Below are positions 1 to 64,000 of a stretch of DNA of 64,000 nt, piece by piece. Source of the DNA: a bacterium (GTDB lineage: Bacteria; NPL-UPA2; JAUVJM01); contig JAUWGW010000005.1 in assembly GCA_030606215.1 (NCBI GenBank), positions 1 through 64,000 on the forward strand, read 5' to 3'. The position numbers and the translations under genes are program-made. Numbering within the stretch: position 1 is the stretch's first letter; the number at the start of each line of letters is the position of its first letter. The notes beneath the pieces were generated by a model. The model had not been told where the DNA came from. It was given only the letters and a program-made list of their open reading frames with translations, and did no database searches.

Positions 1-139
1 GATGGTAATGCCGGGGGACAGTGTGAATTTAGAGGTAGAGTTGATAGTGCCGATAGCGATGGAGAAGGAGTTAAGGTTTGCGATAAGGGAAGGTGGTAAG
101 ACTGTAGGTGCCGGTCTTATTACGGAAATACTGGAGTAA
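1..139 (+). CDS. tuf: Elongation factor Tu, C-terminal fragment
   Basis: The last 45 codons of EF-Tu, the GTPase that brings aminoacyl-tRNA to the ribosome; the gene enters from the left edge. The frame reads [17 protein letters not shown] and ends [20 protein letters not shown] before TAA at 137-139, the conserved C-terminal beta-barrel of the family. rpsJ starts 2 nt after the stop. The tuf-rpsJ junction is the classic str-S10 operon boundary, so both are probably cotranscribed. Confidence 0.96.
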
Positions 140-141
140 AA

Positions 142-480
142 ATGGTTGCCAGGAGAAAGAAACAAGTAGTAACGCCGGGACAGAAAATCCGAATACGGCT
201 TACAGCTTATGACCACAGGCTTCTTGATAAATCTGTCGTAGAGATTGCGGAAACAGCAAAGCGAACCGGTGCCAAAGTTTCCGGACCTGTTCCCCTCCCG
301 TCCCGCAGGGAGGAGTTTACTGTTTTGAGAGGTCCAAACATTGATAAGAAATCGAGAGAACAATTTGAAATAAGGACACATAAGAGGTTACTGGAAATTC
401 TGGAACCTACTTCAAAGACAGTGGATGCGTTGATGAGATTGGATTTGCCGGCAGGAGTGGATGCTGAAATAAAACTTTAA
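142..480 (+). CDS. rpsJ: 30S ribosomal protein S10
   Basis: S10 (112 aa) is a 30S head protein and also the NusE transcription antitermination factor. The core reads [18 protein letters not shown] and [18 protein letters not shown], diagnostic of the family. It is about 8-10 residues longer than typical because of a basic N-terminal leader ([14 protein letters not shown]). The ATG lies 2 nt after the tuf stop, so translational coupling is likely. First gene of the S10 operon. Confidence 0.98.
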
Positions 481-481
481 A

Positions 482-1117
482 ATGAGTGTGGGGTTGATAG
501 GCAAAAAAATTGGTATGACACAATTATTTACGGACACGGGAGAAGTTCTACCCGCTACTGTAATGGAAGCTGGTCCATGCACTGTTATCCAGAGGAAAAC
601 AAAAGATAAGGATGGATATTCTGCCATCCAGTTTGGTTTTGAAGAGAAGAAGAGAAATGTGAAGAAATCTCTCCTCGGGCATTTCAAAAAGTGGGGTGCT
701 GAGCCCAGGAAGATTGTGAGGGAATTCAGATTAGAGAGTCCGGATGAATACAAGTCAGGCCAGGAACTAAGGGTTGATATGTTCTCACCCGGCGATTTTG
801 TGGACGTAACAGGTGTATCAAAGGGGAAAGGTTTTACAGGGGTTGTGAAACGATGGGGGTTTGCTGGCGGTCCTGGCAGCCATGGTACTCACAAATGGAA
901 TCGTCGTCCCGGTTCTATTGGAGCTTCAGCTGACCCATCGCGTGTCTTCAAGGGAACAAAAATGGCGGGTCACGCCGGCAGGAGGCGTGTTACCACACAG
1001 AACCTGAAAGTGTTGAAGGTTGATGTGGAGAAGAATTCGCTCATTGTGGAAGGGGCAGTTCCCGGTGCAAACGGAGGATACCTGGTTATTAAGAAAGCGA
1101 AGAAGAAGGCGGGGTAG
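482..1117 (+). CDS. rplC: 50S ribosomal protein L3
   Basis: L3 (211 aa) is an early-assembly 50S protein whose central loop reaches toward the peptidyl transferase centre. It starts MSVGLIGKKIGMTQLF and carries the conserved GFAGGPGSHGTHKWNR and RPGSIGASADPSRVFKG segments. Length is normal. It follows rpsJ by 1 nt and precedes rplD by 2 nt, the standard S10 order. Confidence 0.98.
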   Translation: MSVGLIGKKIGMTQLFTDTGEVLPATVMEAGPCTVIQRKTKDKDGYSAIQFGFEEKKRNVKKSLLGHFKKWGAEPRKIVREFRLESPDEYKSGQELRVDMFSPGDFVDVTGVSKGKGFTGVVKRWGFAGGPGSHGTHKWNRRPGSIGASADPSRVFKGTKMAGHAGRRRVTTQNLKVLKVDVEKNSLIVEGAVPGANGGYLVIKKAKKKAG

Positions 1118-1119
1118 GG

Positions 1120-1761
1120 ATGGCAAGTATTGCATTATACAATAGTGATGGGGAAAAGGTTGGGGAAGTTGAGGTTAAAGATGAGATTTTTCGCATTCCG
1201 GTGAAAGAGCATCTCGTCCACAGTGCAGTTGTTGCGCATCTCGCAAATCAGAGACGCGGACAGGCAAGGACAAAGAACAGGGCTGAGGTCAGTGGTGGAG
1301 GAGCCAAACCCTGGAGGCAGAAGGGGACAGGGCATGCGAGAGCTGGTTCAAATACATCTCCGATCTGGCGTAGAGGTGGAGTTGCGCATGGACCAAATGG
1401 CAGGGATTATTCACACAAGTTTCCGAAAAAAGTGAAAAGGAAGGTTCTCGCCACTGCGCTCAGTGCAAGGATGCGGGAAGGGAAAATCGCCGTGATTGAA
1501 GATTTTGAGTTTTCCTCACCAAAGACGGCAGATGCTGTGAAAATTCTGGAGGGGTTGAAACTCGCGGGAAAAATCTTAGTCATAGTGAATAATCCCGGGG
1601 AAAATGTCCGTAAATCTTTCAGGAATATAAGAGAGGTGCGTTTACAGGCTCCTTTATCTTTGAATACATATGATGTGCTGGACTGTGACCATTTACTAAT
1701 CAGTAAAGGGAGTCTTGAATTTCTTGAGCGGAGAATTGCTCAAAACAGGATTAAGGATTAA
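1120..1761 (+). CDS. rplD: 50S ribosomal protein L4
   Basis: L4 (213 aa) binds 23S rRNA and lines the peptide exit tunnel; in some bacteria it autoregulates the S10 operon. The tunnel-loop signature [19 protein letters not shown] is present, followed by [16 protein letters not shown]. The C-terminal domain ends in [15 protein letters not shown]. Length is normal. It is separated from rplW by a single base if rplW uses GTG 1763. Confidence 0.98.
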
Positions 1762-1762
1762 G

Positions 1763-2041
1763 GTGGATTCGCATATCATTATAAAAAGCCCTGTTCTTAC
1801 AGAGAAAAGTACAGGGATGAGTGAGAAGGAGAATAAATACTCTTTTCGTGTGGGTGGGAATGCAACAAAGATTGAGATAGGGAAAGCTATTGAAGAACTT
1901 TTCAAGGTGAAGGTGGTGCATGTCAATACCAGTTTTGTGCGGGGGAAGAAGAAGAGGGTCAGACAAAGAGTTGGGAAAACACCGGATTGGAAAAAAGCTG
2001 TTGTAACTCTGAGAAAGGGTGATAAGATTGAGTTTGCGTAA
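1763..2041 (+). CDS. rplW: 50S ribosomal protein L23
   Basis: L23 (92 aa from the chosen start) sits at the tunnel exit and docks trigger factor and SRP. The frame is open upstream, but GTG at 1763, 1 nt after the rplD stop, gives [17 protein letters not shown], which matches the family start; an upstream start would overlap rplD. The SPVLTEKS box and the basic loop [18 protein letters not shown] are characteristic. Confidence 0.95.
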
Positions 2042-2852
2042 ATTTAAACCAGCGACTCCGGGACAAAGGTTCAAAATTCTCCCTGGTTTTGATGAAATTA
2101 CAAAAACAGAACCTGAAAAAAATCTTCTCCGGCCATTAAAGCGCACGGGCGGGAGAAATTCAGATGGGAGGTTGGCTGTACGGCATCGTGGTGGAGGACA
2201 TAAGAGACTTTACAGGATAATAGATTTTAAGAGGGATAAAACGGGCATAAAAGCAAAAGTGGTTTCTATTGAGTATGATCCGAATCGCTCAGCACGAATT
2301 GCTCTCCTGCAGTATGGGGATGGGGAGAAGAGGTATATTATTGCTCCTCACGGGTTAAAAGTTAATGACGAGGTGGAATCAGGACCTGACGCTGAGATAA
2401 AAGATGGTAATGCGCTGCCTTTAAGCAAGATTCCAGATGGCACTTTTATTCATAATATTGAATTATATCATGGAAGAGGTGGACAGCTTGTGCGAAGTGC
2501 GGGAACATCTGCACAACTTATGGCAAAAGAAGGTAAGTTTGCTCATGTCAAATTACCTTCAGGGGAAATCAGGCTTATACTTCTGAATTGTCAGGCAACC
2601 ATCGGGCAGGTTGGAAACATGGAGCATGGAAGTATATCCAGCGGCAAAGCTGGTCGTGCGAGATGGCTGGGACAGAGACCCGAGGTGAGAGGTGTTGCAA
2701 TGAACCCGATTGACCATCCACTCGGCGGCGGGGAAGGTAAGTCGGCAGGCGGTAGACCTCCAGTAACTCCATGGGGGAAACCTACGAAGGGATACAAAAC
2801 GAGGAAGAAGCGGAAACCTTCTGATAGATTGATTCTCAAGAGGAGAAAGTAG
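2028..2852 (+). CDS. rplB: 50S ribosomal protein L2
   Basis: L2 (274 aa) is needed for subunit association and peptidyl transferase assembly. The start is uncertain: TTG 2028 gives [14 protein letters not shown], the usual L2 beginning, with an AAGGGTGAT-type ribosome site just upstream; GTG 2019 would add three residues. Either overlaps the rplW end. Family segments [18 protein letters not shown] and [19 protein letters not shown] (containing the conserved His) are present, followed by the basic C-terminal tail. Confidence 0.97.
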
Positions 2853-2853
2853 T

Positions 2854-3147
2854 ATGGCAAGGTCTGTTGCAAAAGGTCCCTATGTGGATGAGAAACTTGT
2901 GAAAAAAGTTGAGAGGATGGAAAGGTCAGGGAGGAAAGAGCCAATAAAGACATGGGCAAGACGTTCAACTGTTATTCCTGAGTTTGTTGGTTACACTTTT
3001 GCTATTCATAATGGTATGAAGTTTATCCCTGTGTATATAACGGAGAGCATGGTAGGTCATAAACTTGGTGAATTTGCCCCTACCAGAACTTTCCGCGTGC
3101 ATAGTGGGGCAAGAGCTGAGAAGGCTCCAGTAAGGGCTCCTAAATGA
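2854..3147 (+). CDS. rpsS: 30S ribosomal protein S19
   Basis: S19 (97 aa) forms the 30S head with S13 near the A-site tRNA. It begins [19 protein letters not shown] and contains [20 protein letters not shown] and [15 protein letters not shown], the family signature. It starts 1 nt after rplB and overlaps rplV by 4 nt (ATGA), so translation is coupled. Confidence 0.98.
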
Positions 3148-3509
3148 TGGAAGGGAGAGCAGAAATAAAATATATTCGTATATCTCCTCGTAAACTCAGA
3201 CTGGTTTTAGATCTTGTGAGGGGGAGAAATGTAAATGAAGCCTTTGGTGTTTTATCTATGTTAAAACAAAAACCTGCGGAAGTTGTGGAGAAAGGAATAA
3301 AGAGCGCTGTTGCAAACATTCAGGAGAGGGGGAAACAAGAGAAGAAAACAGTTGATATAGATAAATTCTATCTTGCAGAGGCAGTTGTTAATCAGGGACC
3401 AACTCTAAAACGTTTCCGGGCAAGAGCTATGGGAAAAGCCGCTCCGATCAGGAAGAAGAGTTCGCATCTGCGGGTAGTTCTGAAGGAGGAAAAGTGGGAC
3501 AGAAAGTAA
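3144..3509 (+). CDS. rplV: 50S ribosomal protein L22
   Basis: L22 (121 aa) lines the exit tunnel with its long beta hairpin. The N-terminus [20 protein letters not shown] and the hairpin [20 protein letters not shown] are diagnostic. Two in-frame ATGs (3144 and 3147) are possible starts; the first overlaps the rpsS stop. The C-terminus overlaps rpsC by 16 nt. Confidence 0.98.
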
Positions 3510-4132
3510 ACCCTGTTGGTTTCAGACTGGCTGAGACCAGACGCTGGAAATCTAAATGGATTGCCCGCCGGGATTATGGTAAGTTTCTTCAGGAAGACAT
3601 TCGCGTGAGAGACTTCGTCAAGGAGAGGTTGAAACACGGGGCAGTAACCAGAGTTGAAATTCAGAGGGCATCTGATAAGATGAAAGTTGTGCTCTGGACT
3701 GCGAGACCTGGAATAGTCATAGGAAGGCGGGGAGCAGACATTGACAGGCTGCGTGAAGAGCTGCAGGAAATGACAAACAGGGAAGTTTCTATTGATATTG
3801 AGGAAGTTAAGTCTCCTGAATTGAGTGCTGAGCTTGTTGCCAGAAATGTTGCAGAACAGCTTGCAAGAAGAATTTCTTTCCGCAGGGCAATGAAAAGAGC
3901 AGTTGCCGCAAGCATTGGTGCAGGCGCCGGGGGTATAAAAATTGCCTGTTCCGGAAGGCTTGGAGGGGCGGAGATGTCCCGCACTGAATGGTATAGAGAA
4001 GGAAGAGTTCCTCTGCATACGCTGAGGGCAGATATTGATTATGCGTGTATCGAGGCCAAAACTCTATATGGACTGGTTGGAGTTAAAGTGTGGATATATA
4101 AAGGCGAGTTTGTTGAGGAAGCTGAGGAGTGA
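3494..4132 (+). CDS. rpsC: 30S ribosomal protein S3
   Basis: S3 (212 aa) lies at the mRNA entry channel. It begins at GTG 3494 with [18 protein letters not shown]. The KH-domain motif [16 protein letters not shown] and the C-terminal signature [20 protein letters not shown] are clear. Length is normal. An AAGGAGGAAAA ribosome site inside the end of rplV precedes the start. Confidence 0.98.
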
Positions 4133-4138
4133 GGGTGG

Positions 4139-4552
4139 ATGGGGATTGTTCCGAAAAGAGTAAAGTTTAGAAAGGCTCATCGCGGGCGGATGAGCGGGAA
4201 AGCCCTGCGGGGGGCAGGTGTATCTTTTGGTGAATATGGGTTGAAAGCTCTTGAGCCAGCGTGGGTGACGGATAGGCAGATTGAAGCCGCACGCGTTGCT
4301 CTTACCAGGCATGTAAAGCGCGGCGGGAAAATCTGGGTGAGGTTGTGCGCGGATAAGCCTGTTACCGCAAAACCTGCTGAGACAAGAATGGGAAAAGGGA
4401 AAGGTTCGCCGGATCACTGGGTAGCTGTGGTAAAGCCGGGGCGGGTTCTCTTTGAGCTGGAAGGCGTTGATGAGTCTCTTGCGAGAGAAGCGATGAGGCT
4501 TGCCGCATGTAAATTGCCGATGAGGACAAGATTTGAGGTTTTAGGCGGATGA
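4139..4552 (+). CDS. rplP: 50S ribosomal protein L16
   Basis: L16 (137 aa) binds near the A-site tRNA elbow. It begins [18 protein letters not shown] and includes [20 protein letters not shown] and [20 protein letters not shown], typical of the family. The C-terminus overlaps rpmC by 4 nt (ATGA). Confidence 0.98.
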
Positions 4553-4737
4553 AGGCTAAAGAGTTAAGAGATTTGACAGTAGAGGAATTGCAGGAGAAAG
4601 AAAGGCAATTTCTGGAAGAGCAGTATAATCTGCGATTTCAGGCTGTAACAGGACAGCTTGAAAACTCTGGAAGAATCATGGAAGTGAGGAGGATTGTTGC
4701 AAGGATAAAGACTATTCTGAAGGAGAAAAGTTCGTGA
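4549..4737 (+). CDS. rpmC: 50S ribosomal protein L29
   Basis: L29 (62 aa) is a small helical hairpin at the tunnel exit next to L23. It starts [17 protein letters not shown] and contains [20 protein letters not shown] and [14 protein letters not shown], the standard pattern. It overlaps rplP by 4 nt. It is followed by an unusually long (57-nt) gap before rpsQ. Confidence 0.97.
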
Positions 4738-4747
4738 CTAAACTTAT

Positions 4748-4775
4748 GAACTCTCAACTAGAAACTCTGAACTGT
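4748..4775. repeat. Degenerate heptanucleotide tandem repeat
   Basis: Four adjoining 7-bp units (gaactct, caactag, aaactct, gaactgt) lie in the rpmC-rpsQ gap. It is one of the few sizeable spacers in an otherwise overlapping ribosomal operon. No coding or promoter signal is obvious in it. Confidence 0.45.
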
Positions 4776-4794
4776 TTAGAGGGGAATTAGGAAA

Positions 4795-5046
4795 TTGAAA
4801 AAAGTAATGGCTGGGACAGTTGTGAGTGATAGGATGGATAAGACAATAGTGGTGGAGATTCAGCGTCTGCTGAGGCATCCTGTATATAATCGTATCATAC
4901 GGAGAAGAGCTAAGTTTAAGGCGCATGATGAGAAGAATGAAGCACATACCGGAGATAGGGTGAAGATTGTGGAATCAAGACCCTTAAGTAGAACCAAGCG
5001 GTGGCGTTTACTCCAGATTATTGAGAGAGCAAGAGAAGAAGTATGA
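4795..5046 (+). CDS. rpsQ: 30S ribosomal protein S17
   Basis: S17 (83 aa) is a primary 16S rRNA binder with an OB fold. It carries [37 protein letters not shown] and [20 protein letters not shown]. The start is TTG 4795 with an AGAGGGG ribosome site about 10 nt upstream; ATG 4807 is in frame but has no such site. It overlaps rplN by 4 nt. Confidence 0.97.
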
Positions 5047-5411
5047 TTCAACCACGTTCAGTTGTAAATGTAGCTGATAATTCCGGGGCAAGGAGAGTCC
5101 GATGTATTCTCGTGCTGGGGGGTTCAAGGCGCAGATATGCGAGGATTGGAGATGTGATTGTTGCTTCAGTTAGAGAAGCGATGCCCGGAGGAGCTTTTAA
5201 GAAAGGGGATGTGGTGAGAGCAGTTGTTGTCAGAACAAATAAGGAGAGCAGAAGACCGGATGGCTCCTATATAAAATTTGACAGTAATGCGGTTGTCATC
5301 ATTGATAAACAGAAAAATCCACTTGGAACGAGAATATTTGGGCCTGTGGGGAGAGAGCTCAGAGCAAAAACTTTTACGAAAATTGTTTCGCTTGCACCTG
5401 AGGTTCTGTGA
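5043..5411 (+). CDS. rplN: 50S ribosomal protein L14
   Basis: L14 (122 aa, the canonical length) forms an inter-subunit bridge. It starts [20 protein letters not shown] and contains [18 protein letters not shown] and [14 protein letters not shown]. It overlaps rpsQ and rplX by 4 nt each, so the three are translationally coupled. Confidence 0.98.
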
Positions 5412-5725
5412 AAATGCATGTAAGAAGAGATGATACAGTTATGGCAATTGCCGGGAAGGACCGTGGGAAGAAGGGTAAAATTCTGCGTGTATTTCCTAAG
5501 AGCCAGAGAGTAATTGTGGAAGGGGTGAATTTAGCAAAAAAACATGTAAGACCAAATCCGGCAAAACAGGAGCAGGGTGGAATTATACAGAAAGAGGCAG
5601 GCATCCATGTTTCAAATGTGATGCTGTGTTGTCCTAGATGTAATCAACCAACGCGAGTTGGAAAGAAAACTTTAGAAGATGGGACAAAGATGAGATATTG
5701 TCGCAAGTGTCAGGAGATGATTTAG
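5408..5725 (+). CDS. rplX: 50S ribosomal protein L24
   Basis: L24 (105 aa) initiates 50S assembly. It begins at GTG 5408 inside the rplN stop (GTGA). The KOW motif region reads [20 protein letters not shown]. The C-terminal part keeps two Cys pairs (CCPRC and CRKC) around TRVGKK, a zinc-ribbon-like form seen in many bacterial L24 proteins; zinc binding is an inference. Confidence 0.97.
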
Positions 5726-5727
5726 AT

Positions 5728-6267
5728 ATGGCGCGTCTTGAGGATAAATACAGAGAGGAAACAATCCCGGCGTTGATGAAAAAGTTTGGGTATAAGAACA
5801 AACTTCAAGTGCCAAGACTTGAGAAGATAGTTATTAATGCGGGGTTGGGGAAAGCAACAATAGATTCAAAAGTTCTTGATGAAGCGGTTTCCGAAATTGC
5901 TCTTATAACCGGTCAGAGGCCTGTCACAACGAAAGCGAGAAAATCTATAGCAAGTTTTAAATTGCGCAAAGGGGATCAAATCGGCTGTATGGTTACTCTA
6001 CGGGGCAAGAGGATGTATGAATTTCTTGATAGACTTGTAAATGCGGGTCTGCCCCGTATAAGGGATTTCAGGGGAGTTCTCCCAAAAGCTTTTGACGGAA
6101 TGGGGAACTATACTCTCGGAATCAGAGAGCAATCAATATTTCCTGAAGTCAGTTATGACAAGATTGAAAATGTTTATGGGATGGCGATAACAATTGTCAC
6201 CGCAGCAACAGATGATGAGGAAGCGAGGGAACTGTTGCGGTTGCTGGGGATGCCATTTCGCCAGTGA
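5728..6267 (+). CDS. rplE: 50S ribosomal protein L5
   Basis: L5 (179 aa, normal) binds 5S rRNA. The open frame extends upstream into rplX, but ATG 5728 gives [20 protein letters not shown], the usual start, 2 nt after the rplX stop and with AGGAG about 8 nt ahead. [29 protein letters not shown] and [10 protein letters not shown] mark the family. Confidence 0.97.
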
Positions 6268-6273
6268 TAGACT

Positions 6274-6459
6274 ATGGCTAAAAAATCATTGATTGCAAAA
6301 GCGAAGCGAACGCCGAAATTCAAAGTGCGGGAATATAACCGCTGCCCTATTTGTGGGCGTCCGCGTGGTTATATGCGCAAGTTTCAGATGTGCCGTATCT
6401 GTTTCAGACAGCGGGCACTTCGCGGTGAGATTCCAGGTGTGACAAAAGCAAGCTGGTAG
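6274..6459 (+). CDS. rpsN: 30S ribosomal protein S14, zinc-binding type
   Basis: A 61-aa S14 of the short C+ (type Z) form. Two CxxC pairs, [20 protein letters not shown], should bind zinc; the tail [18 protein letters not shown] is typical. S14 helps assemble the 30S head. It lies between rplE and rpsH as in the standard spc operon. Confidence 0.98.
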
Positions 6460-6471
6460 TGGAGGAAGCAA

Positions 6472-6870
6472 ATGACTATGACCGACACAATAGCCGATAT
6501 GCTCACTCGTATTCGTAACGCAAGCCATGCGAAACACTTAGATGTTGATATGCCCTGCTCTAAGGAAAAGCAGGAAATAGCGAGGATTCTTAAAGAGAAG
6601 AGGTTTATCAAAAATTGGGAAAGAACGGATGATGAAAAACAAGGTATTCTAAAGATTTTCCTTCGGTACGATGGGAATGGTGAAGCTATGATTGGTGGTA
6701 TTAAGAGGGTGAGTAGGCCGGGATTGCGGTTATGGGTAAAGGCAAAGGATATTCCGAGAGTTCATGGCGGGGTTGGTATTGCAATTATTTCTACTTCAGG
6801 AGGAATGAAGACTGATGAAGAATGCAGGGAAGAAAATATTGGCGGAGAGGTTTTATGTTATGTGTGGTAG
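6472..6870 (+). CDS. rpsH: 30S ribosomal protein S8
   Basis: S8 (132 aa, normal) binds the central domain of 16S rRNA and represses the spc operon in some bacteria. It begins MTMTDTIADMLTRIRNASHA and carries IKRVSRPGLRLWVKAKDIP and GVGIAIISTSGGMKTDEEC. A GGAGG site precedes the ATG. Confidence 0.98.
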   Translation: MTMTDTIADMLTRIRNASHAKHLDVDMPCSKEKQEIARILKEKRFIKNWERTDDEKQGILKIFLRYDGNGEAMIGGIKRVSRPGLRLWVKAKDIPRVHGGVGIAIISTSGGMKTDEECREENIGGEVLCYVW

Positions 6871-6882
6871 AGGATTATGCTG

Positions 6883-7443
6883 ATGTCCCGGATTGGAAAT
6901 GCACCCGTATTGATTCCTGATGGAGTTAAGGTCGAAATTGCCGGTAATTTTGTAGAAGTAAACGGTCCAAAAGGCGGGCTGAAGAGGGAGTTCCATTCTT
7001 CAGTGAAGATCAGGATTGCCGGGGATAAAATATCTCTCCGCAGGATAGGTGATGGGAGGCAGGAGAAATCTCTTCATGGTTTGTCCAGGAGCTTGCTTGC
7101 TAACATGGTCATGGGGGTGAGCGCCGGGTTTGAAAAAGTAGTCGAAATGCGCGGGATTGGATATCGTGCGCAGGTTCGGGATGAAAAGTTAGTTCTGAAT
7201 TTGGGGCATTCGCATAGCATTGATATTGCAATTCCGGATGGAATTACAATGGAGGTTATCAAGAAGCCGGTAGTTGAACAACTCGCTATAACCCAAATTG
7301 TAATCAGGGGGGTTGATAAAGAGAAGGTCGGGAAGTTTGCTGCCGGTATCAGGCAACTGCGTCCGCCTGAACCATACAAAGGCAAAGGTGTGAGAAATAT
7401 TGGGGAATATGTCAGAAGGAAAGCAGGGAAGAAAGCCGCATGA
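6883..7443 (+). CDS. rplF: 50S ribosomal protein L6
   Basis: L6 (186 aa) binds near the factor-binding site. ATG 6883 gives [19 protein letters not shown] and lies 9 nt after GAGG; ATG 6877 is in frame but sits only 3 nt from that site. The C-terminal half has [20 protein letters not shown] and [20 protein letters not shown], the family hallmark. It overlaps rplR by 4 nt. Confidence 0.97.
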
Positions 7444-7799
7444 TGAACAAGAGGGAAGCAAGAGTTAAAAGGCATAGAAGAGTGAGGAAAGTAATCAGAG
7501 GTGTTTCAGGGAGAGAGAGGCTTTGTGTGTTTAAGAGTTTGAAACATATTTATGCGCAGGTCATTGATGATGTGGAGGGGAAAATTATCCTGTCTTGTTC
7601 AAGCCTCTCCGCCGAATTCAAAGAGAAGATGAGTTATGGTGGTAATGTGAAAGCCGCAGAATTTGTGGGAAAGCTGCTGGCTGAGAAATGTAAGGAACGT
7701 GGAATAAAGAAAGTTGTTTTTGACCGTGGTGGTTATCCATATCATGGTCGTGTGAAGGCACTTGCAGAGGCTTGCCGGGGAGGCGGCCTTGTCTTTTAA
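7440..7799 (+). CDS. rplR: 50S ribosomal protein L18
   Basis: L18 (119 aa) binds 5S rRNA with L5. It contains [32 protein letters not shown] and the C-terminal [18 protein letters not shown] box. The ATG overlaps the rplF stop (ATGA). Length is normal. Confidence 0.98.
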
Positions 7800-7817
7800 G
7801 TGTTTGTAGGGGAGACA

Positions 7818-8315
7818 ATGGCAGAAAAAAAACGAGTTAAGGTTGCCGAGCCTGAATTCATTGAACATGTTGTAAAGATAAACAGGGTTGCCAAAGTAGT
7901 CAAAGGTGGCAGGAGGTTTAGTTTTAGCATTCTGGTTGTGGCAGGTGATGGGAATGGCAATGTCGGCTATGGTCTCGGGAAGGCAAATGAGGTTGCTGAG
8001 GCAATCAGGAAAGGGACTGCGCTTGCCAGGAAAAATCTTGTCAGTATCCCGCGTAGAAACACAACCGTCCCGTATCGGGTGACGGGGAAATTTGGTTCAG
8101 CAAAGGTTGTTCTGAAACCGGCTGGCGAAGGGACGGGTGTCATAGCAGGGGGAGTTGTTAGAGCAGTTATGGAATCCGCGGGTGTTTCAGATATTCTCAC
8201 CAAATCGCTCGGGTCGTCAAACCCTCTTAACCTGGTGCGGGCGACAATGAATGCATTGATGGAGTCCCAAAAGATTGAGGAAAGGGCGCTAATGCGTTCT
8301 GGAGATATATTATGA
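7818..8315 (+). CDS. rpsE: 30S ribosomal protein S5
   Basis: S5 (165 aa) contributes to decoding fidelity and the mRNA entry channel. ATG 7818 gives [20 protein letters not shown], preceded closely by AGGGGAG; an in-frame GTG at 7800 is less likely. Signatures: [20 protein letters not shown] and [18 protein letters not shown]. The next gene is rplO; the usual rpmD does not intervene. Confidence 0.97.
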
Positions 8316-8337
8316 GCGGGAATTGGTGGTTATTGCA

Positions 8338-8769
8338 ATGAAACTTGGTAGTTTGAAACCAGCCAGGGGTGCTGTAAAGAGGGTGAAGAGAGTGGGTGTT
8401 GGCCGTGCTTCTGGACATGGGAAAACTTGCGGGAGAGGGACAAAAGGAGAGAAAGCCCGCTCAAGTGGACCAAGACCCGGTTTCGAAGGTGGTCAGATGC
8501 CTCTCATTCGCAGGGTGCCAAAGCGTGGGTTTAAGAATATTTTTAAGAAAGAGTATGAAATTGTAAATATAGAGAATTTAGCAATTTTTCCCGCTAATAG
8601 TGAAGTTGGGCCTGAGGTCTTCAAAGAAAAAGGGTTGGTGAGGAAAGGACCTGTGAAGATACTCGGGAGAGGGAAGATTGAAAAACCCCTTGTCGTTAAA
8701 GCTGATAGTTTCAGTTTGAAAGCAAGAAGAGCGATAGAATCTGCAGGAGGAAAGGCGATACAATGTTAG
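8338..8769 (+). CDS. rplO: 50S ribosomal protein L15
   Basis: L15 (143 aa) is a late-assembly 50S protein. ATG 8338 gives [20 protein letters not shown], the usual start; TTG 8323 and GTG 8326 are in frame upstream. [13 protein letters not shown] and [17 protein letters not shown] are diagnostic. Only 22 nt separate the rpsE stop from this ATG, too little for rpmD. It overlaps secY by 7 nt. Confidence 0.97.
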
Positions 8770-10079
8770 ATGCTTTCAGGAATGTTTTCAGAATTCCAGA
8801 ATTGAGAAGAAGGCTGCTATTTACCGCAGGTCTTCTCATAGTTTTCAGGTTTGGCTGCCATATTCCGGTACCAGGTGTTGATGGTCAGGCTCTTGCTCGT
8901 TTTTTTGAACAGGCAAGAGGGACACTCTTCGGTCTGGCAGATTTGTTTGCAGGAGGCGCTCTGAGTCAACTGGCAGTTTTTGGACTTGGCATAATGCCAT
9001 ATATCAGTGCGTCAATCATCTTTCAGCTTCTGACTGCGGTTGTCCCGTCTCTTGAACGACTCGCAAAAGAAGGTGAGGCAGGGAGAAGGAAAATTCAACA
9101 GTATACAAGGTATTCTACTATTCCTATATGTCTATTGCAGGCGTTTATGATAAGCAGATGGGTTGAAAATCCGGAAGCTTTTGGTGCTGTTATTGTTGCC
9201 AATCCTGGGTGGCAGTTCAGAATAATGGCTGTTATCACACTTACAGCGGGCACAGTATTTGTCATGTGGTTAGGTGAGCAGATTACTGATCATGGGATAG
9301 GCAACGGCATCTCGCTGATAATAACTGCTAATATTATTTCTCGTATGCCGGTTGCATTCTTGAGAGCTGTTGAATTGTTACGACTCGGACAGATAAAACC
9401 TTTTGTGCTTTTGTTTTTATTGATGGTTACTGTTGCAATGACCGCTGGAGTGGTAATTCTCACGCAGGCGCAGAGACGAATACCTGTCCAGCATGCTAAG
9501 AGGATTGTTGGAAGGAAGGTATACAGCCAGCAGTCAAGCTATATACCATTGCGGGTGAATCATGCGGGAATGATTCCTGTTATTTTTGCGGCTGCCATCT
9601 TGATGTTTCCAGGAACAATAACTCAGTTTTCTAACAGTGAAGTTCTGAAAGATATAGGTGCTTTCCTGAGTCCCGGAACATGGTTATACAATAGCCTCTA
9701 TGTACTACTTATAATATTTTTCTGCTATTTTTATACCGCTATAACTTTTAACCCTGTTACGATTGCCGATAATATGAAAAAGTACGGGAGTTTCATTCCG
9801 GGTATTCGTCCAGGGAAACCAACCTCTGATTATTTTTACAGGGTAATGAATAGAATCACTATTGCAGGAGCTGTTGGACTTGCCTTTGTTGCTATTATCC
9901 CGACAATAATTAGCAGCGGATTCAGGATTGATTATTTAGTGGCAAGTTTCTGCGGAGGTACGGGGACAATCATTATTGTTGGTGTTGTGCTTGATACAGT
10001 GCGGCAGGTAGAATCTCAGCTTCTTATGCGGCATTATGATGGTTTTATGAAAAAGGTGAAACTGCGTGGGCGCCGTTAA
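8763..10079 (+). CDS. secY: Protein translocase subunit SecY
   Basis: SecY (438 aa) is the channel-forming subunit of SecYEG in the inner membrane. Ten hydrophobic segments are readable. [20 protein letters not shown] at the start of the plug region, the [18 protein letters not shown] segment, and the cytosolic loop [17 protein letters not shown] typical of SecY loop C4 support the call. It overlaps adk by 14 nt. Confidence 0.98.
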
Positions 10080-10713
10080 ACTGGTACTGTTAGGAGCCCC
10101 TGGTGCAGGGAAAGGAACACTGGCAAAGATGATTCAATCGGAATACAGGGTTCCCCACATTTCTACCGGGGACATGTTGAGAGAAGCGGTCAAGGAAGGG
10201 ACACAACTCGGGAAGGAAGCTTCTCAATATATGAATGAAGGAAAACTTGTTCCTGATGATATAGTGATAGGTATTCTGAGGGGAAATATGAAGGACTGTG
10301 AGAAAGGTTTTATCCTTGATGGATTTCCGAGGACAAAGAACCAGGCTGAGGCTCTTCAGACTATCCTTGATGAGGGAGGGGTTTCACCGGATGCAGTGAT
10401 AAATTTTGAAGCTCCACCGGAAGTTTTGATACAGCGTCTTTCCGGGAGAAGGCAATGCTTGGAATGTGGTGCGATTTATCATATAAAGAATATGCCCCCG
10501 AGGAAATCCGGAATATGCGATGTGTGTGGTGGGGAATTGTATCAGCGCGATGATGATAGGAGGGAGGTAGTAGAAGTTCGTTTGAAAGCTTATGAGGAAG
10601 AAACTGCGGAGTTGATTGATTACTATCGGAGCAGGAAGCTTCTTGAGTCTGTAGATGCAGGTAAAGACCCGGAGGCGACATTTGCCAGGGTTAAACACGC
10701 AATAGATGGGTAA
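10066..10713 (+). CDS. adk: Adenylate kinase
   Basis: Adenylate kinase (215 aa) interconverts AMP+ATP and 2 ADP. P-loop [12 protein letters not shown] at residues 10-21, [12 protein letters not shown] for AMP binding, and [16 protein letters not shown]. The LID has two Cys pairs (CLECGAIYH and [14 protein letters not shown]), so a zinc-bound long-type enzyme. The start is GTG 10066 inside secY. It is followed directly by infA; the map gene often found between them is absent. Confidence 0.98.
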
Positions 10714-10924
10714 AGAAGAACTGATAAAAGTAGAGGGGAAGGTAATAGAACTTTTGCCAAATACTATGTTTCGTGTTGAACTGGAAAACGGGCATAAGGT
10801 TCTTGCACATATTTCAGGGAAGATGCGAATGCACTATATCCGCATTTTACCTGGGGACAAGGTAGCGGTGGAACTTTCACCGTATGATTTAACGAGAGGA
10901 AGAATCACATACAGGTATAAATGA
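10706..10924 (+). CDS. infA: Translation initiation factor IF-1
   Basis: IF-1 (72 aa, canonical) occupies the 30S A site during initiation. The OB-fold sequence [20 protein letters not shown] and [19 protein letters not shown] is unmistakable. It overlaps the adk stop by 8 nt and leads into rpmJ after 3 nt. Confidence 0.98.
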
Positions 10925-10927
10925 TCG

Positions 10928-11041
10928 ATGAAAGTTCGTAGTTCTGTTAAGGCAATATGTGAAAAGTGCAGGATAATAAGGCGTAAGGGAGTTGTGCGAG
11001 TTATCTGCCGTAACCCGCGCCATAAGCAAAGACAAGGATGA
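10928..11041 (+). CDS. rpmJ: 50S ribosomal protein L36
   Basis: A 37-codon gene whose product begins [20 protein letters not shown] and ends [11 protein letters not shown]. The CxxC, Cys and His ligands of zinc-binding (C+) L36 are intact. L36 stabilises 23S rRNA near the factor site. Its place between infA and rpsM is standard. Stop TGA at 11039-11041. Confidence 0.97.
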
Positions 11042-11050
11042 GGAGATAGT

Positions 11051-11443
11051 ATGGCAAGGATTGTTGGTATAGACCTTCCTAAGGATAAAAGGGTGGAGAT
11101 AGGCCTTACCTATATCCATGGTATCGGTCGTGATTCATCCAGTAAGATACTTGAGGAAGTTAAAGTAAACCCTGATACCCGCGTGAAGGATTTGACAGAA
11201 GATGAAATAAGCAGGATAGCCGCTATAATACGCTCTGATTATAAAGTGGAAGGTGACCTGCGGCGTGAGGTGACAACGAGTGTAAGGAGATTAATGGATA
11301 TAGGCAGTTACCGCGGGATGAGACACAAGAGGGGGTTACCTGCTCGAGGTCAGAGAACCAAGACTAATGCAAGAACGAGGAAGGGGCCGCGGAAACAAGT
11401 AGGCGTAAGGAAGAAAAGGTCGCTCTTGCCGGGGCAGAAATAG
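11051..11443 (+). CDS. rpsM: 30S ribosomal protein S13
   Basis: S13 (130 aa) bridges the subunits and contacts P-site tRNA. It starts [20 protein letters not shown], has [13 protein letters not shown], and ends with the basic [19 protein letters not shown] tail. A GGAGA ribosome site precedes the start. First of the alpha-operon ribosomal genes. Confidence 0.98.
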
Positions 11444-11459
11444 AGAAAGGGGAGTTTAG

Positions 11460-11858
11460 ATGCCAAAGCCCAGGAGAAAAGGGACACGGGTAAGGAAGAA
11501 GATTACCATTGAAGTTCCAAAAGGCATTGCTCATGTTAAAGCAACATTTAATAACACCATAGTCACAATAACGGATATGAAGGGAAATGTTCTTTGCTGG
11601 GCGAGCTCTGGCAGCGTTGGTTTTAAAGGTTCAAGAAAAAGCACTCCCTTTGCCGCTCAGATGACTGCTCGCTCATCAGCTCAGGTTGCAAAAGAGTATG
11701 GGATGAAACAGGTAGATGTATATGTCAAGGGCCCTGGTGCTGGCAGGGAAGCGGCAATAAGGTCTCTTCAGGCTGCAGGTCTGGGGATAACAATGATAAA
11801 GGATGAAACACCGATACCTCATGATGGGTGTCGTCCTCCAAAGAGAAGGAGGGTATAA
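11460..11858 (+). CDS. rpsK: 30S ribosomal protein S11
   Basis: S11 (132 aa) forms part of the 30S platform. It carries [40 protein letters not shown] and the C-terminal [18 protein letters not shown]. Length is normal. It is spaced 3 nt from rpsD. Confidence 0.98.
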
Positions 11859-11861
11859 AGT

Positions 11862-12485
11862 ATGGGTAGGTATACAGGACCTGTTTGCAGGTTATGTAGA
11901 AGGGAGAGACAGAAACTTTTCCTGAAGGGGAAACGTTGTCTGACAGAAAAATGTGCTTTGTCAGTGAGGAATTATCCTCCCGGCAGGAAATCCAGATTCG
12001 TTCGCAAACTTTCCGGTTACGGTATTAGATTGAGAGAGAAGCAAAAAGCCCGGCGTATTTACGGTCTTATGGAAAAGCAATTCGGACTTCTTTTCAAGAA
12101 AGCTGAGCGTATGAAAGGTGTTACCGGTGTAAATCTTTTGCAGTTACTTGAAAGGCGGCTTGATAATGTTGTTTTCAGGTTCGGGTTTGCAGCGAGCCGT
12201 CCTCAGGCAAGACAACTGGTAAGGCATGGTCATTTCCTTGTCAACGGGAAAAAGGTGGATATCCCATCGTATTCGGTGGAAGTTGGAGATGAAATTGAGC
12301 TTAGACAGAAAAGCCGCGGTCTGAATGTTGTCAAGGAAGGATTTGAAGCAGCAGCTGAGGGGGAAGGCCCTGCGTGGCTTGAATTTAATGAATCGGAATT
12401 GAAAGGGAAGGTTTTGAGATTTCCAGCTCGTGAGGAGATGCCACCTATCCGGGAACAGTCTATTGTGGAACTTTATTCAAAGTAG
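11862..12485 (+). CDS. rpsD: 30S ribosomal protein S4, zinc-type
   Basis: S4 (207 aa) nucleates 30S assembly. An N-terminal Cys set (CRLCRRE...CLTEKCAL) marks the zinc-binding version. The S4 RNA-binding domain reads [20 protein letters not shown] and [20 protein letters not shown]. Length is normal. Confidence 0.98.
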
Positions 12486-12497
12486 AGGAGGAGACAA

Positions 12498-13523
12498 ATG
12501 AGCCCAAAGTGGAAAGGGCTTGAAATGCCTCGTGAAGTTAAGTGCGACCAGGAGACACTTACGAAAAATTATGGTAAATTCATAGTGGAACCTCTTGAGC
12601 GCGGTTATGGGATTACAGTTGGCAATTCATTGCGTAGAGTTCTTCTTTCTTCCGTTAAGGGAGGAGCAGTGACTTCTGTGCGAATAGAGGGTGCGCCGCA
12701 TGAATTCAGCACAATTTCGGGAGTCAGGGAAGATTGTGCTGAAATTATTCTCAACCTGAAACAGTTGATACTGAAGGTTGCGGATGGATCTCCAAGAATT
12801 GCGAAGATTTCTGCAAAGGGACAGGGGGAGGTTACCGGGGCTGATGTTATCACTGACAGCGGGGTTGAAGTCCTTAATCCAGGTTTGCATATTGCGACCC
12901 TGGATAAAGGAGGAAAACTCAACATTGAGATGGAAGTTGCAGCCGGTAGTGGGTATGTTCCAGCTGAGATGAATAAGAAAGAGGAGCAGCCCATAGGGGT
13001 TATACCTGTTGACTCCGTTTTTTCACCGGTGAGGAAGGCAAACTATACCGTGGAGGACGCGCGTGTTGGGCAGAGAACAGATTATAATCGTCTGATTATT
13101 GAAATATGGACCAATGGAGTCGTAACCCCTGGTGAAGCTGTAGATCAGGCCGCACAGCTTTTAAGGAAATACCTTTCAAAATTTGTTACTACTGAGGAAG
13201 AAGAAGAGGAAATTGAAGAAGAGTTAAGTGAGGAAGAAAAGAAAAGAGTTGAGTATCTCAATATGCCTGTCAGCGAGCTTGAACTCTCTGTGCGTTCACA
13301 AAACTGTCTGGAGGCTGCGAAGATAAAAACGATAAGGGGTCTTGTTCAGAAGACAGAACAGGAGATGTTAAAGTACAAGAATTTCGGAAAGAAATCTCTA
13401 AGTGAAATAAAACAGATACTTGCGGAGATGAATTTATCTTTTGGAATGAAACTGGAGGAAGAGGAGAAAGATGCGCCATCGCAAGGGACGAAAAAAACTC
13501 GTTCCGACCACAAGAGAACATAA
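12498..13523 (+). CDS. rpoA: RNA polymerase alpha subunit
   Basis: RpoA (341 aa). The N-terminal dimerisation domain has [20 protein letters not shown] and the alpha-CTD (about residues 255-315) has [20 protein letters not shown] with [17 protein letters not shown], able to contact UP elements and activators. An acidic Glu-rich linker at about 233-252 joins them. The last 17 codons lie inside rplQ (53-nt overlap), so the tail after LEEEEK is shared coding DNA and unlikely to be conserved. Confidence 0.98.
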
Positions 13524-13824
13524 AGGTTTGATGCTTAACCTTTTGAAAGCTCTTTTTAAGCGTCAGGAGATAAAGACGACGCAGGCAAGAGGTAAGGAAC
13601 TGAAGAAACTGGCTGAGCATCTCATAACAGTGGCAAAAAAAAACGATATTCATTCAAGACGGCAAGTTTTCAGAGCAGTTCGGGATAAAGAAATAACGCA
13701 AGATGTTTTCAATTCAATTGCACCGCGCTTTTCTGAGAGGAAAGGCGGGTATATACAGGCAATAAAGGTCGGCCCACGCCGTGGGGATGGCGCCCAGATG
13801 GTTCTCGTCAAACTGCTGAAATAG
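13471..13824 (+). CDS. rplQ: 50S ribosomal protein L17
   Basis: L17 (117 aa) sits near the tunnel exit. It starts [20 protein letters not shown] with a strong GAGGAGAAAG site inside rpo[21 protein letters not shown] and [20 protein letters not shown] are conserved. It overlaps rpoA by 53 nt. Last gene of the ribosomal superoperon; I see no convincing hairpin terminator after it. Confidence 0.97.
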
Positions 13825-13896
13825 AAGAAGATTCATATTTCACAGACCCATTAAAATCTATTCAGTTTAATTGCAGAAATTATACCTGAGGAGACA

Positions 13897-14934
13897 ATGA
13901 CTCCAAGAGAACGCTGGCTTGCTGTGCTTAATCGTGGGAAACCTGACCGTATCCCGATGGACTACTGGGCTACCGAAGAGGTTACAGCAAAACTTATGAA
14001 ATATTTAGGTTGTGGGACTGAAAAAGCATTGTTTGAACATTTGCATATTGATAAGGTCATCACGGTAGGACCAAGATACATAGGACCTTCTCTTCCGGAG
14101 CATACAGATGTTTTTGGCTGTCGTCTTAAGGAAGTGAGCTATGAAAGCGGTGTTTACTCAGAGTGTGTCTATCATCCGTTAGCTGAATACAAGATGCTTG
14201 ATGAGATCAAACAGAATTACAAATGGCCTAATCCGGATTGGTATGATTACTCAGAGATTCCCGCTCAGGTTTCTGGTGAAGAAATGTATCCTATTCGCGG
14301 CGGTGGTTCAGAACCATTTTTGACCTATAAAAACTTGCGCGGTCAGGAACAGGCCTTTATGGACCTGATACTCAACCCTGAAATTGTGCATTTCTGTCTC
14401 GATAAGCTGTTTGACCTGTGCTATGAGAATACTCTTCGCATCTACGAGCAGATTCCGGGAAAGGTAATGATTACCTATGTAGCAGAAGATTTTGGCTCGC
14501 AGGAGGACTTGATGTACTCTCCTGCCCAGATTCGTGAATTCTTTATCCTGAGGATGAAGCGTATGATGGATCTGGCTCATCAGGCTGGTGCTTTTGTATT
14601 TTTTCACAGTGACGGAGCTGTCAGGAAAATCGTTCCAGATATGATTGAGGCTGGGATTGATGTTTTAAACCCCATTCAATGGCGGTGCAAAGGAATGGAG
14701 CGGGAAGCTCTCGAACGCGATTTTGGAGACAAGGTGATTTTTCACGGGGGTGTGGACAATCAGCACACATTGGCTTTTGGTTCGGTGGAAGAGGTTCGCC
14801 AGGAAGTAATTGACAATCTTCGTATCTTAGGGAAGGGTGGCGGTTATATCCTTGCCCCCTGCCATAATATTCAGTCGGTCAGTCCTCCGGAAAATATTGT
14901 AGCTATGTATGAGACGGGATATAAGAATGGATAG
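13897..14934 (+). CDS. Uroporphyrinogen decarboxylase family protein (methyltransferase-like)
   Basis: A 345-aa TIM-barrel protein of the UroD/methylcobamide:CoM methyltransferase superfamily. It begins MTPRERWLAVLNRGKPDRIP, the typical start of the non-heme branch of this family, and has FFHSDGAVRKIVPDMIEAGI near the C-terminal active site, then FHGGVDNQH and ILAPCHNIQSVSPPENIVAM. Such proteins often transfer methyl groups or act beside glycoside-utilisation genes; no substrate can be assigned. GAGGAGA precedes the ATG. A defective second copy lies at 15969-16147. Confidence 0.85.
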   Translation: MTPRERWLAVLNRGKPDRIPMDYWATEEVTAKLMKYLGCGTEKALFEHLHIDKVITVGPRYIGPSLPEHTDVFGCRLKEVSYESGVYSECVYHPLAEYKMLDEIKQNYKWPNPDWYDYSEIPAQVSGEEMYPIRGGGSEPFLTYKNLRGQEQAFMDLILNPEIVHFCLDKLFDLCYENTLRIYEQIPGKVMITYVAEDFGSQEDLMYSPAQIREFFILRMKRMMDLAHQAGAFVFFHSDGAVRKIVPDMIEAGIDVLNPIQWRCKGMEREALERDFGDKVIFHGGVDNQHTLAFGSVEEVRQEVIDNLRILGKGGGYILAPCHNIQSVSPPENIVAMYETGYKNG

Positions 14935-14947
14935 GTCCAAAATAGTT

Positions 14948-15049
14948 ATGAGGAAGTTTAAGCAACCTGAGCCTGAATACAGAAGTGCGCCGTTCTGGTC
15001 ATGTCAGGCAGGTAACCACAGCCCTCTTATTTTATATTCAGGGGGTTAG
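14948..15049 (+). pseudogene. N-terminal remnant of a glycoside-hydrolase-like gene
   Basis: Fourteen nt after the UroD-like gene, ATG 14948 opens a 33-codon frame starting MRKFKQPEPEYRSAPFWSCQ. The pattern of a basic start, a PxxEYR stretch and APFWSW is how a group of large bacterial glycosidase-like proteins begins. Here it breaks off after the FWS motif into unrelated sequence and a stop at 15047. I read it as the stump of a gene once cotranscribed with the UroD-like gene. Family assignment is from memory of the motif only. Confidence 0.45.
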
Positions 15050-15066
15050 TATAGTTGCTTCATAAT

Positions 15067-15639
15067 CTATTTGGGAAGTAGTTTCTTAAGATCATCAAAT
15101 ATCTCAGGCGTCTCCAAAATTTTAGCAAATTCTTTAACCCAGTATTTGATGCGTTTAAAATCAAGGTTTGGATTTACCTCTAAAACAGACCGAATATCTT
15201 CCAAATCTATTGGCCGATGAGCAACTGCCTTCATTATTATTAAATCCTCAGGGGTTGGCAGTTGAAACGTCAACTTTCCTGTTTTAAAAACTTTACCACG
15301 ACTCAAAGCCTCAATTTCAAAAGGGAGAATACCAAGAGACAGGTCAATATTAACACCACTCGCTTCATGTTTGAGAAGAAGAACCCGATTTTTTTGAGCG
15401 AATTCGATAGCATTTGTAATCCGGGGTGATAAACCGTACCTGGTAGCTTTCTTCAGGAAATTTTCCAGATCATCTTTCGGGAGGAAGATAAGACCATCAA
15501 TGTCAGCAGTGAAACGTGCTTTTCCAAGTATACTGGCAGCAACTCCCCCAATTATCAAACTTTTGACCCCTGCATGGGATAAAAAATTAAGCAATGCTTC
15601 TAAAGGACTCAGAAGAGACTTTATTTTATTTCGGCTCAC
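15067..15639 (-). CDS. Nucleotidyltransferase, AbiEii/DUF6036-like
   Basis: A 190-aa minus-strand protein with a minimal nucleotidyltransferase core: SLIIGGVAASILGKARFTAD followed by ID (GG...DxD pattern) at about residues 29-49, and a later acidic strand NIDLSLGILPFE. LPTPEDLIIMKAVAHRPIDL is typical of AbiEii-like and related nucleotidyltransferases. It overlaps the upstream small gene by 14 nt, a two-gene unit resembling type IV TA or defence pairs. The activity (NMP transfer to tRNA or protein) is not provable from sequence. Confidence 0.7.
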   Translation of the reverse strand: MSRNKIKSLLSPLEALLNFLSHAGVKSLIIGGVAASILGKARFTADIDGLIFLPKDDLENFLKKATRYGLSPRITNAIEFAQKNRVLLLKHEASGVNIDLSLGILPFEIEALSRGKVFKTGKLTFQLPTPEDLIIMKAVAHRPIDLEDIRSVLEVNPNLDFKRIKYWVKEFAKILETPEIFDDLKKLLPK

Positions 15640-15856
15640 TATAATAATCCTTTAACTGTCGCCACTTTTTCATTATATCGTAAGTCTCAGAATCAGTTCT
15701 TTTGGCACGCAAGTTCAAATTTTTGCCTAAATCAAATATTGCTAAGGTCAGGTCAAATCGATCTTTTAAAGATGTTTTTCTTAGTTCCTCAATCTCAATC
15801 TCATGCACCGCTTCCCACCGACTCTTAAGATAATTTACTACTTCTTTTTTTCTCAT
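15626..15856 (-). CDS. Small partner protein of the nucleotidyltransferase
   Basis: A 76-aa charged helical protein starting MRKKEVVNYLKSRWEAVHEI. ATG 15856 is preferred over 15892 because a TATAAT-like box lies at 15867-15872, only 10 nt before it. It overlaps the nucleotidyltransferase gene by 14 nt and is first in the unit, the usual place of an antitoxin or cognate regulator. I do not recognise a domain. The role as partner is inferred from gene order. Confidence 0.6.
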   Translation of the reverse strand: MRKKEVVNYLKSRWEAVHEIEIEELRKTSLKDRFDLTLAIFDLGKNLNLRAKRTDSETYDIMKKWRQLKDYYSEPK

Positions 15857-15866
15857 CTTTATTAAG

Positions 15867-15872
15867 ATTATA
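15867..15872 (-). promoter_or_regulatory. -10 box of the nucleotidyltransferase pair
   Basis: On the minus strand TATAAT ends 10 nt before ATG 15856, with no Shine-Dalgarno sequence between. A transcript starting 6-7 nt after the box would be nearly leaderless. The -35 region is poor. Confidence 0.5.
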
Positions 15873-15940
15873 TCATAAGCACAACCCAACAATAAGGAAA
15901 AAGTTTGAACCTGACATTTTTTTGTTTTTGACTCTACCTC

Positions 15941-15969
15941 GGCTCCCAGATTTCTGGCCGCCTTTTTTT
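15941..15969 (+). terminator. Possible weak hairpin and T-tract
   Basis: CCAG/CTGG with flanking GGC/GCC can form a hairpin (15941-15962) with a 2x2 internal loop, followed by seven T residues at 15963-15969. It lies just before the UroD remnant. The stem is weak, so function as a terminator is uncertain. Confidence 0.3.
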
Positions 15970-16147
15970 CTATTCAGTTTAATTACAGAAATTATGTTTA
16001 AGGAGACAATGACTCCAGAGAACGCTGGCTTGCTGTGCTTAACCGTGAAAAGCCTGACCATGTTCTTGCCCCATGCCATAATATTCAGCCGGTCAGTCCT
16101 CCGGAAAATATTGTAGCTATGTATGAGACGGGATATAAGAATGGATA
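15969..16147 (+). pseudogene. Internally deleted second copy of the UroD-family gene
   Basis: About 95 bp of upstream region plus gene start (matching 13857-13954) is joined directly to the last ~78 bp (matching 14858-14934) of the gene at 13897-14934. The shared start includes GAGGAGACAATGACTCCA-like sequence (here AAGGAGACAATGACTCCA), and the end shares ATATTGTAGCTATGTATGAG. About 900 bp of the middle is missing. At the fusion the sequence equals the expected 5' to 3' join except for three transitions. Loss of one A after ACTCC also shifts the frame. Non-functional. Confidence 0.85.
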
Positions 16148-16163
16148 AGATTTTGGTATTTCC

Positions 16164-16192
16164 TTGACAAGTGGTATGAAGATGGTTATACT
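16164..16192 (+). promoter_or_regulatory. Promoter of the RHH/MazF pair
   Basis: TTGACA (16164-16169), 17-nt spacer, TATACT (16187-16192): near-consensus sigma-70-type promoter. It lies immediately after the UroD remnant and 20 nt before the antitoxin ATG at 16213. Confidence 0.85.
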
Positions 16193-16212
16193 TTAGTATG
16201 GGGGTGGTTCTA

Positions 16213-16473
16213 ATGCAGAATGTGCGTAAAATCGCCATCAGCTTACCGAAAGACGATTTTAAAGAGATAGAAAAGGTGTGCGCAAGGATGGGCATTGGAC
16301 GTAGCGCTGTTATTGGCCGGGCCATTCGTTTCTGGTTACAGCAGAGGGAAAAGGCACAAATGATCAAGTGCTACGAAGATGGCTACAAACGGAAGCCCGA
16401 AAGAGTGTTTGATTTGGAGAGCTTTGAGAAGGCGGAACTCGAAGTTTTGGATGCTAAAGAGGATTGGTCATGA
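16213..16473 (+). CDS. Ribbon-helix-helix antitoxin
   Basis: An 86-aa protein whose start MQNVRKIAISLPKDDFKEIE and following GIGRSAVIGRAIRFWLQ form a ribbon-helix-helix DNA-binding fold. The acidic C-terminal tail (LESFEKAELEVLDAKEDWS) should wrap the toxin. ATG 16213 has a GGGGGTGG site 5 nt upstream; ATG 16198 lies only 5 nt after the -10 box and is rejected. It overlaps the toxin gene by 4 nt (ATGA). Likely autoregulates the pair. Confidence 0.85.
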   Translation: MQNVRKIAISLPKDDFKEIEKVCARMGIGRSAVIGRAIRFWLQQREKAQMIKCYEDGYKRKPERVFDLESFEKAELEVLDAKEDWS

Positions 16474-16784
16474 AGAGGGGAGAGGTCTGGTGGGCAGATA
16501 TACCCAAACCGATTGGCCGACGGCCGGTTGTCTTGCTTTCTCGAGATGAAGCTTACCGAGTTCGTGATGCTGTTACCGTAGCAGAAGTAACTCAGACTAT
16601 GCGTAACATTCCTGTAGAGGTGCCGCTTACGAAAGAAGATGGCTTGATGAAAAAGTGTGTTGCTAATTTAGATATGATTATTACTATACGAAAATCACTC
16701 CTTGTAGAACGTATATGCCTGTTAAAACAGGAAAAGATAAGCTCCGTAGGCAAAGCCATAAAATTTGCCTTAGCGTTGGATTAG
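16470..16784 (+). CDS. mazF: MazF/PemK-family endoribonuclease toxin
   Basis: A 104-aa toxin of the MazF/PemK family, mRNA interferases that cut single-stranded RNA. It starts MKRGEVWWADIPKPIGRRPV, the standard opening with the RGEVWW motif and RPVVLLSRD. VPLTKEDGLMKKCVANLDMI is the usual second block. ATG 16470 overlaps the antitoxin stop; an in-frame TTG at 16464 is less likely. Neutralised by the RHH protein encoded upstream (inference). Confidence 0.88.
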   Translation: MKRGEVWWADIPKPIGRRPVVLLSRDEAYRVRDAVTVAEVTQTMRNIPVEVPLTKEDGLMKKCVANLDMIITIRKSLLVERICLLKQEKISSVGKAIKFALALD

Positions 16785-16844
16785 ATAAGATCCAGCCTAC
16801 CTGATTTTTCCACGAAGTCTCCGAGCCGGAGGCGATGGTGACTC

Positions 16845-16873
16845 TTGACATAAGGGATGTCGTATGCTATAGT
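16845..16873 (+). promoter_or_regulatory. Promoter of the rplU-rpmA-obg operon
   Basis: TTGACA (16845-16850), 17-nt spacer, TATAGT (16868-16873), 27 nt before ATG 16901, with GGAGGGG as ribosome site between. A small CTCCG/CGGAG hairpin at 16819-16831 lies just upstream but has no T-run. Confidence 0.85.
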
Positions 16874-16900
16874 TATGCCGTTATTAATGGAGGGGAAACG

Positions 16901-17221
16901 ATGTATGCTGTGGTTGCAACTGGAGGAAAACAGTACAAGGTTTCAGCTGGTGATAGAATCAAAGTGGAAAAACTTAATGAGCAAACCGGGGAATCCATTG
17001 AACTCAGTGAGGTTCTCTTAGTTGTTGATGGCGAGAAGGTAAAAGTGGGACAACCAAAAGTAAAAAATGCAAAAGTGGTAGCTCAGGTAATAGGGCATGG
17101 ACGTGGGAGGAAGAAAATTATTTTCAAGAAGAAGAAAAGGGAGAAATACCGCCGTAAGGCTGGACATCGTCAGGAATATACAGAACTGGAAATAAAGGAA
17201 ATTGGTTGTGGAGGTGAGTAG
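16901..17221 (+). CDS. rplU: 50S ribosomal protein L21
   Basis: L21 (106 aa) is a 50S structural protein. ATG 16901 gives [20 protein letters not shown] with GGAGGGG upstream; the frame is open further upstream but that is promoter [23 protein letters not shown] and [15 protein letters not shown] are characteristic. It pairs with rpmA after 2 nt. Confidence 0.98.
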
Positions 17222-17223
17222 CA

Positions 17224-17472
17224 ATGGCGCATAAGAAGGGAATGGGAAGTTCCCGGAATGGTCGTGAAAGCAGGTCACAGAGGTTAGGTGTAAAACGGTT
17301 TGGCGGGCAGCTTGTCAGGGCAGGCAATATACTTATAAGGCAGCGTGGCACAAAGTTCGCACCTGGCAGAAATGTTGGCATTGGCAGTGATGATACCCTA
17401 TTTGCGAAGGCTGATGGGGTTGTTAAATTTGAGAGTAAGAATGGAAGACCTCGTATTGTGAGTGTTCTCTGA
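17224..17472 (+). CDS. rpmA: 50S ribosomal protein L27
   Basis: L27 (82 aa); its N-terminal arm reaches the peptidyl transferase centre. It begins directly [20 protein letters not shown], so there is no cleavable Firmicutes-type N-terminal extension. [20 protein letters not shown] and [16 protein letters not shown] follow. The stop codon coincides with the edge of an inverted-repeat element. Confidence 0.98.
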
Positions 17473-17579
17473 TTCAGACAGCAGAGGTTAGCATGGGAGA
17501 CATCCTACGTAGTAATTTTCCAAAGCCCTCCGCAGGATGTCTCCCATACTAAGGCACATGACAGCCCAGTGTCTGAATC
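17471..17579. repeat. 109-bp nested inverted-repeat element
   Basis: Outer 10-bp arms GATTCAGACA (17471-17480) and TGTCTGAATC (17570-17579) are perfect. Inner 14-bp arms ATGGGAGACATCCT (17493-17506) and AGGATGTCTCCCAT (17534-17547) are also perfect, around a 27-nt loop. It fills the rpmA-obg gap and starts within the rpmA stop codon. It looks like a small palindromic mobile repeat. No T-run follows, so it is not a classic terminator. Confidence 0.75.
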
Positions 17580-17594
17580 GCAGTGTGAGTGTTG

Positions 17595-18575
17595 ATGTTT
17601 GTTGACAGAGCGAAAATCTGTGTAAAAGCTGGAGATGGCGGAGATGGTTGTGTAAGTTTCCGTCGTGAGAAGTTTGTCCCGAGAGGTGGACCGGATGGAG
17701 GGAACGGAGGCAGCGGTGGTGATGTGGTATTGGAAACGGATAGTAAGCTGCAGACCCTGGCTGATTTTCGCTATTTAACCCATTTCACATCTCAATCCGG
17801 CGCATATGGAAGTGGTAAGAGTAAGAAGGGTAAAGATGGGGAGACGCTGGTAATCAGGATTCCGCCTGGGACTGTGGTATCTGATGCGGCGACAGGAGAG
17901 GTTTTAGTTGACCTGGTTGAGGGTGGAAGTAGAGTAATAGTTGCAAAAGGTGGAGATGGAGGGCGCGGAAATGTTAGTATGAAGAGTTCCACCAATAGAG
18001 CTCCACGCATCCGGGAGAGAGGACATGCAGGCGGGGAAAGAAGTCTCAATCTGGAACTGAGAATAATTGCGGATGTTGGAGTAATTGGGTGTCCAAATGC
18101 AGGGAAGTCAACCTTAATAGCCTACCTTTCAAACGCGAGACCGAAAATTGCAGATTATCCTTTCACTACGCTCAAACCTACTCTCGGGATAGTTGAATAT
18201 GAACCTTTCAAGAGATTCATCATAGCTGAGATTCCAGGATTGGTGAAGGGCGCCCATCATGGGAAAGGGCTTGGTGATGAGTTCTTGCGTCATGTTAAAC
18301 GGACGAGACTGCTCATTCATCTGGTTGATTTGAGCAAAAACCCTTACGAAGATTATATGACGGTGAATGAGGAGTTAAAACTGTATGATTCTGAGTTGAT
18401 TAAAAAATCGCGGATTGTTGCGGCAAATAAGATAGATTTGCCAGAGGCTGAAGAAAATTTCAGGGAGTTAGTTCACAAGTTGGGAAGGGATTCAGTGCTT
18501 GCAGTTTCTGCCTTAAAGGGGACAGGGCTAAGTGAACTTGTGAACACTGTTGGAGATTTACTCACACAGGTGTAA
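17595..18575 (+). CDS. obg: Obg-family GTPase
   Basis: Obg (326 aa) is a ribosome-assembly and stress GTPase. ATG 17595 gives MFVDRAKICVKAGDGGDGCV, the usual start. The Gly-rich Obg fold spans about 1-158, then the G domain: GCPNAGKSTL (P-loop), DYPFTTLKPTLG (switch I), AEIPGLVKGAHHG (G3), NKID and SALKGTG. It ends after the G domain: the C-terminal OCT domain of many Obg proteins is absent. It overlaps proB by 1 nt. Confidence 0.97.
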   Translation: MFVDRAKICVKAGDGGDGCVSFRREKFVPRGGPDGGNGGSGGDVVLETDSKLQTLADFRYLTHFTSQSGAYGSGKSKKGKDGETLVIRIPPGTVVSDAATGEVLVDLVEGGSRVIVAKGGDGGRGNVSMKSSTNRAPRIRERGHAGGERSLNLELRIIADVGVIGCPNAGKSTLIAYLSNARPKIADYPFTTLKPTLGIVEYEPFKRFIIAEIPGLVKGAHHGKGLGDEFLRHVKRTRLLIHLVDLSKNPYEDYMTVNEELKLYDSELIKKSRIVAANKIDLPEAEENFRELVHKLGRDSVLAVSALKGTGLSELVNTVGDLLTQV

Positions 18576-19690
18576 TGGAACGGAAACAATTATTCTCTAA
18601 TGTCCGGCGTTTAGTCGTAAAAGTAGGGACAAATGTTCTTACCACGGAAGAAGGGAACCTTGATAGAAAGCAAATTGAGAATTTATCGGCTGATGTTTCA
18701 GAGTTTGTGAAGGCAAAGCTGGAAGTAGTGCTGGTCAGTTCAGGAGCAATTACAGCAGGAAAAGCAAGTCTTGGATTGAAAGCGAGACCTAAGACAATTC
18801 CGGAGGAACAGGCTGCGGCGGCTATCGGACAGACGAGACTCATGCATTTATACAGTGAGTGTTTCGGTAGAAATGGGCTCTGTGTAGGTCAGGTTTTGCT
18901 TACGCAGGCTGATTTGCGCGACAGAAGACGGTATCTCAATGCACGCAATACCATCCTCACTCTTTTGCGAGCCGGAGTAATTCCTATTGTGAATGAGAAC
19001 GATACAGTTGCTGTGGATGAACTCTACTTTGGAGAAAGATTCGGCGATAATGATACGCTGTCTGCCCTTGTGACAAATCTGATTGAGGCTGGATTACTGA
19101 TTATTCTTACGGATGTAGATGGGCTTCTTTCAGATGAAGGATTAATTGAGGAAGTTCGGAAGGTTTCCCCTGCAATTGAATCATACGCGAAGAAGACTAA
19201 AGGTGATTTTGGAAAGGGGGGTATGGCAAGCAAGATTAAAGCGGCAAAAATAGTAACTGAGTCGGGGGAGAAAGTTGTCATTGCAAATGGAGGAGCGCCT
19301 CAAGTGCTGCGCAGAGTTCTGGATGGTGATAATGTTGGGACTCTCTTTCTGCCGGGAAAAGAGAGAATAGGCGGGAAAAAACGCTGGATTGCTTTCACAC
19401 TGCAGACGCGTGGAAATCTAACAGTTGATGAAGGAGCAAAGGATGCTTTAAAGGTGGGAAAGAGTCTATTGCCGAGCGGGATAAAGGAGATAGATGGAAA
19501 ATTCCAGACAGGAGATGCAGTCAGTATAAGAGATGAAGCGGGAAGAGAGTTTGCGCGTGGGCTTATCAACTATTCATCTGAAGAAGCGGGAAAAATAATT
19601 GGGGTGAAATCAGGAGAAATTGAAGCCATTCTTGGGTATAAATCTTATGATGAAGTTATTCACAGAGATAATCTCGTTATCCTTTCTTAG
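18575..19690 (+). CDS. proB: Glutamate 5-kinase
   Basis: ProB (371 aa) phosphorylates glutamate, the first step of proline synthesis. The kinase domain has VVKVGTNVLTTEEGNLDR, VLVSSGAITAGKASLGL, NENDTVAVDELYFGERFGDN and LLIILTDVDGLLSDEG. A C-terminal PUA domain (about 275-360) is present. The ATG overlaps the obg stop by one base (TAATG). It precedes proA, so the first two steps are coupled. Confidence 0.97.
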   Translation: MERKQLFSNVRRLVVKVGTNVLTTEEGNLDRKQIENLSADVSEFVKAKLEVVLVSSGAITAGKASLGLKARPKTIPEEQAAAAIGQTRLMHLYSECFGRNGLCVGQVLLTQADLRDRRRYLNARNTILTLLRAGVIPIVNENDTVAVDELYFGERFGDNDTLSALVTNLIEAGLLIILTDVDGLLSDEGLIEEVRKVSPAIESYAKKTKGDFGKGGMASKIKAAKIVTESGEKVVIANGGAPQVLRRVLDGDNVGTLFLPGKERIGGKKRWIAFTLQTRGNLTVDEGAKDALKVGKSLLPSGIKEIDGKFQTGDAVSIRDEAGREFARGLINYSSEEAGKIIGVKSGEIEAILGYKSYDEVIHRDNLVILS

Positions 19691-19699
19691 AGGGGTTTT

Positions 19700-20947
19700 A
19701 TGAGAGAAGTGGAATTGATGGGGAAAAGGGCGAAGGCTGCGAGCAGGAAACTGGCTGCTCTTGGAACAAATGTGAAGAATTCTGCTCTTGAGGCAATGGC
19801 GTCTTCACTGAAAGATTCCCGCGATAGGATTATGGAAGCTAACAAGCGGGATATTGAGAAGTCAAAGAAAAAGGGGCTTTCCCGGGCTTTCATTGACAGA
19901 CTCACCATAACCCCTTCCCGTTTTGAGGATATGGTTGACTCTATTTTGCATATTGCTAAGTTGCCTGACCCTGTTGGAGGGGTTATCCGAATGTGGCGGA
20001 GACCAAACGGACTTGAGATTAGTAAGGTCAGAGTTCCAATAGGAGTAATTGGCATTATTTATGAAGCGCGTCCCAATGTAAGTGTTGATGCAAGTTGTCT
20101 CTGTCTTAAATCCGGCAATAGTGTCCTCCTGCGAGGGGGGACTGATGCAATAAACTCAAATCTGACAATTGTTGATGTGTTGAGTAAAGCCGCAATCTGT
20201 GCTGGAATCCCTGGCGGAAGTTTGCAATTGATTAAAGATACATCTCATAGAGCAGTTGAGGTGCTTCTTCGGCTGGATAAATATGTTGATTTGATTATTC
20301 CAAGAGGAGGAGAGAACCTGATACGGGTAGTGACAGAGAAATCTAAAATACCTGTGATAAAGCATTATAAGGGAGTCTGTCATGTTTATGTAGACAGCGA
20401 GGCGGATTTAAAGATTGCCCAGGAAGTGTGTTTCAATGCAAAGGTTCAACGCCCCGGTGTCTGTAATGCAATGGAGACAATGCTTGTCCATAAGAAATTG
20501 GTAAGGAAGTTTCTTAAACCAATGTTCGGAAGATTTAAGACTGCAGGAGTGGAAATCAGAGGATGTCCTGAGGTAAGGAGGATTGTGCCTGCGGTCAAAA
20601 GAGCCACTGAGAAAGATTGGAGCACCGAATATCTTGACCTCATTCTTTCAGTGAAAGTTGTATCAAGTCTTGAGGAGGCAATGAATCATATCAACACCTA
20701 TGGCTCAGGGCATTCTGATGCAATAATTACAACTAACTTAAACAGTGCGAGGAGATTTCTCGCAGAAGTTGATTCTGCCTGTGTTTATGTAAATGCTTCC
20801 ACTCGTTTTACGGATGGCGGCGAATTCGGGATGGGAGCTGAGATAGGAATCAGCACAGACAAGTTTCATGCACGGGGTCCGATGGGGCTTGAAGAGTTGA
20901 CCACATATAAATATATTGTTTATGGAGACGGGCAGATAAGAGAGTGA
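19700..20947 (+). CDS. proA: Gamma-glutamyl phosphate reductase
   Basis: ProA (415 aa) reduces glutamyl-5-phosphate to the semialdehyde with NADPH. Motifs: VPIGVIGIIYEARPNVSVDA, CLKSGNSVLLRGG, and the catalytic Cys in NAKVQRPGVCNAMETMLVHK. The C-terminal TDGGEFGMGAEIGISTDKFH and ARGPMGLEELTTYKY segments are conserved. It overlaps nadD by 4 nt (GTGA). Confidence 0.97.
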   Translation: MREVELMGKRAKAASRKLAALGTNVKNSALEAMASSLKDSRDRIMEANKRDIEKSKKKGLSRAFIDRLTITPSRFEDMVDSILHIAKLPDPVGGVIRMWRRPNGLEISKVRVPIGVIGIIYEARPNVSVDASCLCLKSGNSVLLRGGTDAINSNLTIVDVLSKAAICAGIPGGSLQLIKDTSHRAVEVLLRLDKYVDLIIPRGGENLIRVVTEKSKIPVIKHYKGVCHVYVDSEADLKIAQEVCFNAKVQRPGVCNAMETMLVHKKLVRKFLKPMFGRFKTAGVEIRGCPEVRRIVPAVKRATEKDWSTEYLDLILSVKVVSSLEEAMNHINTYGSGHSDAIITTNLNSARRFLAEVDSACVYVNASTRFTDGGEFGMGAEIGISTDKFHARGPMGLEELTTYKYIVYGDGQIRE

Positions 20948-21516
20948 AAATAGGTATAATTGGCGGGACGTTTAATCCCATTCACTATGGGCATCTTTTT
21001 ATTGCATCTCAGGCGAGGGAGTCTTTCAACCTTGATAAAGTAATTTTCGTTCCGTGCAGCCAGCCTCCGCACAAAGGTGAAATGAATCTTGCAGATGCAG
21101 AGCGGCGTTTGCGAATGACCGAACTTGCAATTGAATCCAATCCAGATTTTGTTGTATCTTCAATAGAACTTAAGAGAGGTGGAAAATCATATTCAGTAGA
21201 AACAGTGGCAGAATTTCAGAAAAAATATGGTGAGGAAACCGAGATATATTTTATTATTGGTATGGATAGTTTCAGGGAACTTTCCACGTGGAAGGATATT
21301 GATGAGCTTCTGAAGAAGTGTCAGTTCATTGTAGCACCAAGACCCGGGTGGGATGGAGAGGAAGGGACGGAGAGCGGCTTTCATTTTATGGAAATTCCCG
21401 GATTTGAAATCTCATCAGCAGACATCAGGGATAGAGTCAGAGGCGGATGCTCTATAAAGTATTTACTGCCGGAGGTGGTGGAAAATTATATCATTGAGCA
21501 CGGATTGTATAAGTAA
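20944..21516 (+). CDS. nadD: Nicotinate-nucleotide adenylyltransferase
   Basis: NadD (190 aa) forms deamido-NAD from nicotinate mononucleotide and ATP. N-terminal GGTFNPIHYGHLFIASQARE holds the HxGH nucleotidyltransferase motif; VIFVPCSQPPHKGE and the C-terminal ISSADIRDRVRGGCSIKYLL (SSTxIR-like) are characteristic. The start is GTG 20944 overlapping proA. It is followed by rsfS, a very common pair. Confidence 0.96.
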   Translation: MKIGIIGGTFNPIHYGHLFIASQARESFNLDKVIFVPCSQPPHKGEMNLADAERRLRMTELAIESNPDFVVSSIELKRGGKSYSVETVAEFQKKYGEETEIYFIIGMDSFRELSTWKDIDELLKKCQFIVAPRPGWDGEEGTESGFHFMEIPGFEISSADIRDRVRGGCSIKYLLPEVVENYIIEHGLYK

Positions 21517-21546
21517 ATTGCAAGAGTTTAAATATAAGAGTGACTA

Positions 21547-21897
21547 ATGATTGATGCTAAGGAAAAAGCTCTTCTTGGAACATCGATAGCTTCTCAGAAG
21601 AAAGCCAGCGACATAATTTTACTGGATATGAGGAGAGTGGTTAGTTTTACAGATTATTTTTTGATATGCAGCGGTGAGACTGACATTCAGATTCGCGCAA
21701 TTGCCGACGCTATTGTAGGGGAGATGAAAAAAAAGAAGATAAAGGTCTGGCATGTTGAGGGTTATGAAGAAGCAAAGTGGGTGTTACTGGACTATTGGGA
21801 TGTAGTTATCCATATTTTTCATCCGGAGATTCGCAAGTTCTATCAGCTTGAGAAATTATGGGCTGATGCAGAGGTTCTGGAAGGGGAGAAAGAGTGA
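21547..21897 (+). CDS. rsfS: Ribosomal silencing factor RsfS
   Basis: RsfS (116 aa) binds L14 and blocks subunit joining in starvation. It contains KKASDIILLDMRRVVSFTDY, FLICSGETDIQIRAIAD, and VLLDYWDVVIHIFHPEIRKF with YQLEKLWADAE, the family signature. It overlaps argS by 4 nt (GTGA). Confidence 0.97.
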   Translation: MIDAKEKALLGTSIASQKKASDIILLDMRRVVSFTDYFLICSGETDIQIRAIADAIVGEMKKKKIKVWHVEGYEEAKWVLLDYWDVVIHIFHPEIRKFYQLEKLWADAEVLEGEKE

Positions 21898-23555
21898 CAA
21901 GAAGTACAAAGCAAGTTATCGGGCAGTTCCTGACAGAAGCTGTTGAAGAAGCAAGAAAAAAACTGGATATGGATGTAATTCCTCCGATATATTTTGAGCT
22001 CCCGAAGGAGAAAAGTCACGGGGATATCTCCTCAAATATTTCTTTCCTGATTGCAAGCAAGTTGGGAATTCCTTCCACAAAGGTGGCTGATACAATCCTT
22101 GAGAATCTCGTCTCAAAGATTCAACAGAGCCCATTATTTAACAAGGTTGAGGCTGCCGGGGGCGGCTTTATCAATTTTTTTCTGAATCCCGGGGCTTTCT
22201 ATCCGGTTCTTTTACAGATTGATGAAGAAGGGGAGAAATATGGTTGTTCAGATGTTGGCGGCGGTAGAAAAGTCCTTGTAGAATTTGTCAGTGCCAATCC
22301 TACAGGACCGCTTCACATAGGGCATGCGCGAAATGCAGCGGTAGGGGATGTGCTCGCTAACATACTGAGAGCTTGTGGATTTGATGTAAATAGGGAATAC
22401 TATCTGAATGATGTTGGAAGTCAGGTTGAGGCTCTGGGTAAATCCCTCAAGTCTCGTTACATGCAGTTATTGGGAGAGCGAGAAGTAGATGTTGAATATA
22501 AAGGGGAATATCTGGTTGAACTCTCAAGGGAATTGTTTGAGAAAGGCGAGAGGCAATATAAAGATCGTGGTGTAGAATTTTTCGCAAATTATGCTGTGAA
22601 GAGAATCCGGGAAGGGATAGAAAAAGACCTTGAAGATTTTGGAGTTTTTTTTGACTGCTGGTTCAGTGAAGAGAATCTGCACAGCTCAGGCAGCATAAGG
22701 AAAGCGGTAAGTCTGCTTGAGGAGAAAGGGCTTGTGGAGTTTAGGGAAGGAGCTAAGTGGCTCAAATCAACTGAGTTTGCAGATGAGAAAGATAGAGTCG
22801 TCATCAGAAGTGATGGTTCCCCTACATATCTTGCGGCAGATATTGCTTATCACTACCGCAAATTCAATGACGGGTCTGATAGACTCATAAATGTATGGGG
22901 TGCTGACCACCACGGGTACATCCCGCGTCTCAAAGCAGTTATTGAGGGGCTGGGGTTCTCTCCTGACGCACTTGATATAGTTCTTATACAACTTGTTAAA
23001 CTCCGTCGTAGCGGGAAGCCTGTGTCAATGTCTACAAGGGCGGGGGAGTTTGTAACTCTTCGGGAGGTAATTGATGAAGTTGGTAAGGATAGTATGCGGT
23101 TTTTTATGCTGATGCGGAGGAGTAACGCTCAGCTTGATTTTGACCTTGAATTGGCAAAAAGGCAGTCAATGGAAAACCCGGTATACTATGTTCAGTATGC
23201 TCATGCGAGGATATGCAGTCTCCTTTCATTTGCGGATGAAAATGGTCTAAGGTTGAGGAAAGCTAAGGATGTTCAATGTGAGTTATTGAGAGAAAAAGAG
23301 GAGCTTGATTTGATTAAGGTTTTAAGTTTTTTCCCTGAAGTAGTTGAGGGAAGCGCAAGAAGTCTTGAACCACACAGGTTGACCGGATACTTACAGCGTC
23401 TTGCCTCAAGTTTCCATAACTTTTATGACAGGTTGAGAGTTGTGGGTGAGGAAGAAGAAAAGGCACTTGCACGGTTGGCTCTTGTTAAGGCGGCGCAGAT
23501 AACTTTACAGAATGGTTTGCGCCTCCTGGGGATTTCCGCCCCGGAAAAAATGTAG
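21894..23555 (+). CDS. argS: Arginyl-tRNA synthetase
   Basis: ArgRS (553 aa), class Ia, charges tRNA-Arg. HIGH motif in VEFVSANPTGPLHIGHARNA. The KMSKS position reads GKPVSMSTRAGEFVTLREV, a diverged form normal for ArgRS. An N-terminal additional domain (1-110) and a C-terminal DALR anticodon-binding domain (about 440-553) are present. GTG start overlapping rsfS. Confidence 0.97.
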   Translation: MTRSTKQVIGQFLTEAVEEARKKLDMDVIPPIYFELPKEKSHGDISSNISFLIASKLGIPSTKVADTILENLVSKIQQSPLFNKVEAAGGGFINFFLNPGAFYPVLLQIDEEGEKYGCSDVGGGRKVLVEFVSANPTGPLHIGHARNAAVGDVLANILRACGFDVNREYYLNDVGSQVEALGKSLKSRYMQLLGEREVDVEYKGEYLVELSRELFEKGERQYKDRGVEFFANYAVKRIREGIEKDLEDFGVFFDCWFSEENLHSSGSIRKAVSLLEEKGLVEFREGAKWLKSTEFADEKDRVVIRSDGSPTYLAADIAYHYRKFNDGSDRLINVWGADHHGYIPRLKAVIEGLGFSPDALDIVLIQLVKLRRSGKPVSMSTRAGEFVTLREVIDEVGKDSMRFFMLMRRSNAQLDFDLELAKRQSMENPVYYVQYAHARICSLLSFADENGLRLRKAKDVQCELLREKEELDLIKVLSFFPEVVEGSARSLEPHRLTGYLQRLASSFHNFYDRLRVVGEEEEKALARLALVKAAQITLQNGLRLLGISAPEKM

Positions 23556-23572
23556 AGAAAGAGAGAGGTATC

Positions 23573-24208
23573 TTGCAGGTAATACGACTTGGTCTTGTTG
23601 ATTATAATACTGCCTATTCCATGCAGAAGGAACTCGTGGCTAAAAGAATACGAGGGGAGGTTCCTGATACTTTAATTCTTTTGGAGCATGGGCCTGTTTT
23701 CACTGTGGGGCGCAGTGGTAGTTCAGGCAGTATCCTTATCACGGAAGAGAAGTGTTTGAAAGAGAAAATTGCTGTTTTCAAGGTAGACCGCGGAGGTGAT
23801 GTTACCTACCATGGGCCGGGACAGCTTGTAGGTTATCCCATTCTTGATTTGAGTGGATATGGTAAGGATATTCACAAATTTTTGCGCTTGCTTGAAGAGG
23901 TCATAATAAGAGTGCTGGCTGAGTATGGGTTGAAAGCTTTGAGACTCTCAGGACTTACTGGAGTCTGGGTTGGGCAGAAGAAGATAGCCTCTATTGGCGT
24001 TGGTGTCAGAAAATGGGTGAGTTTTCACGGTTTCAGTTTGAACGTAGCACCTTTTATGAGGCATTTTTCATTTATCAATCCCTGTGGATTGGGTGATGGC
24101 AGGATGACTTCAATGAAGGAACTTTTAGGGTATAATTTGCCTGTTGAAGATGTGCGGGAAAAAGTAGTCAAAAGTTTCAGTGAGGTTTTTGAGGCAGCTG
24201 AAGGCTGA
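23573..24208 (+). CDS. lipB: Octanoyl-[acyl carrier protein] transferase LipB
   Basis: LipB (211 aa) moves octanoate from ACP to lipoyl domains such as GcvH, the first step of de novo lipoylation. LLEHGPVFTVGRSGSSGSI, RGGDVTYHGPGQLVGYPILD and the catalytic Cys in HFSFINPCGLGDGRMTSM are visible, with K in GQKKIASIGVGVRKWVSFHG. The start is TTG 23573 after GAGAGAGG. Complements the separate ligase at 52823. No lipA in the window. Confidence 0.96.
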   Translation: MQVIRLGLVDYNTAYSMQKELVAKRIRGEVPDTLILLEHGPVFTVGRSGSSGSILITEEKCLKEKIAVFKVDRGGDVTYHGPGQLVGYPILDLSGYGKDIHKFLRLLEEVIIRVLAEYGLKALRLSGLTGVWVGQKKIASIGVGVRKWVSFHGFSLNVAPFMRHFSFINPCGLGDGRMTSMKELLGYNLPVEDVREKVVKSFSEVFEAAEG

Positions 24209-24231
24209 AAGCATGCAGTAGGGGGTATAGT

Positions 24232-25410
24232 ATGCGCAAGAAAATTGAATCTGAGAGGATATTGCGTCTTCCACCGTATATGTTTGCAAAGATAAATGAT
24301 GCAAGACTTAAAGCAAGGCGAAAAGGGGTGGATGTGATTGACCTCGGGATGGGAAATCCGGACCGCCCTCCTTCACCACACATAATTGAAAAACTCTGTC
24401 AGGTAGCGCATGACCCAAAAGCGCATAGATACTCTGCTTCCAGGGGGATTCCTCATCTGCGTAAGGCTATTTGCAGATGGTATCAGAAACGATTTGATGT
24501 GAAGCTTGACCCTGAGAAGGAAGCTATAGTTACAATTGGGTCAAAAGAGGGGATATCGCATCTCGCACTCGCCGTTCTTAATAGAGGGGATATAGTTCTT
24601 GTTCAGGACCCAACATATCCGGCTTATCTTTACAGTGTTGCAATTGCGGGGGGTGATGTTGCAAGTCTTCCCGTAACTGAAGAGAATAATTATATTCCGG
24701 ATCTGGAAGGAGTCATTGGAAAGATATATCCAAAACCAAAGATACTAATTCTGAGTTATCCTCATAATCCTACGGCTCAGGTTGTAGATTTAGAATTTTT
24801 TGAAAGGGTGGTTCATTTTGCTAAGAAGGAAGATATTTTAATTGTCCATGACCTTGCCTATTCGGAGATATGTTTTGACGGCTACACCGCTCCAAGTTTT
24901 CTTCAGGTGAAAGGAGCTAAAAGTGTCGGGATTGAATTTTACAGCATGTCAAAAACTTACTCGATGGCTGGATGGAGAGTAGGGTTTGCTGTCGGAAATC
25001 GCAATATTATACGGGCTCTTGAAAAAATAAAGGGGTATTATGACTACGGGATATTTACACCTATACAGGTAGCTTCAATCATTGCGCTTGACTCATCCCA
25101 GGATTGTGTTCGCGAGACCTGTGATATTTACAGGCGAAGAAGAGATGTTCTTGTAAGAGGGCTGAATAGAATCGGGTGGAAAGTTTCTTCTCCAAGGGCT
25201 ACAATGTATCTCTGGGTTCCTATACCGGAGAAGTTTAAGAAAATGAAATCACTGAAGTTTGCATCGTTCCTTCTTGAGAAGGCAGAGGTAGCGGTTGCTC
25301 CGGGTATAGGTTTTGGAGCATATGGGGAAGGTTACCTCAGGTTTGCTCTTGTTGAAAATGAACACAGGCTCAGACAGGCAGTAAGGGGGATAAAGAAAGC
25401 GCTGCAATAA
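24232..25410 (+). CDS. Class I/II aminotransferase (AlaC-like)
   Basis: A 392-aa PLP fold type I aminotransferase. VIDLGMGNPDRPPSPHIIEK is the usual start of AlaC/LL-DAP-aminotransferase-like enzymes; the PLP Lys is in YSMSKTYSMAGWRVGFAVGN; the substrate Arg is near YLRFALVENEHRLRQA. Glutamate-pyruvate (alanine) transamination is most likely. Position directly before thrC suggests an aspartate/threonine-family context. Specificity unproven. Confidence 0.9.
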   Translation: MRKKIESERILRLPPYMFAKINDARLKARRKGVDVIDLGMGNPDRPPSPHIIEKLCQVAHDPKAHRYSASRGIPHLRKAICRWYQKRFDVKLDPEKEAIVTIGSKEGISHLALAVLNRGDIVLVQDPTYPAYLYSVAIAGGDVASLPVTEENNYIPDLEGVIGKIYPKPKILILSYPHNPTAQVVDLEFFERVVHFAKKEDILIVHDLAYSEICFDGYTAPSFLQVKGAKSVGIEFYSMSKTYSMAGWRVGFAVGNRNIIRALEKIKGYYDYGIFTPIQVASIIALDSSQDCVRETCDIYRRRRDVLVRGLNRIGWKVSSPRATMYLWVPIPEKFKKMKSLKFASFLLEKAEVAVAPGIGFGAYGEGYLRFALVENEHRLRQAVRGIKKALQ

Positions 25411-26478
25411 GTGTTTGTTACTACTATGGGTGTAATTGATAAATACAGGGAATATTTACCGGTAAGCGATAAGACTCCTGTTATCACTCTTCAGGAAGGT
25501 AACACTCCTCTTATAAAGGCGGAGAATTTAGCAGGTGAAATCGGGATAGATTCAGAAATTTTCCTCAAATTTGAGGGGACGAATCCCACGGGTTCATTCA
25601 AGGATAGAGGTATGACCGTAGCTGTTTCAAAGGCAAAGGAAAAGGGCGCAAAAGCGATAATGTGCGCTTCCACCGGTAATACTTCTGCTTCAGCGGCTGC
25701 CTATGCCGCTCGCGGCGGGCTTGATTGTTTTGTTCTGGTCCCTTCGGGTAATATTGCACTCGGCAAACTGTCTCAGGCTCTTATCTATGGTGCGAAAGTT
25801 ATTGCAATTGAGGGAAACTTTGATGATGCTCTTACGCTTGTCAGAGAAATCACTTCTCGCTTCCCGATAGTTCTTGTTAATTCTCTTAATCCGGATAGGA
25901 TAGAAGGTCAGAAAACTGGTGCATTTGAGATATGCGACGAGCTCGGTGATGTTCCCGAATACCATTTCATACCTGTGGGTAATGCGGGGAATATAACCGC
26001 TTACTGGAAAGGATACACGGAATATAAAGCAGCCGGCAAAATAACCAGTCTGCCAAAGATGCTTGGTTTCCAGGCTGAGGGAGCCGCTCCAATTGTGCGC
26101 GGCTTTCCGATAAAAAATCCGGAGACTATTGCTACTGCTATAAGAATTGGGAATCCCGCAAGCTGGAAGAAAGCTGAAGCAGCGGCTCAGGAGTCAGGCG
26201 GGTTGATTGATTATGTAAGCGATGAGGAGATACTGTCCGCTTACAGGAGCTTAGCTCATTTTGAAGGGATATTTGTAGAACCTGCTTCTGCGGCATCAGT
26301 TGCTGGAGTTGTTAAGTTGAATAAAAAAGGTTACTTTGGAAATGGCAAAAAGCGTATTGTATGCGTCCTCACGGGGCATGGACTAAAAGACCCTGACAGG
26401 GCTGTGAAGATAGTTGGTGAACCTGCTGCAATCCCTGCAACAATGGAAGCAGTCCTTGAAGCAATGGGCATGTCATAA
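25411..26478 (+). CDS. thrC: Threonine synthase
   Basis: ThrC (355 aa) turns O-phosphohomoserine into threonine with [43 protein letters not shown] (PLP Lys in SFKDRG) and [15 protein letters not shown] are diagnostic. It may start at GTG 25411 or ATG 25426; neither has a strong ribosome site. The partners apgM and lysC are 3.3 kb downstream, beyond an inserted island. Confidence 0.96.
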
Positions 26479-26540
26479 AAACAACGGATTTATATTGATA
26501 TCTCTTCTTATTAAGACATTTTCAAATTTGTAATAAAGAC

Positions 26541-26576
26541 TTGACATATATATGCTGTTATGTTAGTATTACTAAC
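26541..26576 (+). promoter_or_regulatory. vapBC promoter and operator palindrome
   Basis: TTGACA (26541-26546), 17-nt spacer, TAGTAT (26564-26569). The palindrome GTTAGTATTACTAAC (26562-26576, 7-bp arms, one central base) covers the -10 box and presumed start site, a natural autorepression site for the RHH antitoxin encoded next. Confidence 0.8.
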
Positions 26577-26581
26577 GGTGG

Positions 26582-26818
26582 ATGAAAATGAACGTTAAAA
26601 CCCAGAATAAAAGAACGACACTGTACTTAAAAAATATGGAAGTTGGGTACTTAAAGAAGGTGAGCTCAACTGAGGGCAAGTCAATGTCAGAATATATCCG
26701 GGAGCTGATAAAGAAAGATATGGGAAGAAGAGATAAATATACTTTGGGGGATTTAAAGAACCTGGTTTTTGCAAAAGATAAACATCCCGGGAAAGTAGAC
26801 GAAATAATCTATGAGTGA
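26582..26818 (+). CDS. vapB: Ribbon-helix-helix antitoxin (VapB/CopG-like)
   Basis: A 78-aa small protein with an RHH N-terminus: KRTTLYLKNMEVGYLKKVSS and EGKSMSEYIRELIKKDM. The charged C-terminal half should bind the toxin. Starts at 26582 or 26588 are both in frame; GGTGG lies immediately before the first and 6 nt before the second. It overlaps the PIN gene by 8 nt. Confidence 0.82.
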   Translation: MKMNVKTQNKRTTLYLKNMEVGYLKKVSSTEGKSMSEYIRELIKKDMGRRDKYTLGDLKNLVFAKDKHPGKVDEIIYE

Positions 26819-27206
26819 TGCTTTATTTGTAGATACTGATGCTTTTTTAGCATATTTCTCTTCAAAAGATCCTCACCACGAGAAAGCACGAAGTATAATA
26901 GACCAGGCAAAGGGGATCATAATTACCGATTACATTTATGACGAGATATTAACACTTGCCAGGAAAAGGTTAGGGATAAACCCTTCAATAGCAATCATGC
27001 GTCATATAAAACACAACAAGGACATTGAGATGATAGTAGTTACAGAAAAAGACAAAACCACGGCAGAGAAGGTCTTTGAAAAGTACGCAGACAAAGATTT
27101 CAGTTTTACCGATTGCACTACTTTTGCGGTAATACAACGCCTTGGGATTAAAAATATACTCAGTTTTGATAAACATTTTCAGCAATATGGCATAGCTGTT
27201 TTATGA
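26811..27206 (+). CDS. vapC: PIN-domain ribonuclease toxin (VapC-like)
   Basis: A 131-aa PIN domain. Acidic active-site residues appear in ALFVDTDAFLAYF (D8/D10), TDYIYDEILTLARKR (E44), FSFTDCTTFAVIQRLG (D near 103) and ILSFDKHFQQYG. Such toxins cleave tRNA or rRNA in a Mg-dependent way. Paired and overlapping with the RHH antitoxin; expression is probably controlled by the palindrome at 26562. Confidence 0.87.
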   Translation: MSDALFVDTDAFLAYFSSKDPHHEKARSIIDQAKGIIITDYIYDEILTLARKRLGINPSIAIMRHIKHNKDIEMIVVTEKDKTTAEKVFEKYADKDFSFTDCTTFAVIQRLGIKNILSFDKHFQQYGIAVL

Positions 27207-27251
27207 AAACACAAAAACAGTCTTGAACAATAGATAAATGGAGGTTTTAAT

Positions 27252-27584
27252 ATGACAGCCGACGACAGTATCAAAGCACTAATTACAACTCTAGTGGAAA
27301 AGATTAAAACTGCTTATCATCCAGAAAAGATCATTCTCTTTGGTTCTTATGCTTATGGTACACCCAGTGAGGATAGCGATATTGATCTTCTGATCATCAA
27401 GGATACTCCTGATAGACCTATTGACCGAAGAGTTGTTGTAAGAAAGATTATTTCTGATCCCGGGCGGCGTGTTCCTTTTGAACTTATTGTGCTGACTCCA
27501 GAAGAAGTCCAGAATCGTCTTAAGATTGGCGATCAGTTCCTACAGGAAATAGTTGAAAATGGCGAGGTGCTGTATGCAGTCTGA
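27252..27584 (+). CDS. MNT-type nucleotidyltransferase (MntA-like)
   Basis: A 110-aa minimal nucleotidyltransferase with LFGSYAYGTPSEDSDIDLLI (GSxxxG...DxD) at about 33-53. Proteins of this type pair with HEPN RNases and AMPylate them, acting as antitoxin. It overlaps the HEPN gene by 11 nt. An ATAAATGGAGG site precedes the start. Confidence 0.87.
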   Translation: MTADDSIKALITTLVEKIKTAYHPEKIILFGSYAYGTPSEDSDIDLLIIKDTPDRPIDRRVVVRKIISDPGRRVPFELIVLTPEEVQNRLKIGDQFLQEIVENGEVLYAV

Positions 27585-27963
27585 AGAATCTCAGTATCCA
27601 GAAGACTGGTTTAGGATAGGGGACAAGGAATTAAAGAGGGCGAAAAACCTATTTGATTTAAATGATCTGGAGGGTGCAGGTTTTAATGTCCAACAGGCGG
27701 TTGAAAAATATCTTAAAGGTTATCTTCTCTCTAAAGGATGGAAGCTCCGGAAGACTCATGATTTGGAACCTCTTCTGAACGAGGCTATTTCCCATGATCC
27801 CTCTTTTGGGGAATTTAGGTCTACTTGCTTGAAGATGACAGAGTATTATGTGGAAGAGAGATACCCATTAACTGTTGTTTCAAAACTAACAGAAGAAGAA
27901 CTAAGGGAGTCCCTGAGTACTGCTGAAGAACTTATTAATAAAATTAGGGAATTAGTTGAATAA
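27574..27963 (+). CDS. HEPN-domain protein
   Basis: A 129-aa HEPN protein: WFRIGDKELKRAKNLFDLND, GAGFNVQQAVEKYLKGYLLS and LRKTHDLEPLLNEAI are the family pattern. ATG 27574 lies inside the MNT gene. HEPN proteins are RNase toxins or their relatives; I do not see a clear Rx4-6H catalytic motif, so a non-toxic or diverged HEPN is possible. Confidence 0.83.
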   Translation: MQSEESQYPEDWFRIGDKELKRAKNLFDLNDLEGAGFNVQQAVEKYLKGYLLSKGWKLRKTHDLEPLLNEAISHDPSFGEFRSTCLKMTEYYVEERYPLTVVSKLTEEELRESLSTAEELINKIRELVE

Positions 27964-27976
27964 GGGGAGTTTATCA

Positions 27977-28005
27977 ATTTCGCCTCTGGACCACAAAGGC
28001 GAAAT
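27977..28005. repeat. Perfect 9-bp inverted repeat before hicB
   Basis: ATTTCGCCT (27977-27985) and AGGCGAAAT (27997-28005) with an 11-nt loop, 19 nt before the HicB-like start. It could be an operator or an RNA hairpin; there is no T-run. Confidence 0.5.
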
Positions 28006-28023
28006 AGAGGGAAGATATAAACC

Positions 28024-28251
28024 ATGAGGTTAATAGTGACATTAGAGAGGGATGAGGATGGGATGTTAGTTGCGGAATGTCCTGCCATTCCTGGATGTGT
28101 CAGCCAAGGGAAAACTGAGCAGGAAGCGATAGAGAATATTAGGGATGCAATTGAGCAGTGTCTCGAGGTGCGCGCAGAACATGGGATGCCGCTTACTGTT
28201 GCAACGCGAGAAGTTGAGAACTCTAATTGCACGTGCTGGCTTGACTGTTGA
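28024..28251 (+). CDS. HicB-like antitoxin, apparently without HicA
   Basis: A 75-aa HicB-family protein: MRLIVTLERDEDGMLVAECP and AIPGCVSQGKTEQEAIENIR, then LEVRAEHGMPLTVATREVE. The family usually ends a few residues after that REVE-type segment; here it runs into NSNCTCWLDC. No HicA (double-stranded RNA-binding toxin) follows. A +1 frame continues about 20 codons (LRTLIARAGLTVEEFLNAGK) to a stop at 28276, so a frameshift near the 3' end is possible. Confidence 0.65.
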   Translation: MRLIVTLERDEDGMLVAECPAIPGCVSQGKTEQEAIENIRDAIEQCLEVRAEHGMPLTVATREVENSNCTCWLDC

Positions 28252-28278
28252 AGAGTTCTTAAATGCAGGGAAGAAGTA

Positions 28279-28437
28279 GAGACGAAAAGCAAGAATCCAG
28301 GGAAGTTAAGTATCCCCCAAAAAGGCTTTCTTCTTGACCTTACCAAAATACGGAGGATGCAACAGTTGGTCAAGAAATACGCTAAAATATCCAATTTAGA
28401 GGCTTCCCCGCACACTTTGAGACATACCTGTAGTTGA
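28279..28437 (+). pseudogene. Tyrosine recombinase (integrase) C-terminal relic
   Basis: An open stretch without a start reads IRRMQQLVKKYAKISNLEAS then PHTLRHTCS and stop. SPHTLRHT is the conserved HxLR box of XerC/D-type phage integrases, and the preceding helix matches the family too. Both the N-terminal part and the tyrosine region are missing. A relic of a mobile element in the TA island. Confidence 0.75.
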
Positions 28438-28471
28438 AAGAGGAATTTTTGAAGTTATATAAAACCATTCA

Positions 28472-29581
28472 CTAATTTTCACATCGTCGATTTTTTAATA
28501 TCCATTCTTTCCAAAATGGATCTTCTATTCTAATTTTCTCCCCACTCTTTTTTGCTAATGTTCCCAAGACTATTAATTTGCTTACCACGCTGCCAGAAGT
28601 GCTAGCTGACTTGATCCCGTATTTTCTTATAAATTCTTGTGAAGTGGGATTATAATTACCGGAAGCAATACCTATAATGACTTTTCGTTCGGTATTGGTT
28701 AAGCTGTTCCACCATCTCGAGTAATCTGCATGATGCTCTGTTGTAATTTGGTCAACAGCCTTATTTATTATCCCCTTTGTTAGAGTCTTCTTCTCGCTCA
28801 ATATGTAGATTTCATGACACAATTGCTGGGTGTAATAGGGATGACAATCAGTAAATTTCAGAATGTCTTTTACAATTTCACGAGCATCTATTTTTTGTGA
28901 GGAAAATCTTTTTATGACAAAATCTGAAAATTCAGCATCGGGTATCTTGTGTAAGCTAATATGGCGGCCAAATTTATAGAAAGGATTCTTTTTGTTCTGG
29001 AATATTTCCCGGATCATGCTTTCTTGACTTCCGATAAAGACATATGTTATGTTTTGGTGGTATTGAAATATCCCGCGCATTTTTCGTTCAAGCATAGGAG
29101 ATATCCTGCGTATCTCTTGAAATTCATCAAAGACAATTACGATTTCTTTTTTAATGTTTTTAGCAATTGTCTCAGGAAGTTGGAAGCTGTCTAAAAGGAG
29201 TGTTGAGATGTTTCTCCTCTCTGTACTAAAAGATACTGAGATTTCATTCGTTTTTGGCTGAATCTGAATATAGGGCTGTATCTTTAGACTCTTTAGGTAA
29301 TTTTTTATTTTTTCAAACTTACTTAACGATAAGGCATTTCTAACATAGTAATTAGCCAAATCTACTTCGTCCGCAATCAACTCCATGTTAATCCTGAACC
29401 ATTTCATCCCGCTGGCTTTCATTGCTTCATTCACAAGGCTGCTTTTACCGTAGCGGCGTGGACTCATAAGCACTATGTGTTGGCCTGCCTTTACCTCAGA
29501 GACTATCTCTTTTATTTCATTCTCTCGATTAGTGAAGTATTCTCCTGTTACTACATTACCAAATCTAAAGGGATTCATCAC
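28472..29581 (-). CDS. P-loop ATPase of the archaeal-ATPase family
   Basis: A 369-aa minus-strand ATPase. It starts MMNPFRFGNVVTGEYFTNRE, has Walker A SPRRYGKSSLV (about 40-50) and Walker B IVIVFDEFQEI, and ends in a winged-helix-like domain with a conserved DPFWKEWILKN motif. This matches archaeal-type (PF01637-like) ATPases, which are common in archaea and candidate phyla and often mobile. Function is unknown; STAND-like sensing or DNA binding is a guess. GGAGG lies 6 nt before the start. Confidence 0.82.
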   Translation of the reverse strand: MMNPFRFGNVVTGEYFTNRENEIKEIVSEVKAGQHIVLMSPRRYGKSSLVNEAMKASGMKWFRINMELIADEVDLANYYVRNALSLSKFEKIKNYLKSLKIQPYIQIQPKTNEISVSFSTERRNISTLLLDSFQLPETIAKNIKKEIVIVFDEFQEIRRISPMLERKMRGIFQYHQNITYVFIGSQESMIREIFQNKKNPFYKFGRHISLHKIPDAEFSDFVIKRFSSQKIDAREIVKDILKFTDCHPYYTQQLCHEIYILSEKKTLTKGIINKAVDQITTEHHADYSRWWNSLTNTERKVIIGIASGNYNPTSQEFIRKYGIKSASTSGSVVSKLIVLGTLAKKSGEKIRIEDPFWKEWILKNRRCEN

Positions 29582-29599
29582 AAACCTCCAATTTTGTCA

Positions 29600-29654
29600 T
29601 TACGGTATTTTTCGTTACGAAAAATATCGTAACATATATTGCCAAGTTTGTCAA
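29600..29654 (-). promoter_or_regulatory. ATPase promoter with 15-bp palindrome
   Basis: On the minus strand TTGACA (29654-29649), a 17-nt spacer and TACGAT (29631-29626). An inverted repeat with 15-bp arms (29600-29614 and 29618-29632, one mismatch, TTA loop) covers the -10 box and start site. This suggests autorepression or a dedicated regulator. Confidence 0.75.
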
Positions 29655-29766
29655 TCCGTTTGCCTAAAATAAATTTTTCTTGCCTTGGGAGGGGATTATT
29701 GGTAGGATTAAACAGTTGTGGTTTAATCGTGTATTTCCTTTCAAGTATTGGTCGGAGTCCAAGGTT

Positions 29767-30981
29767 ATGAAATATGCATTGCTTATTGGTGATGGGATGG
29801 CTGATAGACCGCTGAGTTTGCTTGGCGGCAGAACCCCGCTTCAGGTAGCAAGCACGCCAAATATGGACGAAATTGCATCTCATGGTGTGCTTGGATTAAT
29901 TAAAACAGTTTCAAAGAGAACAGGGAAAAGCAGCGATGTAGCAATTCTATCTATACTCGGGTATGCCCCTTCTAAATATTACACAGGACGCGGACCGCTT
30001 GAGGCGGCAAGCATGGGAATACATCTTAAAGAAGGGCAGGTTGCATTCCGATGTAATCTTGTCACGGTAGATGAAGGGTGTCTGGTTGACTATAGTGCGG
30101 GTCATATTTCTACAGAGGAAGCAAAGGTCCTGATAAAGTTCCTGAACAAGAAATTGAGGTGGAGCGGAATAAAATTTCATGCAGGGGTGAGTTACAGGCA
30201 TTTAGCTATTGTTGACTACTCAGAGGGAAGATTTTCCGGGTTTGATCCCGAATCCTTGAAGTGTAAAGCTCCGCATGATGTCATAAATCAGCCGCTTGAG
30301 AAAATTCTGCCGAGGGGGAGAGGAAGTAATATTTTTAAAGAGTTGGCGTATGAATCAAGGAGATTACTTGATGAACATGAGATTAATGTGGTGAGGAGAG
30401 AGCTTGGGGAAAATCCGGCGAATATGATATGGTTATGGGGACAGGGCAAAGAGCCTCGGTTACCTGCTTTCAGTATGAGCGGGGCGGTAATTTCGGCGGT
30501 AGATGTGGTTAAAGGTATCGGTCATTCTATCGGGCTCTCGGTGGTGAATGTGCCGGGGGCAACTGGTTATTTTGATACAGACTACAATGCAAAGGCTGAA
30601 TACGCTATTAATGCATTGAAAGAATATGACTTTGTTCTGGTTCATGTTGAGTCACCTGATGAAGCAGGTCATATAGGAGATGTGCGTGCAAAGATTTCGG
30701 CTATTGAGAATTTTGATAGCAAAGTTGTTGGCCCTGTTTTATCATATGTAAAGGGACAGGCGAATTATAGAGCCTGCGTTCTCCCTGACCACGCAACGCC
30801 TGTTGAGTTGAGGACGCATGTGGATGATATGGTTCCTTTTGCTATCTGTGGCAAGGGTATAGTTAGAAGGTCAGGGTTAACATTTGATGAGGTGTCAGCA
30901 AAAGAAAGCGGTATTAGAATTCCTTCAGGACATAAATTAATGGGACATTTTCTTGAAGGAGATTTTAGCGGATGGCTGTAA
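29767..30981 (+). CDS. apgM: Cofactor-independent phosphoglycerate mutase-like (possible homoserine kinase analogue)
   Basis: A 404-aa alkaline-phosphatase-superfamily protein of the archaeal-type iPGM class. ATG 29767 gives MKYALLIGDGMADRPLSLLG; the frame is open upstream but matches nothing. The nucleophile region SSDVAILSILGYAPSKYYTG and metal ligands (HVESPDEAGHIGD, LPDHATPVELRTH) are intact. Between thrC and lysC this family is predicted to act as a non-orthologous homoserine kinase; that is inference from context. It overlaps lysC by 10 nt. Confidence 0.9.
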   Translation: MKYALLIGDGMADRPLSLLGGRTPLQVASTPNMDEIASHGVLGLIKTVSKRTGKSSDVAILSILGYAPSKYYTGRGPLEAASMGIHLKEGQVAFRCNLVTVDEGCLVDYSAGHISTEEAKVLIKFLNKKLRWSGIKFHAGVSYRHLAIVDYSEGRFSGFDPESLKCKAPHDVINQPLEKILPRGRGSNIFKELAYESRRLLDEHEINVVRRELGENPANMIWLWGQGKEPRLPAFSMSGAVISAVDVVKGIGHSIGLSVVNVPGATGYFDTDYNAKAEYAINALKEYDFVLVHVESPDEAGHIGDVRAKISAIENFDSKVVGPVLSYVKGQANYRACVLPDHATPVELRTHVDDMVPFAICGKGIVRRSGLTFDEVSAKESGIRIPSGHKLMGHFLEGDFSGWL

Positions 30982-32216
30982 TTGTTCAAAAATATGGCGG
31001 GAGTTCTGTTAGCAGCCCCGAAAGAATAAGAACTGTCGCAAGGCGCGTTATTGAGGCAAGGAAAGTGGGTTATGATACTGTCGTTGTGGTATCTGCTATT
31101 GGCGGCACTACTGACGAGCTGGTAAAACTTGCATACCAGGTTACAGATTCTCCTTCAGAGCGTGAGATAGACGTTCTCATCTCTACCGGCGAGCAGGTTT
31201 CGGTTGCGCTTCTTGCAATGGCTGTTCACTCTCTCGGGTATGAGGCAATATCTTTCACAGGGTCACAAACTGGAATTGTTACAGATAGCGCTCATACACG
31301 AGCGAGAATTATGAAGATAGAGCCGGAAAAGATCAAAAATGAATTATCTCTCGGCAAGATTGTTATTGTTGCGGGATTCCAGGGGACAACACAAGACTCT
31401 GAAATCACAACTCTCGGGAGAGGTGCTTCAGACCTTACAGCAATTGCTCTCGGCGCGGTTCTTAAGGCGGAGGTAGTTGAAATTTACACTGATGTTGATG
31501 GAGTCTATACAGCAGACCCTAAAGTTGCAAAAGATGCTCGTAAACTTCCTGTTATTTCATACGATGAGATGCTTGAGATGGCAAGTCTCGGTGCGCAGGT
31601 TATGCAATCGCGGGCTGTAGAGTTTGCAAAAAAATTTAATGTGCCTGTCCATGTCAGGTCAAGTTTTTCTAAGGATGCGGGGACTCTAATCAGGGAGGAG
31701 GCAAAGTCCATGGAAAAAATTGTAGTGCGGGGAGTGACAGCAAACAAAAGTGAGGCGAAAGTCAGTTTGCTTGGAGTTCCAGACCGTCCGGGTATTGCGG
31801 CTCTCATTTTTAAGCGGTTAGCAGATGATGATATCAATATTGATATGATTGTTCAGAATGTTAGTGAAGTAGGAAAGTCTGATATATCGTTCACTATAGA
31901 GGGAAGCGACCTTAAGAGAACAGTTGCAGTTGCTGAAAAGGTCGCAAAAGATATTGGCGCAAGGGAAGTGAGTTCGGATGAAAACATTGCGAAAGTGTCA
32001 ATAGTTGGGCTTGGTATGCGAAGCCACTCTGGAATAGCGGCAAAAATGTTTTCTGCACTTGCTGGTGAAAATATTAATATTGAAATGATAAGCACATCAG
32101 AAATCAAGATATCCTGTATCATAAGAAAAAAGTTGGCTGATAAAGCTGTAAAGGCACTACATGCCAAGTTTGGATTGGGGAAACAAAGGAAAGCAAGGAG
32201 AAAAAAGAAAAAATGA
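30972..32216 (+). CDS. lysC: Aspartokinase
   Basis: Aspartate kinase (414 aa) commits aspartate to Lys/Thr/Met synthesis. [37 protein letters not shown] and [15 protein letters not shown] mark the kinase domain (about 1-250). Two ACT domains follow ([39 protein letters not shown]), so feedback control by Lys and/or Thr is likely. It ends in a Lys/Arg-rich tail. Overlaps cimA by 4 nt. Confidence 0.97.
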
Positions 32217-33790
32217 AAGCAGTTAGCCGCGATTACGGCGTAAAAATCTATGATACCACTCTTCGTGATGGTTCTCAAGGGGAAGGGATTTCTTTCTCAG
32301 CTAAGGAGAAAATAGCAATAACGCAGAAACTTGATGAGCTGGGAGTTCATTTTATTGAAGGGGGAAATCCGGGTTCCAACCCAAAGGATATTGAGTATTT
32401 TAAAGCTGTGCGCAAGCTCAAACTTAAGAATGCAAAGGTGTGCGCATTCGGAAGCACAAGAAGAAGTAATAAAACAGCTAAAACTGACCCCGGACTGAAA
32501 CTTCTTCTCTCTGGTGGTACAGATGTAGTGACTATTTTTGGGAAGAGCTGGGTGCTTCATGTGCGGGATGTGTTGAAAGTTACACTTAAAAAGAATCTTG
32601 ATATGATAGCCAGCACCGTAGAATATATAAAGTCTAAGGGGCGAGAAGTCATATACGATGCAGAACATTTCTTTGACGGGTTTAAGGATAATCCTGAGTA
32701 TGCAATGAAAACTATCAAAGCAGCTGAAGGGGCAGGAGCTAACTGGATAGTCCTCTGCGATACAAATGGTGGAAGCCTGCCTGCCTGGATTGTGGAAGTG
32801 GTTGAGAAGGTGCATCAGGAGATAAAAGTTCCACTCGGGATACATACGCACAATGATTCAGGGATGGCAGTTGCAAATTCAATTGTAGCCGTGATGAGCG
32901 GCGCAAAGCAAGTGCATGGGACAATTAATGGATATGGAGAGAGATGTGGGAACGCAGATCTATGCTGTATCATCCCGATTTTAAAATGGAAAATGAATAT
33001 TAATTGTATAACCGATAAACAGTCAAGAAGACTTGTGGAAGTTTCCCGGTATGTAAGTGAGCTCGCCAATGTAGTTCCGAGGGACGAGCAGCCCTTTGTG
33101 GGAAACAGCGCATTTGCGCACAAGGGAGGGATGCATGTTGATGCAGTTATGAAAAGTGCGAGAAGTTTTGAACATATAAAGCCGGAGCTTCTTGGAAATG
33201 AAAGAAGGATACTGGTTTCAGAACTTTCCGGGCGGGCAAATGTTCTTTTAAAAGCGGAAGAATACCGCCTTGGTCTCAGCAAGGATTCACGAGAAACAGG
33301 GGAAATTGTTAAAAAAGTCAAGGAACTTGAACATCAGGGTTACCAGTTTGAAGCTGCTGATGCTTCGCTTCGGCTCCTTATGAAGAAGGTGGTCGGTATT
33401 CACAGGAGATTTTTTGATTTGCAGGGATTCAGGGTTAGTGTTGAGAGAAGAGGAGATGAGATTGTTTCAACTGCGACAATAAAGCTAAAAGTTAAGGGCG
33501 TGGAAGAACATACAGCGGCAGAAGGTGACGGGCCTGTCAATGCGCTTGATAATGCTTTGAGGAAAGCTCTGGGCCGCTTTTATCCAGATATAAATGAGAT
33601 GCGTCTGACAGATTTTAAAGTGAGGGTGCTGGACGCTGAAGCAGGGACGGCGGCAAAAGTGAGAGTTCTGATAGAATCGCAGGACCACAGGGACACATGG
33701 CGGACGATAGGCGTCTCAGAAAATATAATTGAAGCGAGCTGGCAAGCACTTGTTGACAGCGTTGAATATAAGTTGATGAAGGATGGTTAA
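32213..33790 (+). CDS. cimA: (R)-citramalate synthase
   Basis: A 525-aa DRE-TIM metallolyase. It joins pyruvate and acetyl-CoA to citramalate, the threonine-independent route to isoleucine. [40 protein letters not shown] and [20 protein letters not shown] are characteristic; [18 protein letters not shown] is the typical CimA variant rather than LeuA. The C-terminal LeuA dimer domain (about 390-520) serves regulation. It overlaps valS by 8 nt. Confidence 0.94.
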
Positions 33791-36509
33791 TATTTCTCCA
33801 AGGTACAGTGCCGCTGAAGTAGAAGAGAAGCTATACAAGTTCTGGGAGGAAGAAGGATTTTTCCAAGCAAGGCCGCCTGAAAGAGGCAGGACACCTTTCT
33901 GTATTGTAATCCCTCCACCTAACATCACCGGTTCCCTTCATATGGGGCATGCCCTGAACAATACGATTCAGGATTGTTTGACACGCTGGAAGAGGATGCA
34001 GGGATTAAATGCTCTCTGGATACCCGGAGTAGACCATGCCGGGATTGCCACACAAAATGTTGTGGAAAAGGAATTGATGAAGGAGGGGAGAAGGCGCGAT
34101 GAGCTTGGAAGAGAGGAGTTTGTCAGAAGAGTCTGGCAATGGAAAGAAGAATATGGTGAAGATATAGTTGAACAGTTGCGTCTTCTTGGGTCATCCTGTG
34201 ATTGGGAACGATTGAGATTCACGATGGATGAGAGATATTCAGCCGCGGTGCTGGAGGAGTTTGTTCATCTCTATGGGGAGGGGTCTATCTACCGTGGGAG
34301 TCGTATCATCAACTGGTGTCCTGGCTGCAGGACAGCTCTTTCAGATATTGAAGTTGAGCATGAAGAAGTTGACGGGAAATTTTATTACATAAAATATCCT
34401 TTGAAAGAAGGGGAGTATATACCTGTTGCAACAACAAGACCTGAAACAATGCTCGGGGACACTGCTGTAGCTGTTCATCCGGATGATACGCGATACAGAA
34501 GCCTAATCGGGAAACCTGTGCTCCTTCCTCTGTCTGGCAGGGAAATACCTGTTATATCCGACGGGAGAGTTGACCCATCCTTCGGCACTGGAGCTGTAAA
34601 AGTTACACCTGCTCATGATCCGGAAGATTTTGAGATCGGGCTTACGCACAATTTACCCGAGGTGAGAGTGATTGGTGAAGACGGGAGGATGACAGAAAAT
34701 GCAGGCAAATTCTCAGGCCAGGACCGTTATAAATGTCGCGAGAATGTTCTGAGAGATTTAAAAAATGGCAGGTATCTCTTCAAAATTGAAAATCATAGAC
34801 ATTCAGTTGGGCACTGTTATCGTTGCGGCGCTGCAATTGAACCGCTCATTTCACTTCAGTGGTTTGTCAGGATGAAAGAGTTAAGTCAGCCTGCAATAAA
34901 GGTTGTTGAGGAAGGAAAAATCAAATTTCACCCTGAACGCTGGACAGGAGTGTATCTTGACTGGATGAGAAACATAAAGGACTGGTGTATTTCCAGGCAG
35001 ATCTGGTGGGGGCACAGGATTCCTGTCTGGTACTGTGAGGATTGTAAGTTTGAAAATGTGGAGAAAGCTGCTCCTGCGAAATGCAAGAAATGTGGTTCGC
35101 ATAAACTCAGGCAGGATGAAGATGTTCTGGATACATGGTTCAGTTCTGCCTTATGGCCGCTCTCAGCACTTGGCTGGCCTGAAGATACAGAGGACCTTAA
35201 ATACTTTTATCCAACCTCTGTCCTTGTTACCGGCTATGAGATTATTTGTTTCTGGGTTGCGCGGATGATTATGATGGGATTGAAATTCAAAGGGGATGTT
35301 CCGTTCGGGGATGTCTATATCCACGGAATTGTGCGCGATGCTAAAGGAAGAAAGATGAGCAAATCTCTTGGGAATGTCATAGACCCGAGGGAAATAATCA
35401 AATCCTACGGAACTGATGCGTTAAGAATGACACTATTGACTTCGCTTGGCGGACAGGATATCTATCTGGGTGAAGAAAAGCTTGAAGGGATGAGAAATTT
35501 TGCGAATAAACTGTGGAATGCCGGAAGATTCATCCTGATGAATATTCACTCAACTGCGTCATTGCGAGGAGCGATAGCGACGTGGCAATCTGACCATTTG
35601 CAGGGAGAATTGACACTTGATGACAGGTGGATACTTGCAGAACTTCAGAAACTAATACGAGAAGTTACCAATAGCCTGAATACATACAGGTTCAGTGAAG
35701 CAGGGCAGATACTTTATGAATTTAGCTGGCATAAGTTCTGTGATTGGTATCTTGAACTTGTTAAACCGAGACTGGCTGACCCTCAGGAGAAGGAAGTGGT
35801 TTCGCGTGTCCTTTTGTTTGTATGGGAAAGACTTCTGAGGCTCCTGCATCCATTTATGCCATTTATTACGGAAGAGCTGTGGCAATGTCTCCCTCCTGAA
35901 TCCATGATGTGGGAAACATCTCCTGATGTTGAATCCAAGCGTAGGGGCGAGCTTGCTCGCCCTAAGAATGGAAAGAGCATAATGGTCAGTTCCTGGCCTG
36001 AAGTTTCTGATGAGTTTGTAGACCAGGAAGCTGTAGCGCTGGCGGAGCGCAAGTATGCTGTAATCCGAACAGGGCGTCAGCTCAGGACTGAGGCGGGTGT
36101 CCCACCCGGGGATAAGAGGAATTTCATCATAGAGCCCGCAGATGAGGATGAGGAAAAGGTTTTTAAAGAACAGTTTTCCGGTATTGGCCTTTTACTCGGG
36201 GCAGGTGAGGTTTTGATTGAAAAAAACGCGCAAGTTCCTAAAACATCTCTTTCGGGGATAAGTGCTTTTGGCACACCCGTGCACATGGTTGCAAGTGAAA
36301 TAGATATAGAAGCTGAGAAGAACCGGCTCGCACAGGAACTGAAAAAGATTGAAGCTGTAATACAGCGCAGTGAAAACAAGTTGTCAAACCCTGCATTTCT
36401 TGAGAAAGCTCCAGGTAATATTGTTGAGAAAGAGAAACTAAAAAAGAAAGAACTTGAAGAAAGAAAAGAAAAACTCCTCACCCATCTCACCCAACTTAAG
36501 CATAACTGA
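33783..36509 (+). CDS. valS: Valyl-tRNA synthetase
   Basis: ValRS (908 aa), class Ia. HIGH motif in [20 protein letters not shown], editing domain with [19 protein letters not shown], tryptophan-rich [19 protein letters not shown] in [17 protein letters not shown], and a C-terminal coiled-coil arm. Two segments not expected in the family coincide with palindromic DNA repeats: about residues 590-605 (35557-35592) and about 720-727 (35942-35964). Both are in frame, so the enzyme is probably functional. Confidence 0.97.
35557..35592. repeat. Short dispersed repeat inside valS
   Basis: The sequence gtcattgcgaggagcgatag followed by cgacgtggcaatct is a form of the dispersed GTCATTGCGAGGAGC...GTGGCAATCT repeat found in intergenic DNA of many bacteria. 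Here it lies in the valS frame and encodes [14 protein letters not shown], an extra peptide between [11 protein letters not shown] and [10 protein letters not shown]. Confidence 0.75.
35942..35964. repeat. GC-rich palindromic repeat inside valS
   Basis: GGGCGAGC-TT-GCTCGCCC is a perfect 8-bp-arm hairpin within TAGGGGCGAGC...GCTCGCCCTA. It encodes RRGELARP in a segment longer than usual for ValRS, before the conserved IMVSSWPE. Confidence 0.7.
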
Positions 36510-36512
36510 AAG

Positions 36513-38492
36513 ATGGCTCAATTCAAGCTGGTTTCTAACTTTAAACCTTGTGGTGACCAGCCTTCTGCAATTGAAAAGTTGACAGGAGGGTTGGGAAAAG
36601 GGGTGAAGCACCAGACTCTTCTCGGGGTGACCGGTTCAGGGAAGACCTTTACCATGGCTAATATAATTGCGAATTTGGGCAGCCCCACACTTGTAATATC
36701 TCACAATAAGACTCTTGCGGCTCAATTATACGCAGAGTTTAAGAGATTTTTCCCTGAGAATGCTGTTGAGTACTTTGTCAGTTATTACGATTACTACCAG
36801 CCTGAAGCTTATATCCCGCAGACTGATACCTATATTGAGAAAGATGCATCCATCAATGATGAGCTGGACAGACTGCGTCTCTCCGCAACAAGCAGTCTCC
36901 TTGAGAGGGAAGATGTTATCATAGTGGCAAGTGTTTCTGCTATATACGGATTGGGTTCACCTGAGGAGCACAAAGAACTTTTTCTTCTCCTTGAAGAAGG
37001 AGAAGATATCCCACGGGATGATATATTGAGAAAGCTTGTCAGCATACAGTATGAGAGAAATGATTTTGGTTTTACCAGAGGTAAATTCAGAGTCAGGGGT
37101 GACTGTGTAGATATATTCCCTGCGTATTCTGAGAGGGCTTTGAGGATAGAACAGTTTGGTGATAGTATACGAAGGATAGTGCAGATAAACCCTCTAACGG
37201 GAGAACAAATTGGTAGAATGGATAGAACTGCCATATATCCAGCCAAGCATTTTGTTACTTCAACCGACAGGTTGAGCAGGGCAATTAAGTCTATAAAAGA
37301 GGAGCTGGGAGAAAGGCTTGCAGAGTTGAGAGGTGAGGGCAAACTTCTGGAAGCACAGCGTCTTGAAGCAAGAACAAATTATGACATGGAGATGATGCAG
37401 GAAATTGGTTACTGTCAGGGTATAGAGAACTATTCAAGGCATATCAGCGGGCGTTTGCCGGGTGAACCTCCATATACCCTGATAGATTATTTCTCTGAAA
37501 CCTTTCTCATGGTAATTGATGAATCCCACGTGACAATTCCTCAGATAAGAGGGATGTATAATGGTGATAGATCGCGGAAAGAGACTCTTGTTGAGCACGG
37601 ATTTCGGCTTCCTTCTGCCTTTGATAACCGTCCTCTCAATTTTGGGGAGTTTGAGGAAAGAGTTTCCCGGGTTATTTATGTCTCAGCTACACTTGGACCA
37701 TATGAACTTGAGAAAAGTGGAGGGGTGAGCGCAGAGCAAATCATAAGACCTACTGGCTTGGTCGACCCCCGGATTGCTGTTAAGCGGGTGAAAGGACAGA
37801 TTGACGATTTAATAACGCAGATAAGACTGCGTACTTTTAAGAAACAAAGAGTTCTGGTTACCACACTTACCAAACGGATGGCAGAAGATCTTGCTGATTA
37901 TTTGCAAGAGATAGGACTTCGTGTGCGCTATCTACATTCTGAGATTGATACTCTTGAGAGAATGGAAATCATCAGGGATTTGAGACTTGCTAAATTTGAT
38001 TGTCTTGTCGGAATAAATCTGCTCAGGGAAGGACTGGATTTACCGGAGGTATCCCTTGTTGCAATCCTGGATGCTGACAAGGAGGGTTTTCTCCGTTCAC
38101 AGACTTCTCTTATTCAGGTAGCAGGGAGAGCGGCTCGCAATGTGGATGGGGGAGTCATTATGTACGCTGATACTGTTACTAATTCAATGAAAAGTGCTTT
38201 AGCGGAAACTGATAGGAGACGCAAGATTCAGATGGAGTATAATAAGAAACATCGTATTACCCCCCGCAGTATCCAGAAATCAGTTGACAGTCTGATTGAA
38301 TTGAACAGAAGTGCCGCTGACGTTGTGGAGAACGTAGTGCGCGAACCCAAAGTCGGGTATATTTCAGAAGAGAGTCTGGAGATTTGCGACCTTGAAAAAG
38401 AAATGGTGGAGGCTGCAAAACAGCTTGAGTTTGAAAAAGCGGCTGTGTTGAGGGATGAGATTACAGAAATTAAAAAGAAGGCGGGTAAATGA
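36513..38492 (+). CDS. uvrB: Excinuclease ABC subunit B
   Basis: UvrB (659 aa) is the damage-verifying helicase-like subunit of nucleotide excision repair. Walker [16 protein letters not shown] (about 36-50), the beta-hairpin region [20 protein letters not shown], helicase motifs [19 protein letters not shown] and [20 protein letters not shown], and a C-terminal UVR motif (about 620-655) that binds UvrC. It begins 3 nt after valS. Confidence 0.98.
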
Positions 38493-39337
38493 ATCTCAAT
38501 GTTAAAAAAATAGAATCGCTTGTTGAATCTGCATTAAGAGAGGATATAGGGGGGGGAGATATAACCTCGGATATTCTTATTCCTCCTGAGTGTAAAGCAA
38601 AAGGGGTAATTATTGCTGAGGAAGATGGGGTGATTGCAGGGATTCCAGTTGCAGAACTGGTTTTCAAAATTCTTGATAACAAACTGAAGTTTACAGCATA
38701 TATTTCAGATGGGAAGAAGGTGAAGGAAGGTGAGAGAATAGCAGAAGTTGTTGGAGATGCAAAATCTATCCTTGCAGGTGAGAGGACTGCATTGAATTTT
38801 CTGGGACATTTATCAGGTATTGCAACGAAAACTAACTGTTTCGTTGAAAAAGTCAACCGTTTCAATGTGGAAATTATGGATACCAGAAAAACAACGCCTA
38901 ATTTGAGGGCGCTTGAAAAATATGCTGTCAGGGTTGGGGGCGGGTATAATCATCGTATGGGATTATATGATGCAGTTTTGATAAAGGACAATCATCTGAA
39001 ACTTAGAAAAAAGAAAATTGCGGATGTGGTGAAAAAAGCGCGCAGGAGTGTCCCGGCATCAATGAAGGTAGAAGTTGAGGTAAAAGATTTTTTAGAAGTT
39101 AAGGATGCTTTAAGTGGCAAACCTGATATCATAATGCTTGATAATATGAGCGTGAGTGATGTGAAGGAAACTGTAGAGTTTGTGCGTAAATCCGGGTGTA
39201 GTGTACTTCTGGAAGTCTCAGGCGGTATCACACTTGAGAATGTTCTGGAGTACGCAGAAACCGGAGTGGATATTATCTCGGCAGGAGAATTGACACATTC
39301 AGTTAAGAGTCTTGATATCAGTATGGAATTTGAATAG
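38489..39337 (+). CDS. nadC: Nicotinate-nucleotide pyrophosphorylase (quinolinate phosphoribosyltransferase)
   Basis: NadC (282 aa) makes nicotinate mononucleotide from quinolinate and PRPP, upstream of NadD encoded at 20944. [56 protein letters not shown] and [20 protein letters not shown] are the family signature. It overlaps uvrB by 4 nt and abuts birA. Confidence 0.97.
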
Positions 39338-40159
39338 ATGGAAGAGATTTCCTCTGCTGAGTTAAAGGCTTCTCTTGGGACGAAGTTTGTTGGAAATGAG
39401 ATTTTTGTCTTTCAGAATGTATCTTCTACACAGGATGTTGCAAGAGAACTGCTGCGTCAAGGGGCTTTGGAGGGGACGGTAGTTTTAGCTGAGACTCAAA
39501 GCGGTGGGAGAGGTCGTTTCGGAAGAAATTGGTTTTCTCCTTCAGGAGTTGGTATCTGGGCTTCTGTCATTCTACATCCCAAGTTTCAGAATTCAGCCAA
39601 CTCTCTGCGCCGAGGCATTGGGTCGGATAAGCCAATCGGTGCAGGGGCTGGGTTAACTGTAGTCAGTCTCACAAGTAGTGTTGCAATTGCAAATGCTATA
39701 CGGAGAGTTACAGGATTAAGAAGTTTTGTGAAGTGGCCAAATGATGTCATGTTGCACCAGAAGAAGGTTGCCGGTATCCTTGTGGAGATGGTTGGGGAAT
39801 CAATTATTGTCGGAGTTGGGATAAATGTTAATCAGGAACAATTCCCTGAATTCCTCAGGGACAGTGCCACTTCACTTATGATGGAATCGGGGAATGAAGT
39901 ATCCAGGATTTCTCTTATAAGAGAAGCCCTTCATCAACTTGAGTATTATTATATCCTGTTAAAGGAGAAAGGATTCTCCCCGGTAATAGAAAAGATGCGG
40001 GATATTTCATCAGTTCTTGGCAGGCAGGTTATTGCTTCTTTCAATGGGAAAAAAATTATAGGGCAGGCGGTGGATGTGGATATAGATGGTGCCTTGCTTA
40101 TACGGATTGATAGTGGTTTCCAGGTGCGAGTTCTGGCGGGGAATGTTTCAATCCTTTAG
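39338..40159 (+). CDS. birA: Biotin-[acetyl-CoA-carboxylase] ligase
   Basis: BirA (273 aa), class I type without the N-terminal repressor HTH. VSSTQDVARELL, ETQSGGRGRFGRNWFSPSGV (biotinyl-AMP loop), FVKWPNDVMLHQKKVAGILV and GVGINVNQEQFP are present. The stretch SLRRGIGSDKPIGAGAGLTV (about 88-107) is longer than in most relatives. The stop TAG at 40157-40159 is also the first three bases of a repeat end. Confidence 0.94.
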   Translation: MEEISSAELKASLGTKFVGNEIFVFQNVSSTQDVARELLRQGALEGTVVLAETQSGGRGRFGRNWFSPSGVGIWASVILHPKFQNSANSLRRGIGSDKPIGAGAGLTVVSLTSSVAIANAIRRVTGLRSFVKWPNDVMLHQKKVAGILVEMVGESIIVGVGINVNQEQFPEFLRDSATSLMMESGNEVSRISLIREALHQLEYYYILLKEKGFSPVIEKMRDISSVLGRQVIASFNGKKIIGQAVDVDIDGALLIRIDSGFQVRVLAGNVSIL

Positions 40160-40179
40160 CCCGGTTTATTCATGCTGTC
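40157..40179. repeat. Solo terminal inverted repeat of the MITE family
   Basis: tagcccggtttattcatgct closely resembles the ends of the elements at 47536 and 52635. No internal hairpin or second end is found before coaX, so this is a solo or decayed end. It supplies the birA stop codon. Confidence 0.5.
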
Positions 40180-40200
40180 CTGGAAATCTCTGGGGGGTGT

Positions 40201-40968
40201 ATGGTGTTGCTAACGATAGATATCGGGAATACTCAGATAGCCTGTGGAATTTTTGATGAAACAAAATTGGTGGGTGAATGGCGCTATCCAACAGACGGAA
40301 GTATGCAGGTTGATACCTGCGAGGCTGAGTTAAGTCGGAAACTTCTTTCAGCCGGAGTAAAGCCGGAGCAGATTACAGGTTGTGTTATTTCATGCGTAGT
40401 GCCGTCTCTTTCTGACATTTTCAAGTATGCTTCTGTCAAGCTACTCACTGTGGAACCGCTATTTGTCAGTATAAAGATGAGAACGGGTATATCTGTGAAA
40501 TATGAGAAGCCAGAAGAACTCGGCGCTGACAGGATTGCAAACGCTGCAGCTGTCCACCATCTTTATCCAGGAGACGCAATCATTGTGGATTTTGGGACAG
40601 CTACGACTTTTTGTGTATTGTCCGGCGAAGGAGATTATGTTGGTGGAGTTATTGCTCCTGGTGTTGGCATCTCTAAGGAGGCTTTGACGAAGAGGGCGGC
40701 GCTATTGCCAGAGGTGGAATTGCGCGCGCCAGCTAAGGTAATTGGCAAAAATACTGTTGAGAGCATGCAGATAGGTCTCGTATATGGTTTCACAGAGCTG
40801 GTTGATGGAATTGTGAAAAGGTTAAAAAGGGAGTTTAATCCTGATGCAAGAGTGATAGCTGCAGGCGGGTGGGCAGGTCTCATCAGCCCGCTTTCTCAGA
40901 CAATCACTATTACAGACCCTTCCCTCACCCTAAAGGGACTTCAAATTATCTACCAGATGAATTCTTAG
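40201..40968 (+). CDS. coaX: Type III pantothenate kinase
   Basis: CoaX (255 aa) phosphorylates pantothenate, the first step of CoA synthesis; type III enzymes resist CoA feedback. LLTIDIGNTQIACGIFDE (phosphate-binding), KPEELGADRIANAAAVHH and VDFGTATTFCVLSGEGDYVG with GGVIAPGVGISKEAL are diagnostic. It follows birA, a common pairing. Confidence 0.96.
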   Translation: MVLLTIDIGNTQIACGIFDETKLVGEWRYPTDGSMQVDTCEAELSRKLLSAGVKPEQITGCVISCVVPSLSDIFKYASVKLLTVEPLFVSIKMRTGISVKYEKPEELGADRIANAAAVHHLYPGDAIIVDFGTATTFCVLSGEGDYVGGVIAPGVGISKEALTKRAALLPEVELRAPAKVIGKNTVESMQIGLVYGFTELVDGIVKRLKREFNPDARVIAAGGWAGLISPLSQTITITDPSLTLKGLQIIYQMNS

Positions 40969-40998
40969 ATAGAACTGCCTCTTATGGTCTTGCACGTT

Positions 40999-41274
40999 TT
41001 AACGGGCAGCCAGTTCCTTCTCTACTCTTTCTGCCAAAAACTCTTTTAAGAGGGACTGGTAAGGCATACCTCGTTTGTTGGATAAGATCTTTAACTCCTC
41101 TATCAGGAATTGAGGCATCCTGATGGAGATCGCCTTTTCGGAAGGCTTTAGTTCTGGAAACTTTACTCTCCTGGCCTTTGACCAATTGATATAATTGGTA
41201 GAGTCATGGCTGACCCAGAATTTTCTTTCCTCCTCCTCATTCTTGAAGCGGGGTATCTTTTTCTCTTTTTTCAT
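40999..41274 (-). CDS. brnA: BrnA-like CopG-family antitoxin
   Basis: A 91-aa minus-strand protein. IPRFKNEEEERKFWVSHDST is the hallmark start of CopG antitoxins paired with BrnT, followed by the RHH region ISIRMPQFLIEELKILSNKR and PYQSLLKEFLAERVEKEL. It overlaps brnT by 38 nt. Expected to bind the toxin and the operon promoter at 41544. Confidence 0.88.
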   Translation of the reverse strand: MKKEKKIPRFKNEEEERKFWVSHDSTNYINWSKARRVKFPELKPSEKAISIRMPQFLIEELKILSNKRGMPYQSLLKEFLAERVEKELAAR

Positions 41275-41542
41275 ATTCTCTCTTCTCCTTTTTATTCATA
41301 TTCCTTGCCGAAATAACCCTTATTTTTTCTCCTCTTAATGTGTATACAATAAAGAGTCTTCGCTTTGCAAAAGTATTTCCTAATGCATAATAGCGAGCCT
41401 CCTTTGCTGAATGGGCTTTATCATAGTAAACTAACAGCCTGGGGTCAAAAAATACTTCCTCGCATTCTTGATCGGTTACTTTATGTCTTTTCCAGTTCTT
41501 TCCTGTGTTGCCTTCATCCCAGTCGAACCCTTTCACATCCAT
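41237..41542 (-). CDS. brnT: BrnT-family ribonuclease toxin
   Basis: A 101-aa BrnT toxin: FDWDEGNTGKNWKRHKVTDQ then ECEEVFFDPRLLVYYD, RYYALGNTFAKRRLFIVYTL and the catalytic-type IRVISARNMNKKEKREYE. BrnT cleaves RNA with an RelE-like fold. The -10 box lies 9 nt before ATG 41542, so the mRNA would be nearly leaderless. Toxin first, antitoxin second, as in other BrnTA systems. Confidence 0.9.
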   Translation of the reverse strand: MDVKGFDWDEGNTGKNWKRHKVTDQECEEVFFDPRLLVYYDKAHSAKEARYYALGNTFAKRRLFIVYTLRGEKIRVISARNMNKKEKREYEKREKDTPLQE

Positions 41543-41543
41543 T

Positions 41544-41580
41544 TGTGTATGATTATAATATACACACGCCTATTTGTCAA
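41544..41580 (-). promoter_or_regulatory. brnTA promoter and operator
   Basis: Minus strand TTGACA (41580-41575), 17-nt spacer, TATAAT (41557-41552): full consensus. TGTGTAT (41544-41550) and ATACACA (41560-41566) are perfect 7-bp arms flanking the -10 box, a likely BrnA binding site. Confidence 0.85.
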
Positions 41581-41741
41581 GAAAAACTTGTTTTCAAAAA
41601 TTATTGCTATGTTTTGACCTACGTGGTAACATTCTAAGATACACGCAGACCAGCCAAAACGAGGCTTGTTAAAGATAAAATGGGGAGGGTTGGCGTTGTT
41701 GTAATGGGGAGCGGCTCAGGGGATAAAAGGAGGGTAGAAAA

Positions 41742-42902
41742 GTGGGAATGTGGATTGGTATAGGTAGAAAGGCGAGGAGATCCTACGGGTTTGACGAAAT
41801 TGCTCTTGTCCCTGGTTCAGTGACAATAAATCCAAATGAAGTGGATACTAAATGGAAGCTTGGAAATCTTGAGTTTGAAGTACCTATTCTTGCGGCTGCA
41901 ATGGATGGGGTTGTGGATGCAAAATTTGCAATAGAGATGGGTAAGCTTGGCGGGCTGGCGGTGCTCAATCTTGAAGGTGTCCAGACCCGGTATGAAAACC
42001 CTGAAGAGGTGATTGAGAGGATAGTAACAGCTTCCCCTGAGAAAGCAACTGAACTTGTGCAGAGTGTATATCTTGAGCCTATTAAGGAGGAGCTAATTTC
42101 AAGACGGATAGAGGAGATAAAAAAGGGTGGCTGTGTAGCTGTTGTTTCCTCAATTCCACAGCGGGCTGAAAGATTCGGGAAAATTGCTGAGGAGGCTGGC
42201 GTTGACATCTTTGTTGTTCAGGCAACTGTAACAACTAAAAAACATATATCCGTAGAATACAAAAGTCTTGATTTTGAGAAGTTCTGCAAGGAAATATCTA
42301 TCCCAATTGTTGTTGGAAATTGTGTCACATATGAGACAGCGCTTGAGTTAATGGAGACAGGGATTGACGCTCTTCTTGTAGGGATTGGTCCTGGAGCGGC
42401 GTGCACAACACGCGGGGTTCTCGGGATTGGAGTGCCTCAGGTTACTGCAACCTGTGATACAGCCGCCGCCAGGGATTTTTATTATAAACAGCATAGACGC
42501 TATGTTTCCATTATTACAGATGGCGGGATGGTTTCGGGAGGGGATATATGCAAAGCTTTTGCATGTGGGGCTGATGCTGTTATGGTTGGTTCTGCACTCG
42601 CAAGGGCAAAGGAGGCTCCGGGCAAAGGTTACCACTGGGGTATGGCAACCCCTGATGTGAACCTTCCTCGCGGAACAAGGATTCATGTCGGAGCAACCGG
42701 CTCCTTGCGTGAGATTCTCTTTGGTCCTGCAAAGGTTAATGACGGTTCTCAGAATCTGATGGGCGCTCTCAGGACTTCGATGGGAGCACTTGGCGCGAGA
42801 AATATCAGGGAGATGCAGCTGACGGAGGTTATAATTGCTCCAGCTATTCAGACGGAAGGGAAAGTTTTTCAAACTGTGCAGAAAGTTGGGATGGCAAGGT
42901 AA
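41742..42902 (+). CDS. guaB3: GuaB3-family IMP dehydrogenase
   Basis: A 386-aa TIM-barrel protein of the GuaB3 branch, without the CBS pair of standard IMPDH. It starts MGMWIGIGRKARRSYGFDEI, and the catalytic Cys is in GIGPGAACTTRGVLGIGVPQ. GATGSLREILFGPAKVNDGS and LRTSMGALGARNIREMQ are typical of GuaB3. It probably makes XMP for GMP synthesis. GTG 41742 has AAAGGAGGG 7 nt upstream. It ends on the base where dnaE starts. Confidence 0.9.
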   Translation: MGMWIGIGRKARRSYGFDEIALVPGSVTINPNEVDTKWKLGNLEFEVPILAAAMDGVVDAKFAIEMGKLGGLAVLNLEGVQTRYENPEEVIERIVTASPEKATELVQSVYLEPIKEELISRRIEEIKKGGCVAVVSSIPQRAERFGKIAEEAGVDIFVVQATVTTKKHISVEYKSLDFEKFCKEISIPIVVGNCVTYETALELMETGIDALLVGIGPGAACTTRGVLGIGVPQVTATCDTAAARDFYYKQHRRYVSIITDGGMVSGGDICKAFACGADAVMVGSALARAKEAPGKGYHWGMATPDVNLPRGTRIHVGATGSLREILFGPAKVNDGSQNLMGALRTSMGALGARNIREMQLTEVIIAPAIQTEGKVFQTVQKVGMAR

Positions 42903-45900
42903 TGGAACATTCCAGGTTTGCACATCTTCATGTGCATAGCCAGTATAGTCTTCTTGACGGCGCATGCCGCATATCTAACCTCATAAAGAAAGCGCATGAG
43001 TACAGGATGCCTGCTCTTGCTCTGACAGACCATGGGAATCTGTTCGGAGCGATTGAATTCTATACACAGGCGCTTGAATCGGGAATCAAACCAATAATTG
43101 GCTATGAGGCATATATTGCTCCCGGGAGTAGATTTGAGAAAAAAACACAGAGAATAAAAGATGCCTCTTTTCATCTTACACTCCTTGTGAAGGACGAAAC
43201 AGGTTACAAAAATTTAATGAAATTAGCAACACTCGCTTATCTTGAAGGGTTTTATTATAAACCGCGTATTGACAAAGAAATTCTGGCTGAATTGAGGGAA
43301 GGTTTAATAGTCCTGAGCGGTTGTCTGAAAGGTGAAATTCCCTGCCTTATTCAGAGTAATTCGTTCGAGCAGGCGCAGAAAGTGGCGGGGGAATACAGGG
43401 ATATGATGGGAGACGGGAATTTCTATCTTGAGATTCAAGACCACGGCATTGATGACCAGAGGAAAGTAAATGAAGGTTTATTGAAGATAGCAAGGAATCT
43501 CAATATACCTCTGGTTGCAACAAATGACTGTCATTATATTGATAGAGGCGACTCAGTCGCGCATGATGTTCTCTTATGTATTCAGACCGGAGCAACTATA
43601 AATGAGCCGGGGAGGATGAAATTCTCAACAGATAATTTCTATTTTCGCTCACCTGAGGAGATGAAAAGCCTTTTTTCGTCAGTTCCTGAAGCTATATTGA
43701 ATACAGTTGCTATTGCTGAAAAGTGTAACCTCGAATTAAGTTTCGGAAAAACTCTTCTGCCGGTATTTAATGTGCCCGATAGTAAAACACCCGATGAATA
43801 TCTAAGAGAGTTGTGTCAGCAAGGATTTAAGGCTCGTTTCGGCGGGGGGAATAAAGAAGCAGTTGGGAGGTTAAAACATGAGCTCTCAGTTATTAAGGAG
43901 TTGGGTTATGCAAGTTATTTCCTCATTGTGTGGGACGTTATCAGATATACAAAGGAGAATGGTCTGACGGTTGGTCCGGGACGTGGTTCAGCGGCAGGAA
44001 GTCTCACTGCATATGTCTTAGGAATAACCGAAGTTGACCCTCTGCGATACGGCCTCCTATTTGAACGGTTTTTAAACTCGGAGCGTGCAAAACTTCCGGA
44101 TATTGATATTGACTTCTCTGATGAAGACCGTTCACAGGTAATTGAATATGTGAGAACAAAATATGGAGCAGGAAATGTAGCTCAGATTATTACTTTTGGC
44201 ACAATGGCCGCAAGAGGCGTAATCCGTGATGTGGGACGGGCTCTGGATATGCCATATGGTGAGGTTGATAGAATTGCAAAACTTGTTCCGAATGAGCTTG
44301 ATATAACTCTTGATGGGGCAATAAGCAAAGAGCCGGAATTAAAGGAAGTTGCGGAAAGAGATGAGAGAGTAAACAAACTCCTCACTATAGCGAGGTCTCT
44401 TGAAGGCTTGGCCAGGCACGCATCAACTCACGCCGCTGGTATAGTTATTTCAGATAGGGGATTGACTGACTATGTGCCTCTCCTGAAAGGCGGAGAAGGT
44501 GAAGTAATCACTCAATTTCCGATGGAATCCCTGGAAAAAGTTGGACTTCTTAAGATGGATTTCCTGGGTCTCAAAACTTTAAGTGTTATCCAGAAGACAC
44601 TTGAAAATGTTGAGAAAACCCATGGCAAAAGGATAAGCATTGAAGAGGGGATGCTTGATGATTTGAAGACTTTTGAACTTTTGAGAGAGGGGAAGACACT
44701 GGGCATTTTTCAACTTGAGAGCGCGGGGATGAGGGACCTCTTAAGGAAACTTGAACCACAGAGGTTTGAAGATATCATTGCTGTCCTTGGATTATACCGT
44801 CCGGGTCCTCTTGGCAGTGGTATGGTTAATGAGTTCATAAAAAGGAAACATAAACTTACTTCCATTGAGTTTGACCATCCTGCTCTGGAACCAATATTAA
44901 CTGATACATACGGAGTTATTCTTTATCAGGAGCAGATTATGAGGATTGTCAGCAAACTTGCCGGGTTTTCGCTGGAACAAGCAGATGTTCTGCAGAAATC
45001 TATCAGTAAGAAAATCCCGGAGGTTATGGAGAGACAACGGGGATTTTTTATGAAAGGTGCGCTTAGCAATGGTGTTGAGGAGCGGGTTGCAAACAAAGTT
45101 TTTGACCTTGTTGCCAACTTTGCAGGCTATGGGTTTAATAAAGCTCACAGCACTGCCTATGCAATGATTGCCTATAGGACAGCATATCTCAAGGCAAACT
45201 ATTTGAGAGAGTTCCTCGCCGCACTTCTTTCAAGCGAGATGGATAATACAGATAAACTTGTAACCTATATTAATGAATGTGAAGGTTCTGGAGTGAAAGT
45301 TTTGCCGCCCGATGTGAATGAAAGTAACGGGAGATTTGAGGTTGCGGAGGGATGTATTCGCTTTGGATTAGTAGCGGTAAAAAATGTTGGTGTTTCTGCT
45401 ATTGATTCCATTGTGGATGTCAGGAATGAAAAAGGAAAATTTACATCTCTCCATGATTTCTGTGAGCATGTTGATTTAAGGCTTGTTAATAAGAGGGTAA
45501 TTGAAAGTCTTATTAAATGTGGCGCATTTGATTGTCTTGGGGCAGCACGTTCACAACTCTTCGCTGTGGTTGACGATGCAATTGCAGTTGGGCAGCGATT
45601 GCAGAAAGACAGACTGTCAGGGCAATTCTCTCTCTTCGGGACTGGAAGCGATTTTCGGGAGTATCCAGACATCCCTGAGTGGCATGAAGGGAAGTTACTT
45701 TCATTTGAGAAGGAGGTTCTCGGGTTTTATATAAGCGGGCATCCACTCGCAAGGTATGAAAAACTCATTAAAGCATACAGCACTGTTAGTACCGGTGGAC
45801 TTCATGAATTAGAGGATGGGGCTGATGCTGGCATAGCTGGAGTAGTCACGCGCATCAGGCGTATCGCTACAAGGAAGGGTAACAGGATGGCTTATGTTCA

Positions 45901-46321
45901 GTTAGAGGATCTGGAGGGAAACTGTGAAGTGATTTTCTTTCCGAATTGTCTGGAGGAGTACGCAACACTTCTTAAACAAGATGCGCTGATTTATGTCAGA
46001 GGCAGAGTTGATTTGCGTCAAGATGTGCCAAAGGTTGTGGCGAAAGTAGTTATCCCTCTCAATGAGGTTGAAAGGCATCTTGCTAAATCGGCTCATATAA
46101 AATTGATTACTGCCGGTTTTGAAGAAGGGACACTTTTATCTTTGAAAGAGGTCTTATTATCATATCCGGGAAATTGCAGCGTGTATTTCCATCTAAAAGG
46201 TTCCCTGCCCAGAGGAATAATTCTTGGTGGGAATTCTGAGCTAACTGTTGAACCGGGACCGGAATTGATGAAGAAAGTGGAGGAGTTGGCAGGAGAAGGG
46301 AGTATTTCATTCAAGCCCTGA
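42902..46321 (+). CDS. dnaE: DNA polymerase III alpha subunit
   Basis: DnaE (1139 aa), the replicative polymerase catalytic subunit (DnaE1 class). The N-terminal PHP domain has FAHLHVHSQYSLLDGA and LALTDHGNLFGAIEF. Catalytic acidic residues are in AKLPDIDIDFSDEDRSQV. VGPGRGSAAGSLTAYVLG, HASTHAAGIVISDRG and FNKAHSTAYAMIAYRTAYLK are conserved. The C-terminal OB domain is GIAGVVTRIRRIATRKGNRM. ATG overlaps the guaB3 stop. Confidence 0.98.
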   Translation: MEHSRFAHLHVHSQYSLLDGACRISNLIKKAHEYRMPALALTDHGNLFGAIEFYTQALESGIKPIIGYEAYIAPGSRFEKKTQRIKDASFHLTLLVKDETGYKNLMKLATLAYLEGFYYKPRIDKEILAELREGLIVLSGCLKGEIPCLIQSNSFEQAQKVAGEYRDMMGDGNFYLEIQDHGIDDQRKVNEGLLKIARNLNIPLVATNDCHYIDRGDSVAHDVLLCIQTGATINEPGRMKFSTDNFYFRSPEEMKSLFSSVPEAILNTVAIAEKCNLELSFGKTLLPVFNVPDSKTPDEYLRELCQQGFKARFGGGNKEAVGRLKHELSVIKELGYASYFLIVWDVIRYTKENGLTVGPGRGSAAGSLTAYVLGITEVDPLRYGLLFERFLNSERAKLPDIDIDFSDEDRSQVIEYVRTKYGAGNVAQIITFGTMAARGVIRDVGRALDMPYGEVDRIAKLVPNELDITLDGAISKEPELKEVAERDERVNKLLTIARSLEGLARHASTHAAGIVISDRGLTDYVPLLKGGEGEVITQFPMESLEKVGLLKMDFLGLKTLSVIQKTLENVEKTHGKRISIEEGMLDDLKTFELLREGKTLGIFQLESAGMRDLLRKLEPQRFEDIIAVLGLYRPGPLGSGMVNEFIKRKHKLTSIEFDHPALEPILTDTYGVILYQEQIMRIVSKLAGFSLEQADVLQKSISKKIPEVMERQRGFFMKGALSNGVEERVANKVFDLVANFAGYGFNKAHSTAYAMIAYRTAYLKANYLREFLAALLSSEMDNTDKLVTYINECEGSGVKVLPPDVNESNGRFEVAEGCIRFGLVAVKNVGVSAIDSIVDVRNEKGKFTSLHDFCEHVDLRLVNKRVIESLIKCGAFDCLGAARSQLFAVVDDAIAVGQRLQKDRLSGQFSLFGTGSDFREYPDIPEWHEGKLLSFEKEVLGFYISGHPLARYEKLIKAYSTVSTGGLHELEDGADAGIAGVVTRIRRIATRKGNRMAYVQLEDLEGNCEVIFFPNCLEEYATLLKQDALIYVRGRVDLRQDVPKVVAKVVIPLNEVERHLAKSAHIKLITAGFEEGTLLSLKEVLLSYPGNCSVYFHLKGSLPRGIILGGNSELTVEPGPELMKKVEELAGEGSISFKP

Positions 46322-46334
46322 TGGAGGATACGGT

Positions 46335-47144
46335 ATGAGAGATAGGACTCTTGAGAGAAGAATGGTTGAGATGCGGGAGTTGATTGATTTATGGGGGCGT
46401 TTCCATGAGATGATGGTTGCAGTTGTGAAAGGTGCAGGTTTCACAGATGAGCATGACAGGGAATTCCTGAATGTGAAAAGTGCTATTGCGCGTAAGTTTC
46501 AGGCAATATCAGATAAGTTTGAGAAAAGAATGTTTCCGGAGGAAGAGGTAACAGAAGTCCTTTCCCAGGCGGTTTCTCTTGAGCAAGTAAAGAAGATGAG
46601 CAGTTTCACAACCGGTCAATTTGAGAATACATGGCACCGTGTCCATATAGCATTTAACAGGGTTCTCGGTCATCTTGAAAGTGAGAGAGATGCACTGGCA
46701 AGAGTAAGTACTTTTGGGTTTGGTATTAAGAAACTGGCGAGGAGTAAGCTTCTTATATTTCTTGTTATCCTTGCTATTATGTTCGGCGGCATTTTTATGG
46801 GATACAGATTCTACACTCAGAAAGTAAAGCCTGCATTTGAGGTAAGCGAAAAGGGGGAGGAGACAGAAGCACAGGCTGAACTTGAGACGCTTCTTGGGAA
46901 AATAGGTGAACTTGTCGATGTTGTGAAGATGAAAATTGAAGGAGCAGAGCCGGGAGAGGGTGCTGAGGCAAGAAGAGTTAGTTTGCCTGCCAGTGCCAAC
47001 TGGGGCTCTCTTATCTGGGGAATTGTCGGTGCCGTTCTTTGTGGATGGCTGGCAAGTACCAAGGGAAGAAACCCAATCCTGTGGGGAGCTTTTGGTTTAT
47101 TATGCTGTCCGATTGCTTTTATAATTCTCCTGCTTAAGAGCTGA
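46335..47144 (+). CDS. Membrane protein of unknown function
   Basis: 269 aa, no family recognised. The N-terminal ~135 residues are charged and helical (cytosolic). A membrane segment LLIFLVILAIMFGGIFMGYR lies at about 139-158. A Glu-rich extracytoplasmic or linker part (about 165-222) follows, then a C-terminal helical hairpin WGSLIWGIVGAVLCGWLAS and LWGAFGLLCCPIAFIILLL. It shares its final base with the next gene, so the two membrane proteins are probably coupled. Confidence 0.75.
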   Translation: MRDRTLERRMVEMRELIDLWGRFHEMMVAVVKGAGFTDEHDREFLNVKSAIARKFQAISDKFEKRMFPEEEVTEVLSQAVSLEQVKKMSSFTTGQFENTWHRVHIAFNRVLGHLESERDALARVSTFGFGIKKLARSKLLIFLVILAIMFGGIFMGYRFYTQKVKPAFEVSEKGEETEAQAELETLLGKIGELVDVVKMKIEGAEPGEGAEARRVSLPASANWGSLIWGIVGAVLCGWLASTKGRNPILWGAFGLLCCPIAFIILLLKS

Positions 47145-47527
47145 TGAAAGATAGGATGCGGAATTTCTTGGTTTCGCTTTTATGTTTTAGTTTCCCTGTG
47201 CTCAGTTGCTTCCCACATCTCCTGAAATTACCAGGGTGCAGTTTCAGAACATTTACGGGTATTCCCTGCCCATTCTGTGATATGACAAGCTCTTTTTGTG
47301 AAGCATCTAATTTTCATATAAAGGAGGCATTTAACATTCAACCTGTAGGTGCTTTAGTCTATTTTTTATGTGTAATTTCCGGGTTATTCTTTTTGTGCCG
47401 GGGGGTGTTAGGTAAGCCATTTGTTGATTTGAGGAAAGGGAGATATTGGACGCCGGCGTTTAACATTCTATTGGCACTCATCGGGATTGTATGGGCATGT
47501 AGAATTGTGCGGAATGTCTTCATGTGA
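47144..47527 (+). CDS. DUF2752 family membrane protein
   Basis: 127 aa with three hydrophobic segments. The central motif FTGIPCPFCDMTSSFCEASN followed by HIKEAFNIQPVGALVYF matches the DUF2752 pattern (PCPxCGxTRS...AFxxNPL). Function is unknown. The Asp in CPFCDMT replaces the usual Gly. It starts on the last base of the upstream membrane protein gene. Confidence 0.85.
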   Translation: MKDRMRNFLVSLLCFSFPVLSCFPHLLKLPGCSFRTFTGIPCPFCDMTSSFCEASNFHIKEAFNIQPVGALVYFLCVISGLFFLCRGVLGKPFVDLRKGRYWTPAFNILLALIGIVWACRIVRNVFM

Positions 47528-47535
47528 TGCTTCAT

Positions 47536-47666
47536 TAGCCCGGATTATTCATACTACGATGAAATGGCCAACATACTGTCATTCTGAGCGGAGCGAAGAA
47601 TCTCTATAGATTCTTCGTCACTAACGCTCCTCAGAATGACACATGCTGTGTGAATAATGCAGGATA
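47536..47666. mobile_element. MITE-like palindromic element, copy 1
   Basis: Left end TAGCCCGGATTATTCATAC (47536 on) pairs imperfectly with the right end TGTGTGAATAATGCAGGATA (47647-47666). Inside is a long hairpin (47577-47642) built on GTCATTCTGAG...AGAATCT and its complement ...CTCAGAATGAC. It has no coding capacity. The same architecture recurs at 52635. TA at both tips suggests TA target duplication. Confidence 0.8.
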
Positions 47667-47679
47667 GGGAGGGGAGTGA

Positions 47680-47952
47680 ATGACCAGAAAAGATCTGGCT
47701 CGTGAGGTTGCTAATAGTATCGGGCTCTCTCAGGCTCTTGTCAGAGAGATTACTGATGGTGTTTTAGATGCCATCTGTAATAGTCTCGTCAGGGGAGAAA
47801 GGGTGGAATTGAGAAATTTTGGTGTTTTCACAACCAGGGCAATGAGGGAGAGGGTTGTGCAAAATCCTAAGACAAAGGAGAAAATCCGCATACCCGCAGC
47901 AACTGTGGTTCGGTTTAAACCCGGAAAGGAGTTGAAGCGGAAAGCTGCTTAG
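47680..47952 (+). CDS. hup: HU/IHF family DNA-binding protein
   Basis: A 90-aa histone-like protein. MTRKDLAREVANSIGLSQAL, RVELRNFGVFTTRAMRERVV and NPKTKEKIRIPAATVVRFKP then GKELKRKA are the HU/IHF signature; the DNA-intercalating NPKTKE arm is intact. GGGAGGGGAG lies just upstream, next to the right end of the MITE. Confidence 0.95.
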   Translation: MTRKDLAREVANSIGLSQALVREITDGVLDAICNSLVRGERVELRNFGVFTTRAMRERVVQNPKTKEKIRIPAATVVRFKPGKELKRKAA

Positions 47953-48025
47953 TTTCTTGCACCCCAGAAAAAACTTATAATCCCGCCGGCAATTGCTATC
48001 AGAAGGCTAACTTTAATATGAACCT

Positions 48026-48049
48026 CTGTGCTTATTTCTGTGCTTATTT
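48026..48049. repeat. 12-bp direct tandem repeat
   Basis: CTGTGCTTATTT occurs twice head to tail (48026-48037 and 48038-48049) immediately before the -35 box at 48051. It could be an upstream regulator site or a simple duplication. Confidence 0.5.
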
Positions 48050-48050
48050 C

Positions 48051-48079
48051 TTGACAGCTCCTGTAGAAGATGATACAGT
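48051..48079 (+). promoter_or_regulatory. Promoter of the glycine-cleavage operon
   Basis: TTGACA (48051-48056), 17-nt spacer, TACAGT (48074-48079). The riboswitch begins about 10-15 nt downstream, so this promoter makes the switch leader. Confidence 0.85.
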
Positions 48080-48089
48080 AAAAATAGCC

Positions 48090-48256
48090 GGATGAGGGTT
48101 AGGAGAGAGACCTTTGGAGTATATTCAACGGCGCCGAAGGGGTAATCCGCCTCAGGCGGAGAAACTCTCAGGCAAAAGGATCCTGACCTGACGGTCCTCT
48201 GGAGAACCCGTTTGAAATAAAGCGGCACCAAAGGGATAAATCTCTCAGGTAAAAGG
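48090..48256 (+). ncRNA. Tandem glycine riboswitch (two aptamers)
   Basis: Two copies of the glycine aptamer core are readable. Copy I: GGAGAGA (48102), GCGCCGAAGGGGTAA (48131) and CTCTCAGGCAAAAGGA (48165). Copy II: GCGGCACCAAAGGGATAAA (48222) and TCTCTCAGGTAAAAGGACAG (48241). A short linker follows GGAGAACCC. The genes below encode the glycine cleavage system, the usual target; glycine binding should allow read-through of the adjacent terminator. Confidence 0.95.
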
Positions 48257-48304
48257 ACAGGGGATATAGTATAACTTTGTGGTTTTACTGTATCCCCTGT
48301 TTTT
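48257..48304 (+). terminator. Riboswitch-controlled intrinsic terminator
   Basis: ACAGGGGATA (48257-48266) pairs with TATCCCCTGT (48291-48300), followed by TTTTT. The 5' arm shares bases with the 3' edge of aptamer II, so the aptamer and terminator are mutually exclusive. The T-run ends 3 nt before the gcvT ATG. Confidence 0.92.
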
Positions 48305-48307
48305 ATT

Positions 48308-49411
48308 ATGAACCAGACACCGCTTTACAATCTACATCTGAAGTATAAAGCCCATATGAGAGAATTTAGTGGTTGGCAGATGCCCATTTATTACACAGGT
48401 ATCATAGCTGAGCACAAAGCAGTTCGACAAAAAGCCGGTCTTTTTGACATCTCTCATATGGTCAGATTAAAGATAGAGGGGATAGGTGCTTCTGATTTGG
48501 TCCAGAGATTGACCACCAATGATGTTTCTGTATTAAAAACAGGTGATATCCAGTATTCCCTGGTTTGTAACCAGGAGGGGAATATATTAGATGATATCCT
48601 GGTCTTTAGTTTAGATGACGGTTATCTCCTGGTAGTAAATGCCGGCAACAAGCAGACTGTCTTATCGTGGTTCAAGAAATGGGCCGGGCAAGCGGAGGTT
48701 AAAGATATTTCAAATCAGATGTCTATGGCTGCCATTCAGGGACCTATCTCGCAGATAATTCTTCAGAAATTAATCGACATAAATCTATCTTCAATTAAAT
48801 ATTATCATTTTACTCAGGAGAAAATAGCAGGGATAACGGGTTTTATTTCCAGAACCGGTTATACCGGTGAGGATGGGTTTGAGCTCTGCTTTGCTTCAGA
48901 AAAGGCAAAAACCTTATGGTTAGCGCTATTATCTGCAGGAAAAGATTATGGTCTTCAACCGATTGGCCTGGGAGCCAGGGATACTTTGAGGTTAGAGGCT
49001 GCACTGCCATTATACGGGCATGAGCTCAGCACACAAATAAACCCTTTTGAGGCGGGCCTGGAAAGATTTGTTAAATTAGACAAAGGCGATTTTCTTGGCA
49101 GGCGGTCACTCATTGAGGTCAAAAAGGTAGGTATTAATCGTAAATTGGTTGGTTTTGAAATGATTGACAGAGGTATCCCCAGAGCAGGTTATACCGTTTC
49201 AAAAGATGGAAAACATATTGGTCAGGTAACCAGCGGCTCATTTTCTCCTACTCTTGATAAGAATATCGGCATGGGCTATGTGGGAACAGGATATACTCAC
49301 GAAGGATGTGAGTTTGAGATTGAAATCAGAGGTAAATCCACCGGGGCCAGGGTAGTAAAAACACCTTTTTATAAAAAGAGTGGAGAGGGCGGGAAAAAAG
49401 AGGAGTATTAA
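48308..49411 (+). CDS. gcvT: Glycine cleavage system T protein (aminomethyltransferase)
   Basis: GcvT (367 aa) transfers the methylene group from H-protein to THF. It starts MNQTPLYNLHLKYKAHMREF with SGWQMPIYYTGIIAEH; AGLFDISHMVRLKIEG, FISRTGYTGEDGFELCF and IGLGARDTLRLEAALPLYGH are conserved. The ATG follows the terminator T-run and has no Shine-Dalgarno sequence. It precedes gcvH by 2 nt. Confidence 0.97.
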   Translation: MNQTPLYNLHLKYKAHMREFSGWQMPIYYTGIIAEHKAVRQKAGLFDISHMVRLKIEGIGASDLVQRLTTNDVSVLKTGDIQYSLVCNQEGNILDDILVFSLDDGYLLVVNAGNKQTVLSWFKKWAGQAEVKDISNQMSMAAIQGPISQIILQKLIDINLSSIKYYHFTQEKIAGITGFISRTGYTGEDGFELCFASEKAKTLWLALLSAGKDYGLQPIGLGARDTLRLEAALPLYGHELSTQINPFEAGLERFVKLDKGDFLGRRSLIEVKKVGINRKLVGFEMIDRGIPRAGYTVSKDGKHIGQVTSGSFSPTLDKNIGMGYVGTGYTHEGCEFEIEIRGKSTGARVVKTPFYKKSGEGGKKEEY

Positions 49412-49413
49412 GG

Positions 49414-49812
49414 ATGTATCCAACAGATTTAAAGTATACTGTTACACATGAATGGGCTGGGATTGAAGAGAAGACAGGTATCGTAACGGTGGGAATCGGT
49501 GAGTACGCTGTGAAACAGCTCAGTGACATTGTTTTTCTTGAACTGCCTGCTGTCGGTGATAAACTGAAGAAAGGAGAACCTTTTGGGGCCATTGAATCAG
49601 TCAAGGCAGTATTCGATTTAAACTCGCCGGTGACCGGCGAGGTCGTAGAAGTAAACCAGGCCCTTTCTGATAATCTTGACCTGTTACAGACTGACCCTTA
49701 CGGCCAGTGCTGGATGGTTAGGATAAAGGCAGAGAATCAAGAAGAAATTCAGGCATTGATGAATGCAGGAGACTACGAAGACTTCATAAAAAAGGGACAG
49801 GGTAAGCATTGA
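49414..49812 (+). CDS. gcvH: Glycine cleavage system H protein
   Basis: GcvH (132 aa) carries aminomethyl on lipoyl-Lys. YTVTHEWAGIEEKTGIVTVG and the lipoyl site FGAIESVKAVFDLNSPVTGE (Lys in ESVKA) are typical. The lipoyl group could come from LipB (23573) or from the ligase at 52823. Confidence 0.97.
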   Translation: MYPTDLKYTVTHEWAGIEEKTGIVTVGIGEYAVKQLSDIVFLELPAVGDKLKKGEPFGAIESVKAVFDLNSPVTGEVVEVNQALSDNLDLLQTDPYGQCWMVRIKAENQEEIQALMNAGDYEDFIKKGQGKH

Positions 49813-49845
49813 CATGCTATCGAGGTAGTCGGAAGGTGAAACCTG

Positions 49846-51180
49846 ATGCCGTACGTATCTAATACAGATGAAGACAGAGCAAGAATGCTGGGCGAATTGG
49901 GGCTCAAATCAATTGAGGAACTCTTCAGTGATATCCCTGCTGATTTGCGACCTTCCTCTTTTAATCTACCGCCAGGCCTATCAGAACTTGAAGTCCGTCG
50001 TTTCACCCAGACCCTGGCAGATAAGAATGCCACTGATCTTATTTGTTTCCTGGGGGGTGGTTTCTACGACCATTTTATACCCGCTGCTCTGGATACAATA
50101 ATTTCACGCAGTGAATTCTATACGGCTTATACTCCTTATCAACCGGAAATATCCCAGGGCACGCTCCAGGCCATATACGAATATCAATCAGCTGTCTGTC
50201 ATCTGACAGATATGGATGCGGCTAATGCCTCTTTGTACGACGGCGGGACCGCCCTTTACGAAGCAATGATGATGGCGGTAAGGATTACCAAGAGGAGAAA
50301 GGTTATTGTAGATGAAGGTGTTAGCCCTATATACCGAAAGATGCTGCATTGTTATACCGGCAATTTGGCTCTCGAGTTTGTTGAAATACCAGTAGCCCGA
50401 AACGGCCGGGCTGACAGACAGGCAATAGAGACACAACTTGATAAAAATACATCCTGCCTTATCTTACAAAACCCAAACTTCTTTGGCTGTGTAGATGATA
50501 TTACCGATATGGCTGAGTCAGCTCAAAAATCAGGCAGTCTGGTCATTCTTTCGACCTATCCCATTTCTCTGGGCATTCTTAAAACCCCGGGTGAAATGCA
50601 GGTGGACATTGCTACCGGCGAAGGTCAGAGTTTAGGGCTCGGACTTTCTTTCGGAGGTCCATACCTTGGTTTTATGGCCGTGCGTTCCCAATATATCCGC
50701 CAGATGCCGGGCCGCATCGTAGGTGAGACAACAGATAAAAATGGCCAGCGCGGCTTTGTGCTAACGCTCCAGACAAGAGAACAGCATATCCGCAGAGAGA
50801 AAGCGACCTCTAATATATGTTCTAATGAAGCTCTCTGCGCACTTTCTGCCATTGTCTATCTTAGTCTGATAGGCAAGGAAGGGCTGAAGGAGGTAACTGA
50901 GCTTTGCAGCGCTAAAGCCGATTATACCCTCAAACGTCTTTTAGAGATACCGGGCGTAAAGATGAGATTCCCGGTTCCTATATTTAATGAATTTACATTA
51001 GAACTTCCCAGAGATGCCGGTGATATTATCGGGCAGTTAATTGAAAAAGGGATAATGGCCGGATTCCCTCTGGGACGCTACTATAAGAATATGGAGAAGT
51101 GCATGCTGATAGCCGTGACCGAGAAAAGGACAAAGGAGGAGATAGGGATGTTGGCTGAGGCACTGGAGGCAGTCTTGTAA
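49846..51180 (+). CDS. gcvPA: Glycine dehydrogenase (decarboxylating) subunit 1
   Basis: The N-terminal half of split P protein (444 aa), PLP-dependent glycine decarboxylase. [60 protein letters not shown] and [20 protein letters not shown] are conserved. It pairs with gcvPB 2 nt downstream; the split form is usual in Firmicutes, Thermotogae and many candidate phyla. Confidence 0.97.
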
Positions 51181-51182
51181 AA

Positions 51183-52637
51183 ATGAAACTTATTTTTGAA
51201 AAAAGCGTTGCTGGGAGAAGAGGGGTAAGGTTACCCAGATGCGATGTTCCTATTGAGCGGGACAAGTTGAAGGGACTTAAACGCAAAGAACTTCCTGATT
51301 TGCCGGAGGTTTCTGAACTGGACACAGTCCGGCATTTTACAGAACTGTCCAGACACAATTTTGGAGTAGACACCGGCTTCTATCCTTTAGGCTCTTGCAC
51401 CATGAAATACAATCCGAAGATAGGGGAAGAGGCAGTTAGATATCAAGGTTTTAGTCGTCTGCACCCGCTCCTGCCCCAGCTTCGCCAGGGCGGGATACTT
51501 ACGCAGGGTGCCTTACAGGTAATCTATGAGACAGAACGGTTTCTATCAGAGATTACCGGTATGGCTGAATTTACCATGCAGCCTTTAGCCGGTGCTCATG
51601 GAGAACTGACCGGGATAATGCTTATTGCCGCCTATCACAAGTCAAGAGGCATCAAGAAAACAAAAGTCATTATCCCTGATTCGGCGCATGGAACTAATCC
51701 GGCAAGTGCCGCTATTGCCGGGTATGAGGTTGTATCAGTGCCTTCTGACAAGAACGGCGTCATGGATTTCAGCGAATTTCGAAAGGTCATTGATGAGAAA
51801 GTAGCTGCGGTGATGCTTACCTGTCCTAATACCTTAGGGTTGTTTAACCCTGATATAAAGAAGATTGCGGACAGGACACACCAGGCAGGTGGATTGATGT
51901 ATTATGATGGAGCAAATCTAAATGCTATTTTAGGTAAATGCCGGCCGGGGGATGTCGGGTTTGATGTTGTGCACTTGAATCTACACAAGACCTTTGGCAC
52001 GCCTCATGGGGGAGGCGGGCCAGGGGCAGGACCGGTAGGAGTGAAAGAGCATTTAAGAGAATTTCTTCCTATCTCGCTGGTAGTGAAAAGGCCGGATGGC
52101 ACATATGCCCTTGAATATAACCGTCCTAAATCCATCGGATATGTAGCCCCATTCTACGGCAATTTTGGGGTTATACTCAAGTGCTATGTCTATATCCTGC
52201 TCCTGGGCCGGGAAGGTTTAATCAGAGCTGCTGAGAATGCTGTGCTTAATGCCAATTACATGATGGAAAAACTAAAATCTTATTACCATCTTCCCTATGA
52301 CCGCAGATGTATGCATGAATTTGTCTTATCAGCTAATAAACAAAAGAAGCACGGGGTAAAGGCACTGGATATTGCCAAGCGCCTGCTGGATTTTAGTTTT
52401 CATCCGCCGACCATATATTTCCCTCTCATTGTTGAAGAGGCCATGATGATTGAACCTGCGGAGACCGAATCCGGAGAAACGCTGGATAAATTTATTGAGG
52501 TTATGATTCAGATTGCTAAAGAGGCTGAGCAGGAACCGCAGACTATTAAAGATGCCCCGCATAATTTAGATATATGCAGGTTGGATGAAGTAAAAGCAGC
52601 CAGAGAACCTAATCTAAAGTATGTTCGTGTTGCATAG
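51183..52637 (+). CDS. gcvPB: Glycine dehydrogenase (decarboxylating) subunit 2
   Basis: The C-terminal half of split P protein (484 aa) with the PLP Lys in [59 protein letters not shown] and [12 protein letters not shown] are conserved. The stop TAG (52635-52637) is made by the first three bases of a MITE end, so the last residue or two may differ from the ancestral C-terminus. Confidence 0.97.
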
Positions 52638-52765
52638 CCTGCATTGTTCACACTACGTTTGTCATTCTGAGGAGCATAAGCGATGAAGAATCTCATCAGA
52701 TTCTTCGCTACGCTCAGAATGACAGAGTGTGGGGTATTTAATCGTAGTATGAATAATCCGGGCTA
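52635..52765. mobile_element. MITE-like palindromic element, copy 2
   Basis: Ends TAGCCTGCATTGTTCACACT (52635 on) and, inverted, TGAATAATCCGGGCTA (52750-52765) form ~23-bp imperfect terminal inverted repeats. The internal hairpin uses GTCATTCTGAGGAGC... and ...GCTCAGAATGAC. It lies in the opposite orientation to copy 1 at 47536. The left tip coincides with the gcvPB stop codon. Confidence 0.82.
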
Positions 52766-52822
52766 GCCCTATCCCGTTGGGGGAGAGGCAGGGGAGATGG
52801 AGAGTCTGCAAAGGTATAAATT

Positions 52823-53704
52823 ATGAAGTGGCGGCTAATTCAATCAGGTCATCTGGACGGCTATACCAATATGGCAATAGATGAGGCTATGTTTGCCTTA
52901 AGTGCGGCAAATTATGTGCCAGCGACATTGAGGTTATACGGCTGGAGCCCGCCGGCAATCTCCATCGGTTACTTTCAAAATTACCTATCTCCTCCCCTAA
53001 TCCCCCTACCCCCTTTACTAAAGGGGGGAAGGGGGGATTTAGGCTTCCCTTTAATAAAGGGGGAAGGGAGGACTAAGGAGAGGGACAAATCGTTGAAATT
53101 GCGGCATGACAGAATAGATATTGTTCGGCGCCTGACCGGAGGCGGGGCCATACTCCATGACCGGGAATTAACCTTTTGTTTAGTCACCGCTTTTAGGGGT
53201 TCTATCATACCGGATGATATTTTTGATTCTTATAATCTTATCTCCGGGGCTGTCATTAAGGGCTTGCAGATTCTGGGAATAGAGGCGCAAATAAGAGGTG
53301 ATGAAACTGCTCTAAGTCATGTTGGATCCTCACTATCTAACAGGGGAAGCGACCGGGCAGTATCTAAGCAGCGTGAGTTCTTCTGCTTTGCCAGGCAGTC
53401 AGGGTATGATATTATATTTGATGGCAAAAAGCTGGTAGGAAGCGCCCAGAGAAGAAAGGATGGTATTCTCCTGCATCACGGCTCAATTCTGCTGGACGGA
53501 GAACAAAACCCGGAAACCAGTATTGGTGTAAATTCTATTTTGGGTAAGCAGGTCGACTTTAAAGAAATCAGTAAAAATATTGTGGAGGGTTTTTGTAGAA
53601 CATTGTCAATAGACCTGATACCCGGCGAGTTGACTGAAGAGGAATTAGAATTATCCCGGCAGTTGGTAATGACTAAATATAACAAGAGAACCATGGATTT
53701 ATGA
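52823..53704 (+). CDS. lplA: Lipoate-protein ligase A family
   Basis: A 293-aa LplA/LipM-like enzyme that attaches lipoate or octanoate to lipoyl proteins, here probably GcvH. MAIDEAMF, LYGWSPPAISIGYFQN, DIVRRLTGGGAILHDRELTF and the Lys in IIFDGKKLVGSAQRRKDGIL are conserved. About 35 residues between GYFQN and the RRLTGGGA box (about 60-92) are not expected and match palindromic repeat DNA (52999-53075) read in frame. Same strand as the gcv operon. Confidence 0.9.
   Translation: MKWRLIQSGHLDGYTNMAIDEAMFALSAANYVPATLRLYGWSPPAISIGYFQNYLSPPLIPLPPLLKGGRGDLGFPLIKGEGRTKERDKSLKLRHDRIDIVRRLTGGGAILHDRELTFCLVTAFRGSIIPDDIFDSYNLISGAVIKGLQILGIEAQIRGDETALSHVGSSLSNRGSDRAVSKQREFFCFARQSGYDIIFDGKKLVGSAQRRKDGILLHHGSILLDGEQNPETSIGVNSILGKQVDFKEISKNIVEGFCRTLSIDLIPGELTEEELELSRQLVMTKYNKRTMDL
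52999..53075. repeat. Tandem CCCCCTTTA/TAAAGGGGG palindromes inside lplA
   Basis: Two adjoining palindromes: aatccccctacccccttta paired with taaaggggggaaggggggat (52999-53040), then cttccctttaataaaggggg with aaggg (53044-53068). This is a typical dispersed intergenic repeat, here in the coding frame and encoding Pro/Leu- and Gly/Lys-rich peptide (IPLPPLLKGGRGDLGFPLIK). Confidence 0.8.
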
Positions 53705-53726
53705 ATAGCAATGGAGAAAAGATGAG

Positions 53727-55310
53727 ATGATGAAGATACTGATAAGTGATAATCTATCTGAAGAAGCTGTGGAGATTCTAAAGGAAGAGAAGAATATTAA
53801 CCCTGAAGTAAAAACTAATCTTTCCCAGGAAGAACTCCTGGCGTGCATTAAAGACTACCAGGCCCTCATTGTCCGAAGCCGAACCAAGGTCACCAAGGAG
53901 CTTATAATAGCAGGAAAAAACTTGAAGGTAATCGGCCGGGCTGGTGTAGGAGTAGATAATATTGATGTAGAAGCGGCTACCAAACAGGGGATTATTGTTA
54001 TGAATACTCCTGATGCCAATACCATTTCCACAGCTGAACTTACCATGGCTATGATACTGGCCCTCTCACGCAATATCTATCAAGCCACCGCATCACTTAA
54101 GGATAACAGATGGTCAAAAGATAAACTTACCGGTGTGGAGCTATATGATAAGGTCTTGGGTATAATGGGTTTAGGTAGAATTGGCTGCCAGGTAGCTAAA
54201 CGTGCCCTTTCTTTTGGTATGCACCCGGTTGCTTACGATCCCTTTATATCAACTGAACAGGCCAGGAAACTTAAGGTCAAACTCCTTGGCTTAAAAGAAG
54301 TCTTACAACAGGCTGACTATATCTCTATACATGCGCCATTGAGCGATGAAACTTACCATATGTTAGGTGAGAAAGAGTTTAAGCTTATGAAAGACGGGGT
54401 AAGGGTTATTAACTGTGCCCGGGGAGGGATAATCGATGAGGTCACTCTCTATAAAGCCATAACTCAGGGCAAAGTAGCCGGCTGTGCCCTTGATGTTTTT
54501 GAAAAAGAGCCTCCTGATAAAAATCCTCTTCTTGGTTTAGAACAGGTGATTGTTACACCCCATATCGGAGCGGTTACCCGTGAGGCGAAGGCAAATGTAG
54601 CTATCCAGATTGCCGGACAGGTGTTGGAGGTTTTGAAAGGTGGTATTGTCCGGAATGCAGTTAATTTCCCCCGCATAGAACCGGAGATACTGGAAGAAAT
54701 CAAACCCTATATCAATTTAGCTGAAAGATTGGGGAAATTTCAATCGCAGCTTCTTACAGATTGTCTCCAAACGGTAAAAATAACTTATATCGGCCAGATG
54801 AATAATTACCAGCTTAAGCCTATTACCGTTGCCCTTCTCAAAGGGCTCTTGGAGCCGATATTTCCGGAAAGGGTCAATTATATCAATGCATCTATCCTGG
54901 CTAAAGAGCGTGGGATAAAGATTATTGAAACAAAAAGCAGCCAGGTTGAGGACTTCGCTAATCTGATTATGGTGGAGACTGAAACACCTGTTTGTAAAAG
55001 GTCAGTGGCGGGGACATTATTCGGAAAAGAGGACCCGCGTATTATCCTGATAGATAACTATCATGTAGATGCTGTGCCTGAAGGTTATCTGCTGGTTTGC
55101 TCCAACTATGATAGGCCAGGCGCTATCGCCCATATTTCTACGGTCTTGAGTCGAAACGGAATAAACATTGCCGGGATGACAGTAGGCCGTAAGGAAATAG
55201 GGGGTAAAGCCATAACTGTGCTTAATATAGATAGTTCAATTTCTACTGAGGTGTTAGAAGAAGTAAAAGATCATCCGGTAATTATAGAAGCGAGGTTGGT
55301 TAAGTTATAA
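53727..55310 (+). CDS. serA: D-3-phosphoglycerate dehydrogenase
   Basis: SerA (527 aa), first step of serine synthesis. Rossmann motif GIMGLGRIGCQVAKRALSFG, NCARGGIIDEVTLYKAI, and active-site His in VIVTPHIGAVTREA. An intervening domain (about 320-445) and a C-terminal ACT domain (GYLLVCSNYDRPGAIAHIST) give the long form, with probable serine feedback. Its place after gcv and lplA links serine, glycine and C1 metabolism. Confidence 0.97.
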   Translation: MMKILISDNLSEEAVEILKEEKNINPEVKTNLSQEELLACIKDYQALIVRSRTKVTKELIIAGKNLKVIGRAGVGVDNIDVEAATKQGIIVMNTPDANTISTAELTMAMILALSRNIYQATASLKDNRWSKDKLTGVELYDKVLGIMGLGRIGCQVAKRALSFGMHPVAYDPFISTEQARKLKVKLLGLKEVLQQADYISIHAPLSDETYHMLGEKEFKLMKDGVRVINCARGGIIDEVTLYKAITQGKVAGCALDVFEKEPPDKNPLLGLEQVIVTPHIGAVTREAKANVAIQIAGQVLEVLKGGIVRNAVNFPRIEPEILEEIKPYINLAERLGKFQSQLLTDCLQTVKITYIGQMNNYQLKPITVALLKGLLEPIFPERVNYINASILAKERGIKIIETKSSQVEDFANLIMVETETPVCKRSVAGTLFGKEDPRIILIDNYHVDAVPEGYLLVCSNYDRPGAIAHISTVLSRNGINIAGMTVGRKEIGGKAITVLNIDSSISTEVLEEVKDHPVIIEARLVKL

Positions 55311-55439
55311 TGTTTTTTTCTTGACCGATAGGAACTTGCTTCTTTGACAGTCACAAACCACATACCCGCCAAGCCTCATTTCAGACAGCTTTTTCATATT
55401 TTATGTCATTATCGCAGATTTTCTGGGAATTCTTTATCT

Positions 55440-55649
55440 TTATGATTTAGCATGTGCTGGTAATTTAACATCTACTTCATCGCCAATTATCTCTGAAGCA
55501 TCTATTACCTCTATTCCCATAATTTTACCACTTTTGTCAAAATCGGCATGGACACCAGGCATAATAGTTTTGGTCTGAGCTACTTTTTTTGTAGGTTCAG
55601 CAAAGTAAACATAAAGAAGATCTCGCGATGGATCATATTCTATTTTCAT
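55440..55649 (-). CDS. DUF2283 family small protein
   Basis: 69 aa. MKIEYDPSRDLLYVYFAEPT, then VHADFDKSGKIMGIEVIDAS, is the DUF2283 signature. These proteins often lie beside DUF4258 proteins in TA-like pairs, as here 5 nt downstream of one. Function is unknown. Confidence 0.85.
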   Translation of the reverse strand: MKIEYDPSRDLLYVYFAEPTKKVAQTKTIMPGVHADFDKSGKIMGIEVIDASEIIGDEVDVKLPAHAKS

Positions 55650-55654
55650 TGATT

Positions 55655-55951
55655 TTACCCTCCCCTTAAAAATACATCACCATATTTGGCCTTCGCCGTT
55701 AGTAATACTAAGTTATCGTTAACATATTTATAATACACTCTCACTTCTTTCTCTTTATAGAATTTTCCTTCCCATTCCTTATTATAAGTAAAGACAAACA
55801 CTTTTCCACTTGTTTCTGTTTTAGCATCATCTGCATCCCATCCGTTTTGTAAAGTTTGTTCTACTTCTTCTTCTGTAATTCCTCGTTGAAACATTCTTAC
55901 TTTTATGTGGAGGTGAAAATCATCTTTATTGAGTTTTCTTTCAAGCCCCAT
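55655..55951 (-). CDS. DUF4258-like small protein, possible RelE-type toxin
   Basis: 98 aa. VRMFQRGITEEEVEQTLQNG and YYKYVNDNLVLLTAKAKYGD resemble DUF4258 proteins, a RelE/BrnT-like fold group proposed as toxins. First gene of a two-gene unit with DUF2283. A -10 box 11 nt from the ATG with no ribosome site suggests a leaderless mRNA. Confidence 0.75.
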   Translation of the reverse strand: MGLERKLNKDDFHLHIKVRMFQRGITEEEVEQTLQNGWDADDAKTETSGKVFVFTYNKEWEGKFYKEKEVRVYYKYVNDNLVLLTAKAKYGDVFLRGG

Positions 55952-55962
55952 AACATAGGTTT

Positions 55963-55992
55963 ATCATATAAAAAAGAAAAAGGCAAGGTCAA
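55963..55992 (-). promoter_or_regulatory. Promoter of the DUF4258/DUF2283 pair
   Basis: Minus strand TTGACC (55992-55987), 18-nt T-rich spacer, TATGAT (55968-55963), 11 nt from the ATG at 55951. Confidence 0.7.
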
Positions 55993-56102
55993 ACGTAATC
56001 TTTTCGACCATCACTTAAATATAGGGAAATTTTAATTCTGGATTATGAGGGGATAATAGCGTATAATTCATCTTATTCGTTTATTGTGAATAGTGGTCGA
56101 AG

Positions 56103-57233
56103 ATGAGAGATAAGATTAAAGGCAGGGAAGAGTTGGCGGAACTCTGTGAAGGATTCAGGAAGCAGGGTAAGAAAATAGGGTTTACATCAGGTGTTTTTGA
56201 CCTGATTCACGCAGGTCATGTTGATTATCTTGAAAAAGCTAAGAGCATCTGCGATATTCTGATTGTAGGGATAAACTCAGATGCAGGTGTGAGGAAGTTC
56301 AAGGGAAACGCCCGCCCGATTGTGCCCGAAGATGAAAGAGCAAGAATTATTGCCGGGCTTGAAGCGGTTGATTATGTATTTATTTTTGGTGAGAGGAGAA
56401 ATAAGAAAAATATTGAACTTATCAAGCCGCACTATTACATAAAAGCAGGGGACTATTCAAAAGCAGAACTCACTTCAGCAGAAGTTGTTGAGAAGCTTGG
56501 CGGGCAGGTGAAACTGATTGAGAAAACTTTTGAATCATCAACTACTGATATTATTGAGAAGATTCTTACTTCGCTGCCAACGCCTGCTGGTCGGGCAGGG
56601 GCAGACAGGTCTACATACGTCTCTGCCGGGAAGGTAGTTGAGAAAGGAAAGGCTGTACATTTTCCCCTCCTGCCGGCGAAGGTTTCTCCGGCAGTTTTTC
56701 TTGATAGGGACGGAACAATAAGTGAAGAAGTGGAATACCTGCATGAACCTGAGAAATTTAAGTTTCTGCCGAATGCTGCTCGCGGTATAAAAAAGATGCA
56801 GGATATGGGTTATAAAATTGTAATAGTGACAAACCAGGGGGGTATTGGTCTCGGCTATTTTTCAAAGGAAGATTTTTACAGGGTGAACAGAAAGATGCTT
56901 AAAGGATTCTCTTCGGCTGATGTAACTATTTCGAAGATATATTTCTGCCCGCATAGTAAGAGTGAGGGATGTAACTGCAGGAAACCTAACATTGCTTTAA
57001 TAAATAGAGCCTGTTCTGATTTGAACCTGGATGTTAGCAGAAGTTTTATGATAGGTGATAAAACCTCAGATATTGAAGCGGGGAAAAGGGCGGGTTGTAA
57101 AACGATACTTGTCAGGACGGGTTTTGGTGGAAGGGATGAGGAATTTGATGTGGAGCCGGACTATATTGCAGACAACCTCCTCGACGCCGCTGATTATATA
57201 AGTAAGGCGAAGCAAAGAACTGCAAAGGTTTAG
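56103..57233 (+). CDS. RfaE2 (HldE C-domain) fused to GmhB
   Basis: A 376-aa two-domain enzyme of ADP-heptose synthesis. N-terminal (about 1-155) cytidylyltransferase-like: FTSGVFDLIHAGHVDYLEKA with HxGH, and AGDYSKAELTSAEVVEKLGG, as in the ADP-transferring half of HldE. C-terminal (about 197-370) HAD phosphatase: VFLDRDGTISEEVEYLHEP, NQGGIGLGYFS, zinc ligands CPHSKSEGCNCRKP, MIGDKTSDIEAG, as in GmhB. This suggests heptose-bearing LPS or glycans. The ~40-aa linker (about 157-196) derives from repeat-like DNA. Confidence 0.88.
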   Translation: MRDKIKGREELAELCEGFRKQGKKIGFTSGVFDLIHAGHVDYLEKAKSICDILIVGINSDAGVRKFKGNARPIVPEDERARIIAGLEAVDYVFIFGERRNKKNIELIKPHYYIKAGDYSKAELTSAEVVEKLGGQVKLIEKTFESSTTDIIEKILTSLPTPAGRAGADRSTYVSAGKVVEKGKAVHFPLLPAKVSPAVFLDRDGTISEEVEYLHEPEKFKFLPNAARGIKKMQDMGYKIVIVTNQGGIGLGYFSKEDFYRVNRKMLKGFSSADVTISKIYFCPHSKSEGCNCRKPNIALINRACSDLNLDVSRSFMIGDKTSDIEAGKRAGCKTILVRTGFGGRDEEFDVEPDYIADNLLDAADYISKAKQRTAKV

Positions 57234-57331
57234 TCATTCAAATACCTTTCTACTGTATCCGGTCCAGAAGCTATTCTATTAAACCTATCTGCTGATTTTT
57301 AAGAATTCCTTGTGGGTACTCGCGAAAATTC

Positions 57332-57368
57332 TTGACGCAAAAAACTTAATATTGTATACTTTATACAA
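57332..57368 (+). promoter_or_regulatory. GntR promoter with operator palindrome
   Basis: TTGACG (57332-57337), 17-nt spacer, TATACT (57355-57360). TTGTATA (57352-57358), CTT, TATACAA (57362-57368) is a perfect palindrome of the kind bound by FCD-type GntR proteins; it abuts the ATG. Only 8 nt separate the -10 box from the start codon. Confidence 0.85.
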
Positions 57369-58040
57369 ATGAAAACAAAAGAAAGAATTACTCGTCCCAA
57401 CCTGAGTGATGAGGCATACAATATCTTGGCCAATAGGATCATTAATCGAAAGCTCCCGGCAGGAGTGAAGTTGATTGAGGACCAATTAGCGGAGGATCTT
57501 GGTATCAGCCGAACCCCCATTCGGGAAGCATTGAACCGTCTGGCTCAGGATGGTCTGATTGAGTTGGTTCCGAGAAAAGGCGCTCAGGTGAGCCGGCTGA
57601 AAGCCAAGGATGTTGAGGAGATATACGAGCTCCGAAAACTACTCGAGGGATTTGCTGCAGAGAAAGCAACTGCCTTGATAAAGAAAGAAGAGCTTAGTGA
57701 GATAAAGGAGCTGGTGGAAAAGAGTGAGAGCTCCTCAGAAAGAAGGTTAGAATATTTCCTCAAGGTAGACCTCAAACTACATAATTTGATTATCAGCCGC
57801 TGTGGCAACAGCCGTTTAATCAAGATACTTAAGAGTCTCCACAATTTTGTTAATAGTTTCCGCATTCTTGATGCCCAGTATGACCGGAGGATCAAGCAGG
57901 CCCATAAAGAGCATAAGACTATATTAAAAGCCCTTTTAAAGAAGGATGCTAGATTGGCAAGATTACTGATTGAACAGCATATTGAGAATGCCAAGAAGAA
58001 CATCCTTGCTGACTTTGAATTCAAAGATAGGAAGGTTTAG
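57369..58040 (+). CDS. GntR-family regulator, FCD subfamily
   Basis: 223 aa. The wHTH N-terminus has ILANRIINRKLPAGVKLIED and LGISRTPIREALNRLAQDGL; the FCD effector domain (about 80-215) contains DLKLHNLIISRCGNSRLIKI with metal-ligand-type Asp/His residues and a later HKTILKALLKKD. The FCD group senses organic acids or sugar acids. Likely autoregulated and controlling the genes down to the right edge; it abuts the SDR gene. Confidence 0.92.
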   Translation: MKTKERITRPNLSDEAYNILANRIINRKLPAGVKLIEDQLAEDLGISRTPIREALNRLAQDGLIELVPRKGAQVSRLKAKDVEEIYELRKLLEGFAAEKATALIKKEELSEIKELVEKSESSSERRLEYFLKVDLKLHNLIISRCGNSRLIKILKSLHNFVNSFRILDAQYDRRIKQAHKEHKTILKALLKKDARLARLLIEQHIENAKKNILADFEFKDRKV

Positions 58041-58781
58041 ATGCGAACTCCTGTGAGTATAGTTACCGGCTCGGCGCAGGGCATCGGAAGAGCAATCTCC
58101 TTAGCTTTGGCTAAAGAAGGTGCAAAGCTTGTTCTGGTGGATATTGATGAGAAAAGGTTGGAAAGTGTAGGAAGAGAGGTTAAAAAGATAGGAAGTAAAC
58201 CGTTGTTAGTTAAGGCTGACATATCAAGGTTTGAGGATGTAGAAAGAATAGTCAAAACCACTATAGCTGAATTCAAAAGGATAGATATACTGGTTAATAA
58301 TGCCGGCTTTTGCTCTCGCCGCCCACTCTCTGAAATCTCCGAGTCAGAATGGGATCGACTGATGAAGGTTAACCTCAAAGGGACATTTTTTCTCTCCCAG
58401 AAGGTACTGATCCTTATGAAGAGGCAGAGAAGGGGCAAGATTATCAATATTGCCTCCCTTGCTGGCAAAATTGGCGGGATAGCAGTAGGAGCAGATTATG
58501 CGGCTTCAAAGGCAGGGGTGATCTGTCTGACTAAATCCTTAGCAAAAGAGGGTGGTTCTTATAGGATAAATGTAAATTGTGTCTGTCCCGGAGTAATCAA
58601 GACAAGGATAACTTCATCTCTTTCTAAAAAAATGATAGAAGGATATAAAAAGGCTATCCCGTTGGGCAGGATAGGAAGTCCGGAAGATGCAGCTAATGCA
58701 GTATTATTCTTAGCTTCTAAGAAAGCAGATTATATTACCGGTGAGACATTGGATGTGAATGGTGGATTATTCATGGACTGA
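58041..58781 (+). CDS. Short-chain dehydrogenase/reductase (SDR) 1
   Basis: 246 aa classical SDR: VTGSAQGIGRAISLALAKEG (NAD(P) site), NNAGFCSRRPLSEI, Ser in INIASLAGKIGGIAVGADYA and catalytic YAASK, PGVIKTRI. An Asp at the end of beta-2 (VLVDIDEKRL) suggests NAD preference. Starts 1 base after the GntR gene. In this context it probably oxidises a polyol or hydroxy acid; FabG-like in sequence but not in gene order. Confidence 0.9.
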   Translation: MRTPVSIVTGSAQGIGRAISLALAKEGAKLVLVDIDEKRLESVGREVKKIGSKPLLVKADISRFEDVERIVKTTIAEFKRIDILVNNAGFCSRRPLSEISESEWDRLMKVNLKGTFFLSQKVLILMKRQRRGKIINIASLAGKIGGIAVGADYAASKAGVICLTKSLAKEGGSYRINVNCVCPGVIKTRITSSLSKKMIEGYKKAIPLGRIGSPEDAANAVLFLASKKADYITGETLDVNGGLFMD

Positions 58782-58789
58782 AATGATGT

Positions 58790-58820
58790 AGGAGACATCT
58801 TCTGATGTCGATGGTTCATC
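58790..58820. repeat. Two small hairpins before the binding-protein gene
   Basis: GACATC-TTCT-GATGTC and then CGATG-GTT-CATCG, back to back. The first, preceded by TAGGAGACATC, resembles the inner arm GGGAGACATCCT of the element at 17471, so it may be a decayed relative. Confidence 0.45.
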
Positions 58821-58830
58821 GAAAAAAGGT

Positions 58831-60084
58831 ATGAATGTCGATAAAAAGGGGGGGGCTTTTGTTGTGGACACAGGTAAAAGGCTAAAAGTAGCATTTGTCG
58901 GCGGCCCAATGTACGATTACCCTTATTCCAAAATCTCAGAGTTCGAATCTGAAACAGGCTATCGGGTTGAAATTGGAGCAAAACTTATCCATCCCGAGCT
59001 CAATGAACGCATAGCCGATTTATATACTAAGGGGAAAGGTGATTATGATTTGATAACCACCCATTCCAAGTATGCCCCTTCACAGAAACAGTGGCTGAGT
59101 CCGCTGGATCAGGATGTCAATGAGGAGGAATTAGCTGAATACATCCCTTCCACGATAGAGTTAATGAGGATTGACGGCGAACTTATGCAATTACCAAGAA
59201 ATGTAGATGTGAAATTAGTCTATTATCGGACAGACCTGTTTGAAAATCCGGAGGAAAAAGAGAATTTCAAAGAAAAGTTTGGATATGAGTTAGAGCCGCC
59301 GAAGACATGGCAACAATTAAAAGATATAGCTAATTTCTTCACCCGTCCACCGGAGCTTTATGGGTTTGTGTTTCCGGGAAGATATTCCGGGCTCTTCGGA
59401 CATTTTTTTGAACTATTGGCAACGGCAGACGGCACTCTTTTTGATGAGAACCTTAAACCCCAATTTGTCAGCCAGGCAGGAGAGTGGGCATTAGGGTTTT
59501 TGCGAGACCTCTATTTTGTGGATAAGGTTTGCCCGGAAGATGTGCCCGACTGGCACTATGATGAGGTAGCGCAATTTTTCCGGGATGGAAAAGTGGCAAT
59601 GACTACGGATTGGCCTGGTTCTTTTGCCACTTATAAAGACCCAACTATTTCTAAGGTAAAAGATTGCTTTGCTGTGAGTATCTATCCGATTGGTCCAACT
59701 GGTGAAAGATGGGTTTATGCCGGGGGGTTCTCATATGCTATCCCAAAAAGTTGTAAGGATAGAGATGGGGCATTAGCACTAATGCGCTTTCTACTCTCAG
59801 AGCAGATGCAGTATGAGGAAGCAAAAAGAGGTGCGATTCCAGTGAAGAAGGTTGCTCAGGAGAGGATTCGAAAAGAGGTCAAGCCAGGCTCAATGGAAGA
59901 GAAACGTTTGATTATGTTAGAGCAAACCGTAAATGAATCCCTTCTCATCCCTCCAAAATTTGCTAAGTATCCTATGGTTGAGGATATTCTGTGGACATCC
60001 CTGCAGGATGGGTTTACAGGTAAACTCAGCGTAAAAGAAGCACTCGGGAGGGCAGTAAATGAGATTGAGCAACTTTTAAAATAA
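58831..60084 (+). CDS. Family 1 extracellular solute-binding-like protein without signal peptide
   Basis: 417 aa similar to ABC sugar-binding proteins (COG1653 type): LKVAFVGGPMYDYPYSKISE, then FESETGYRVEIGAKLIHPEL, GDYDLITTHSKYAPSQKQWL, GKVAMTTDWPGSFATYKDPT and GGFSYAIPKSCKDRDGALAL. No signal peptide or lipobox is visible at any plausible start, and no permease or ATPase gene is adjacent. It may be cytosolic, acting as a binding or enzyme-like subunit, or its start may have been lost. Confidence 0.82.
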   Translation: MNVDKKGGAFVVDTGKRLKVAFVGGPMYDYPYSKISEFESETGYRVEIGAKLIHPELNERIADLYTKGKGDYDLITTHSKYAPSQKQWLSPLDQDVNEEELAEYIPSTIELMRIDGELMQLPRNVDVKLVYYRTDLFENPEEKENFKEKFGYELEPPKTWQQLKDIANFFTRPPELYGFVFPGRYSGLFGHFFELLATADGTLFDENLKPQFVSQAGEWALGFLRDLYFVDKVCPEDVPDWHYDEVAQFFRDGKVAMTTDWPGSFATYKDPTISKVKDCFAVSIYPIGPTGERWVYAGGFSYAIPKSCKDRDGALALMRFLLSEQMQYEEAKRGAIPVKKVAQERIRKEVKPGSMEEKRLIMLEQTVNESLLIPPKFAKYPMVEDILWTSLQDGFTGKLSVKEALGRAVNEIEQLLK

Positions 60085-60102
60085 ATGTGGAGGGAATGGG
60101 TT

Positions 60103-60864
60103 ATGAAACTGAAGGATAAAGTAGCCATCGTGACTGGCTCAAGCAAAGGTATCGGTGAAGGCATTGCAAGAGTGTTCTCCAGAGAGGGAGCAAAGGTAGT
60201 TGTTGTATGCCGCACAGAAGATGCCGGTAAAAAAATGGCTGAGGAGCTTGGAGCCTCTGAAGGGCGAGCGATCTTTCTGAAAACCGATGTAACAAGCAGC
60301 AAGTCCATCCAGAATATGATTAATGCTGCCATCAAGACATTTGGTAAACTCGATATCCTGGTGAATAATGCCGGGTATCATATATCAAAGAACGTGGAAG
60401 AGACTTCAGAGCAGGAGTGGGAATTTATCATAAATACGAATCTGCGTGGCACGTTTCTTTGCAGCAAGTATGCAATACCGCACCTGCGCAAAACCAAAGG
60501 GAACATAATTAATATCAGCAGTATGGTAGGGCTTGTCGGCCAGCCAAATGCAGGAGCTTATTCTGCTACCAAGGGCGGTCAGATAGCCATGAGCAAGGGC
60601 ATGGCAATCGACTTTGCACCGGATGGGATTCGTGTAAACGTTATCTGTCCGGGCTGGATCCAAACCCCGTTGGTCGAGGATTGGTTTTCTCAACAGAAAG
60701 ACCCGGAGGCCGCGCGCAAATATATCTTTGGTCAGCACCCGCTCGGCCGTATTGGAACGATTGAAGAGTGCGGCAGGGCAGCCCTTTATCTGGCAAGTGA
60801 TGATGCCGCTTTTGTAACCGGTATTACACTCAATATTGACGGCGGCGTAACTCTGGGATATTGA
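60103..60864 (+). CDS. Short-chain dehydrogenase/reductase (SDR) 2
   Basis: 253 aa. ATG 60103 gives MKLKDKVAIVTGSSKGIGEG with GGAGGG upstream; ATG 60085 is in frame but lacks a site. NNAGYHISKNVEETSEQEWE, INISSMVGLVGQPNAGAYSA then TKGG (the YSATK catalytic motif), PGWIQTPLVEDWFSQQKDPE. The loop CRTEDAGKK at the end of beta-2 suggests NADP. Distinct from SDR 1, not a tandem duplicate. Confidence 0.9.
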   Translation: MKLKDKVAIVTGSSKGIGEGIARVFSREGAKVVVVCRTEDAGKKMAEELGASEGRAIFLKTDVTSSKSIQNMINAAIKTFGKLDILVNNAGYHISKNVEETSEQEWEFIINTNLRGTFLCSKYAIPHLRKTKGNIINISSMVGLVGQPNAGAYSATKGGQIAMSKGMAIDFAPDGIRVNVICPGWIQTPLVEDWFSQQKDPEAARKYIFGQHPLGRIGTIEECGRAALYLASDDAAFVTGITLNIDGGVTLGY

Positions 60865-60870
60865 TTCGTT

Positions 60871-62328
60871 GTGGATATAACTACCTACAAAAACTATATT
60901 GATGGGGAATGGCGGGATTCAATATCTAAAAAGACATTTTTGGATATCAACCCTGCTAACAAAGAAGAGGTAATTGGTTACTTCCAGCAATCAAGTGTAG
61001 CGGATGTGAGAAAGGCAATTGAATCTGCAGCTCAGGCTTTTAAGGAATGGAGAAGGTATCCACCTGCGAAACGGGCACAAACTCTCTCCCGGGCCCTTGT
61101 TCTATTGAAGGAGAGGAAGAAAAACATAGCCAGAGATTTGACTTTAGAAGAAGGGAAGACTTTAAGAGAGTCCCGGGCTGAGGTTGAATCAGCAATAAAG
61201 GAGATGGAATTTCAGATTGGCGAGGGGCGGCGGATTTTTGGTAAGAGCTCTCCTTCTGAGAAAGAAAAAGTCTTCTCTTATACTGTGAGGCAGCCGCTTG
61301 GTGCTGTCTCAATCTTAAGTCCCTGGAACTTTCCCGTGAATGTTCCCTGCCGGAAGCTCACACCGGCGTTAGTTGCCGGGAATACTGTTGTCTTTAAGCC
61401 AGCTTCTTTTACTCCTCTTTCGGGTCTAAGGTTGGTAGAAATGTTTGTTGAGGCTGGGATTCCGAAAGGGGTTTTGAATTTTGTTACCGGTTCTGGCTCT
61501 GAAATAGGCGATGAGATGGTTACCAATCCTTCCATCAAGGCTGTATCCTTTACCGGGTCAACAGAGATTGGATTAAGGATAAATAGCGTTGCTTCACAGA
61601 ATATGACCAAAATGCAGTTAGAGATGGGAGGGAAAAATCCTGCAGTTGTTTTAGAGGATGCGGATTTAGAGCTTGCTGCAGATGATATATTGCTTGCTGC
61701 ATATAGCTGCTCCGGTCAATGGTGCACCTCAACCAGCAGGGCAATTTTAGTTGAGAAAATAGCCAATGAATTTATTGACATTTTAATTGAGAAGGCGAAG
61801 AAGATTAAAGTCGGAGATGGTCTCAATCCGGATATCACGATGGGACCTTTAGCCGGAGAATCACAATTTAAAAAGGTCTTAGATTATATAGAAATAGGCA
61901 GAGAAGAGGGGGCAAAGATTATAGTGGGTGGAAAAAGGATGGAAGGTAGTGGGTATGATAAAGGATTCTTTATTGAACCTACTATTTTTGTTGATGTTAA
62001 TCCTGAAATGAGGATTGCACAGGAGGAGATATTTGGTCCGGTACTTTCTATAATAAGGGTTAACTCTTTTGAAGAAGCATTGAAAGTGGCTAATGGGGTT
62101 AAGTACGGACTCTCTTCCTCCATTTACACCAAGGATGTCTCAAAAGCTTTAAGGTTTGTTGAAGATAGTGAAGTGGGACTTACTCACCTTAATTTGCCCA
62201 CAAGTTATAAGGAGGTACATCTTCCTTTTGGTGGAATCAAATCCTCTGGATTTGGCCTTCCTGAAGCTGGTGAGACCGGGATTGAATTCTTCACCGAGAA
62301 TAAATCAGTGTATATAAATTATGGATAA
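60871..62328 (+). CDS. NAD(P)-dependent aldehyde dehydrogenase
   Basis: 485 aa ALDH superfamily, closest by eye to succinate or 2-oxoglutarate semialdehyde dehydrogenases. TYKNYIDGEWRDS start, LSPWNFPVNVPCRKLTPALV, FTGSTEIGLRI, catalytic Glu in LEMGGKNPAVV, catalytic Cys in SCSGQWCTSTSRAIL, QEEIFGPVLSIIR and LPFGGIKSSGFG. GTG 60871 follows SDR 2 by 6 nt. It overlaps the E1 alpha gene by 8 nt. Substrate not determinable. Confidence 0.9.
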   Translation: MDITTYKNYIDGEWRDSISKKTFLDINPANKEEVIGYFQQSSVADVRKAIESAAQAFKEWRRYPPAKRAQTLSRALVLLKERKKNIARDLTLEEGKTLRESRAEVESAIKEMEFQIGEGRRIFGKSSPSEKEKVFSYTVRQPLGAVSILSPWNFPVNVPCRKLTPALVAGNTVVFKPASFTPLSGLRLVEMFVEAGIPKGVLNFVTGSGSEIGDEMVTNPSIKAVSFTGSTEIGLRINSVASQNMTKMQLEMGGKNPAVVLEDADLELAADDILLAAYSCSGQWCTSTSRAILVEKIANEFIDILIEKAKKIKVGDGLNPDITMGPLAGESQFKKVLDYIEIGREEGAKIIVGGKRMEGSGYDKGFFIEPTIFVDVNPEMRIAQEEIFGPVLSIIRVNSFEEALKVANGVKYGLSSSIYTKDVSKALRFVEDSEVGLTHLNLPTSYKEVHLPFGGIKSSGFGLPEAGETGIEFFTENKSVYINYG

Positions 62329-63277
62329 TTCTGTATTGATAGATATGCTAAAGAAGATGGTTACCATAAGATACTTTGAGGAATCCATATATGATGTCTA
62401 CACCCGTGGTTTGATGCCGGGGCTTGCCCATCTCTATATTGGCGAGGAAGCAATTGCTGTAGGAGTGTGTGAGAATTTAAAGAGAGATGACCTCATTACC
62501 AGCACCCATCGCGGTCATGGACATTTGATAGCTAAAGGCGGTGACCTGAACAAGATGATGGCTGAGGTGATAGGCAAAGAGACAGGCTATTGTAAAGGAA
62601 AGGGTGGCTCAATGCACATTGCTGACCCTGACTTGGGGATTATTGGAGCTAATGGAATTGTAGCTGGCAGTATCCCTATTGCTGCAGGTTTAGGGCTGGC
62701 CTCAAAAATCAAGAACGATGGAAGGGTGATAGTCTGTTTCTTTGGGGAGGGTGCTTCAAACCAGGGAGCTTTCCATGAAGGCATTAATATGGGCTCTCTG
62801 TGGAACCTTCCGATAGTTTATGTATGTGAGAATAATCTTTACGGGATCTCGGTTCATCAATCAAGGGCCCAGAAGATAAAAGATGTAGCAGTTCGAGCCA
62901 AGTCATATGATATTCCGGGAGAAGTAGTTGATGGAAACGATGTTTTAGCCGTCTACGATGCTGCAAAGATTGCTGTAGAGCGGGCAAAAGAAGGTCTCGG
63001 CCCTACATTTATTGAGTGTAAGACATATCGCTGGGGAGGGCACCATGTAGGAGATCCAGGCACAGCATATCGAGCAAAGGAAGAGGTTGATATGTGGAAG
63101 GATAAATGCCCGATTAAGAGATTTAAGAGCCTTCTTATTAAAGAGAGGGTATTGAGTGAACCTGAGATAGAGAGGCTTGAGGAAAAGGTAAAGAAGGATG
63201 TGGATGTGGCAGTAACATTTGCTAAAGAGAGTCCTTATCCGCTTCCCGAGGAGGCTTTAGAGGATATCATTATATAG
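62321..63277 (+). CDS. 2-oxoacid/acetoin dehydrogenase E1 alpha subunit
   Basis: 318 aa TPP-dependent E1 alpha (PdhA/AcoA type). GLAHLYIGEEAIAVGVCENL, STHRGHGHLIAKGG, GGSMHIADPDLGIIGANGIV, and the TPP motif FFGEGASNQGAFHEGINMGS then LPIVYVCENNLYG. No phosphorylation-loop elaboration. It pairs with the beta subunit 10 nt downstream. E2 and E3 lie beyond the window or elsewhere. Confidence 0.92.
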   Translation: MDNSVLIDMLKKMVTIRYFEESIYDVYTRGLMPGLAHLYIGEEAIAVGVCENLKRDDLITSTHRGHGHLIAKGGDLNKMMAEVIGKETGYCKGKGGSMHIADPDLGIIGANGIVAGSIPIAAGLGLASKIKNDGRVIVCFFGEGASNQGAFHEGINMGSLWNLPIVYVCENNLYGISVHQSRAQKIKDVAVRAKSYDIPGEVVDGNDVLAVYDAAKIAVERAKEGLGPTFIECKTYRWGGHHVGDPGTAYRAKEEVDMWKDKCPIKRFKSLLIKERVLSEPEIERLEEKVKKDVDVAVTFAKESPYPLPEEALEDIII

Positions 63278-63287
63278 AGGAAAGAAG

Positions 63288-64000
63288 TTGAGAGAAATTA
63301 CCTATGCTCAGGCAATATCTGAAGCTATTGCTGAGGAGATGCGTCTGGATGAAAATGTTATTCTGTTGGGTGAGGATGTAGGAATATTAGGAGGAAATTT
63401 CCGGACTACCACGGGGTTATATGAAGAATTTGGAGAAGAAAGGGTTTTAGACACCCCTATCTCAGAGGCAGGCATTGTTGGTTGTGCTCTGGGTCTGGCT
63501 ATAAGGGGTATGAGACCCATCGCGGAGATTATGTTTGGTGATTTTCTCTGTTTGGCAATGGATCAGATTGTTAATCAGGTGGCTAAGATCAGATACATGT
63601 CCGGAGGTAGAATAAGGGTCCCTTTAGTCATCAGGACTAATATTGGTGCGGGGAGGTCATCAGCCGCTCAACATTCCCAGAGTCTGCATTCATGGTTCTT
63701 ACATACACCGGGTATCGAATCAGTGATGCCTTCCAGTCCCTATGAAGTAAAAGGGCTCCTGAAAAGTGCTATAAGGGATGATAATCCAGTTGTTGTCTTT
63801 GAACACAAGATGCTCTATAACAAAAAAGGCGAAGTCCCCGAAAAAGAATGCCTCATTCCCATTGGAATTTCTGAAGTCAAAAGAGAGGGTGGAGATGTAA
63901 CCATTGTAGCTACTTCCTCCATGGTTGGTGAATCCCTTGAACTTGCTATACAATTAGAGAAGGAAGGTATAAGTATAGAGGTGATAGATCTCCGGAGCCT
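63288..64000 (+). CDS. 2-oxoacid/acetoin dehydrogenase E1 beta subunit (partial)
   Basis: Starts TTG 63288 with AGAGG 7 nt upstream and runs off the right edge with about 237 codons seen. REITYAQAISEAIAEEMRLD, ILLGEDVGILGGNFRTTTGL, VLDTPISEAGIVGCALGLAI, RPIAEIMFGDFLCLAMDQIV and RTNIGAGRSSAAQHSQSLHS are E1-beta signatures. It forms the alpha2beta2 TPP enzyme with the upstream gene. Confidence 0.93.
   Translation, partial: MREITYAQAISEAIAEEMRLDENVILLGEDVGILGGNFRTTTGLYEEFGEERVLDTPISEAGIVGCALGLAIRGMRPIAEIMFGDFLCLAMDQIVNQVAKIRYMSGGRIRVPLVIRTNIGAGRSSAAQHSQSLHSWFLHTPGIESVMPSSPYEVKGLLKSAIRDDNPVVVFEHKMLYNKKGEVPEKECLIPIGISEVKREGGDVTIVATSSMVGESLELAIQLEKEGISIEVIDLRS

Follow-up and report, generated by a model that had tools for sequence, protein, structure and literature searches.

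Two short palindromic repeats are translated in frame within valS, the gene encoding valyl-tRNA synthetase (ValRS), in the 64,000-nt stretch of DNA analyzed here (the window). Both are very probably REP-type non-autonomous mobile palindromes, repeat 1 of the CGTC/TGTC type and repeat 2 of the GTAG type, which were independently inserted into two variable and probably disordered linkers of the enzyme. Dispersed repeats with a tagged hairpin anatomy, an open reading frame, repeat peptides located in loops of low model confidence and clean in-frame insertions elsewhere in the phylum were observed. The phenomenon as such is known; the present case, from a phylum with sparse sampling, is genuine and well supported.

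The encoded ValRS carries a HIGH-type motif (HMGH, residues 53–56) and a KMSKS motif (residues 524–528), the Pfam domains PF00133, PF08264, and PF10458, and matches to the NCBIfam models NF004349 and TIGR00422, both well above cut-off. The closest Foldseek match of its AlphaFold2 model (mean pLDDT 86.3) is the ValRS of Thermus thermophilus (1gax_A, TMq 0.86). The valS frame is unbroken across 908 codons, both repeats included (Table 1). Exact reading of the letters bore out the original prediction, which had placed two in-frame repeats in valS at 35557–35964.

Table 1. Positions of valS, its linkers and repeats, and of related dimers in the window.
Feature	Position	Strand	Basis and details
valS, valyl-tRNA synthetase	33783..36509	+	ORF list; intact, 908 aa
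Site 1 linker, helix 564-588 to helix 612-633, start of anticodon-binding domain	35546..35614	+	AlphaFold2 model, homologue lengths
Repeat 1, CGTC-tagged REP-like unit, singleton, CGTCATTGCGAGGAGCGATAGCGACGTGGCAATCT	35557..35591	+	Exact reading; in-frame 12-residue peptide, residues 592-603
Site 2 linker, after helix 693-701, before helix 748-770	35886..36021	+	AlphaFold2 model, homologue lengths
Repeat 2, GTAG-tagged REP, singleton, GTAGGGGCGAGCTTGCTCGCCC	35941..35962	+	Read as RRGELARP, residues 720-727
Head-to-head dimer, repeat 1 type, TGTC-tagged	47578..47640	.	DNA fold -21.3 kcal/mol, z -8.0
Second head-to-head dimer, repeat 1 type	52661..52723	.	Another copy in the window

Repeat 2 forms the hairpin GGGCGAG-CTTG-CTCGCCC, with a 7-bp stem, a 4-nt loop and the GTAG left unpaired in the DNA fold. 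Its fold energy of −8.1 kcal/mol (z −2.9) was reached by none of 200 shuffled sequences, and between copies the stems differ mostly as complementary pairs (7 places in three genomes, controls zero). GTAG- and CGTC-tagged REPs were defined in >80 species (Di Nocera et al. 2013, PMC3733652). An unpaired GTAG, a stem within the range of 5–13 bp, a loop within 2–20 nt, dispersal, and the occurrence of dimers, the valS copy itself being a singleton, place repeat 2 among the former at the level of the superfamily (REP/BIME/REPIN), an assignment that is based on these criteria and not on one of the 24 numbered families. Further points of likeness are the G+C-rich stem, the complementary stem variants, the intragenic copies and the head-to-head dimers of this type, the last of which were found in the sister RsmH gene. 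The differences are a very low copy number (two in the host, four in the sister genome) and the search for a Y1_Tnp transposase/RAYT (PF01797), of which none was found in the 92.9% complete host genome. Since REPtrons can be missing and the association with RAYTs is frequent and not universal (PMC3733652), repeat 2 is still admissible as a GTAG REP.

For repeat 1, GTCATTGCGAGGAGCGATAGCGACGTGGCAATCT occupies the positions 35558–35591, and the preceding C completes the CGTC tag. The valS unit folds as a 5-bp outer stem followed by isolated pairs and taken alone folds no better than shuffled sequence (z −0.3). Across the units, stem positions 7–8 (following GTCATT) covary with the 3′ side, with CT/AG in 26, GC/GC in 7 and GT/GC in 5 of the 40 host units, and CT/AG in 87 and GC/GC in 17 of 108 sister units, which were collected from individual loci. 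GTCATT...AATC is found in every unit as it is imposed by the search pattern, but the covariation at positions 7–8 is unimposed. The base before GTC is a T in 33 and a C in five of the 40 host units, a T in 98 of the 108 sister units and a C in the valS copy. The tails after AATC are mostly TCA, TCT, or TCC, and many units are arranged as head-to-head dimers.

Repeat 1 shares with the CGTC REPs the tag (TGTC in most copies, a variant named in PMC3733652), the stem starting with AT, the head-to-head dimers, the intragenic copies and the lack of a known transposase, the mode of movement of the CGTC REPs being described as an open question (PMC3733652). It differs from them in having a 5-bp outer stem, mismatches and a variable inner part in place of an 8–9 bp stem with a 4–5 nt loop, and a 3′ tail that is mostly C-TCN in place of CCA. 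Because it lacks the simple 8–9 bp stem and the CCA tail, repeat 1 is assigned to the CGTC type outside the families CGTC-1 to CGTC-4.

The resemblance to Rickettsia palindromic elements (RPE-1 and others; Ogata, Claverie) that had been proposed for the valS repeats holds, in that dispersed palindromes are translated in frame in conserved genes and tolerated there, in this case in variable linkers of low confidence. Compared by description and not by letters, the ValRS units of 34 and 22 nt differ from the RPEs, which have a length of 105–146 bp (PMC2229807); in addition, most copies lie outside genes, and the phylum of their host is a small bacterial one represented by few genomes. The sequences had been regarded as unrelated to those of RPEs. 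This is not supported for repeat 1, as its CGTC/TGTC tag and AT-start stem are, again by description, those of the superfamily in which RPE-4 and RPE-6 of Rickettsia conorii as well as dRS3 of Neisseria were placed (PMC3733652). Likewise, tolerance of the repeat peptides by the host is less unusual than supposed, as GTAG- and CGTC-type REPs are known within ORFs of several species, including tRNA synthetase genes of three species, and neutrality of REP inserts in loops was proposed as possible (PMC3733652). For a guanylate kinase that carries an RPE, translation and activity with an altered substrate affinity are reported (reviewed in PMC2229807).

Copy numbers were determined by pattern searches of genomes. 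With 1.52 Mb in 34 contigs, the host genome contains 40 matches to the repeat 1 pattern (GTCATTNNGAGN{8,22}AATC) and two to the repeat 2 pattern (GTAGGGGCNNGN{2,20}CNNGCCC), compared with zero matches for each reversed control, which is well beyond chance. Both repeats are thus dispersed and not unique, as the original prediction had it, repeat 2 being rare. Under a rigid 34-nt pattern repeat 1 appears as unique, and its copies emerge once a variable inner part is allowed; longer-spaced variants added few units. In the sister genome of the same family (G001), 81 repeat 1 units and four repeat 2 units were identified (reversed controls zero), and a third genome of the phylum holds one repeat 2 unit (control zero).

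At least one match to the repeat 1 pattern was found in 182 of the 290 genomes examined, which belong to many families, and more than 400 in two, whereby zero to three matches per genome correspond to about the control level and have little meaning. The genomes G070 and G156 contain 411 and 553 CGTC-type pattern matches, respectively, compared with 0–1 in the reversed controls. Searches of plasmid and phage collections gave scattered repeat matches only, none of them in Rickettsia and none with annotated features, and a literature text search by the repeat letters returned no match to a described repeat.

The two head-to-head dimers of the window (Table 1) lie in inverted 131-nt copies (47536–47666 and 52635–52765), which are 84% alike and comprise the REP dimer and conserved flanks starting with AGCCCGGATTATTCATACTACGAT. 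This arrangement suggests a larger composite repeat. The window also contains duplicates of 43–88 nt with 90–95% identity (13857–13948 and 15969–16059, 14846–14933 and 16060–16147), apparently the product of a local segment duplication.

In the AlphaFold2 model of ValRS, pLDDT values below 50 occur in exactly three segments (591–600, 602–605, and 712–729), all of which lie within the two loops that contain the repeat peptides. As low values are expected for residues common to few relatives, this backs the position in loops and is no proof of disorder. Both linkers vary in length among ~107 homologues. Site 1 comprises 30 residues in the host, 25 in the sister and 22 in the median, with nine homologues being at least as long as the host; site 2 comprises 40, 34 and 17 residues, respectively, with two such homologues. 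The expectation that ValRS relatives are shorter at both places is thereby confirmed, and the same-family enzyme, which is 71% identical, is shorter by 5 aa at site 1 and by 6 aa at site 2. Since the site 2 linker is already expanded in the sister, repeat 2 accounts for only a part of the extra length and thus entered a linker that had previously lengthened in the host's family. In the nucleotide alignment, the net gain over the closest relative amounts to 15 nt at site 1 and 18 nt at site 2, for elements of 34 and 22 nt. With a closest relative of 71% identity and net gains below the element lengths, the ValRS breakpoints are unplaceable, and one has to invoke drift or a local replacement.

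Neither repeat site is conserved in the valS genes of relatives, which, together with the repeat 1 unit of valS being no stabler than its shuffles, argues against an action of the hairpins at the mRNA level by translation pausing, as RNase III sites or in termination. Most REPs lie outside genes and could function as RNA elements (PMC3733652), and the repeat 2 hairpin is stable in the DNA fold; even so, such an action in valS is considered highly improbable.

In-frame copies were also identified in other genes. The element in the host FolC (residues 410–425) lies within a 26-aa insertion, which is absent from six orthologues of the phylum. A 10-aa insertion in MurE of the genome G004 is absent from the orthologue of the congeneric G002, the two being ~91% identical over the aligned residues. 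In the sister genome, RsmH contains a 48-nt GTAG dimer (GTAG...GCCC-TAAT-GGGC...CTTAC, fold z −4.6) and is 12 aa longer than the host orthologue. In these three genes the frame is kept and the element is absent from close orthologues, as in the RPE-bearing genes, and ValRS, where the borders are uncertain, has gained 5 and 6 aa. Orthologues were compared for FolC, RsmH, and MurE, and the evidence is positional for the in-frame element in an Eco57I-type methylase of the host, for the elements inside the M16 peptidase and ComEC genes of G004 and for the two elements inside a DNA methylase gene of G003.

These insertions bear on the question of whether valS received insertions at all. The repeats might be chance resemblances within linkers that evolve fast, or they might stem from the misassembly of a fragmented genome, and a length gain over the sister below the element lengths as well as the distribution of the genome over 34 contigs would fit this explanation. 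However, the 34-nt and the 22-nt repeat families were both matched with reversed-pattern controls at zero, like elements insert cleanly in FolC and MurE, and the 908-codon frame is intact, so that chance or artefact is regarded as extremely unlikely.

In addition, a single ORF at the sister locus L124 (905–3046, minus strand) encodes an MZB-domain helicase together with an RNase H-like exonuclease domain. The two are separated by an in-frame REP dimer, which may bridge a gene fusion. At the host loci L048 and L087, REP units provide the C-terminal codons and the stop region of an RnfG-like protein and an FGGY kinase. Small ORFs around repeats (L089, L092) showed no family match and were set aside as probably spurious.

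The interiors of host genes hold three of ~38 sites, compared with ~35 expected at random from the coding density of 91% in the window. The notion that the repeats proliferate into essential coding genes is not supported by this number. The strong intragenic depletion indicates either that selection purges most intragenic insertions or that insertion is targeted elsewhere.

A further explanation is co-option, in which the repeat-encoded peptides alter ValRS function, e.g., tRNA binding or regulation, and are kept by selection. Site 1 is located where the anticodon-binding domain is entered, site 2 in the linker that follows the helices of this domain, and it is one essential gene that carries two different REPs. 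In contrast, the model confidence of the segments concerned is very low, the sister species lacks them, and the linkers that contain them vary in length throughout the ValRS. Moreover, the genes of the phylum that carry elements have unrelated functions, and the elements are read in both orientations and in no fewer than three frames. Co-option is therefore rated as very unlikely.

Independent insertion of mobile palindromes into tolerant linkers would proceed as follows. Copies would arrive by transposition in trans through an enzyme, most intragenic arrivals would be harmful and then lost, and insertions keeping the frame and falling in a loop could persist as nearly neutral passengers. Persistence in valS would need an open frame, a loop that tolerates the insert and a net length change in multiples of three, each of which holds. 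It is made possible by the repeat 1 unit having a stop in only two of its six frames, an internal TAG in one and a terminal TGA in the other, with the remaining four fully open. On the basis of the sequences and the structure model, we infer that the ValRS insertions may be neutral.

The single Y1_Tnp of the sister genome (L183, 28–690, minus strand) lies between the arms of a 21-nt imperfect inverted repeat, in which it resembles the TIR-flanked transposases described in PMC3733652. It was rejected as the REP mobiliser, since this inverted repeat is unrelated to the REPs. It is conceivable, though rather doubtful, that the CGTC/TGTC-type palindromes spread via a dedicated, unrecognised trans-acting enzyme common to many bacterial phyla. 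If this were true, the enzyme would be traceable by comparison, using insertions like that in MurE, which are missing in a congeneric genome, and genomes that hold hundreds of copies although their close relatives lack them.

Taken together, the known range of intragenic GTAG- and CGTC-type REPs now includes a bacterial phylum that is small and little sampled, and CGTC-type palindromes are present in the genomes of many bacterial families. The in-frame insertions in ValRS, FolC, MurE, RsmH, and others, some of them with empty-site comparisons, form a fresh set that is useful for studying the tolerance of palindrome-encoded peptides.
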